DNA of 36,432 nt from NCBI GenBank assembly GCA_026196105.1, contig JAPHRK010000043.1, positions 1 through 36,432 on the forward strand, written 5' to 3'. This document shows positions 1 to 36,432 of this stretch, in pieces. The notes beneath the pieces were generated by a model. It had not been told where the DNA came from, searched no databases, and saw only the letters and a list, made by a program, of their open reading frames with translations. Source of the DNA: Rhodospirillales bacterium. Lineage in GTDB: Bacteria > Pseudomonadota > Alphaproteobacteria > Rhodospirillales > JAPHRK01. The position numbers were made by a program, and so were the translations under genes. Position 1 is the first letter of the stretch. The number at the start of each line of letters is the position of its first letter.

Positions 1-50
1 ACACAGGGGTAGTCCACAAAATAGTGTTTCTCGTGTTGATTGCGCAAGCT

Positions 51-74
51 AAGTGCTTGATAAATGAAGCACTT
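51..74. repeat. Inverted repeat downstream of tRNA-Glu
   Basis: A perfect 8-bp stem, AAGTGCTT at 51-58 and AAGCACTT at 67-74, with an 8-base loop. It lies 9 bases beyond the 3' end of the minus-strand tRNA. In the tRNA direction no T-run follows the stem, so it is a weak terminator candidate at best; a processing or read-through structure is equally possible. Confidence 0.4.
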
Positions 75-82
75 TAGGAACT

Positions 83-158
83 TGGTATCCCGTAGGGGAT
101 TTGAACCCCTGTTACCGCCGTGAGAGGGCAGCGTCCTAGGCCACTAGACGAACGGGAC
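83..158 (-). tRNA. tRNA-Glu (anticodon CTC)
   Basis: The reverse complement folds as a complete 76-base tRNA with the 3' CCA encoded at 83-85. The acceptor arm is GTCCCGT paired with ACGGGAT, giving a G1-U72 wobble pair and discriminator A73. The anticodon arm is CTGCC/GGCGG around the loop CTCTCAC, so the anticodon is CTC, which reads GAG. The T arm is AGGGG-TTCAAAT-CCCCT. The D arm (TCGTCTAGTGGCCTAGGAC) is typical of bacterial tRNA-Glu. It lies 55 bases downstream of the threonine aldolase gene on the same strand. Confidence 0.96.
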
Positions 159-213
159 TTGGGTGGCGCTTGAAGGGTTGATGTACCTGATGGCTTCTTG
201 GGTAGCAAGAGTT

Positions 214-1242
214 TTATACAGCAGCTTTAGCGGTCGTTATGAAGGTGTTGATGTCTTCTTCTTTCGTATCAAAGGCCGTAACCAAGCGGCAGAGGCCTTC
301 AATATTGCCGGGCCATTGGTAGAAGTTGAAGCCTTTATTTATAAGGGTTTGGTAGATCTCCGGGGTCATAATAACGAAGATTTCGTTGGCTTCTACTGGG
401 GAGTAGAGTTGACATCCTTCAATACTATTTAAGCCCTGGCTTAACTTTGTTGCCATGGTGTTGGCGTGGCGGGCGTTATTGAGCCATAGGTCGTCGGTTA
501 AGTAAGCATTCCATTGTGCGGCGATAAAACGCATTTTTGAAAATAACTGCCCACCTCTTTTGCGACGACGACCAAATTCCTCTGCGAGCGTCTTATCAAA
601 GAAGATAATTGCCTCTGCCGCCATCGCGCCATTTTTTGTTGCGCCAAAGGTAAGGACATCTACACCTTGTTTCCAGGTAATCTCGGCAGGGGTTGCTCCG
701 AGGGCTGCAACGGCATTGGCGAAGCGAGCACCATCCATGTGGACTTTCATCTTGTTTTTATGAGCCACTGAACAAAGAGCTTTAATTTCTTCTAGAGTGT
801 AAAGCGCTCCAAACTCGGTTGATTGTGTCAGGCTCACTGCAGACGGGAGGACTTGGTGGACTGATCCCCGGGTGTTGGCAACTGCAGCTTCAACGCCAGT
901 TGTTGTAATCTTTCCGTACTCTCCGTCCAGGCCTGTGAGCTTTGCACCACCTGTGTAGAATTCTGGGGCGCCTGTTTCATCATAAGCAATGTGTGACTCT
1001 TTATGGCAAAGGATAGAGCCATAGGGAGGTGTTACTGTCGAAAGGGCTAAGCTGTTTGCTGCCGTGCCTGTGCCCACTAAGTATACTTCAGCGCTTGTCT
1101 CAAAGAGGTCATTTATGCGTTTTTCTGCCTCTTTGGTATAGTCGTCCCCCCCATATGGCATGGCGCTCCCTTGATTTGCTGCTGAAATGGCGGCAAGGAT
1201 TTCAGGGGAAATGCCGGTGGTGTTATCGCTGCAGAAATTCAT
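214..1242 (-). CDS. ltaE: Low-specificity L-threonine aldolase
   Basis: A cytoplasmic PLP enzyme that cleaves L-threonine or allo-threonine to glycine and acetaldehyde. The protein has 342 residues, the usual family length. Fold-type I features are visible: the N-terminal FCSDNTTG segment, a PLP-stacking His near residue 84, the HMDGARFANA motif with D170 (pyridine-nitrogen contact), and the Schiff-base lysine K203 in TFGATKNG. The start ATG overlaps the stop of the upstream JAMM gene in an ATGA junction, so translation is probably coupled. It is the last gene of a three-gene minus-strand operon. The family assignment is firm; substrate preference among beta-hydroxy amino acids cannot be read from sequence. 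Confidence 0.95.
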   Translation of the reverse strand: MNFCSDNTTGISPEILAAISAANQGSAMPYGGDDYTKEAEKRINDLFETSAEVYLVGTGTAANSLALSTVTPPYGSILCHKESHIAYDETGAPEFYTGGAKLTGLDGEYGKITTTGVEAAVANTRGSVHQVLPSAVSLTQSTEFGALYTLEEIKALCSVAHKNKMKVHMDGARFANAVAALGATPAEITWKQGVDVLTFGATKNGAMAAEAIIFFDKTLAEEFGRRRKRGGQLFSKMRFIAAQWNAYLTDDLWLNNARHANTMATKLSQGLNSIEGCQLYSPVEANEIFVIMTPEIYQTLINKGFNFYQWPGNIEGLCRLVTAFDTKEEDINTFITTAKAAV

Positions 1243-1667
1243 GGGAGTACTCTTAGTTCCTTGGAATGGAAGGCGCTGCCATCAGATTCTAATGAAAAAG
1301 CTTTTGTGATACCTGCTTGACCTTGTTCAACACCAATAATAACCCACACCATATCTGGGTCGAGGGCCATTTTTAAATCTGTTTCAGAAGGGAGGGGAGG
1401 ATGGTCAGGGTGGGAATGGTAATGCCCGACGATAACCTCAGGTTTGTCACGTAAGTGGCGCATGAGCTCAAACTGTAACCGCGGATCAACTTCAAAACGT
1501 TTCGTCAGATCATCAGTGCTCATATTGGGGGAAGGGATGACCCGTGTAACTTTCACCTTATCCTCAGATTCTCTTAGCCCCACCAGGAGGCCACAGCATT
1601 CTTGGGGGTAGGCTTCTTCAGCCTCCATTTCCATTTGGTCATAAAGAGATTGGTGAAATGTGATCAC
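1239..1667 (-). CDS. JAMM/MPN-domain metallopeptidase (M67 family)
   Basis: A small (142-residue) stand-alone MPN+ domain. The zinc motif HSH-x7-S-x2-D is complete at about residues 83-96 (HSHPDHPPLPSETD). The upstream catalytic Glu is probably in the PQECCGLLVG segment near residue 22. Prokaryotic M67 enzymes release sulfur-carrier or ubiquitin-like tails, as Mec does with CysO, but no ThiS/MoaD-like or cysM gene lies nearby, so the substrate is unknown. The start is GTG at 1667, three bases after the upstream stop, with no clear Shine-Dalgarno, which suggests reinitiation. Its end overlaps the aldolase start by 4 bases. The domain call is confident; the biological role is open. Confidence 0.9.
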   Translation of the reverse strand: MITFHQSLYDQMEMEAEEAYPQECCGLLVGLRESEDKVKVTRVIPSPNMSTDDLTKRFEVDPRLQFELMRHLRDKPEVIVGHYHSHPDHPPLPSETDLKMALDPDMVWVIIGVEQGQAGITKAFSLESDGSAFHSKELRVLP

Positions 1668-1670
1668 CGA

Positions 1671-2048
1671 TCACGGAGCCGTCTTGAGATTAAGGGTTCC
1701 CAGAATGTCTCCAGTAAACATGTTGACGATGACCAACTCATGCTGACCACTGGTTTTTTTGATGTGTAGAACCAAGCGCTGACTGGCAGGGGTTACAGAA
1801 ATAAGTTTGTCACCAGCTTCCAGAGGAATGGTTTTACGCCCGAAGTCTTGTAAGGACTCATTGTTTTGGGCTATAGGCGGGGTAGGTGCTGTGGTGGCGA
1901 ATTCAATTTTTGTTTTGCCATCGCCAGTGAGATCAAAAAATTTGAAATCTGGATTTTGAGCTTTTTGATAAAGTCCCCAGACCAGGAGCGCCATTCCGGC
2001 GACAATTAACAGGCCCATGCCGATGACCAAACCTTTAAGCGCGTTCAT
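1671..2048 (-). CDS. Small single-pass membrane protein (DUF6476-like)
   Basis: 125 residues with an N-terminal transmembrane helix at about 5-26 (LVIGMGLLIVAGMALLVWGL) and a C-terminal domain of about 85 residues rich in beta-strand patterns. A linker rich in Pro and Thr (PTPPIA) separates them. The topology predicts a periplasmic C-terminal domain. It is divergent from the RluD-type gene with only 23 bases between the starts, so the promoters must overlap coding sequence. I recall a similar small membrane protein beside rluA/rluD in alphaproteobacteria under the name DUF6476, but that name is from memory and uncertain. No catalytic motif is seen. It probably leads the operon with the JAMM peptidase and aldolase. 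Confidence 0.8.
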   Translation of the reverse strand: MNALKGLVIGMGLLIVAGMALLVWGLYQKAQNPDFKFFDLTGDGKTKIEFATTAPTPPIAQNNESLQDFGRKTIPLEAGDKLISVTPASQRLVLHIKKTSGQHELVIVNMFTGDILGTLNLKTAP

Positions 2049-2071
2049 ACTTTTGTTCTCCAGCCCTTCAT

Positions 2072-3058
2072 GTGAGAATGGTGGCTATGACAAGTGAAAC
2101 AAAATTCTCAGTAACCGTCGAGGAAGAGTCCGATCGGGTTCGGCTTGACAAATTTTTGGCCCTTAAGCTTCCAGAGCTCTCAAGGACCAGAGTCAAAGCC
2201 CTTATCCTAGAGGGACAGGTTGCCTGCGACGGCGCGACCATAAACGACCCGTCTAGTCGGGTCAAATCCGGTCAGCAAATTGAAGTCGAAATTCCTGAGG
2301 AACGGCCCGCAGATCCTGAACCTCAGGATATCCCTTTAACAGTCGTTTATGAAGATGAGCACTTGATCGTGATCGATAAACCTGTGGGTATGGTGGTGCA
2401 CCCGGCCCCAGGAACTCCAGACGGGACTTTAGTGAATGCCTTGCTCTTCCATTGCGCTGATAGCCTTTCGGGTATTGGCGGGGTCAAACGCCCAGGAATA
2501 GTTCATCGTATTGATAAAGATACCAGTGGGCTTGTTGTGGTTGCAAAAAATGACATCGCTCATCGAGGGCTCGCTGAACAATTTGCCGATCACTCTTTAA
2601 CCAGAGCTTATCGGGCCATTGTCTGGGGCGTCCCGTCCCCTCGTGAAGGTGAAATTGAAGGAAATATTGGTCGCAGCCCTCATAATAGAAAAAAGATGGC
2701 AATTGTCACCCGAGGCGGGAAGCATGCGCTGACCCATTATGAAGTTTTAAAGGTCCTAGGGACTCGAGCAAGCCTTGTGGAATGTCGGCTGGAAACGGGG
2801 AGAACTCACCAAATTAGGGTTCATATGTCGAGCATTGGAAATGGCTTAATAGGCGACCCTGTGTATGGGCGGGTGCAGAGTCGTTATCTTAAAGGGGCCG
2901 ATGAAGAGCTCAAAAGTCATATTCGCAGTCTGACAGGACAAGCTCTTCACGCCTTTTTGATAGGATTTTCACATCCCGTTAACAAGGAATATATGGAGTT
3001 CGTGTCAGAAAATACAAAAGAATTCAATGAACTATCGCAAAAATTGCAGTCTATTTGA
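2072..3058 (+). CDS. rluD: RluD/RluA-family 23S rRNA pseudouridine synthase
   Basis: Isomerises uridines to pseudouridine in large-subunit rRNA; RluD itself modifies helix 69. Domain order is an N-terminal S4 RNA-binding domain (about residues 20-70, with VRLDKFLALKL) and then the catalytic domain. The catalytic motif HRIDKDTSG is at 145-153, with the nucleophile Asp at D148. VIDKPVGMVVHPAPG and the C-terminal GRTHQIRVHM motif are also present. The first possible start is GTG at 2072, but ATG at 2078 or 2087 would also work; none has a strong Shine-Dalgarno, so the N-terminus is uncertain by five codons. The S4 domain and overall length favour RluD over RluA or RluC. Confidence 0.93.
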   Translation: MRMVAMTSETKFSVTVEEESDRVRLDKFLALKLPELSRTRVKALILEGQVACDGATINDPSSRVKSGQQIEVEIPEERPADPEPQDIPLTVVYEDEHLIVIDKPVGMVVHPAPGTPDGTLVNALLFHCADSLSGIGGVKRPGIVHRIDKDTSGLVVVAKNDIAHRGLAEQFADHSLTRAYRAIVWGVPSPREGEIEGNIGRSPHNRKKMAIVTRGGKHALTHYEVLKVLGTRASLVECRLETGRTHQIRVHMSSIGNGLIGDPVYGRVQSRYLKGADEELKSHIRSLTGQALHAFLIGFSHPVNKEYMEFVSENTKEFNELSQKLQSI

Positions 3059-3070
3059 TAATACAATGTA

Positions 3071-3086
3071 AATAAAATATTTTATT
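3071..3086. repeat. AT-only perfect palindrome upstream of rpoH
   Basis: AATAAAATATTTTATT is a perfect 16-bp palindrome with no loop, 12 bases after the pseudouridine synthase stop and just upstream of the candidate rpoH promoter. It lacks the GC stem and T-run of an intrinsic terminator. A protein-binding site or an upstream promoter element is more likely, but AT-rich intergenic DNA produces such palindromes by chance. Confidence 0.4.
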
Positions 3087-3094
3087 CACGATGG

Positions 3095-3124
3095 TTGACC
3101 ATAGGTGGGGGGCGTGTCTAAAAT
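3095..3124 (+). promoter_or_regulatory. Candidate sigma-70-type promoter of rpoH
   Basis: A -35 TTGACC at 3095-3100 and a -10 TAAAAT at 3119-3124, separated by 18 bases. The -35 box sits inside a short inverted repeat, ATGGT-TG-ACCAT (3091-3102), a possible operator. The rpoH start is about 100 bases downstream, leaving a purine-rich leader. This is inferred from sequence match only. Confidence 0.5.
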
Positions 3125-3222
3125 AATTCTAATAAACGATGGGGTAATAATAAGAACACGACCAAGAACAATAAAAAGGGTGGGGACCAGTTAAGTCGAT
3201 AGACATGCATTGGAGTCTCATT

Positions 3223-4134
3223 ATGGCACAAGCCCAATTAAAAATATCTGTTTCACCAGAACAAAATTTATCACGTTACCTACAATCTATTAGAAAATTC
3301 CCTATGCTCACATCAGAAGAGGAATTTGATTTATCAGTTAGGTTCCACGAGCACGGCGAGATTGATGCTGCCCATCAAATGGTCAACAGCCATCTTCGAC
3401 TCGTCGCAAAAATAGCCATGGGTTACCGCGGTTATGGTTTGCCTATCGGTGAACTCATTTCAGAAGGCAACGTTGGTATGATGCAGGCCGTTCAACGGTT
3501 TGACCATACACGCGGTTTCCGTATTGCTACATATGCTATGTGGTGGATTAGGGCAGCTATTCAAGAGTATATTTTGCACTCTTGGTCTTTAGTCAAAATC
3601 GGTACTACTGCCTCTCAAAAGAAATTGTTCTTTAATTTAAGAAAACTCAAAGGGCAAATGCAGGCTATTGAAGAAGGGGATTTATCTCCAGAAGTTGTTG
3701 CTAAAATCTCTCATCGGCTGAAAGTTTCCGAGGCAGATGTGATGAGCATGAACTCACGTATGGCCAGCAAAGATAATTCCCTCAATGCGCCAATGCGTGA
3801 AGAAGGCGAGGGAGAATGGATGGACTGGCTTGTCGATGAAAGCGATAGCCAAGAAACTGTTTATGCCGAATCTGAAGAGCTAAATAGTCGTCGAGCTCTC
3901 TTACATGAGGCAATGGCGTGCCTTAAAGATAGAGAAAAACGAATTCTGACGGAACGCCGTTTAAAGGACAGTCCAACAACCCTTGAAGAATTAAGTAAGG
4001 TATATGGAATTTCTCGGGAGCGTGTACGCCAAATCGAAGTAAGGGCTTTTGAGAAAGTTCAGAAAGCGGTTCGAAATGCCGCGATTGGTCAACGAATTTC
4101 AACAGATAAAACCCGCCAGTTGGAAGTCGCTTAA
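3223..4134 (+). CDS. rpoH: RNA polymerase sigma-32 factor RpoH
   Basis: Heat-shock sigma factor. The diagnostic RpoH box is present at about residues 132-143 (QKKLFFNLRKLK). Region 2 holds GYRGYGLPIGELISEGN and the promoter-melting segment GFRIATYAMWWIRAAIQ. Region 4.2 has the helix-turn-helix TLEELSKVYGISRERVRQIE. The start chosen is ATG 3223, giving 303 residues, because GGAG at 3212-3215 lies 7 bases upstream of it; the earlier ATG at 3205 has no ribosome-binding site. A strong bidirectional terminator follows. Many alphaproteobacteria carry several rpoH paralogues, so this may not be the only heat-shock sigma factor in the genome. Confidence 0.97.
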   Translation: MAQAQLKISVSPEQNLSRYLQSIRKFPMLTSEEEFDLSVRFHEHGEIDAAHQMVNSHLRLVAKIAMGYRGYGLPIGELISEGNVGMMQAVQRFDHTRGFRIATYAMWWIRAAIQEYILHSWSLVKIGTTASQKKLFFNLRKLKGQMQAIEEGDLSPEVVAKISHRLKVSEADVMSMNSRMASKDNSLNAPMREEGEGEWMDWLVDESDSQETVYAESEELNSRRALLHEAMACLKDREKRILTERRLKDSPTTLEELSKVYGISRERVRQIEVRAFEKVQKAVRNAAIGQRISTDKTRQLEVA

Positions 4135-4161
4135 CCCCCTGCTATTAACGAGAATCAAATT

Positions 4162-4190
4162 AAAGAGAGCCTTTGATGAGGCTCTCTTTC
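4162..4190. terminator. Bidirectional intrinsic terminator between rpoH and the membrane-protein gene
   Basis: A perfect 10-bp stem, AAAGAGAGCC (4162-4171) and GGCTCTCTTT (4180-4189), with an 8-base loop. It has T-rich flanks on both strands. It serves rpoH (stop at 4134) from the left and the convergent membrane-protein gene (stop at 4191) from the right. Confidence 0.9.
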
Positions 4191-4760
4191 TTATGCGTTC
4201 GTTTTAGTTCCTTGAGGTGTTGCTGTCGCATCAGGAGCTGGGGGGGCTTTGTCTTTAGCTTTTTCTTGTTTAGCTGTTTCGCTACCTGGAAGACCTGTAT
4301 CTGCTACATCTTCCCCCCATTCTTTAATCAGGGATTGTTGGGTTTTCCGTAAAACTTTCATTCGGCGTTCATTTACAACAGTCAAAAATGAGCCAATCAT
4401 TGCTGGTACTGAGCTAAAGACCATGAAGCCAAAAGCAGCCGCACCATAAATAATAAAGAGGGCAAAGACATCGGTGATAATTCCCCCTGCCGCCGCCATC
4501 GTGTTTGCCCCTCCCCACAAATCCAACAAGTAAGGGAATAGGCCAGAGAAATTTAAAGCGCCAACACAGAAGGTTACTGAACGTTGATAAGTTTTATCAG
4601 TTACCAAAGAGGCAAAAGTAGGTAAAAGCCCAAATATTAACAAAAAGACGGTTGGCATCGCGACGATGACTAATCCGATCGCCAGGATGATGATAGAAAT
4701 ACCCGTCCAGGATAGCCCTTTCTTCTTTCCTGTTGGAGGAGGTTTAGGTGCCCTTGCCAT
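4191..4760 (-). CDS. Multi-pass membrane protein, partner of the pseudokinase gene
   Basis: 189 residues of unknown function. A basic, Pro-rich N-terminus (to about residue 15) precedes a long hydrophobic stretch at about 18-52, a second segment at about 60-82, and further hydrophobic helices at about 93-128. After that comes a charged cytosolic-looking segment and a low-complexity Lys/Ala/Pro/Thr tail from about 160. It starts 13 bases after the pseudokinase stop; AGGAGG at the junction overlaps that stop codon and gives a very good ribosome-binding site. The tight coupling suggests the two proteins act together at the inner membrane. I recognise no family. Confidence 0.85.
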   Translation of the reverse strand: MARAPKPPPTGKKKGLSWTGISIIILAIGLVIVAMPTVFLLIFGLLPTFASLVTDKTYQRSVTFCVGALNFSGLFPYLLDLWGGANTMAAAGGIITDVFALFIIYGAAAFGFMVFSSVPAMIGSFLTVVNERRMKVLRKTQQSLIKEWGEDVADTGLPGSETAKQEKAKDKAPPAPDATATPQGTKTNA

Positions 4761-4773
4761 TTCTCTCTACCTC

Positions 4774-6852
4774 CTAAACATTTCGCGTCATAAAGGTGAG
4801 AGCCATAATGATGAGAGCAATGACAATGCCTGTTACAGCAGCAGTTTGTTGTCCCAATTGTTCTGCACGTTCAGCCTGTTTTTCGGCTGAACGAATATCT
4901 GAAATCTCCATATCAGCTTGTAAATATTCAGCTTTTGCAGCTTGAAAATCTTTGTAATCGTCATTGATACGTTCGGCATTGTCAAAGAGATTGTAGAGTT
5001 CAGGGAGGCTTCCTTCTCGTACAATCTTTGGAATTTCTTTTTCCACATCCCGTCTTGTTGTGCGACTTTGGTAAACTGAAAGAGCAGGCCCCATTAAACC
5101 ACCAGCCCAGCTGGAAAGCCCTAAAAGCTCTTTTTCTTTAAGCTTCCATTGCATGACCGCCAATATACTGAGCATACCCAAAATTCGAACTTCAGGTTCG
5201 GTTGAAGCAAAGGCCTTAAGGTGTTTTTCTATGTTGTAATTGAAATGAGTAGAAATAAAGGCTGCTAGATGTCGGTCGATGGGCATCGATTGGGTATCTA
5301 CCCGCTTCCCGGCATCATCTAAGGCTGGAAGAACTTCAGTGATATCAGATACATAATCTTGAGCAATAAGAGGGCTTAAACAATGCAAACCTTTATAGGA
5401 TTCGTAAAGACAACGCTCAACACCAAAACCTGGATCAACCGTGGTTAGATAAGATTTATATCGGGAAAATTCAGTTTTTTCATTTGAAAGAACCGCGACT
5501 GCTCCTGCCCTTGCTTCAAACCACAGCCCAACCACGTCGCAAGCGATAGCTTCGATGGCGAGTTTTCCCCGAGATTCTTGTAAATATTCATAGGCAAAGG
5601 CTGTACCAAACCCTTCAGGCATAAAGCAAAAACCTTTAAAGCGAACTGGCGCTTCAGGATCCAAAATCATGCAGGTATTCGCAATTAAAATATCTTCTGC
5701 TTTTGTTGGGTCAGTATGATAGGTCGAAGTGATTTGGGCGGCAGTATGAGCAGCATTGCCTGTATCGTTATCTTCTAGCCCTCGGCGTAACCAATTTTCT
5801 AAAGTCCCACCACGGATAATTTGCAGGGCTTGGTCACGTTTCTCTGTGTTCGCCATCGCTCTTGCAAGGGGACGTAAAGAAAGAAATTCTTCTTTCCCAA
5901 ACTTGATTGGTCGTTTTGCAGCTAATGCTCTTGGGCGTTGAGTGGGCCTTTGTCGTCTTCCATCAATCCAAAATTCAATATCATCAATAGTCCATCGCGC
6001 AAAATGGTCATCTGTCAGCATGCCCCTCAGGGGTTCTACTAGTTTGGGGAGCATTGGTTCATCACCGACAATTGCTCTAAATGAACCTCCGCTTATTTTG
6101 AGATCAATGATCTCATCGGCGGTCATATACTCCGTTCTTTTTTTCTCCAAAAGCAAGTAGAGAACAGTGACACCAAGGGCGTATACATCGTCAGCTTCAT
6201 TGCCCGCCCCCCTGGCAGCACGGTGTGCCATAGACCGCTCAACGGTCTCATATACGGGAGGCTGATTAAAACCAGTTGGTGATGAAAGACATTCACCAAG
6301 AACTAATTGTGTGCGCTCAGCATCTTTGTAAAAAAGATTGTCAGGACGAATATTTCGGTGAGGGGCGCCTCTGGCTGCGAGACTTTTGATTCCCTGAGTT
6401 ATAGGAACAATGACCTCATCAGAAATGTCATGGACGCTGATGGTTTTTAGTTCTTGTGCCAGTACTGTTGAGAGACGACCACCGAGAGGTTTGTCATAAA
6501 TAAAAACGGTTGTTTTGTGTCCAAAGGGTGGCCAGAAGACAACATCAAATTCATGTAGGGTCAGAATCGAATGATAGGAGGTTCCTCTGAATACAGAAAA
6601 ATCTGTGATCCTTGGTAAAGAATTGGGGAGGCAAACATAAGCGATGATTTCAAATGTTGGCTCGTTTGGATCAACAGCTTTAAACGCGGTCGCCGTTGGT
6701 GTGTCTAGTTCAGGGATCGGAACGGTTGGGTAAACCTTGTACTTATCGCGCACAAGAATAGGCCCCTTCGGAGCCTGAGGCTGCGGTTGGGGTTCTGTCG
6801 CTTGGGTCTCTTCAACTTCAGTCGCTTCTGTCGGCTGTGGTTCAGTCGCCAT
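4774..6852 (-). CDS. Tail-anchored protein-kinase-like protein, probable pseudokinase
   Basis: 692 residues. A Pro/Gln/Glu/Thr-rich N-terminus (about 1-30) is followed by a Ser/Thr kinase-like domain (about 40-300), a long middle region without a recognised domain, a charged helical segment (about 630-668) and one C-terminal transmembrane helix (about 671-689). The kinase fold is marked by HRNIRPDN at 165-172 and the helix-F motif DVYALGVTVLYLL from 222. The usual catalytic HRD Asp is Asn (N167), the DFG position reads GEC near 186-188, and no VAIK-type Lys is apparent in the N-lobe. It is therefore predicted to be catalytically dead or highly atypical. The C-terminal anchor puts the kinase-like domain in the cytoplasm. 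Its neighbour is the small membrane protein. Confidence 0.85.
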   Translation of the reverse strand: MATEPQPTEATEVEETQATEPQPQPQAPKGPILVRDKYKVYPTVPIPELDTPTATAFKAVDPNEPTFEIIAYVCLPNSLPRITDFSVFRGTSYHSILTLHEFDVVFWPPFGHKTTVFIYDKPLGGRLSTVLAQELKTISVHDISDEVIVPITQGIKSLAARGAPHRNIRPDNLFYKDAERTQLVLGECLSSPTGFNQPPVYETVERSMAHRAARGAGNEADDVYALGVTVLYLLLEKKRTEYMTADEIIDLKISGGSFRAIVGDEPMLPKLVEPLRGMLTDDHFARWTIDDIEFWIDGRRQRPTQRPRALAAKRPIKFGKEEFLSLRPLARAMANTEKRDQALQIIRGGTLENWLRRGLEDNDTGNAAHTAAQITSTYHTDPTKAEDILIANTCMILDPEAPVRFKGFCFMPEGFGTAFAYEYLQESRGKLAIEAIACDVVGLWFEARAGAVAVLSNEKTEFSRYKSYLTTVDPGFGVERCLYESYKGLHCLSPLIAQDYVSDITEVLPALDDAGKRVDTQSMPIDRHLAAFISTHFNYNIEKHLKAFASTEPEVRILGMLSILAVMQWKLKEKELLGLSSWAGGLMGPALSVYQSRTTRRDVEKEIPKIVREGSLPELYNLFDNAERINDDYKDFQAAKAEYLQADMEISDIRSAEKQAERAEQLGQQTAAVTGIVIALIIMALTFMTRNV

Positions 6853-6908
6853 TTACTCTTACCAGACACAAAATTGTGACGGAGTTTCTCCCTCATACTT
6901 AAGATATG

Positions 6909-6925
6909 AAACCCTAACGGGGTTT
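6909..6925. repeat. Short inverted repeat upstream of the pseudokinase gene
   Basis: AAACCC (6909-6914) pairs with GGGTTT (6920-6925) around a 5-base loop. On the minus strand it lies about 57 bases upstream of the pseudokinase start and directly after a TATAAA sequence, so it could sit at the 5' end of the transcript. Nothing else supports a function. Confidence 0.35.
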
Positions 6926-6981
6926 ATACAAGCAAGCAACGTACTAGACTGTTTGTTTTTGCCTTTGTACTAATCCCTTAT

Positions 6982-7013
6982 GAATCAAATTACACAGAAA
7001 GTGTAATTGATTC
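6982..7013. repeat. Long hairpin between purA and the pseudokinase gene
   Basis: GAATCAAATTACAC (6982-6995) pairs with GTGTAATTGATTC (7001-7013) around a 5-base loop: a 13-bp stem with one bulged base. In the purA direction it lies about 70 bases after the stop, but no T-run follows, so it is not a textbook intrinsic terminator. It may protect the purA 3' end, terminate inefficiently, or act as an operator. Confidence 0.55.
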
Positions 7014-7083
7014 TTTAACACATAGGCCAAATGTACGGTCTAACAAGTATAATGGGATGGTAAATAAATTTGGAGGCAAACCT

Positions 7084-8373
7084 CTAATCTTCGAAGGGGT
7101 CATGTACCAAAATTGTATCGTCCCGTTCTGGGCTGGTAGACAGCAAAGCGACAGGTGCATCAATAAGTTCTTCGATTCGGCGAATATATTTAATTGCCGT
7201 TGCGGGTAGGTCAGCCCAACTTCGTGCCCCGTACGTGGTTTCAGACCATCCCTCAAAAGTTTCAAAGATGGGTTCTACAAGCTCTTGCTGTTTAGCGTTT
7301 GCAGGAAGGTGATCGATGGTTTTTCCATCAAGTTTGTAACCAACGCAGACTTTTAACTCTTTAAGACCATCAAGAACATCGAGTTTGGTCAAGGCTATGC
7401 CTGTAATGCCGTTTACTTTTACAGCTTGGCGAACCAAGACGGCATCAAACCAACCGCAACGACGAGAACGCCCGGTTACGGTGCCAAATTCGTGGCCTTT
7501 TTCCCCTAAGTGCTGACCGACATCATCAAATAGTTCGGTTGGAAAAGGACCACTGCCGACACGGGTGGTGTAGGCTTTCGTAATTCCGAGAACATATTCA
7601 ATAGCATTTGGACCAAGGCCTGATCCTGCAGCAGCTTGACCTGCAACCACATTTGAAGAGGTCACAAAAGGATAGGTGCCGTGATCAATATCAAGCAAGG
7701 TACCCTGGGCACCTTCAAACAAAATCCGGGAGCCTTCTCGACGTTTTTTATCAAGGAGTTGCCATACGGAATCTGAGTAAGGAAGGATTTTGGGTGCAAC
7801 TTCCTTAAGAGGCTCAAGAACGTCTTCTTTTTTGAACTCATCAAAGCCTAAACCACGCAGGAGTGCATTGTGGTGGAAGAGCAGGCGATCGACTTTTTCT
7901 TCAAGGACTTGTTCGTCTGCTAAATCACCGACCCGGATGGCTCGTCTGGCAACTTTATCTTCATAAGCTGGGCCAATGCCCCTACCTGTTGTACCGATCT
8001 TCGCTTTGCCTAAAGCCGCTTCACGAACATTGTCGAGATTGCTATGAAGTGGAAGGATAAGTGGAGCGTTTTCGGCAATCCTCAGAACTTCAGGTGTAAC
8101 ATTGACGCCAAGCTCACGAATTGAGTCGATTTCTTTTAAGAATGCCCAGGGGTCAAGAACCACACCGTTACCAACTACGGATAATTTCCCGCGGACGATG
8201 CCAGAAGGCAGTAAGCTGAGTTTGTAGGTTACGCCATCAATAACCAGGGTATGACCTGCATTGTGGCCCCCTTGGAAACGAACAACAACACCAGCGCGTT
8301 CGGATAACCAATCAACGATCTTGCCTTTTCCTTCGTCCCCCCACTGGGACCCGACAACTACTACATTGGCCAT
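7084..8373 (-). CDS. purA: Adenylosuccinate synthetase
   Basis: Joins IMP and aspartate using GTP, the first committed step from IMP to AMP. At 429 residues it has the normal bacterial length. The N-terminal [11 protein letters not shown] phosphate loop (8-18) contains the catalytic Asp D13, and [10 protein letters not shown] follows with the catalytic His. Later signatures [38 protein letters not shown] and [14 protein letters not shown] are all intact. It starts 37 bases after hisZ on the same strand, with GGGAGA about 10 bases before the ATG. The neighbours on both sides run in the same direction. Confidence 0.99.
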
Positions 8374-8410
8374 GATCTTAATTCTCTCCCAATTTAAAGT
8401 ACCTTAAGTA

Positions 8411-9550
8411 CTAAAGCTCACGGATTTTACCGTTGCTAAATAAGTGTGTACAGCCGAGTCTTGCGGCTTCTTTTTTAGAATCTTGGATGTCTTCAGTCGC
8501 TGAAATAGCAGACCATCCTTCGTTACGTAATTTGCGGCTATCTTTAAGGGATGTGCCGACAGAAAGGAATATCCGTTTAATTTTTGTTGGAGCAGGAAGG
8601 GCGCGCAAGAGGGAATCCGTAAACAGAGATACCCCTGTTGCTGGCTCCTTGGCCTCGCCGCTCAAATATCGCCCACCACTGCCGAGTTCACCGCGAACGT
8701 TGAGGGCAAAAAATGTGAAGGTTACGCCACTGTGATATTCGTAGCCGCGGCGCTCTACCGTATCAATGGTCACATTAATACCTTTGGCTTGCTCCATCAC
8801 GAGTTTGGCAACGTTAACCAAAGTTTTGCGTTCATTTGCGGCTTCACCTTGTAGATCAAGGGATTCTAAAACATCTAAGGCTGTTTTTGCTTGGCCTGCA
8901 GAGGCTAAAAGTTTTTGAAAAATTTCTGCAGTTTTCCCGCCAATTGCAGCAATAGCGGCAGCATCTTTACGATCTAGGGCAGCATTAAGAGAAGCAACCT
9001 CTTTATCCGAAATGCCAAGGTCACGACAAATAGCTGGGACTAACGTTGGAACACCGAGGTCTACAGAAAGGTTTTTTATTCCGACAGCGGTCAAAGCTTC
9101 TAGTGCCATTAGAATAACTTCTGCATCGCCTGAAGGAGAGGCAGAACCAATGAGTTCGGCTCCAACCTGGCCAAATTGTCTCTCAGGCCTTAATTGTGTG
9201 CCTTTAACTCGCAGAACTTGCCCTGCATAGCTTAAACGTAAGGGGCGAGGCCTATTTTTCAAACGAGAGGAGGAAATGCGAGCAATCTGCAAAGTCATGT
9301 CAGGACGGAGAGCCAACATTTTTTGGGAAACCGGGTCCATAAGGCGGAAAGTTTGAGAACGTGTCCCAGCTCCACTTTGCCCGAGTAAGCTCTCTTCAAA
9401 TTCTAGTAATGGCGGTTTTACCCGGTCATAACCGAAGGACAAAAATTGCCCTACAATCTTTTCTACCACGTCTGCTTCATAAGCAGCTTGGGGAGGAAGG
9501 CCATCCCCAAGGCCAGCAGGAAGAAGGGCGTTTTGTAATGACTCGCTCAT
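8411..9550 (-). CDS. hisZ: ATP phosphoribosyltransferase regulatory subunit HisZ
   Basis: A paralogue of histidyl-tRNA synthetase that has lost aminoacylation. It forms the hetero-octamer with short-form HisG and is needed for the first step of histidine synthesis and for histidine feedback. The class II synthetase core is visible in LLEFEESLL, LRPDMTLQIAR and RLSYAGQVLR, with a GGRYLS segment near the C-terminus. The frame is open back to a TTG at 9604, but ATG 9550 (MSESLQNALLPAGLGDGLPP) begins at the usual family N-terminus and gives 379 residues. hisG is not in the window. A long-form HisG in the same genome would argue against this role. Confidence 0.93.
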   Translation of the reverse strand: MSESLQNALLPAGLGDGLPPQAAYEADVVEKIVGQFLSFGYDRVKPPLLEFEESLLGQSGAGTRSQTFRLMDPVSQKMLALRPDMTLQIARISSSRLKNRPRPLRLSYAGQVLRVKGTQLRPERQFGQVGAELIGSASPSGDAEVILMALEALTAVGIKNLSVDLGVPTLVPAICRDLGISDKEVASLNAALDRKDAAAIAAIGGKTAEIFQKLLASAGQAKTALDVLESLDLQGEAANERKTLVNVAKLVMEQAKGINVTIDTVERRGYEYHSGVTFTFFALNVRGELGSGGRYLSGEAKEPATGVSLFTDSLLRALPAPTKIKRIFLSVGTSLKDSRKLRNEGWSAISATEDIQDSKKEAARLGCTHLFSNGKIREL

Positions 9551-9640
9551 TAGACTCAAAATTCCATTAAATACCGCAGACGGGGTGTACCTGGATTTTA
9601 CCAAAACGGCAATCGGAAAACCCCTGAAACCTGTGGAAAC

Positions 9641-10111
9641 CTATTTATTGCGGCCCAAAATTTGATTGGGTTTGAATGTTAGGGACTTCCACATGCCGCT
9701 TTTGGTAATTTTTGCCGTTTTTTCAGAATAACTATAACGATCCGTTTCGTCAGTTTTTGCAACAGCCCAACCGTTCAAAACCAGTTGATCCGCAACGTCG
9801 AAACGATCAATAGAACATTGAACAAGGGGGGTGTTGTCGTCTGCTTTACCCATCTCTTTGCATTCTGGAGATTTACTTTGTAAAAGTACCCTTAATGTAC
9901 GTTCAGCTGCAGCACCACAAGTAAACCGCTTACCTTTTGTGCTTAGGCAATATTCGTCTTTATTAGGGCCGTTAACCCCCCAAAGATATACCTTGGTATT
10001 GTTTATCTCCATGGTGTAACCGTTGATAACTTTTGGAGTCCCTTTGGAATCATCGGCAAAGGCAGAGGACGTTGCAAAAGCAACTATGAGCGCAAAAAAT
10101 AAATATCTCAT
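9641..10111 (-). CDS. Exported SNase-like (TNase-fold) protein, probably non-catalytic
   Basis: About 156 residues with an N-terminal signal peptide (MRYLFFALIVAFATSSAFA, cleavage after about residue 19). The remainder follows the staphylococcal-nuclease pattern: VINGYTMEI where DGDTI is usual, KVYLWGVNGPNKDE where the R-L-x-G-I-D-x-P-E strand is usual, GAAAERTLRVLL, and VADQLVLNGWAVA. The Ca-binding Asp pair and the catalytic Arg and Glu positions appear substituted, so nuclease activity is doubtful. ATG 10111 is chosen over the longer frame because it starts directly at the signal peptide and lies only 7 bases after the upstream stop, consistent with coupled translation. Two Cys pairs could form periplasmic disulfides. 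Confidence 0.75.
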   Translation of the reverse strand: MRYLFFALIVAFATSSAFADDSKGTPKVINGYTMEINNTKVYLWGVNGPNKDEYCLSTKGKRFTCGAAAERTLRVLLQSKSPECKEMGKADDNTPLVQCSIDRFDVADQLVLNGWAVAKTDETDRYSYSEKTAKITKSGMWKSLTFKPNQILGRNK

Positions 10112-10118
10112 CTGAAGA

Positions 10119-10718
10119 TTAATTTGCCGGTCTGATTTTGAAAGATTGGCGCCGAACAGTTTTGCCAAGGTTGTGAGTTAGGACAGGGATCATAGCTTTG
10201 ATTAAATCATCGCCTTCAAGGAGGTCAAGCTCTGAAATTGCCCAGCCTTGCCATACTCTGTTGCGAGCTTTGCGATCATCAAGAGTTACATCAACACGAT
10301 ATTGTGGAGGAGTGCCAGCATCATGAGGGTCGTTCCCTTCGTTAAAGAGTCCCCCTCGGCTTGAATCAAACAAGTTTACTTTTGCTTTCTGCCTATCTTT
10401 GCCGCCTTTACCATGCCCCTCAAACTCAAATACAGTACGCCGATCTCCACTTCCCCAGGAGCCTGCTGAACCACGAGTTTCAAAGGTAAGGATTAAGTTG
10501 GAATCCGAGGTAACTTTATAGCCTTCATCGCGAAGGCTGTTTTCAAATTCAGTTTTTAGGCGCATATTTTCGTCTGAATCGTCCAAAGGGCTAACCGTAA
10601 TTGCAGGGTTAGTCTCCATTGTGCGATAAGAGACAGCATTTAAGAGGCCGTCAGCTAAAGCAGCTAAGGGGTTTATAAATAACAATAAACCTATGACTGT
10701 AACGAGAATTCTTCTCAA
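10119..10718 (-). CDS. Secreted periplasmic protein of unknown function
   Basis: 199 residues with a clear Sec signal peptide (about 1-22, ending AALADG). There is no lipobox Cys. The mature part is hydrophilic, with a Gly-rich segment (about 80-110: RGSAGSWGSGDRR, EGHGKGGKDR) and a strand-rich C-terminal half containing YRVDVTLDD and VWQGWAISELD. The VWQGWA segment loosely recalls the conserved W-x-G-x-A of DUF4136-like envelope lipoproteins, but I would not assign that family. It lies 70 bases downstream of the SCO gene and 7 bases upstream of the SNase-like gene. The two unknown exported proteins may function together. Confidence 0.75.
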   Translation of the reverse strand: MRRILVTVIGLLLFINPLAALADGLLNAVSYRTMETNPAITVSPLDDSDENMRLKTEFENSLRDEGYKVTSDSNLILTFETRGSAGSWGSGDRRTVFEFEGHGKGGKDRQKAKVNLFDSSRGGLFNEGNDPHDAGTPPQYRVDVTLDDRKARNRVWQGWAISELDLLEGDDLIKAMIPVLTHNLGKTVRRQSFKIRPAN

Positions 10719-10776
10719 CTTTTCGGCCTCTTAGTAAAAATGATTTGAAGCAATCATGAAGCTTAGCAAAAAGACT

Positions 10777-10796
10777 GTCAATGAAGCCTTATTGAC
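10777..10796 (-). terminator. Weak intrinsic terminator after the SCO gene
   Basis: On the minus strand GTCAAT pairs with ATTGAC around an 8-base loop, followed four bases later by five T residues. The first arm overlaps the last codons and stop of the SCO gene. The stem is short (6 bp), so termination is likely partial and the downstream exported genes could be read through. Confidence 0.35.
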
Positions 10797-11448
10797 TCAA
10801 GAATTTTTTAACCCCCTTGGCAACTAATTCTGGGTCGGATGCATGGGAGAAGGTTGTTAAAAATTCGCCCTTTGGTCCCATAAGGTATGTTGTTGCTGAA
10901 TGGTCGACGAGATAATCTTCATCACCCCCAGATTCTTTCGCTTTGGCATAAAAGGCACGGTAAGAGCGTGCAACTTTGGCAATGTTCTCAGTCGTCCCTG
11001 TGAGGCCAACCATTTGGGGGTGGAACAAGGTCACATATTCCTGAAGAAGTTCTACCGTATCTCGTTCTGGGTCGACACTAATGAAGAGAGGTTGAACTTT
11101 TTCTTTTTCTTCCGGAGTCATTATTTCCAAGGCATCAGAAACGATAGATAGGTTTGTTGGGCAAACATCTGGGCAGAAAGTATAACCGAAGAAAACCAAA
11201 AGGAATTTTCCTTTGTAGTCATCCTGAGTAACGGCTTTGCCCGTGTGATCAACCAAATCAAATGGCCCGCCAATTTCAATGGCTGGTAAAACAGGAGATG
11301 TTCCTGCGACAGGTGATTGATCGGTGATGGTATTCCGGCCAAAAGCAAAAACAGCAACCACGGCGACCGCTGTTACTAAAATAGCAAATTTAATCACCGG
11401 GCTCAGGGGTTTCTTCTCCGGAGTTTTACTTGGTTGCTCGTCAGACAT
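10789..11448 (-). CDS. SCO1/SenC-family copper chaperone
   Basis: A thioredoxin-fold protein that delivers copper to, or reduces, the CuA site of cytochrome c oxidase. It has 219 residues, with an N-terminal cytoplasmic stub, a transmembrane helix at about 19-38 and a periplasmic domain. The copper ligands are present: FCPDVCP with C92 and C96, and the distal His H183 in YLVDHSA. The GYTFCPDVCPTNL and SVDPERDT motifs are typical of the family. No oxidase subunits lie in the window, so its target oxidase is elsewhere. Its upstream neighbour, 56 bases away on the same strand, is the M1-like peptidase. Confidence 0.93.
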   Translation of the reverse strand: MSDEQPSKTPEKKPLSPVIKFAILVTAVAVVAVFAFGRNTITDQSPVAGTSPVLPAIEIGGPFDLVDHTGKAVTQDDYKGKFLLVFFGYTFCPDVCPTNLSIVSDALEIMTPEEKEKVQPLFISVDPERDTVELLQEYVTLFHPQMVGLTGTTENIAKVARSYRAFYAKAKESGGDEDYLVDHSATTYLMGPKGEFLTTFSHASDPELVAKGVKKFLSQ

Positions 11449-11504
11449 TTGTTTTCCTCATAATTTCGATCAAACTGATAACGACCAGGAACTAGTCGGT
11501 CAAG

Positions 11505-13496
11505 TTACTGTATTTTTTGTTTAAGGGCAGAGTTCGCAGTAGCAGGCCATACCCCCTTCGACACTGCCTTCGCCCCTTGAAAAACCACATAACTTCGGCG
11601 CCCATAGTGAGGGAGCGGGCGTAAAAGGTCTTTTAGGGCTTTTGTGTCTTCTGCTTTAATAATTACTATTGATGAACCATTTTTAGGTTTTGTTGCCCAT
11701 GCAGCTGAGGTTCCTTTTATAAGTTGGGTTGGGGGTGTTAGGCTGGAGTTTTGAGCTAGGAACTCAGCAATATCTTGGTTTGTGCCAATAACAAGATAAG
11801 GCCTCTCATTTACAAGTGATGTTGTGCCGGAGGCAAGCTGAGGTTTGGTGTCTAGCATACGCTCGGCCAGTTGAACGGCACTGGCTTTGAACGCCGCATC
11901 TTTATTGAGGATCATGACCTTAGTTTGGGTAGCGAGGGTAACATCACGCAAAATGGGGGGTGTTTCCCCTTCTGCTAAGTGGCGAAAAATATCATAGTTT
12001 GGATCAATGGCTACAAACTCAGGTTTCCGTGGCGTATTAAAACTTAGGGTGGTCGATGCTCCCCTTAACTCAGCAGTGAAACTTTGTTTGTCGAGCGAAA
12101 TGGGGACAGATAATTGATAAGCTTTGCCGCTTTGAAGAATTTCTAGGGAAGTCTTATAGCTTGAGCCGTCGGGATTAGTGGTAAGCTTGCCAATTTTTAG
12201 TTTAGGAGCTCCTGGTTGGTTGAGCCATTGACTAAAAAAGCGATTTAAACTCAGCTCACTTTCCTGCTCAAAAGCAAATTGTAAGTCTTTCCAACTGGCT
12301 TGGGTAAACTGTTTGTCTCGCCAAAACCTTTGAATGCCTTTGGTAAAAGCCTCCTCCCCGATTTTCTTTTTCAACATATGAAAAATAAAGGCGACTTTGT
12401 TATAGCCGACGACCTGTGAGGCGGTGTGGGTTTTTGATATAAATGATGTAACTGCTTTGTCCCGTTCCTTAGGGAGGGCGGAGTAATCTCGCAGCCAGTT
12501 AAGCCGTTTCTCTTTGGCCTGCACCTCTCCACGATCTTTAGCAAAAGCATAATCAGCCATATAGGTGGTTAAACCTTCAGCCCAGTTACCTTTGTCATAA
12601 TCAACCCAAACCCCATTGCCCCACCAATTATGCAGAACTTCGTGCCCCAAGGATGTGTGTTTGATAAAAGGTAATCGAAGCACATTGGCCCCCATATAGG
12701 TCAAGTAAGGGTAGCCATAACCAACGGGGAGGGGGGAGGAAATAATGTGAAAGGCCGAATAGGGATATTTTGAAATCTGCTGGCTAAAACGTTTCAAATA
12801 TTGGGCTGTTGTATCTAGATAATCACCTTCAAGCCCATTTAAAGTAGCATGGAAGTAAGTACGCACCCGAATACCATCTACAAATTTTTCCCTTACCTGA
12901 TAAGGCCCTGCAAATAGAGGAATTTCATCAATCGGATGATCTACTTTAAAGATCGCATGATAAACCCCTTTAGTGGTACTTTCTTCTACTAAGGTTCCTG
13001 GTGCGATGGCTCGATGAAGGGCAGGGGTTTTAACCGATAAGCTGTAGGTAAAGTGCTTTGCGTTAAAGCGGGGATACCATCCTGTTGCCCCAGAAAGAAA
13101 ACTCCCCTGAGCATCGATAAAACCTCGGTACTTCCGAGGTTGTTGCAAGTAAGTTTCTAAATTCTTGAATTGCCCTGTATAAATCAAAACAATCTTGTGA
13201 GGCTGGTCGTCTTTAGGAAGGGCAAAGACAAACTCATCCTGACGGGCCATGGGGCTTGATTTACGTCCATTCACAAACATTTCCATCAAAACCATAGGTG
13301 ATGATAAACGAAAGGAAACCAAGCCTTTACCGATTAGAGTGATTTCATCTTTGACTGATATAGAGCGTCGGTCAGGGTTAAGGGTAACATGGAGATTGTG
13401 GTGCAGGTTCTCTACAGTTGGAAAGGGCTCGGCTGCATAGGTTGGGGAAGCAATTACCAGCCATGTCAGAAAAGTGAAGAATAGAAAACGTTTCAT
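11505..13496 (-). CDS. Exported M1-family (gluzincin) metallopeptidase-like protein
   Basis: 663 residues from ATG 13496, which starts a signal peptide (KRFLFFTFLTWLVIASPTYA). The frame is open further upstream, but this ATG overlaps the ChaN stop as TAATG. An N-terminal beta domain of about 220 residues precedes the catalytic domain. The zinc site is HEVLH (H285, E286, H289) with the third ligand E307 in GNWAEGLTTYMADY, one residue closer than the x18 spacing of classical M1 enzymes. The GAMEN exopeptidase motif is not recognisable; GYGYPYLTYMGANV lies in its place. It is thus an atypical periplasmic M1 peptidase. The C-terminal 150 residues match nothing I recognise. Confidence 0.88.
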   Translation of the reverse strand: MKRFLFFTFLTWLVIASPTYAAEPFPTVENLHHNLHVTLNPDRRSISVKDEITLIGKGLVSFRLSSPMVLMEMFVNGRKSSPMARQDEFVFALPKDDQPHKIVLIYTGQFKNLETYLQQPRKYRGFIDAQGSFLSGATGWYPRFNAKHFTYSLSVKTPALHRAIAPGTLVEESTTKGVYHAIFKVDHPIDEIPLFAGPYQVREKFVDGIRVRTYFHATLNGLEGDYLDTTAQYLKRFSQQISKYPYSAFHIISSPLPVGYGYPYLTYMGANVLRLPFIKHTSLGHEVLHNWWGNGVWVDYDKGNWAEGLTTYMADYAFAKDRGEVQAKEKRLNWLRDYSALPKERDKAVTSFISKTHTASQVVGYNKVAFIFHMLKKKIGEEAFTKGIQRFWRDKQFTQASWKDLQFAFEQESELSLNRFFSQWLNQPGAPKLKIGKLTTNPDGSSYKTSLEILQSGKAYQLSVPISLDKQSFTAELRGASTTLSFNTPRKPEFVAIDPNYDIFRHLAEGETPPILRDVTLATQTKVMILNKDAAFKASAVQLAERMLDTKPQLASGTTSLVNERPYLVIGTNQDIAEFLAQNSSLTPPTQLIKGTSAAWATKPKNGSSIVIIKAEDTKALKDLLRPLPHYGRRSYVVFQGAKAVSKGVWPATANSALKQKIQ

Positions 13497-14686
13497 TATT
13501 TTATGGGAAACTTTGCAATGAATGGCAGGGTTTCCCCTTTTCTCTCCATGACCAAAGGAAGCCACGTCCCTGGAGCTTGGCGACGAACAATAGTGATAGC
13601 TTCTTTAACTTGAGAAACAGAAGTACCCGCAATTGATTTGAAGATATCTCCTTCTTTAAGTCCGGCCTTTTGGCCCACACTGCCATCTAAAACCTTAACA
13701 GCTCGTACACCCGATTTTGAAAGCTCTAACAGAACACCGAGCATAGGTTTCCAAGCCTCTTCAGCTTTCACCATTGGTTCGGTGACAAAAACTAAATCGG
13801 CAAAACCTGGTCCTATGGTTTGACATTCGTTGGCTTTATCCATGGGGATTGCTATGGCGGTATTCGTGATGCCTAAATCTTCAAGTTGGTGGGAGACCCC
13901 ATATCCATTTGCTAAATGTCCGCTACCAATTATCCCTACTGCTTGGTCGATACCAGGTGATCGCACCATTTCAGCTAACTTTTCAGCCATTGCCCGGTCC
14001 CAAGTAAGTTGAGACTGAACAAACCTTAAAAAACCTTCATCTTTTTGGGTAGCGGTTTTGCTATCTTTACCCCGATGGGTCAGGTGTTCTTGGTAAACAG
14101 AAAATAGAAGGGCTTTATAACCCTCTATCGCAGGCGCAGGGTCAGATACACCTTCACGCTTTTCAGTAGGAACAGCTTGCCAACCATTTTCGCTCACAGC
14201 TTTGATTAAAGTGCGGTCAACATTGATCCCATGGCTGGTGATTTTGTTTTGACGAACGAAATCCAATAAAGGCGCATAGAGGTCTGAGTTATATTGCCAG
14301 ACCTCTCCCCACTTACTTTTTTCCAAGAATGAAGCCCGGTCTACTTCACCGGCGACCCATTGATCCAAAGCCCCTTGGCTTGATCGAGGAAACATCTCAA
14401 ACCCAACTCCAAGCGCTGAGTTTTTGCCATATAGTCCAGCAAGAGTATGGAGTTGCCATTGGTGTTGTTCAGCACGGGTATGAGTTTCACCCAGCAGTAC
14501 AATTTGGGCCGTGCTTAAAGCACGCGTCGCCTGCGACCCGCTGACAACTTTACCTGAGCTTATATCTAACCACTGCCCTGGTGCCGGACAAGCTAAGTCC
14601 GCTTGTTTAGGGGGAGGCGTCGTCACACAAGCGGAAAGGACCGTCAATGAGAGACAGGCAAGAATAATTTTGTGAAAGGACTGCAT
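13496..14686 (-). CDS. ChaN-family lipoprotein with a C-terminal PDZ domain
   Basis: 396 residues. The signal peptide ends in a lipobox, L-S-A-C20, so this is predicted to be a lipoprotein. The ChaN/Tiki-like domain spans about 45-285 and shows VLLGETHTRAEQHQWQ (63-78), GFEMFPRSSQ (95-104), SKWGEVWQYNSDLYAPLLDF and GIIGSGHLANGYG. Campylobacter ChaN is a haem-binding lipoprotein, and the wider superfamily includes metal-dependent proteases. A PDZ domain (about 315-394, containing VLDGSVGQKAGLKEGDIFKSI) follows and suggests peptide or partner binding. Its stop overlaps the start of the M1-like gene by one base, so the two proteins are almost certainly made together. Confidence 0.9.
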   Translation of the reverse strand: MQSFHKIILACLSLTVLSACVTTPPPKQADLACPAPGQWLDISSGKVVSGSQATRALSTAQIVLLGETHTRAEQHQWQLHTLAGLYGKNSALGVGFEMFPRSSQGALDQWVAGEVDRASFLEKSKWGEVWQYNSDLYAPLLDFVRQNKITSHGINVDRTLIKAVSENGWQAVPTEKREGVSDPAPAIEGYKALLFSVYQEHLTHRGKDSKTATQKDEGFLRFVQSQLTWDRAMAEKLAEMVRSPGIDQAVGIIGSGHLANGYGVSHQLEDLGITNTAIAIPMDKANECQTIGPGFADLVFVTEPMVKAEEAWKPMLGVLLELSKSGVRAVKVLDGSVGQKAGLKEGDIFKSIAGTSVSQVKEAITIVRRQAPGTWLPLVMERKGETLPFIAKFPIK

Positions 14687-14763
14687 AAAACGTTACCTGT
14701 CATTATTGATTGGAAGGAATTTACGCTTAGTATATGGCGTAATTGTGACTTAGGACCAAGAAG

Positions 14764-16257
14764 TTAATCCCTTAGCTCTCGTACTACCCTAAACCCGGTA
14801 TCTTCGCTTCTTCCAGTTGGGAAGTCGCGCCAGCGATTGGCGGAGCGAGATTCTTTGGGGGGGAAGCTCCAACCACCGCCGCGGATGACTCGTTGTCCAC
14901 ACCCTTTTTCTTTTTCCAAAGCTTTACCATCGCTAGGGGCTTCTGCAAAGGAGCTGTGAAAGCAGTCAGCGACCCATTCAAAAACATTTCCTGCCGTATC
15001 GTGGAGGCCGAATGGGTTAGGGGGGAACTTGCCGACACGTGAGGTTCTTTCAGCTTCCCAGATACTGCCACACTGGGCGCAGTTTGCATTAGCCGTGCCG
15101 ACGTTATCTCCCCACCAGAATTTGGTGGTAGTCCCGCCTTTAGCGGCGTATTCCCATTCAGCATCGGTAGGAAGGCGGTAGGTCTGACCTGTTTTTTCGC
15201 TGAGCCACTTGGTATATTCGACAGCTTCTTCCCAGGAGACATTAATAACGGGGTGTCGATTTCTTCCCCATCCCCCATCATCAGGTTTTTCCCGATCTGT
15301 TGCTTCACAAAACCGATCATATTCCTTGAAAGTAACTTCATAGAGGCCAATGGCAAAAGGCTTGGGTAAATTTATTTCTTGCGATGGCTTCTCATCAAAA
15401 TCATTTTCAGGAGAATCTCCTCCTCTTGTGAAAGAGCCGCCTCTCAAGATCAGGGTTTCAGGTGCTTTTGACCCATCTTCAAGGGTATCTTGAATGAGAA
15501 GGGCAGGGTTTACGCGTTTGCGAAGCGCAAAATGGAGACCTGTTCTGCCATCTGTCTCTAGAGAGCGAATATTAAAGGCAGCCGTTCTTATTAGGTTCGT
15601 GGGAATGGTCACAAACTGCCCCCCCATAATTTCTGCCGACAGACTCCTATTTAGCAAAGTGCCCCTAACTGTTTTTCCAAAAGAATTGAGGGTCAAACTA
15701 ACCTGAGTAGTTTCGTCATCTTCACGGGGAATGATATCTGCAATATAAGTGGCTTTAGTTTTGACCGTGGCTAAACCCTTGGTGGTTTTGACCATAAGTT
15801 CTGTTGGGGTAATACTTGTCGGGAAACTGTCTCCATTCCCCAACTCAATCGCATCTTGATATGTTTGCTTAGTCCGAGGGAGAGTTTTTTGTCCAAATTC
15901 AATCTCGGCAACATCTACCACCTGCACAGTCAAGGAGGGTTGTTGAGGGCGCATGGTGAAAAATTTCTCAGTAACAAATTTCCCGCTATGGCGTGCACCG
16001 TTAATGGTCACGAGGAAGTCAGCGATGTCTTGGTTTGAAGAAACCTTCAAATATTTAATTTGTCCGTAGGGAATTTGAATGATGCCATAGGGCGTTTTGA
16101 GGGTGAAACTTTCTTGTGCGACCGTTCCATGATGGAAGTCACCATTTTGCATGGTGATCAGATCAAGACTAGAGGTGCGCTGGGCGTTCGCTACAGAAGG
16201 CAAAAACCAACACAGCCCGAGAATGCCAATGACTGTAAAAAACGTCTTAAAATTCAT
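14764..16257 (-). CDS. Exported protein with four NGD-type beta repeats and a SUMF1 (FGE-like) domain
   Basis: 497 residues from ATG 16257, chosen because GGAGGG lies 4 bases upstream and a signal peptide follows (cleavage near SVANA). Residues 31-230 form four diverged units of about 45 residues (about 31-71, 78-121, 133-176, 185-230) with a pattern like I-x-M-x-NGD-x7-FTLKTPYG-x-IQIP. The SUMF1 fold fills about 268-495: RGGSF, GLYEVTFKEYDRFC, PVINVSWEEA, YRLPTDAEWEYAAKGG, FGLHDTAGNVFEWV, VIRGGGW and GFRV. The catalytic Cys pair of true formylglycine-generating enzymes, expected just after RGGGW, is absent (SFPPKES), so this is probably a binding or structural member. It leads the ChaN-PDZ and M1-like genes on the same strand. 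Confidence 0.87.
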   Translation of the reverse strand: MNFKTFFTVIGILGLCWFLPSVANAQRTSSLDLITMQNGDFHHGTVAQESFTLKTPYGIIQIPYGQIKYLKVSSNQDIADFLVTINGARHSGKFVTEKFFTMRPQQPSLTVQVVDVAEIEFGQKTLPRTKQTYQDAIELGNGDSFPTSITPTELMVKTTKGLATVKTKATYIADIIPREDDETTQVSLTLNSFGKTVRGTLLNRSLSAEIMGGQFVTIPTNLIRTAAFNIRSLETDGRTGLHFALRKRVNPALLIQDTLEDGSKAPETLILRGGSFTRGGDSPENDFDEKPSQEINLPKPFAIGLYEVTFKEYDRFCEATDREKPDDGGWGRNRHPVINVSWEEAVEYTKWLSEKTGQTYRLPTDAEWEYAAKGGTTTKFWWGDNVGTANANCAQCGSIWEAERTSRVGKFPPNPFGLHDTAGNVFEWVADCFHSSFAEAPSDGKALEKEKGCGQRVIRGGGWSFPPKESRSANRWRDFPTGRSEDTGFRVVRELRD

Positions 16258-16341
16258 TATTCCCTCCACTATTCATTTTGGAACGATAATCTCTTACTTT
16301 GCAAGATGATTGACAAAGAAAAGCCTTAAGGTTACCCACCA

Positions 16342-16362
16342 CCAAACTCTATTTAAGTTTGG
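16342..16362 (+). repeat. Leader hairpin before the gamma-glutamyltransferase start
   Basis: CCAAACT (16342-16348) pairs perfectly with AGTTTGG (16356-16362) around a 7-base loop. The right arm ends in the G-rich stretch GGGGAATGGG that would be the ribosome-binding site for ATG 16376, so folding would partly mask it. Confidence 0.45.
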
Positions 16363-16375
16363 GGAATGGGTATTT

Positions 16376-17935
16376 ATGTCTGGTAAAGGCTGTGTATCTG
16401 CAGGTCATTCGGCTACTGCCGAAGCTGCGCAAATTATTTTGCAAGAAGGGGGCAATGCCTTTGATGCTGCTTTAGCGGCCCTTTGTGCTTCATGTGTTGC
16501 TGAGCCAGTCCTTTCTTCTCTTGGGGGTGGTGGGTTTTTGTTAGCGCGAAAAGCCTCTCAAGCCCCTGTTCTGTATGATTTTTTTAGCCAAACTCCAAAG
16601 GTGAGACGCCCAAAAGATGAGGGGGATTTCTTCCCTATTCTGGCAGATTTTGGCGAAGCGCAGCAAGAGTTCCATGCTGGCAAGGCTTCAATAGCGACAC
16701 CAGGGGTGGCAAAAGGAGTGTTCGAGGTTCATGCTGATCTCGGCTCTATGCCCCTGTCTGAAATTGTACAGCCAGCGACAAAACTTGCCCGAGAGGGTGT
16801 ACGAGTAAATCGCTTTCAAGCGTATATTTTTGAAATTGTCGGCGGTATTTATAAATCCAATGAGACCTGTCGCAAAATTTATCAGAGTCAAAAAAAACCA
16901 GGTGAGTTGGTCGGGGAAGGGGACTTATTTGCTCTTCCAGATTTCGCCAATACTTTAGAAGCATTGGCCCAAGAAGGAGCGGACCTTTTCTATCAAGGGG
17001 AGATTGCTCGCAAGCTATCGGATGATTGTGCGGCTAATGGAGGGCATTTGACCCTTGCTGATATGGAAGCGTATCAGGTTGAGCGGCGTATTCCCTTAGC
17101 CGTTAGCTATGGGGGGGCTGAAATTTATACTAACCCTCCTCCGTCAACAGGTGGTTTACTCATCGCCTTTGCCCTCGAAATTCTCAAAAAAGCAGAATTG
17201 GATAAAACCTCCTTTGGTTCTCAAGAGCATTTGGAACGGCTATCCGCTGCCATGGCCCTGACCAATAAGGCTCGAATTGATAGCAATCTCCATGAGCAAG
17301 ATGGCGGTGAAGTGGCTAATGCTTTACTTGATCCGGCTTTTCTCTCTCTCTATGCGGCGCAGGTTAAAGGACGCCCTGAGGCCTTGCGGGGGACCACACA
17401 CATCAGTGTGATCGACGCTGAGGGAAATGCTGCCAGTCTCACCGTTTCAAATGGTGAAGGGGCCGCTTATATGGTGCCGGGGACTGGGGTAATGATGAAT
17501 AATATGCTCGGTGAAGAGGATATTAACCCCCATGGCTTTAATCAGTGGCCGGAAGACACCCGCATGTGTTCCATGATGTCTCCAAGCCTCGTTTTCCAAG
17601 ATAAAGGTGAAATCATTGCTTTGGGGTCTGGAGGTTCAAATCGAATTCGGACGGCCATTCTACAAGTGCTCCTAAACCATTTAGATTTTGGGCTTAATTT
17701 AGAAGAGTCCGTTATTGCACCGCGTTTGCATTTTGAACGTGGTTTGCTAAATGCAGAGACGGGTTTTGCTGAGGATGCTTTGACAACAGCAAAAGAAGCC
17801 GTTGCAGACTTTAAGCTATGGGGAGATAAGAACCTCTTCTTTGGTGGGGTCCACAGCGTCGCCTTTGATACAAATAGTAAACGTTTTTCTGGTATTGGAG
17901 ACCCTCGCCGAGGCGGTGTGTCTCTGAGTGCTTAA
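16376..17935 (+). CDS. Gamma-glutamyltransferase family protein (cytoplasmic type)
   Basis: An Ntn-hydrolase of the GGT family, which cleaves gamma-glutamyl bonds or transfers the gamma-glutamyl group. The protein has 519 residues from ATG 16376; the frame extends back to TTG 16310, but the leader hairpin and G-rich Shine-Dalgarno precede 16376. The self-processing site is G-T-T-H, with nucleophile T340 in TTHISVIDAEG at the large/small subunit junction. The oxyanion and Gly-rich loop GSGGSNRIRTA and the N-terminal VSAGHSATAEAA segment are intact. There is no signal peptide, unlike the periplasmic E. coli enzyme, so it should act in the cytoplasm. purU follows 16 bases later, suggesting one transcript. 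Confidence 0.9.
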   Translation: MSGKGCVSAGHSATAEAAQIILQEGGNAFDAALAALCASCVAEPVLSSLGGGGFLLARKASQAPVLYDFFSQTPKVRRPKDEGDFFPILADFGEAQQEFHAGKASIATPGVAKGVFEVHADLGSMPLSEIVQPATKLAREGVRVNRFQAYIFEIVGGIYKSNETCRKIYQSQKKPGELVGEGDLFALPDFANTLEALAQEGADLFYQGEIARKLSDDCAANGGHLTLADMEAYQVERRIPLAVSYGGAEIYTNPPPSTGGLLIAFALEILKKAELDKTSFGSQEHLERLSAAMALTNKARIDSNLHEQDGGEVANALLDPAFLSLYAAQVKGRPEALRGTTHISVIDAEGNAASLTVSNGEGAAYMVPGTGVMMNNMLGEEDINPHGFNQWPEDTRMCSMMSPSLVFQDKGEIIALGSGGSNRIRTAILQVLLNHLDFGLNLEESVIAPRLHFERGLLNAETGFAEDALTTAKEAVADFKLWGDKNLFFGGVHSVAFDTNSKRFSGIGDPRRGGVSLSA

Positions 17936-17951
17936 ATGGAATAGGCTTAAA

Positions 17952-18815
17952 ATGAGTGAACAAAAACAACTTCATATCCTGACAATTTCTTGCCCTGACA
18001 CGACTGGTATTGTGGCGGCAGTATCGGGGTTTTTAGCCGATCAGGATGCTTTTATTACGGAATCATCCCATTTTGGTGATCTCGTATCTAAACGATTCTT
18101 TATGCGTACAGTGTTCACTTCCGGGGCTTTTACACCTGAGGCCGGGGAATTAGCGAAGAAATTTTCTCGTATCGCTGAAAAATTTCAGATGGTTTGGGGG
18201 ATTCATGACGGTAATCGCAAAGAGCGGGTCATGTTGATGGTTTCTAAATTTGACCACTGCCTCAATGATTTGCTCTATCGTTACCGTACAGGTGAATTGA
18301 ATGTGGAAATCCCGGCGATTGTCTCTAATCATCCGAATTTAAAATCTTTGGCTGAATGGCATGAAATTCCATTTTATCATTTGCCTGTTACCAAAGATAC
18401 CAAAGAGGAACAAGAGGCCGAGGTCTGGAAGCTTTTTGAAGAGCTTGACGTCGATCTGGTTGTTTTAGCCCGTTATATGCAGGTCCTTTCAGGACGCATG
18501 TGTGATAAATTGCGTGGGAAATGTATCAATATCCACCATTCATTCCTACCGAGTTTTAAAGGGGCAAAGCCTTATCATCAGGCTCATGAACGGGGTGTGA
18601 AGATTATTGGGGCAACAGCACACTACGTAACGTCTAACCTCGATGAAGGGCCAATTATTGAGCAAGCGGTCGAAAGGGTCGATCACACCTATTCACCTGA
18701 AAAACTTGTAGCGGTAGGGAGAGATACTGAAAATATGGTTCTTTCTCGGGCTGTAAGGTACCATGTAGAGCACCGTGTCTTGCTTAATGGGACTAAAACA
18801 GTTGTGCTAAAATAG
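17952..18815 (+). CDS. purU: Formyltetrahydrofolate deformylase
   Basis: Hydrolyses 10-formyl-THF to THF and formate, balancing one-carbon pools and supplying formate to PurT. The protein has 287 residues from ATG 17952, which has GGAATAGG upstream; the frame runs back to 17928 inside the previous gene. An N-terminal ACT domain (about 7-85, starting LTISCPDTTGIVAAVSGFL) precedes the formyl-transferase fold. The catalytic triad is readable as N193, H195 and D231 (CINIHHSFLP and LDEGPIIEQ). Met and Gly bind the ACT domain of the E. coli enzyme; similar control is likely here but cannot be shown. It is probably co-transcribed with the upstream GGT-family gene. Confidence 0.97.
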   Translation: MSEQKQLHILTISCPDTTGIVAAVSGFLADQDAFITESSHFGDLVSKRFFMRTVFTSGAFTPEAGELAKKFSRIAEKFQMVWGIHDGNRKERVMLMVSKFDHCLNDLLYRYRTGELNVEIPAIVSNHPNLKSLAEWHEIPFYHLPVTKDTKEEQEAEVWKLFEELDVDLVVLARYMQVLSGRMCDKLRGKCINIHHSFLPSFKGAKPYHQAHERGVKIIGATAHYVTSNLDEGPIIEQAVERVDHTYSPEKLVAVGRDTENMVLSRAVRYHVEHRVLLNGTKTVVLK

Positions 18816-18903
18816 GAAAAAAATAAATTAAAGGCTTTAAAGTGGATTCAACTCTCCATAAGATCAACGTGGGGAATTAAATAATTGTTTTTGGGGAATA
18901 ACG

Positions 18904-19605
18904 TTGTCTCGCAACGCACAAAATAGCCTTCGTGGTATAGAACTCCTATCGAGCTTAACGCCCGATGAACTTGCTGCTGTTGAAAAAAACTGTAGTTGGA
19001 AGTCTTATTCTGCCCAAGAACAGATCATTGATCGCCAAAGCGATGCCCAGGATATCTTCTTTATTGTCAGTGGTCGAACCCGGGTTATTCTCTATTCTCT
19101 TTCTGGACGGGAAGTCACTTTGGATGACCTTGATGCTGGGAGCTACTTTGGTGAACTGGCAGCAATTGATAACCAGCCCCGCTCTACGAGCGTTATGGCA
19201 TTGACCGACACCATGGTCGCGGCTCTGGCTCCAAGCCAATTCATGGAAACCTTAAAAAGTCACCCTGATATTTCTCTTAAAGTTATGAAGCGATTAGCTT
19301 GGGTGATCAGGACTTCCAACGAACGTATTATGGATTTAAGTACCCTTGGGGCAAACAACAGAGTCCATGCGGAGCTTTTACGCCAAGCGAAATTAAGCAT
19401 GACTGGAGATGAGGGGTTCGCGGTTATCTCGCCTATTCCAGTCCATAGTGATATTGCCAGCCGAGTAAGTACGACTCGTGAGACGGTTGCTAGGGTTTTG
19501 AGCAATTTAACCCGCCAAGGTATAATTGAGAGGCAAAAGACTAGTTTGCTTATTCGCGACCTTAATCGTCTGCAAGAGATGGTTGAAGATGTTCGCGGCG
19601 AATAG
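18904..19605 (+). CDS. CRP/FNR-family transcription regulator (CRP-like)
   Basis: 233 residues starting with TTG at 18904, preceded by GGGGA about 7 bases upstream. A cyclic-nucleotide-binding beta-roll (about 12-120) contains FGELAAIDNQPRSTSV, with the E84, R93 and S94 positions that bind cAMP in E. coli CRP. A dimer helix and a winged helix-turn-helix (about 182-212) follow. The recognition helix TTRETVARVL keeps R192, E193 and R197, the equivalents of E. coli CRP R180, E181 and R185, which read GTGA. There is no FNR-type N-terminal Cys cluster. A perfect CRP-consensus site lies 45 bases after its stop. It is probably cAMP- or cGMP-responsive; the ligand is inferred from the pocket residues. 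Confidence 0.93.
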   Translation: MSRNAQNSLRGIELLSSLTPDELAAVEKNCSWKSYSAQEQIIDRQSDAQDIFFIVSGRTRVILYSLSGREVTLDDLDAGSYFGELAAIDNQPRSTSVMALTDTMVAALAPSQFMETLKSHPDISLKVMKRLAWVIRTSNERIMDLSTLGANNRVHAELLRQAKLSMTGDEGFAVISPIPVHSDIASRVSTTRETVARVLSNLTRQGIIERQKTSLLIRDLNRLQEMVEDVRGE

Positions 19606-19620
19606 AACTTTCTCTAAAAG

Positions 19621-19635
19621 TTAAAAATTTCTTAA
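19621..19635. promoter_or_regulatory. Possible CtrA box (TTAA-N7-TTAA)
   Basis: A full match to the alphaproteobacterial CtrA consensus, TTAA at 19621-19624 and TTAA at 19632-19635 with exactly 7 bases between. It lies upstream of the CRP-type site and 326 bases before divK. About one such match is expected by chance in a window of this size and base composition, so the support is thin. Confidence 0.2.
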
Positions 19636-19649
19636 ATTTCTATCTGAAG

Positions 19650-19692
19650 TGTGATGACCATCACAGCTATGTACACATGACCCAGTCATAGT
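19650..19692 (+). promoter_or_regulatory. CRP-type class II promoter for the candidate small RNA
   Basis: TGTGAT-GACC-ATCACA at 19650-19665 is a perfect match to the CRP consensus half-sites with a 4-base centre. A -10 element, CATAGT at 19687-19692, starts 21 bases after it. With initiation near 19699 the site centre is at -41.5, the classic class II activator position. No good -35 hexamer is present, as expected for an activator-dependent promoter. The same geometry recurs at 34050-34092. Confidence 0.7.
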
Positions 19693-19698
19693 GATCGT

Positions 19699-19853
19699 GG
19701 GTGAACGCTTGTTCACCTAGGGATTAACGAAAAGGAGAAATCAGGCGTTAAGTCTGTGGGAGACTACTAAGACTTTCTGACTGGTCCTTCTTTCTGTTAC
19801 TTCCCTTCCCTCAAGAGCAAACTTATAGGCCGTCTTCGGACGGCCTTTTTTTT
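19699..19853 (+). ncRNA. Candidate CRP-activated small RNA, about 155 nt
   Basis: The 355-base gap between the CRP-family gene and divK holds a complete transcription unit without an ORF. A CRP-type promoter predicts a start near G19699. A perfect 7-bp hairpin sits at the very 5' end (GGTGAAC 19700-19706, loop GCTT, GTTCACC 19711-19717), and a strong UUCG-loop terminator ends it. Between them are a purine-rich GAAAAGGAGAAA stretch (about 19729-19740), two mutually exclusive small hairpins around AGTCT/AGACT (about 19754-19775), and a long pyrimidine-rich single-stranded tract (about 19780-19812) that could base-pair with Shine-Dalgarno regions. I do not recognise a known RNA family. The alternative is a long 3' UTR of the upstream gene. 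Confidence 0.55.
19827..19853 (+). terminator. Strong intrinsic terminator with UUCG loop
   Basis: AGGCCGTC (19827-19834), loop TTCG, GACGGCCT (19839-19846), followed by an unbroken T-run to 19853. It ends the candidate small RNA and would also stop read-through from the CRP-family gene before divK. Confidence 0.95.
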
Positions 19854-19918
19854 GCCTGGAAATTAAATCACATCCTCCCCTACATATTTGACTTCAACAG
19901 ATGAATAATCCATCATGT

Positions 19919-19933
19919 GTATTAGTTTAATAC
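19919..19933. promoter_or_regulatory. Candidate operator upstream of divK
   Basis: A perfect inverted repeat, GTATTA-GTT-TAATAC, ends 27 bases before the divK ATG. A possible promoter (TTGACT at 19889-19894, 17 bases, CATCAT at 19912-19917) lies just upstream, so the repeat would overlap the transcription start region. The regulator is unknown. Confidence 0.4.
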
Positions 19934-19960
19934 TGTGACTAAACGAGTACGAGGAAAGTT

Positions 19961-20326
19961 ATGGCCAAAACCATTTTGATTGTTGAAGATAACGAGCTGA
20001 ACATGAAGCTTTTTAATGATCTTCTTCAAGCTAATGGTTATGAAACCCTACAGACTAAAGATGGTCGCGAGGCTATGGGTTTAGCCAGAGATAATCACCC
20101 TGATCTGATTTTAATGGATATTCAGTTACCTGAGATTTCCGGGTTAGATTTGACCAAAATGATTAAAGCCGATGATGACCTCAAAGAGATCCCCGTGATT
20201 GCTGTAACCGCCTTTGCCATGAAGGGCGATGAAGAAAAAATCCGCGAAGGAGGCTGTGATGGCTATATTGCTAAGCCAATCTCTGTCCCAGATTTTCTGA
20301 CAACCGTTAATAAGTTCCTAGCTTAA
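19961..20326 (+). CDS. divK: DivK-like single-domain response regulator
   Basis: 121 residues consisting of one receiver domain and no output domain. The acidic pocket is E9/D10, the phospho-acceptor is D53 ([10 protein letters not shown]), the switch residue is the Thr in AVTAFAM, and the conserved Lys lies in IAKPIS. DivK in Caulobacter connects the PleC and DivJ kinases to DivL and CckA and so to CtrA activity. Sequence and length match that group, and the divK-rpmG neighbourhood is common in alphaproteobacteria. GAGGAAAG ends a few bases before the ATG. Its usual partner pleD does not follow; rpmG is convergent instead. Function in cell-cycle control is inferred from the family. Confidence 0.9.
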
Positions 20327-20365
20327 AGATTTCTTGCTCTAAAGCTTCTCTAAAACCCAGACAAA

Positions 20366-20404
20366 AAAACAACGCCGCTTCAAATGCTGAAGCAGCGTTG
20401 TTTT
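20366..20404. terminator. Bidirectional intrinsic terminator between divK and rpmG
   Basis: AAAACAACGC-C-GCTTCA (20366-20382) pairs with TGAAGC-A-GCGTTGTTTT (20388-20404) around a 5-base loop, with a single internal C/A mismatch. It is flanked by an A-run on the left and a T-run on the right. It closes divK on the plus strand and rpmG on the minus strand. Confidence 0.92.
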
Positions 20405-20452
20405 AATAATTCTGTGCGCCGGCTAAGTTAATGCCAGCTCTCTTTGAGAGGT

Positions 20453-20620
20453 CTATTTGATTTTAGATTCTTTGAAGAGAACGTGCTTGCGGGCAACCGG
20501 ATCATACTTACGGAATTCCATTTTTTCCGTGATGTTCCGTGGGTTCTTTTTCGTTACGTAAAAGAATCCGGTATCAGCTGTACTGACCAGTTTGATAAGA
20601 ATAGTGGCTGGCTTTGCCAT
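20453..20620 (-). CDS. rpmG: 50S ribosomal protein L33
   Basis: A 55-residue ribosomal protein. It begins [20 protein letters not shown], continues with the YVTKKNPRN segment and ends [10 protein letters not shown]. It lacks the zinc-binding Cys pairs found in C+ forms of L33, so this is the Cys-free type. It ends a long run of minus-strand genes and is separated from convergent divK by a strong terminator. It has its own promoter with a perfect TTGACA -35 box, so it is probably expressed independently of the S41 peptidase gene upstream. Confidence 0.98.
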
Positions 20621-20661
20621 GTTTTTAATCCCGCTAAAATGAGCTATATATCAGGGCGCGC

Positions 20662-20689
20662 AATTTACAGTTCAATACGTTCCTGTCAA
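20662..20689 (-). promoter_or_regulatory. Promoter of rpmG
   Basis: On the minus strand a consensus -35 TTGACA (20684-20689), 16 bases, and a -10 TAAATT (20662-20667). This predicts a start near 20655 and a 5' leader of about 35 bases before the L33 start codon. Confidence 0.6.
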
Positions 20690-20719
20690 GTGGCATTTCC
20701 CTAATTTCCGGTATTATCC

Positions 20720-22312
20720 TTATCTAAGGAGTGCCTGTCCATGGTGATCCAGACTTAAAAGTGATTCATATAGGATACTGTCTTCAATTAATTTTGTCGC
20801 AATATTGACCTCCATACTCCCCATTCTTTGCTCTGCAGGACATTTTCCACGAAGCTTTTTGCGTTGGTCTAAATCTTTGAGTCCAACTGATCGCCATTCT
20901 GTAATAGTTGAGGCAAAGTTGTCCCCATTGGTTATAGATTTTTCAATAAGGTCTTGCGCTTGGATGTTTTGACCGCTGGTACATAGGGCAGGGTAGACGC
21001 CTAACTTGTGGAAAAAATAACCGGAGGGAAGTTGTAAGCGAGACCATGTGAGAGTGAGTTCACCCCCATTGGGCAAGCGGCTTACAGTTTGCACGGTTCC
21101 TTTGCCATATGATGTTGTTCCAATAACAACGGCTCTGCCTCTATCCTGTAACGTTGCAGCAACGATTTCAGAAGCGGAAGCTGATTTACCATCAACGATA
21201 ACGACGAGAGGAAGACCTTTGGTAAGGTCAATATTATTGGCCCGATAACTTTTGTTGGCTAAGGGGTGTCTTCCCGTTGCACCCACGAGGCGACCTCCGG
21301 CAATAAAAAGATCGCTAATATTCACAGATTGTTTCAGGAGACCCCCCGGATTATTTCTTAAATCTAAGATGAAACCTTTCGGGGGAGGGGTTGAATAGGC
21401 AACAGCTTTCTTGATGGATTTAGAAAGAACTCGGGCAGTTTCTTTATTGAAGCTTGAAATTTTTATGGTAACGATTCCACTATTATTCGTTACCATAACC
21501 GTTGGTCGAATGACTTTTTTGCGAGATATATCAAAGTTCAAAAGTTGTTGGTTTTGGTTGCGCTGAATTTTGAGGGATACTTTTGAACCAATTGGCCCTC
21601 TAATCAGTTTTGCGACGTCATGAGGGTTTAAGTCATGGGTAGGGGTATCATCTACTTGTTTTATTAAATCCCCTACGTGAATTCCTGCATTAAAGGCTGG
21701 GCCATTAGGAAAAGTTTGTGATACCCGATGATTTGGTGTCTCTTTGGCAACGATAATTCCAACTCCCCCATAGCCATGGCGTTTGGCGCGGTTATTTTGT
21801 GCTTTGCTTGGGTCGGCATAACGAGAGAAATCATCAAGTGAGCTCATCATATTGCTCAACATACTATTGTAAATTTCTTCAGGTTCCTTGCCAGCAATAG
21901 AATCTGAAGTTTCTCTGGCGAACAGAGCGATTTCAAGGGTTGTTTCTGCCCATTCTTCAACTTTAGAAGCCTCAGGCTTGATAAAGCTTTGAAGGTTTTT
22001 TCCATCTTTTCGCAAGGTGAGAATGTTGCCCTCGTCTTGAAGGCTAAGAGAGCCATCTAATTCACTTAGACCCTGGAGGTTAGAAATAGCGATATCTTCG
22101 ACACGAAGAAAATTTAAGGCTTTTTTTGAAACCGTTTCGTAAGCGGAAGCAAATATACCCAATGCTTGCTCTCGTGGAAATGTAGAATCATTCGGTAGAG
22201 TGCTGAACGTTGGTGGCGTACTGGTGCAAGCTGTAAGGAATAGGATAAGAACAAAAGCTGTTACCCACTTATAGCTATTTTCCAATAGGTAATGTCTCAA
22301 TTTTCTCTGCAC
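20720..22312 (-). CDS. S41-family C-terminal processing peptidase, lipoprotein
   Basis: 530 residues. A signal sequence ending in the lipobox LTAC29 predicts a lipoprotein. The order is a helical N-terminal region, PDZ domain (about 180-255, GVGIIVAKE to KVSLKIQ), and the S41 core. The catalytic Ser is S379 in DGKSASASE and the general base is K404 in TTSYGKGTVQ, 25 residues apart as in E. coli Prc. The GFILDLRNNPGGLL motif is also present. Such proteases trim or degrade periplasmic and envelope proteins. The start is GTG 22312 with GAGG about 10 bases upstream; a TTG five codons in is an alternative. The C-terminal 90 residues contain three Cys and are not recognised. Confidence 0.93.
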   Translation of the reverse strand: MQRKLRHYLLENSYKWVTAFVLILFLTACTSTPPTFSTLPNDSTFPREQALGIFASAYETVSKKALNFLRVEDIAISNLQGLSELDGSLSLQDEGNILTLRKDGKNLQSFIKPEASKVEEWAETTLEIALFARETSDSIAGKEPEEIYNSMLSNMMSSLDDFSRYADPSKAQNNRAKRHGYGGVGIIVAKETPNHRVSQTFPNGPAFNAGIHVGDLIKQVDDTPTHDLNPHDVAKLIRGPIGSKVSLKIQRNQNQQLLNFDISRKKVIRPTVMVTNNSGIVTIKISSFNKETARVLSKSIKKAVAYSTPPPKGFILDLRNNPGGLLKQSVNISDLFIAGGRLVGATGRHPLANKSYRANNIDLTKGLPLVVIVDGKSASASEIVAATLQDRGRAVVIGTTSYGKGTVQTVSRLPNGGELTLTWSRLQLPSGYFFHKLGVYPALCTSGQNIQAQDLIEKSITNGDNFASTITEWRSVGLKDLDQRKKLRGKCPAEQRMGSMEVNIATKLIEDSILYESLLSLDHHGQALLR

Positions 22313-22409
22313 CCTGGCTGCGCCTCTTACAGTGGAAGCTGTTTTAAAAGCCTAGTCTAAATTTGTGCTTATTAAGATAGGGTGTTTTTATTTGAATTGC
22401 GCTATTTTT

Positions 22410-24656
22410 TTAGTGACGGGCTTTTCTTCTGCCTTTGTGTTTAAAGCGCCTCCCCTTAGAACGAGGGCTAGAACGGGTTTTTGCATACTGAAGAGTAATG
22501 TTCGAGCTCCCTTCTTCCTGGATTTCAAAAATGAGACTTCCAGAAATTGGTTCTGCTTCTAGAATACGGACTTCGACCTGATCACCGAGACGAAACTCCC
22601 GTCCAGTTCTGTCTCCAACCAAGCTATGGAGCTTTTCATCGTGATGATAAAAATCGTCAGGTAAAGTGCCAATAGGAACTAGGCCATCTCCCCCAGATTC
22701 ATTCAAAGTAACAAAAAGGCCGAATCTAGTTACACCATTGACCCGGCCCGTTACCGTTTCACCGATATGGTCGGCAAGATACAGAGCTGTATAACGATCA
22801 TTTGCATCTCGTTCAGCTACTTGGGCCCGGCGTTCAGTAATGGAGATATGTTCACCCATCTCGGTGAAATCTTTGTGGTCATCTTCTAATTTACCATCCC
22901 CCAAACCTAGCCCACGAATTAAAGCTCGGTGGACCAAAAGATCTGAATAACGGCGAATGGGAGAGGTGAAGTGGGCATATTTATTCAGTGCTAACCCGAA
23001 ATGGCCCAGATTTTCTGGGCTGTATATTGCCTGGGCCTGACTGCGCAGAATGACCTGACTAACTAATTGGGCCTGAGGTGTGTCGGCGACTTTCTCCAGA
23101 ATATGGTTAAAATGCTTTGGTAAAAGCACCCCTTTGGTCACCGTTAGCTCCATAGATTCCAAAAATTCTCGTAAGGCTTCGAGTTTCTCTGATGTAGGTT
23201 GGTCGTGAACTCGGTACATACACGGAAGTTTTTTGCGCTCCAATGTCTCTGCTGCCGCAACGTTGGCAGAGATCATGAATTCTTCGATGAGACGGTGGCT
23301 ATCGAGACGTTCGCGCAGGGCAATTTTTTCAATATTCCCCTCATCATCAAGAAGAATGCGCCGCTCTGGTAAATCAAGTTCCAGTACACCACGACGTTTG
23401 CGCCCGGCAAGAAGGGCATCGTATGCCCCGTAAAGAGGCTTGATGACGCCTTCGAGGATAGGAGCAGTAGTTCCGTCTGTTTGACCATCAAAAGCCGCCT
23501 GAGCCTGCTCATAGGTCAATCTAGCCGAGGAACGCATGATGCCTCGGACAAATTTATGGCGTTTTATCTTCCCTTGGGGGCCAATCCACATGTGGACGGC
23601 GAGGCAAGGGCGATCTTCATGGGGAACCAAAGAGCACCAACCGTTTGAGAGCGCTTCCGGTAGCATAGGGACAACCCGGTCAGGGAAGTAAACGGAATTT
23701 CCCCGTTTATAGGCTTCTTTATCCAGAGGGGTATTAGGGCGCACGTAGTAGGCGACGTCTGCAATCGCAATAATTACATGCCAACCGTTTTTATTGTTCT
23801 CGTCTGTATCAGGTTCGGCCCATACAGCATCATCAAAATCTCTAGCATCAGCTCCATCAATAGTCACAAGATCAATAGAACGAAGGTCTTCACGCTTATC
23901 CAGAGGGGCAGGGCCAGCATTTTGCGCGGCCTCAATAACATCTCGGGGGAATTCCAAGGGGATGTCATGGGTGTGGATCGCTATGAGGCTAACAGATTTC
24001 GGTTCACCCATCCTCCCTAGTTTCTCAACAATACGGGCTCTGCGCAAACCATACTGACGTCCGGGGAGTAGCTCCCCATGGACTAAATCCCCGCGTTCTG
24101 CTCCATTAGCCTCATTTGGTGGGACGAACATTTCATTTTTTTGTTTGCGATCGGTGGGAACGATACGTCCTTCGCCGTTTACTTGCATATAGACCCCCAA
24201 AATACGGGAAGGTGTATGCTCAATGCGGCGGATTGTTCGGGCCTCAAAGGTCGTTTTGCCCACTTGGTTTAACCGAGCGAGGACTCTATCTCCAACACCG
24301 ACGGCTCCTTTGCCTTTACGCTCAGGAAGGAGAAAGATACGGGGTGGTTCTTCCCTGGCCTCCCAACTAATGGGACGAGCTAAAAGCTCGCCATCATTAT
24401 CCATGCCTGTAACTTGTAATACCGTAACGGGAGGGAGCTGCCCTGGTTTGTTGAGGCGTTTGCCTCGCCCCTGACTTAAAAGTCCTTCGTCTTTCATTTC
24501 GCGAAGAACTTTTTTTAGGCGAGGGCGGTTGTTAACAGATATGTGAAAGGCTCGGGCGATTTCTCGCTTACTGATCTTTCCTTTGCCCTGCTCAATGAAC
24601 TCAAGAATTTGCCGTTTGCTCGGAAAATCAGGCGGTGTCTTGGTTTTTTTGGGCAA
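22410..24656 (-). CDS. rnr: Ribonuclease R
   Basis: A processive 3'-5' exoribonuclease that degrades structured RNA. It has 748 residues. An N-terminal winged-helix region (about 10-70) precedes cold-shock OB folds (about 75-230) and the RNB catalytic domain, with the magnesium-binding motif IDGADARDFDDA at 266-277 (D267, D273, D275, D276). A C-terminal S1 domain (GETVTGRVNGVTRFGLFVTL) and a basic tail ending GRRKARH follow. The start is TTG 24656, supported by GGGA 7 bases upstream and an in-frame stop just before. It follows topA by 26 bases on the same strand, a pairing typical of alphaproteobacteria. Confidence 0.97.
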   Translation of the reverse strand: MPKKTKTPPDFPSKRQILEFIEQGKGKISKREIARAFHISVNNRPRLKKVLREMKDEGLLSQGRGKRLNKPGQLPPVTVLQVTGMDNDGELLARPISWEAREEPPRIFLLPERKGKGAVGVGDRVLARLNQVGKTTFEARTIRRIEHTPSRILGVYMQVNGEGRIVPTDRKQKNEMFVPPNEANGAERGDLVHGELLPGRQYGLRRARIVEKLGRMGEPKSVSLIAIHTHDIPLEFPRDVIEAAQNAGPAPLDKREDLRSIDLVTIDGADARDFDDAVWAEPDTDENNKNGWHVIIAIADVAYYVRPNTPLDKEAYKRGNSVYFPDRVVPMLPEALSNGWCSLVPHEDRPCLAVHMWIGPQGKIKRHKFVRGIMRSSARLTYEQAQAAFDGQTDGTTAPILEGVIKPLYGAYDALLAGRKRRGVLELDLPERRILLDDEGNIEKIALRERLDSHRLIEEFMISANVAAAETLERKKLPCMYRVHDQPTSEKLEALREFLESMELTVTKGVLLPKHFNHILEKVADTPQAQLVSQVILRSQAQAIYSPENLGHFGLALNKYAHFTSPIRRYSDLLVHRALIRGLGLGDGKLEDDHKDFTEMGEHISITERRAQVAERDANDRYTALYLADHIGETVTGRVNGVTRFGLFVTLNESGGDGLVPIGTLPDDFYHHDEKLHSLVGDRTGREFRLGDQVEVRILEAEPISGSLIFEIQEEGSSNITLQYAKTRSSPRSKGRRFKHKGRRKARH

Positions 24657-24682
24657 ATCGGTTTCCCATATATAAAGTTAGA

Positions 24683-27301
24683 TTAGGCTTTTTTAGCCGG
24701 AGCCTTTTTTGTTGCCGGTTTTTTCTTAGCTGCAGGCTTTTTAGCCGGTGCTTTTTTCTTAGCTGGAGCCTTCTTTTTGGCTCCACCGCCTTTTGCCTTC
24801 AGAAGCTCTAAGGCTTTTTCAAAGGTGACATCTTCTTCGCTCAAACCTTTAGGGAGGTTAGCTTTAATTTTTCCATGTTGAACAAAGTGTCCCCAGCGTC
24901 CTTTGCGGACGGTTACAGGTTTTTTGTCCTTGTCGCCCAAGATCTTCGGAGGGGTCTTGCCACTTTCAGCAAACAACGTAACGGCCCGGTTTAAGCCGAC
25001 TGTTACGGGGTTGTCACCCTCTTTAAGAGAGAGGAACATGCCCTGCATGGTCAGGTAAGGACCAAACCTCCCAATGCCAGCTTTAATCATTTCACTTGAC
25101 TGCGGGTCTATTCCAACATCACGAGGGAGGGATAGCAGACCAAGAGCTTCCTCTAAGGTAAGGGCCATTGGGTCGAGACCGGGATAAAGAGAAGAGCGTT
25201 TCGGCTTGGTTTTTTTGATTTTTTTCTTGCCGCGAACTTCGACTTCTTCTTCTTCTTCCTCACCGAGTTGAACGTAGATACCATAAGGCCCACGACGAAC
25301 ACTAATCTCTTTGCCATTGTCAGGATGAACACCAAGAACCTTAGGTTTCTCAAGGCCACCTTCATCGGCTTTATTACCATTGGCTTCACCAGTAAGAGGT
25401 TTGGTAAATTTACATTCTGGGTAGTTGGAACAACCCGCAAAGGCGCCAAATTTACCAAGCTTCAGGTTAAGCCGTCCTTCGCTACATTCAGGGCAAGTGC
25501 GTGGGTCTTTACCGTCTTCACGCTCAGGGAAGAAGTGCGACCCAAGCTCTTCATCCAGTGCATTAATAACATCCGTAATACGAAGTTCTTTGGTGTCTTC
25601 AACAGATTTGCTGAAAGCATTCCAGAAGTCGCTAAGGACTTTTTTCCAGTCAAGCTGTCCGCGAGAAATCTCATCCAATTGGTCTTCAAGCTCAGCGGTG
25701 AAGTTATATTGGATGTAGCGGTCAAAGAAGTTATGCAGGAAGGTTGTTACTAAGCGCCCACGATCATCAGCGATGAAGCGGCGATTATCAAGACGCACGT
25801 ATTCACGATCTTGCAGAACCGAAATAATGCTTGCGTAGGTTGACGGGCGACCGATTCCAAGCTCTTCCATCTTCTTGACCAAGCTGGCCTCTGAGTACCG
25901 TGGAGGGGGTTGGGTAAAGTGCTGGTTTGGAGTGACTTCTTCTAAATGCAGAGCCATGCCTTCTTCAAGGTTAGGTAAACGGCGCTCTTTGTCGTCATCT
26001 TTCTTTTCGTCGCTGCCTTCTTGGTAAAGCTTCAAGAAACCATCAAAAACAATGACGGACCCTGTGGAGCGCAATACAGCACTGCCGCCTGTTGAGGTCA
26101 TGTCTACAGCAACTTGGTCCAGAGCAGCGCTTTCCATTTGGCTGGCAATTGTCCGTTTCCAAATGAGTTCGTAGAGGCGTTGTTGATCTGTATCAAGGTG
26201 ACGCGCCATTTGAGCAGGTTTGCGAGAAACGCCTGTGGGCCGTATCGCTTCGTGTGCTTCTTGCGCATTCTTTGCTTTAGTTTTGAATTCGCGAGGGTTG
26301 GTAGGTAGATAATCTCGTCCGTAATCTTCTTCAATTTGACTGCGAATGGACGAAACCGCCTCTGCTGCCAAATGGACAGAATCTGTCCGCATGTAAGTGA
26401 TTAAACCGACTGTTTCGCCTCCGAGATCAATACCTTCGTAAAGGCGCTGGGCCACCTGCATGGTTTTCTTTGAGCTGAAGTGCAGTTTGCGTGCAGCTTC
26501 CTGTTGAAGCGTAGAGGTCGTAAAGGGGGCTGTTGGATTCCGGCGTGATTTCTTACGTTCAACTTTGGTAACGGAAAAACCACCAGCTTTAACGACATTA
26601 ACCGCGTCATTAGCTGTTTGTTCGTTAGGGAGGTCGAATTTATTGAGCTTCTTGCCATTTAGTTGGGTTAGCTGTGCATCAAATGGAGTGCGATTTGTCG
26701 TGCTAAGGCCAGCTTTAACGCTCCAGTATTCTTGTGCTATAAATTTCTCAATTTCATCTTCCCGCTCACAAATCAAACGCAGAGATACAGACTGAACACG
26801 TCCGGCAGACCGAGCGCCAGGGAGTTTGCGCCACAAAACGGGGGAAAGGTTAAAGCCAACAAGATAGTCCAGGGCCCGACGCGCCAGATAAGCTTCAACA
26901 AGCTCAATGTTTAAGTCGCGGGGATTGGCAATGGCATCAAGAACGGCGTCTTTGGTGATCTCATGGAAGACCACCCGTTTCACTTCTTTATCCTTAAGAG
27001 CTTTCTTTTTGTTGAGCACTTCCAAGACATGCCAGGAGATAGCTTCCCCTTCACGATCCGGATCGGTTGCGAGATACAGTTTGTCGGCGCCCTTAACGGC
27101 TTTAGTGATTTCAGTGATGTGGGCCTTAGAGCGTCCGCCGATTTCCCATTCCATGGCGAAATCTTCTTCAGGGCGAACAGAACCATCTTTTGGAGGGAGG
27201 TCGCGAATATGCCCAAAGCTGGCGATCACGGTATAGTCACTACCGAGATACTTATTAATAGTCTTAGCCTTGGCTGGCGACTCAACGATTACGACGTTCA
27301 T
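24683..27301 (-). CDS. topA: DNA topoisomerase I
   Basis: A type IA topoisomerase that relaxes negative supercoils. It has 872 residues. The N-terminal TOPRIM domain starts VVIVESPAKAKTI, with the DPDREGEA acidic motif near 80-87. The active-site Tyr is Y303 in LITYMRTDS. One C4 zinc-ribbon follows (CPECSEGRLN and CSNYPEC). The C-terminal repeats end in a long Lys/Ala/Pro tail (about 838-872) that resembles histone H1-like tails and probably binds DNA nonspecifically. It lies between dprA and rnr on the same strand. Confidence 0.99.
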   Translation of the reverse strand: MNVVIVESPAKAKTINKYLGSDYTVIASFGHIRDLPPKDGSVRPEEDFAMEWEIGGRSKAHITEITKAVKGADKLYLATDPDREGEAISWHVLEVLNKKKALKDKEVKRVVFHEITKDAVLDAIANPRDLNIELVEAYLARRALDYLVGFNLSPVLWRKLPGARSAGRVQSVSLRLICEREDEIEKFIAQEYWSVKAGLSTTNRTPFDAQLTQLNGKKLNKFDLPNEQTANDAVNVVKAGGFSVTKVERKKSRRNPTAPFTTSTLQQEAARKLHFSSKKTMQVAQRLYEGIDLGGETVGLITYMRTDSVHLAAEAVSSIRSQIEEDYGRDYLPTNPREFKTKAKNAQEAHEAIRPTGVSRKPAQMARHLDTDQQRLYELIWKRTIASQMESAALDQVAVDMTSTGGSAVLRSTGSVIVFDGFLKLYQEGSDEKKDDDKERRLPNLEEGMALHLEEVTPNQHFTQPPPRYSEASLVKKMEELGIGRPSTYASIISVLQDREYVRLDNRRFIADDRGRLVTTFLHNFFDRYIQYNFTAELEDQLDEISRGQLDWKKVLSDFWNAFSKSVEDTKELRITDVINALDEELGSHFFPEREDGKDPRTCPECSEGRLNLKLGKFGAFAGCSNYPECKFTKPLTGEANGNKADEGGLEKPKVLGVHPDNGKEISVRRGPYGIYVQLGEEEEEEVEVRGKKKIKKTKPKRSSLYPGLDPMALTLEEALGLLSLPRDVGIDPQSSEMIKAGIGRFGPYLTMQGMFLSLKEGDNPVTVGLNRAVTLFAESGKTPPKILGDKDKKPVTVRKGRWGHFVQHGKIKANLPKGLSEEDVTFEKALELLKAKGGGAKKKAPAKKKAPAKKPAAKKKPATKKAPAKKA

Positions 27302-27358
27302 ATGGCCCCGCTACGCTGCTGTACTACAGCGATATAGTTCAATTTAAGGTTCCTGAAG

Positions 27359-28498
27359 CTAGAGCCTCTTTAAAGAAACTTTATTTCCAGGGTGCCTTTC
27401 AAGCCGACCTGCAAGCTCTAATTCAAGCAAGGCAGTTGCGATGTCAGCAGTGGAGGATTGGCATTGACGGATCAATTCGTCAACGGCTATTGGCGCTGTA
27501 GTAAGAGATTTCTCAATCTCAGATGCTGTTACGCCACTCTCCCCCGGCGCGGCTTTTTGACGCTGTTCGCCAGTAAAAGCAACGGTTTTTTTTGTTTTAA
27601 CTGGACTTAGTTCAAAAGTTGAGGAGGGATTTTCCCAGTTATTGCTCAAATTATCCAAGACATCATCGGCCTTCTCAACCAGGATTGCCCCTTGACGAAT
27701 AAGGTGATTTCCCCCTTGAGAACGAGGATCGCCAGGCCAACCAGGAACGGCAAAAACATCACGCCCCTGCTCTAAGGCTAGGCGAGCCGTAATTAATGAG
27801 CCTGAGCGTGGATTTGCCTCCACAATCAAGGTGCCTTGAGAAAGGCCTGAGATGATTCTATTGCGTTTTGGAAAATGTTTGGCTTGGGGATGAAGGCCAA
27901 AAGGCATTTCAGAAACGATGGCCCCCGACTCCGATATAGCCTGATATAGTTTTTCATTTTCTTTGGGGTAGATAATGTCAATTCCCCCAGCAATTACGGC
28001 TATAGTTCCTGTGTTGAGCGAACCGCTATGGGCTTCCATATCAATACCCCGAGCTAAACCTGAAACGACAGATAGGCCTCTTTCTCCGAGGTCATGGGCA
28101 ATCTTTCGGGCAAAAATTCTACCGTTCGCTGAAGCATTTCTTGAGCCAACAACGGCAATGCTGGCTTGATTTAGCTGTTCCGGGTGACCCAAAATAGTGA
28201 TGACGGGAGGTGGGTCGGCTATTTGGGCCAAGGCCTGAGGGTATTCAGGCTCCATTAAGGTAAGGACACGAGCTCCAAATCGTTCGGTCTTTTCTAATTC
28301 ATTTTCAGCATCACCAAGCGAAACTGGGATGGTTTTTCCAGAAGTCATTGCTGGAAGCTCAGTTATGGCTTGAGCAATAGAACCGAAGTTTTCCAGAAGC
28401 TTGAAAAAGGTTATGGGACCAACGTTGGGAGTACGAATCAGGCGTATCCAGTTGAGTTTCTCAGCGGTCGTAAATTTCTTAACGCTGAGACCTTCCAT
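27359..28498 (-). CDS. dprA: DNA-processing protein DprA
   Basis: Binds incoming single-stranded DNA and loads RecA during natural transformation; it is also widely conserved in species not known to be competent. The protein has 379 residues: an N-terminal SAM-like helical region, the Rossmann-fold core with VGSRNASANGR, SGLARGIDMEAH and GTIAVIAGGIDIIYP, and a C-terminal winged-helix domain (about 315-379). It starts 6 bases after plsY and is followed by topA, the standard alphaproteobacterial order. No com genes lie in the window. Confidence 0.97.
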   Translation of the reverse strand: MEGLSVKKFTTAEKLNWIRLIRTPNVGPITFFKLLENFGSIAQAITELPAMTSGKTIPVSLGDAENELEKTERFGARVLTLMEPEYPQALAQIADPPPVITILGHPEQLNQASIAVVGSRNASANGRIFARKIAHDLGERGLSVVSGLARGIDMEAHSGSLNTGTIAVIAGGIDIIYPKENEKLYQAISESGAIVSEMPFGLHPQAKHFPKRNRIISGLSQGTLIVEANPRSGSLITARLALEQGRDVFAVPGWPGDPRSQGGNHLIRQGAILVEKADDVLDNLSNNWENPSSTFELSPVKTKKTVAFTGEQRQKAAPGESGVTASEIEKSLTTAPIAVDELIRQCQSSTADIATALLELELAGRLERHPGNKVSLKRL

Positions 28499-28504
28499 GG
28501 AATG

Positions 28505-29104
28505 TTACCCCTCTTTTTTCTTCCCGATCTTAGGTTCCTCGCCTTTAATAAGGCGGCCGATATTTTGATGGTGGCGACCAATTCCCAATAGTGCGAGCAG
28601 GGCAATGATGATCGCTGCATTCAAGTCTATGATGTAATAGGTGTATATGGGCGCTATTGAAAAAGCAATGATTGCAGCCAGTGAGGAATAACGGAAGACC
28701 AATGCACTAGCAAGCCATGTCAGGCAACTGAGAAGGCCGACCTGCCAGGAGAGCGCCAGCATGACACCGAGTGTGGTTGCAACACCTTTACCCCCCTTGA
28801 ACTTGAGCCAAATTGGGAAGTTATGACCAAGTACCGAAAAAAGCCCAGCGATGAGAGCAAGGTCGAAGCTCCAATACATGGCTATAAAAACTGCAATGGC
28901 CCCTTTGCCTCCATCAAGAAGTAAGGTTGCAAGTGCCAGAGGCTTGTTACCAGTGCGTAAAACATTGGTGGCGCCAATATTGCCTGACCCGATATCGCGA
29001 ACATCACCTAAACCAGCCAGACGAGTGAGAACCAGCCCAAAGGGAACTGAGCCTAGTAAATAGCCCAATAAAGCTGTCAACCCATGGTTTAAGGTAAATT
29101 CCAT
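28505..29104 (-). CDS. plsY: Acyl-phosphate:glycerol-3-phosphate acyltransferase
   Basis: An integral inner-membrane enzyme that makes lysophosphatidic acid from acyl-phosphate and glycerol-3-phosphate, the first step of phospholipid synthesis in the PlsX/PlsY route. It has 199 residues with several hydrophobic helices. The conserved motifs are present: GSGNIGATNVLR (39-50), LLLDGGKG (61-68) and KFKGGKGVAT (101-110). It starts 3 bases after the dihydroorotase-like gene and ends 6 bases before dprA, so it is clearly part of one operon. Confidence 0.97.
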   Translation of the reverse strand: MEFTLNHGLTALLGYLLGSVPFGLVLTRLAGLGDVRDIGSGNIGATNVLRTGNKPLALATLLLDGGKGAIAVFIAMYWSFDLALIAGLFSVLGHNFPIWLKFKGGKGVATTLGVMLALSWQVGLLSCLTWLASALVFRYSSLAAIIAFSIAPIYTYYIIDLNAAIIIALLALLGIGRHHQNIGRLIKGEEPKIGKKKEG

Positions 29105-29107
29105 GAA

Positions 29108-30409
29108 TTAGTTATCCAACTCAAAGACCGTGCGGCCATCGACAATTGTGCGTAGCACTCGGCCTTGAACAGGACGGCCATCAAATGGAGAGTTTTTAGA
29201 TTTACTGGCAAAGTTGTCCGGCTCAATCTTCCAGCCGATATCAGGATTAAAAATTGTTAAATCAGCGGCTGCCCCTTTTACCAACCGACCGGCAGGTAGG
29301 TTGAGTATATCCGCAGGATCACAGGTGATTTTCTTAATAACCTGTAAAAGATCCATCTCACCGGTATGATAAAGATTAAGCGAAATGGGCAAGAGAGTTT
29401 CTAAGCCAACACCGCCAAAGGCTGCTTGGGCAAAGGGCAGGCGTTTTGCGTCTTCGTCTTGTGGATCATGGTCGCTGGCGATGGCTGATATAGTACCGTC
29501 TTTGATCCCTTCTATTATCGCTATTCTGTCTGCTTCCAGCCTTAATGGAGGGGAGAGTTTGCAGAAAGTCCTGTACTCACCAACGGATAACTCATTGAGC
29601 GAGAAGTAGGGTGGCGCTGTGTCACAGGTGACCTGTACGCCCCGTTCTTTGCCTTTGCGAATGATGTGAAGACTATCGGCTGTTGAGATATGAGCGAAGT
29701 GGATTCGTCCCCCTACAGCTTCTGCCAACCGAATATCACGGGCAACAATGATCACTTCTGCTTCTGCTGGGATACCTGGGAGTCCTAAGCGAGTGGCTGT
29801 TTCGCCCCCATTCATAGCGCCGTCTTCGGCAAGGCTAGGTTCTTCAGCGTGTTGGACCACCAAAAGGTTGAAATTTTTGGCATAACCTAAAGCACGGCGC
29901 ATCGTTTTAGCGTTGCTGACGGTTTTTACCCCATCAGTAAAGGCAACAGCTCCAGCTTCTGAGAGCATACCCATTTCGGCAAGTTCTTTGCCTTCAAGAC
30001 CTTTGGTAACGGCCCCATAGGAGAATACTTTCGCTAAGCCTATCTTGCGGGCGCGGCGAGCAATGAATTCAAGGACGGAAGTATCGTCGATTACTGGGTT
30101 AGTATTGGGCAAACAGGCCATGGTGGTGACACCACCGGCTACGGCAGTGGCTCCAGCAGAGGCTAATGTCCCTTTGTGCTCTTCGCCGGGTTCGCGTAAT
30201 TGAACACGCATATCAACAAAGCCAGGAGCTAAGCAGTTCCCACTACAGTCGATAACCTCAGCCCCATCTGGTACACCGTCTTTGAAAAGGTCAGCGCCAA
30301 AATCGAGGATGGTTTTACCTTCAGTTAACACACCACCAGGTCTGTCCAGGTCTGTTGCTGGGTCTAGGAGACGGGCGTTGGTATAAGCGATAAGTTTACC
30401 AGTCATCAT
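29108..30409 (-). CDS. pyrC: Dihydroorotase-like protein (PyrC'/PyrX type), probably non-catalytic
   Basis: 433 residues of the class I dihydroorotase fold. The N-terminal metal-binding motif, normally D-x-H-x-H-L-R-(E/D)-P-G, reads [10 protein letters not shown] here, with R68 and Q70 in place of both His ligands. The later TPHH-type segment reads TAPPYF. Other ligand positions look kept: D159, H187, H240 and D313 (SDHDPQ). In Pseudomonas such an inactive homologue beside pyrB is a structural partner of aspartate transcarbamoylase, and that is the likely role here. It overlaps the end of pyrB by 4 bases. An active dihydroorotase should be encoded elsewhere in the genome. Confidence 0.9.
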
Positions 30410-31368
30410 GCGCCTCCCTGTCCTGGTTGATCTAAATTACCGATTAATTTTTCCAGGCAAGCCATGCGAACGGCAACGCCGAGTTCCACCTGTTGGCGGA
30501 TCAAGCTGCGGTCCAGGTCATCGGCGACAGTAGAGTCGATCTCTACGCCTCGGTTCATAGGGCCCGGGTGCATGATTAAGGCATCAGGCTTGGCGTTGGA
30601 TAGTTTTTCATAATCCAGGCCATAGAAGTGGAAAAACTCACGAACTGAAGGGAGGTAATTACCCTGCATACGCTCTTGTTGGATACGCAACATCATCACG
30701 ATATCGCAGCCTTTGAGACCTTCGCGCATGTCATGGAAGACTTCAGTTCCCATTTCACGAACACCGCTTGGGATAAGGGTTCTAGGCGCGATCAGGCGCA
30801 CATGGGCACCCATGATATTGAGCAAATGAATGTTAGAACGTGCTACCCGGCTATGTTGAATGTCACCACAGATGGCGACTTTTAAACCGCCGAGGCGACC
30901 TTTGCTGCGGCGAATAGTCAGGGCGTCAAGAAGAGCCTGGGTGGGGTGCTCATGATAACCATCTCCTGCGTTAATGACGGCTCCGTTGACCTTCTCTGAA
31001 AGTAATTGAACTGCGCCACTATCTCCATGACGAACCACCATGAGGTCTGGGTGCATAGCGTTCAGGGTCATCGCTGTATCAATCAAGGTCTCGCCTTTTT
31101 TGATTGAGCTGGTAGAAACCGACATATTAATCGTATCCGCCCCAAGTCGCTTTGCCGCCAATTCAAAAGAAGTGCGGGTCCGGGTTGAGTTTTCAAAGAA
31201 GAGATTAATGACAGTTCGGCCCCGAAGTTTATCAAACTTTTTATTGGGACTACGGTTGCTCTCTACGTAGGTATCGGCGAGGTCCAGGAGTTCTGATATC
31301 TCCGGGGGCTCAAGCCCTGCAATGCCTAAGAGATGCTTGCGAGTAAAGTACTGAATTTTAACCCCCAT
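30406..31368 (-). CDS. pyrB: Aspartate carbamoyltransferase catalytic subunit
   Basis: Makes N-carbamoyl-aspartate from aspartate and carbamoyl phosphate, the first committed step of pyrimidine synthesis. It has 320 residues. The carbamoyl-phosphate loop STRTRTS is at 61-67, the SSIKKGET loop follows at about 87-94, and HPTQ is at 141-144; [11 protein letters not shown] closes the active site. The gene overlaps the dihydroorotase-like gene by 4 bases (ATGA), matching the pyrBC' arrangement in which the two proteins form one complex. No pyrI regulatory subunit is present. A strong promoter lies about 26 bases upstream with no attenuator-like leader. Confidence 0.98.
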
Positions 31369-31393
31369 TCAACGCACCAAATTTCAGGTTCGC

Positions 31394-31422
31394 ATTATAC
31401 GCCTGTGGTTATCAGGGGGCAA
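31394..31422 (-). promoter_or_regulatory. Promoter of the pyrB operon
   Basis: On the minus strand -35 TTGCCC (31417-31422), 17 bases, and a perfect -10 TATAAT (31394-31399), giving a start near 31387 and a leader of only about 20 bases. The spacer contains an inverted repeat CCTG-N7-CAGG (31402-31416) that could be a repressor site. The short leader rules out a pyrimidine attenuator of the enteric type. Confidence 0.75.
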
Positions 31423-31483
31423 GCATGGGAGCAAAGAGAGCTGTGGGAAACTCGCTTTATTAAAAGGTGGTATCAATTTTTTT

Positions 31484-32146
31484 TTAGTAGTCAGAATTCG
31501 TAGGTGTTGGTGGCGTATTGCTGGCTTCAGTTGGAGGACGAACCGTGTCCAAGGCGCGTTTGACTTTTTCGGAAGACCATTTTTTGGGCGGTGAGGGTGT
31601 TTGGTTGGGGGATTTGACCGTGGTGCCAAATCCAACTTGTGAGATTTCAACTCGTCCCGCAGCGTTTTCTACATATATGCCTTTACCGTTTAACAAGGCA
31701 AAATTGTAATCTCCATCAAGGCGCCCACCCCAGAAATCCGTGCCCCGTATGCCGATTGTTGCTACAGGTGTTCTGAGCGAGAATTCTCGCCCTTCAACCC
31801 CTTTAAGGGCGCCACTAATCATACGGAAGGCCCCTCGGGTTAAATTAAGTGATGCGTTGCCTTGGTCATCTTCGAAAGTGTAATCCTCAATAACGATAGA
31901 GGATTCAGCACCCAATGTTAGGGTTGCTCCATCTTTCATGGACAGCTCTACTAGAGCCCCTACTTTGGTGACGAGATTATCCTGAATAAATACGGGGTCG
32001 TTGACTCCTAACGTGCGTGTGCCACTTGTGCTTACGGAGCTGACCTCACCAGTGACTTTAGAAACTGTCCCGGCAATTGTCTCCCCAAAAGCAGGTGATA
32101 AAAATGTAATAAAGATAAAAAATACAGAAATTATGAAACGTTGCAT
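31484..32146 (-). CDS. Exported FecR-domain protein
   Basis: 220 residues. A Sec signal peptide (about 1-21, ending PAFGE) is followed by a FecR-type beta domain (about 25-165). Recognisable segments are VSKVTGEVSSVS, VFIQDNLVTKVGALVELSMKDGATLTLG, and LRTPVATIGIRGTDFW, the last being the most conserved part of the family. A Pro/Ser/Thr-rich tail ends the protein. Unlike the sigma-regulator FecR, there is no cytoplasmic anti-sigma domain and no sigma factor neighbour, so it is a free periplasmic FecR-domain protein of unknown binding partner. It has its own promoter with a palindromic spacer. Confidence 0.9.
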   Translation of the reverse strand: MQRFIISVFFIFITFLSPAFGETIAGTVSKVTGEVSSVSTSGTRTLGVNDPVFIQDNLVTKVGALVELSMKDGATLTLGAESSIVIEDYTFEDDQGNASLNLTRGAFRMISGALKGVEGREFSLRTPVATIGIRGTDFWGGRLDGDYNFALLNGKGIYVENAAGRVEISQVGFGTTVKSPNQTPSPPKKWSSEKVKRALDTVRPPTEASNTPPTPTNSDY

Positions 32147-32227
32147 CTAGATCATCTCGTGTAAAAGGGAATTGGGACAGGCTTTGAAGTTAGTAAGTGA
32201 TATATCAATAACAATTTCCCGTGGCTG

Positions 32228-32256
32228 ACTATATATTTATGCCATAAATGGTTCAA
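32228..32256 (-). promoter_or_regulatory. Promoter and operator of the FecR-domain gene
   Basis: On the minus strand -35 TTGAAC (32251-32256), 17 bases, and -10 TATAGT (32228-32233). The spacer is almost filled by a perfect inverted repeat, ATTTATG-C-CATAAAT (32235-32249), a good position for a repressor. The leader to the start codon is about 75 bases and includes a second palindrome, TGATATATCA (32198-32207). Confidence 0.55.
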
Positions 32257-32378
32257 TTCAATCTCTTTTGATTTTAGTATTGGCAATGGAAGTTTACTAA
32301 ATAATTTCCGTCTAAAATTTTTCAACTTGCCCCAGAATTAAAAAAAGCTGGCTCTCTTCATAAAAAAAAGTAAAGTCC

Positions 32379-32409
32379 GGGCAATGTTTTCATGAAAGAT
32401 TGCCCTTAG
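32379..32409 (+). promoter_or_regulatory. Hairpin with five-codon mini-ORF abutting the prfC start
   Basis: GGGCAAT (32379-32385) pairs perfectly with ATTGCCC (32399-32405) around a 13-base loop. The loop contains ATG 32392, which opens the mini-ORF ATG-AAA-GAT-TGC-CCT-TAG (32392-32409); its UAG stop is directly followed by the prfC ATG at 32410. No normal Shine-Dalgarno precedes prfC, so initiation may depend on this element. Confidence 0.5.
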
Positions 32410-33999
32410 ATGCCTAACCTAGATGATACCATCGCTACACGGCGGACTTTTGCGATTATCTCGCACCCGGATGCTGGTAAGACCACACTGACCGAAAAAT
32501 TGTTACTTTTTGGTGGTGCAATTCAGGCTGCCGGGGCGGTTAAGGCTCGGGGTGAGCGACGTCGGGCGCGGTCTGACTGGATGAAGGTTGAGCAAGAACG
32601 GGGTATCTCGGTGGCCTCATCTGTGATGACCTTTGAGTATAACAATTGTACCTTCAACTTGCTTGATACTCCAGGTCACGAAGATTTTAGTGAAGACACT
32701 TACCGGGTTCTCACGGCTGTCGATTCGGCGATTATGGTTGTTGATGCCGCCAAAGGGATTGAGGCCCAAACCCTTAAATTGTTTGAAGTTTGCCGTTTAC
32801 GCAACGTGCCGATTATTACCTTCGTCAACAAGCTCGATCGGGAAGGGCAAGACCCGTTCAATATTCTTGATGAAATTGAGCAAAGCTTGGCTTTGGACGT
32901 TACACCAGCGAGTTGGCCTATCGGTATGGGTCGAAATTTCTTGGGGTGCTATGATCTGTTCAAGGACAACCTGGTCCTGATGGAAAAGAGCAAAGAAGAT
33001 AAACCAGACGAAGGTGAGACTTGTGATGGGCTCGATGACCCTAAACTTGATAAAATTCTCCCTGAAGATGCTGTATCTACCTTGCGCGACGAAGTTGAAA
33101 TGGCGCGAGGCTTGTGTCCACCTTTTGACTTCGAGTCTTACCGGGAAGGCCACCTTTCTCCCGTGTTCTTCGGTAGTGCTATTAATAATTTTGGTGTCCG
33201 AGAGTTGCTGCAAGGGGTGACGGACCTCGCCCCAACGCCGCGTCCTCAACCAACTGCTGGTCGTGATGTGGAGCCATCGGAAAAGAAAGTAAGTGGCTTC
33301 GTCTTTAAAATTCAAGCCAATATGGACCCCAAACACAGGGATCGTATTGCTTTTATGCGTCTTTGTTCTGGGCATTTCAAACGGGGTATGAAGCTTAAGC
33401 ATGTCCGTTCTGGAAAAATGATTAACCTTCACAATCCCGTTCTGTTCTTGGCTCGAGATCGAGAAGTGGCAGAAGATGCTTATGCTGGAGATATCATTGG
33501 CATTCCTAACCATGGCAATTTGCGTATTGGCGATGCTTTGACAGAAGGGGAAGAACTGATCTTTACGGGTATCCCGAGCTTTGCTCCAGAGCTTTTGCAA
33601 AAAGCACGTCCTGATGACCCTCTTAAAGCTAAACATTTAGGCCGAGCGCTTCAGCAATTGGCTGAAGAAGGCGCTGCGAGTGTTTTTAAACCTCGAATTG
33701 GAGCCGATTGGGTTGTGGGCGTTGTTGGGTCGCTACAGTTCGAGGTCATGGCTGATCGTATTCGTACAGAGTATGACGTTCCTGTTCACTTTGAAGCCAC
33801 GGCGCTCCACACCGCTCGTTGGGTGTCTTGTGAAGATCCTCTTATGATGAAGAAATTTACAGACCATTATCAGGGTGATCTTGCTGACGACCATGATGGA
33901 GCGGTAGTTTTCATGGCAAGAAATGGCTGGCATTTGAATAAAGCTGCCGAAGATTTCCCAGAAGTAATCTTTCAAAAAACCAAGGAACACCTAACTTAG
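32410..33999 (+). CDS. prfC: Peptide chain release factor 3
   Basis: A translational GTPase that recycles RF1 and RF2 after peptide release and assists in post-peptidyl-transfer quality control. It has 529 residues, normal for RF3. GTPase motifs are intact: G1 SHPDAGKTTL (18-27), switch I with the ERGISVASSVMTFEY segment, G3 DTPGHEDF and G4 NKLDRE. Domains II and III follow and end at LQFEVMADRI and the C-terminal region. It is divergent from the FecR-domain gene with 263 bases between them. The region upstream has a hairpin and mini-ORF instead of a ribosome-binding site. No clear terminator is seen after its stop. Confidence 0.98.
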   Translation: MPNLDDTIATRRTFAIISHPDAGKTTLTEKLLLFGGAIQAAGAVKARGERRRARSDWMKVEQERGISVASSVMTFEYNNCTFNLLDTPGHEDFSEDTYRVLTAVDSAIMVVDAAKGIEAQTLKLFEVCRLRNVPIITFVNKLDREGQDPFNILDEIEQSLALDVTPASWPIGMGRNFLGCYDLFKDNLVLMEKSKEDKPDEGETCDGLDDPKLDKILPEDAVSTLRDEVEMARGLCPPFDFESYREGHLSPVFFGSAINNFGVRELLQGVTDLAPTPRPQPTAGRDVEPSEKKVSGFVFKIQANMDPKHRDRIAFMRLCSGHFKRGMKLKHVRSGKMINLHNPVLFLARDREVAEDAYAGDIIGIPNHGNLRIGDALTEGEELIFTGIPSFAPELLQKARPDDPLKAKHLGRALQQLAEEGAASVFKPRIGADWVVGVVGSLQFEVMADRIRTEYDVPVHFEATALHTARWVSCEDPLMMKKFTDHYQGDLADDHDGAVVFMARNGWHLNKAAEDFPEVIFQKTKEHLT

Positions 34000-34049
34000 C
34001 TCAAAGTTTTAGATTCTTTCTAATAGTATTCGGTGTTTTTTTTAGTTAA

Positions 34050-34092
34050 AGTGATGGTTGTCACATTAATAGACTGTAACCATGAATATAAT
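34050..34092 (+). promoter_or_regulatory. CRP-type class II promoter of the DUF2336 gene
   Basis: AGTGAT-GGTT-GTCACA at 34050-34065 matches 10 of 12 consensus CRP positions, including both GTGA/TCAC cores. A perfect -10 TATAAT at 34087-34092 starts 21 bases after the site, so the site centre lies near -41.5 from a start at about 34099. The leader to the chosen start codon is about 113 bases. Confidence 0.7.
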
Positions 34093-34211
34093 TAGAATAC
34101 GCTAGAGAATAGAACGAATACTTATAGTAGCGAATCTGCTATAGTACTGAGATGGTCAATGAATAGCCAAATATGCTAGAACCCATCTTAAGAGAGGGAA
34201 GGATTGGGAAG

Positions 34212-35345
34212 ATGGCTAGAAGTTCATTAACTGCAGAAGATATTGGTCGACTCCTCTCGGACCCGTCCCCTAGATCACGTGCCGAAATGGCAGAAAAGTT
34301 ATCGACGGACTTTGTTGAACAAAAGTTTTCAGAGTCTGAACGAGAACTAGCGGAAGAAATTTTTCGCATCATGGCTAAAGACGCCGAAGTAAGAGTTCGT
34401 GAAGCCCTCTCTAGTCACCTAAAAGAGAGCCAGATACTCCCCCACGATATAGCCTTAAGTTTGGCTCTGGATGTGGACTCAGTTGCTTTACCAGTTCTAA
34501 GTCTTTCTGAGGTTTTGACCGATGACGACTTGGCCGAAATTATAAAAACCCAAGGGGAAACAAAGCAAGTTGCTATAGCTGGACGGCCAACCGTCTCTGA
34601 GACAATTTCTGAAGCTTTGGTCAATACGGGAAAAGCATCGGTTGTCTCAACGGTTGTCTCAAATGAAGGCGCTGAAATTTCAGATAAATCTCTTAACAAA
34701 GCGGTCGATACTCTAGGTGAAGATAAGAAAGTTCAATCAGCTTTGTTATGGCGGAATAAATTACCTGTCTCTGTTGCTGAAAAATTGGTGACAAAAGTTT
34801 CTGAGAAAATGCAAGATCAGCTCTTACAGAGGCACAAATTATCAGCAGATATCGCTACAGATTTGATTTTACAAAGCCGTGAAAGAGCAACGGTTTCTTT
34901 GTCAGCAGAGTATGATGAAGCCGATGTGCAAATTCTTGTTCGTCACCTTAAGCAGAATAACCGCCTGACCCCGTCGATTATTCTTCGTGCTCTTTGTATG
35001 GGGGATCTGAGGTTTTTTGAAGCTTCTCTTGCTGAGTTAGCGCAAATTCCTCTTCTAAATGCTTGTGCTCTTATACATGATCCTGGGAAACGAGGATTGG
35101 AACGGTTATGGGAAAGTGCTCATTTACCTAAACCACAGCTAATCGCTGCTTTTGCGGCCATTGGCGCTGCGGCTGAGCTGGAATATGATGGCGAAGCAAA
35201 CGACAGAGAGCGTTTCTCACGTCGGTTGATTGAGGTTGTTTTGACTCAATACGATGACTTGGGAGTTGAATTTGAAGAAGCTGACCTTGAATATCTCCTG
35301 ACCAAGATGGGTAGTTTGCCGTCAAATCTCCAAGAGAATGCCTAA
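34212..35345 (+). CDS. DUF2336-domain protein
   Basis: 377 residues from ATG 34212. This start is chosen because AAGGA ends 8 bases upstream and the protein then begins ARSSLTAEDIGRLLSDPSP, the usual DUF2336 opening; the in-frame ATG at 34173 has no ribosome-binding site. The protein is soluble and strongly helical, with HEAT-like helical repeats suggested by segments such as DAEVRVREALSSHLKES and VQSALLWRNKLPVSVAEKLV. DUF2336 is largely restricted to alphaproteobacteria and has no established biochemical role; no catalytic motif is visible. It has its own CRP-type promoter and is not closely coupled to prfC or ssb. Confidence 0.88.
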   Translation: MARSSLTAEDIGRLLSDPSPRSRAEMAEKLSTDFVEQKFSESERELAEEIFRIMAKDAEVRVREALSSHLKESQILPHDIALSLALDVDSVALPVLSLSEVLTDDDLAEIIKTQGETKQVAIAGRPTVSETISEALVNTGKASVVSTVVSNEGAEISDKSLNKAVDTLGEDKKVQSALLWRNKLPVSVAEKLVTKVSEKMQDQLLQRHKLSADIATDLILQSRERATVSLSAEYDEADVQILVRHLKQNNRLTPSIILRALCMGDLRFFEASLAELAQIPLLNACALIHDPGKRGLERLWESAHLPKPQLIAAFAAIGAAAELEYDGEANDRERFSRRLIEVVLTQYDDLGVEFEEADLEYLLTKMGSLPSNLQENA

Positions 35346-35471
35346 GCTATTTTGATGAAATTGTGAATAACTTAGCATGAATCTCGCTGGCTATGGGTAG
35401 TGGTTTGAGGTTAGTATTAGCACCAGATTTTGGGACTCCCCTCATTTGTGCATCTATTTTTCATTTAAATG

Positions 35472-35498
35472 TCACTAGGGAAGTTTCGTAAATAGTGA
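35472..35498. repeat. Inverted repeat in the ssb promoter region
   Basis: TCACTA (35472-35477) and TAGTGA (35493-35498) are perfect inverted copies with centres 21 bases apart, two helical turns. A possible -10 TATAAC (35500-35505) follows immediately. No alphaproteobacterial LexA box (GTTC-N7-GTTC) is seen in this leader. Confidence 0.35.
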
Positions 35499-35555
35499 GT
35501 ATAACTTTGGATTGGCGAGGCCATCCTAAGGCATTGAAATACGAGAGGGAATACT

Positions 35556-36110
35556 ATGGCTGGCAGCGTTAATAAGGTGACTTTAGTGGGAAATCTGGGG
35601 CGTGACCCAGAGGTGAGGTTCGCTCAGAATGGAACGAAGATCGTCAACCTGTCTATCGCTACATCTGAAACTTGGAAAGATAAAACAACGGGTGATCGTC
35701 GTGAGAAAACCGAATGGCATCGGGTCGTGATCTTCAATGATCGGCTTGCTGATGTTGCTGAACGTTTCTTGCGCAAAGGCTCGACTGTTTATCTCGAAGG
35801 TGCCCTGCAAACCAGGAAATGGACAGGCCAAGATGGGATTGAGAAATACACTACGGAAGTTGTTCTTCAACAATACCGCGGTGAATTAACAATGCTTGGC
35901 GGCCGTGGTGACAGCAGTGGGAGTGGTGACTATGCCCAAGGTGGGCAGCAAGGTGGCTATGGTGGTCAACAAAACGGCGGCCAACAAAATGGTGGCGGCT
36001 ATAGCGATAACCAAGGCGGCTCTCAAGGTGGTCCCGGGTGGAGTGGTCCTTCCAATGGTGGCCCAGGTGGTGCTCCTGGCGGAGATTTAGACGACGAAAT
36101 TCCTTTCTAG
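35556..36110 (+). CDS. ssb: Single-stranded DNA-binding protein
   Basis: Coats single-stranded DNA during replication, repair and recombination. It has 184 residues. The OB fold (about 1-112) begins [21 protein letters not shown] and includes [26 protein letters not shown] and [13 protein letters not shown] disordered Gly/Gln/Asn-rich linker (about 118-172) with repeated GGQQ and NGG units follows. The acidic tip DLDDEIPF recruits partner proteins. GAGAGGG lies a few bases before the ATG. The 210-base upstream gap contains an inverted repeat but no recognisable SOS box. Confidence 0.98.
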
Positions 36111-36195
36111 GGAATTATTGGCTACATGAACTACTTTTGGCTGTGGTATTAATAAGTTATCGTAAAAGATGTTACAACAGAGAGTAGACCCATAA

Positions 36196-36432
36196 ATGTC
36201 TAATGATTCAAATAGCCTTTTACTCGAAGCGTCGTCACAGGCGCTTTTTGTTTTGCAGGCAGGAAAAATCATTCAGACGAATAAAGTTGCGGAGATAATT
36301 TTAGGGGAGCCCAAAAAGGATTTAAAGGGCTGTTCTTTTACAGATTTTATAATTCAGGAAGAGCGATCAGAAATTGAAGAAGCCTTAAAAAAAGGACAGG
36401 CCTTAACAAAGGAAGTTTACGCCCTTGATGGG
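36196..36432 (+). CDS. PAS-domain sensor protein, N-terminal fragment cut by the window edge
   Basis: Reads ATG 36196 to the end of the window, 79 codons without a stop. The protein begins MSNDSNSLLLEASSQALFVL and continues QAGKIIQTNKVAEIILG, then GCSFTDFIIQEER and VYALDG. The pattern of a short helix, the strand-like ALFVLQAGKIIQTN and a following helix is a PAS-domain start. The complete protein is probably a sensor kinase or diguanylate cyclase, but the output domain lies outside. It starts 85 bases after ssb with GAGAG about 14 bases upstream of the ATG, and no terminator separates the two genes. Confidence 0.75.
   Translation, partial: MSNDSNSLLLEASSQALFVLQAGKIIQTNKVAEIILGEPKKDLKGCSFTDFIIQEERSEIEEALKKGQALTKEVYALDG

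Follow-up and report, generated by a model that had tools for sequence, protein, structure and literature searches.

Small RNAs (sRNAs) controlled by CRP are well known in gammaproteobacteria: CyaR of enterobacteria is a stand-alone, CRP-activated sRNA, and Spot 42 encodes a peptide. Passages of one published account (PMC8672173) name CyaR as CRP-activated, report VcdRP, AzuCR, and Spot 42 as CRP-repressed, and present VcdRP and AzuCR as CRP-controlled RNAs that both encode a small protein and carry a base-pairing part. A second system for comparison is the alphaR8 family (RF00519; suhB/MmgR/SisA), represented by MmgR in Sinorhizobium and SisA-D in Caulobacter, which excerpts of PMC12559287 portray as short RNAs with a C-rich, single-stranded, anti-Shine-Dalgarno-like core that has a hairpin on one side and an intrinsic terminator on the other, with a carbon-related context and an adjoining N-formylglutamate amidohydrolase gene; in the Caulobacter RNA SisA, the single-stranded UUUCCUCCCU binds mRNA leaders. 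Among the matches listed from the open-licence PMC literature, no CRP-controlled sRNA was found for Rhodospirillales; PMC7685610, which concerns Azospirillum sRNAs, contains no word beginning with crp, and in PMC3927594 such words appear in the references only.

The present study analysed a 36,432-nt stretch of a Rhodospirillales genome (GenBank assembly GCA_026196105.1, contig JAPHRK010000043.1; hereafter the window), in which a first-pass annotation had proposed a CRP-activated sRNA behind a CRP-family gene. We conclude, with a probability of about 0.78, that 19699-19853 is a stand-alone sRNA gene activated by the CRP-type protein encoded upstream via a class II site, and that its product is a member of a CRP-linked Rhodospirillales RNA family with a shared 3' module. 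The sRNA gene is well supported and the mechanism is an ordinary one. The RNA family is not in Rfam and was not found in the open-licence PMC literature, among the matches listed; a search of that literature with the motif in DNA letters (13-mer) did not find it, and with the motif in RNA letters two plant papers were among the matches listed.

The window RNA resembles the alphaR8 RNAs of those excerpts in its short length, in the character of its core and the placement of that core between hairpin and intrinsic terminator, and in its carbon-related context, but differs from them in the core itself (UCCCUCAAGAG in place of UUUCCUCCCU), in its predicted CRP class II promoter, and in its neighbours, which are crp and divK (PMC12559287). 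Most likely it acts in the manner of an alphaR8 sRNA but is not itself one. With CyaR it shares a predicted activation by CRP, a stand-alone gene, and a presumed dependence on Hfq, the gene for which is encoded in the window's genome; unlike CyaR, it belongs to other bacteria and has another sequence and another seed, and CyaR was not among the Rfam matches of the locus even at E-values up to 10. Its class II spacing predicts activation and it has no ORF, in contrast to VcdRP, AzuCR, and Spot 42, for which the excerpts report repression (PMC8672173). ORF-bearing relatives of the locus may nonetheless join a small protein to a base-pairing part, as VcdRP and AzuCR do.

The locus and its predicted CRP-dependent promoter

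The RNA gene lies in a gap of 355 bp between the CRP-type gene and the divK-like gene (Table 1). The regulator has the three characters by which a CRP protein was recognized: a cNMP-binding domain and a Crp helix-turn-helix, both identified by Pfam, and a RETVxR recognition helix, in which R192, E193, T194, V195, and R197 are invariant across 21 aligned orthologues. The role of these residues in the recognition helix is known from E. coli CRP, and E. coli CAP is one of the best solved relatives of the window protein. Orthologues occur across Rhodospirillales at up to 65% identity, and a CRP-type protein match was obtained for all but one of 150 genomes from the order. A divK-like gene is found downstream of crp in the same orientation in 72 of 131 distinct crp loci, within the sequence compared, and an element similar to divK's own promoter-like TTTGACT...CATCAT is present in 41 of 69 crp-divK intergenic regions, against 1 in the reversed-sequence control.

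Table 1 Features of the CRP-sRNA-divK locus, in window coordinates
Feature	Position	Strand	Basis
CRP-type regulator gene, 233 aa	18904..19605	+	Pfam PF00027, PF13545, PF00325
Perfect symmetric CRP site TGTGATGACCATCACA, centred near -41.5 relative to predicted start	19650..19665	+	Read directly
-10 element CATAGT, exactly 21 nt past CRP site (class II spacing)	19687..19692	+	Read directly
Predicted sRNA, about 155 nt, no ATG	19699..19853	+	Fold z -4.43; frames checked; start inferred from -10
5' hairpin of eight pairs (one of them G-U) with GCUU loop	19699..19718	+	Fold and pair probabilities; window only
Long imperfect rod, purine-rich 5' arm (with AAGGAG) pairing with pyrimidine-rich 3' arm	19719..19806	+	Minimum-free-energy fold and pair probabilities, single sequence
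Conserved single-stranded module UCCCUCAAGAGCAAACU, proposed seed	19807..19823	+	Unpaired probability 0.58-1.0; recurs behind CRP sites
Intrinsic terminator with 8-bp stem, UUCG loop, and U run	19827..19853	+	Terminator scan; stem-loop 19827-19846
divK promoter-like element TTTGACT...CATCAT, separate, beyond terminator	19887..19916	+	Sequence scan
divK-like single-domain response regulator	19961..20326	+	Pfam PF00072

The perfect CRP site and the -10 element 21 bases past it, both named in the first-pass annotation, are present in the window as described, the site beginning 45 nt past the stop codon of the CRP-type gene. In class II CRP promoters the site is centred near -41.5, which is also where the window site falls relative to G19699, the RNA start predicted from the -10 element. 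This spacing predicts activation by CRP, and we infer that the CRP-type protein binds the site. The perfect pattern TGTGAN6TCACA occurs seven times in the 3.9-Mb genome, the reversed pattern not once, and at five of the seven a -10-like hexamer ([CT]A...T) stands exactly 21 nt past the site on one strand or the other. The sequence behind crp was surveyed in relatives using 170 fetched loci, of which 131 were distinct and 129 had 300 nt of downstream sequence. A CRP site with at most one mismatch was found within these 300 nt in 48 of the 129 loci (23 perfect), compared to 1 of 129 in the reversed control (0 perfect) and 2 of 125 in the following 300 nt; when 320 nt were scored, the count was 49 of 131. 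At the sites behind crp, a -10-like hexamer occurs at offset 21 in 39 of 55 cases and in roughly 1.5 cases at each other offset.

Other perfect CRP sites of the genome also have class II spacing (L179, L181, L182), and the genes behind them encode a flagellin-like protein, an RTX/cadherin-like protein, and a probably exported protein for which a Pfam match was absent. Another structured RNA lies behind a perfect CRP site at L177 (1310-1475, minus strand, within G000:C17:26745-26955), with TATATT 21 nt past the site; it has no Rfam match and no DNA relative among 59 genomes, and its fold (z -6.30) consists of a 14-bp closing stem enclosing three hairpins whose loops contain or adjoin C-rich stretches.

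A predicted structured RNA and its 3' module

The fold of 19699-19853 has a predicted energy of -58.9 kcal/mol (z -4.43), which none of 200 shuffles equalled. The hairpin at the predicted 5' end, which the first-pass annotation had put at 7 bp, has eight pairs in this fold, and the strong UUCG terminator with its U run was found where it had been placed. The absence of an ORF from the RNA body was likewise borne out: there is no ATG in 19699-19853, and the three GTG/TTG frames encode just 3-8 residues. The window RNA is an ORF-less form and lacks the translated small ORF of the dual-function CRP RNAs. A further proposal, that the pyrimidine-rich tract could pair with Shine-Dalgarno sequences, fared less well, the tract being predicted to pair with the purine-rich tract in the rod, which has its AAGGAG stretch at 19732-19737. 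Because the pyrimidine tract is predicted to be paired and 19807-19823 to be mostly unpaired, the likely pairing region is the free 17-nt UCCCUCAAGAGCAAACU behind it. In the modelled fold, the window RNA most likely offers a single-stranded, anti-Shine-Dalgarno-like seed.

A lack of conservation in relatives, which the first-pass annotation had named as grounds for refuting its reading, did not refute it as far as the CRP site, the module, and the terminator are concerned, since these recur in relatives; the 5' hairpin and rod of the window RNA, however, were not recovered in a DNA search of 59 relatives. That search, conducted with the whole RNA, gave matches in three relatives, at the 3' end only, and one of the three (G022) is without the exact motif. 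The family is defined by its 3' module, a single-stranded UCCCUCAAGAG-N(1-5)-ACU that is followed at once by an intrinsic terminator, and the window RNA has both TCCCTCAAGAG-N(1-5)-ACT directly before its terminator and an upstream CRP site with a -10 element at about 21 nt. Searched with the pattern TCCCTCAAGAGN{1,5}ACT, the module turned up in 92 of the 297 genomes sampled from the order, compared to 16 for the reversed control; in a class-wide sample of 385, it was found in 17 of 380 genomes outside the order, which is at chance level because the control was found in 14 of 380.

To these searches we added a scoring of 99 distinct motif places, which comprise the loci from the pattern search, 50 further regions, and the crp loci. 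A CRP site (at most one mismatch, within 320 nt upstream) was present at 89 of the 99 (74 perfect; reversed control, 1), a terminator at 91, and a terminator together with a CRP site at 85. For 58 of the 89 site-bearing places a -10-like hexamer lies at 21 nt, and for several others at 20. The linkage of motif and CRP site constitutes independent evidence, since the CRP site was absent from the search pattern. Ten motif places have no such site; four of these are also without a terminator and look like chance occurrences, one is cut by a contig end, and L090, L093, L277, L278, and L279 have terminators and look like real RNAs. With class II geometry at the genomic sites (5/7) and behind crp (39/55), and with the module behind CRP sites at 89/99 places, a CRP-activated sRNA is the best reading of the sequence, as the first-pass annotation had it. 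Its suggestion that the RNA had moved with its regulator is not simply so, given a CRP-type protein in 149/150 genomes and a module that adjoins crp in some genomes and lies elsewhere in others.

Thirty of the motif places came as loci, and in 28 of them the CRP site lies 73-84 nt upstream. With L200, which has no site, and L218, which lies at a contig edge, left out, 28 compact RNAs made up an alignment (A3), from which a covariance model (R1) was built with the window left out. R1 matched the window RNA with a score of 43.4 bits (E-value 2.5e-8 in 91 kb), and its next match across the whole window genome scored 23.9 bits, bearing in mind that the model leans toward the window locus, whose own motif served to collect the family. 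The match is partial: where compact members have a short 5' hairpin, the window has the base of its longer rod. When R1 was run on the window and 20 chosen loci, the motif-bearing ones scored 16.2-48.6 bits; among loci without the full motif, L033 scored 23.6, L041 15.9, and L030 11.6 bits, and L015 and L051 gave nothing, so that scores are weak or nil for L041, L030, L015, and L051, which are ORF-bearing, motif-less loci. Within A3, 10 of 14 pairs have changes on both sides (7/7 in the terminator, 3/7 in the 5' hairpin), and the covariation score of 0.379 compares with 0.174 in shuffles and was reached by none of 500, a margin to be read with the caution that related sequences can surpass such shuffles even without structure. 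One of the five covariation measures, further pair types, was not above the shuffles (102/500).

Small ORFs behind crp in relatives

A profile of small ORFs (A2) matched 31 of 131 crp loci and none on the opposite strand. A CRP site accompanies the ORF at 29 of the 31, and 80 of the 131 have neither CRP site nor small ORF; this association is partly built in, since A2 was made mostly from site-bearing loci. At L026, L038, L041, L058, L102, and other crp loci, a hydrophobic ORF of about 32 residues sits under a CRP site. Thirty-one ORFs were read out, including that of L023, which the profile did not match, and 29 of these are 29-33 residues long and two are 47. For six non-overlapping pairs of close ORFs the pooled pN/pS was 0.24, from 46.8 changes at 143.7 synonymous sites and 34.2 changes at 435.3 non-synonymous sites. 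The pair L023-L034, with 47-residue ORFs, had a pN/pS of 0.88 and was left out of the pool, its inclusion shifting the pooled value to about 0.32; the other eight pairs (0.06-0.37) reuse these sequences or ones related to them. Five of the 25 small peptides were scanned, and none of the five matched a Pfam or NCBIfam model.

In L026 and L038, the ORF and the 3' motif occur in the same RNA. Loci with the motif but without an ORF include the window locus, L010, those of Caenispirillum salinarum (L141) and C. bisanense (L148), and those of one genus in which crp is followed by two tandem CRP-linked RNAs (L064, L069, L072, L073, L076, L080). Profile A2 detected no small peptide at the window locus, and none was detected in the window genome by a search that had no positive control of its own, the same alignment having found 31 loci when used as a profile. 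This split between coding and non-coding RNAs behind crp is notable, and genomes with and without the small ORF make it possible to study the gain or loss of the coding part in a dual-function RNA. Since the crp-proximal version of some relatives codes for a hydrophobic peptide some 32 residues long, the crp locus may represent an ancient dual-function RNA that survives in the window genome as its RNA part only. The RNA is open to testing because named cultured species (Caenispirillum) have it.

Alternative readings and a proposed mechanism

The RNA might be an alphaR8 sibling that gained a CRP promoter rather than a member of a separate family. At the gathering score, Rfam found tRNA only in the window and no family at the sRNA locus, and among the sub-threshold matches RF00519 had the best E-value (27.2 bits, compared to a cut-off of 41 bits), with scores of 25-26 bits in L216, L203, and L087. 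The order of hairpin, C-rich single strand, and Rho-independent terminator is the same in both, many compact relatives contain UCCUCCCU, and no RF00519 match in the window genome passes the cut-off, those elsewhere in it reaching 32.6 and 31.5 bits. Membership of the window RNA in RF00519 was nevertheless rejected, as its score falls under the cut-off and UUUCCUCCCU, the 10-mer core of alphaR8, is absent from 19699-19853. RF00519 genes, moreover, stand at other places, occurring over the cut-off in 27 of 60 genomes searched, and G003, G008, G009, G024, G034, G049, G052, and G056 have such a gene along with the module at another place, which leaves a sibling relationship unlikely. Sub-threshold Rfam matches to Ysr49 and others were also rejected; they rest largely on the terminator. 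We consider it more doubtful still that the RNA forms the 3' untranslated end of crp, serving as the crp terminator and perhaps processed into a 3'-UTR sRNA, and not an independent gene. It does begin 94 nt past the crp stop on the same strand, with no terminator between them in the scan, but its -10 element stands at the exact class II distance from a perfect CRP site, and in many genomes the same module lies away from crp with a CRP site of its own.

Decay is another possible origin, in which the peptide ORF was lost at the window locus and the leftover transcript is functionless. The peptide is present at 31/131 crp loci and was undetected at the window locus or in its genome (the genome search lacking its own positive control), and AAGGAG persists in the rod, but the motif, terminator, CRP site, and -10 element are all intact, the fold is much stronger than those of the shuffles, and the same module recurs in compact RNAs that show covariation; we rate a remnant as improbable, by a little more than the crp tail. 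The CRP site could also act on crp itself or on divK, the transcript being incidental, as the site sits between both genes and CRP autoregulation is common. This seems very improbable for a site that is downstream of crp with a spacing that indicates a start at about 19699, and with divK having its own promoter-like element beyond the terminator.

For the preferred reading, a CRP-activated sRNA gene with a 3' seed, we propose that a rise in cyclic nucleotide (cAMP or cGMP) would cause the CRP protein to activate the sRNA gene, that Hfq would bind the U-tailed terminator of the sRNA, and that UCCCUC would pair with GAGGGA-like ribosome-binding sites and repress the mRNAs, as alphaR8 sRNAs do with UUUCCUCCCU. 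When duplex energies of the module were calculated for 28 start regions in the window, crp ranked first at -16.9 kcal/mol, with a duplex of 14 bp over GGGGAA just before the crp start. As a target, crp was not beyond chance, 90 of 1324 window stretches of 55 nt doing equally well, and in six loci for which the module and upstream sequence were compared, crp exceeded all controls in L026 only; an autoregulatory loop of the sRNA on crp is accordingly not claimed, the duplex energies being within chance.

The 5' body of the RNAs differs between genera, being a hairpin, a rod, or a small ORF. We would give even odds to a broader interpretation, namely that an undescribed branch of the Rhodospirillales CRP regulon consists of modular RNAs in which a 3' seed-terminator module under class II CRP promoters is joined to swappable 5' parts (hairpin, rod, possibly a knotted fold, and an ORF for a hydrophobic peptide of about 32 residues), and that the crp-locus RNA has switched between dual-function messenger and pure sRNA, the window representing the pure-RNA state. 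The module, being present in 92/297 sampled genomes and tied to CRP at 89/99 places, provides a concrete entry to cyclic-nucleotide control in Rhodospirillales.

In the genus whose crp is followed by tandem RNAs, two crossing helices can be drawn for the second RNA, in which its 5' end meets an internal stretch. The nested fold returned by the program does not contain the crossing helix, and covariation was seen in 3/5 pairs of the inner hairpin, 1/9 of one long helix, and 0 of the crossing helix; a pseudoknot is possible in this modelled structure. At L266 and L270, the compact motif RNA occurs in two tandem copies about 150 nt apart, with a CRP site for each.
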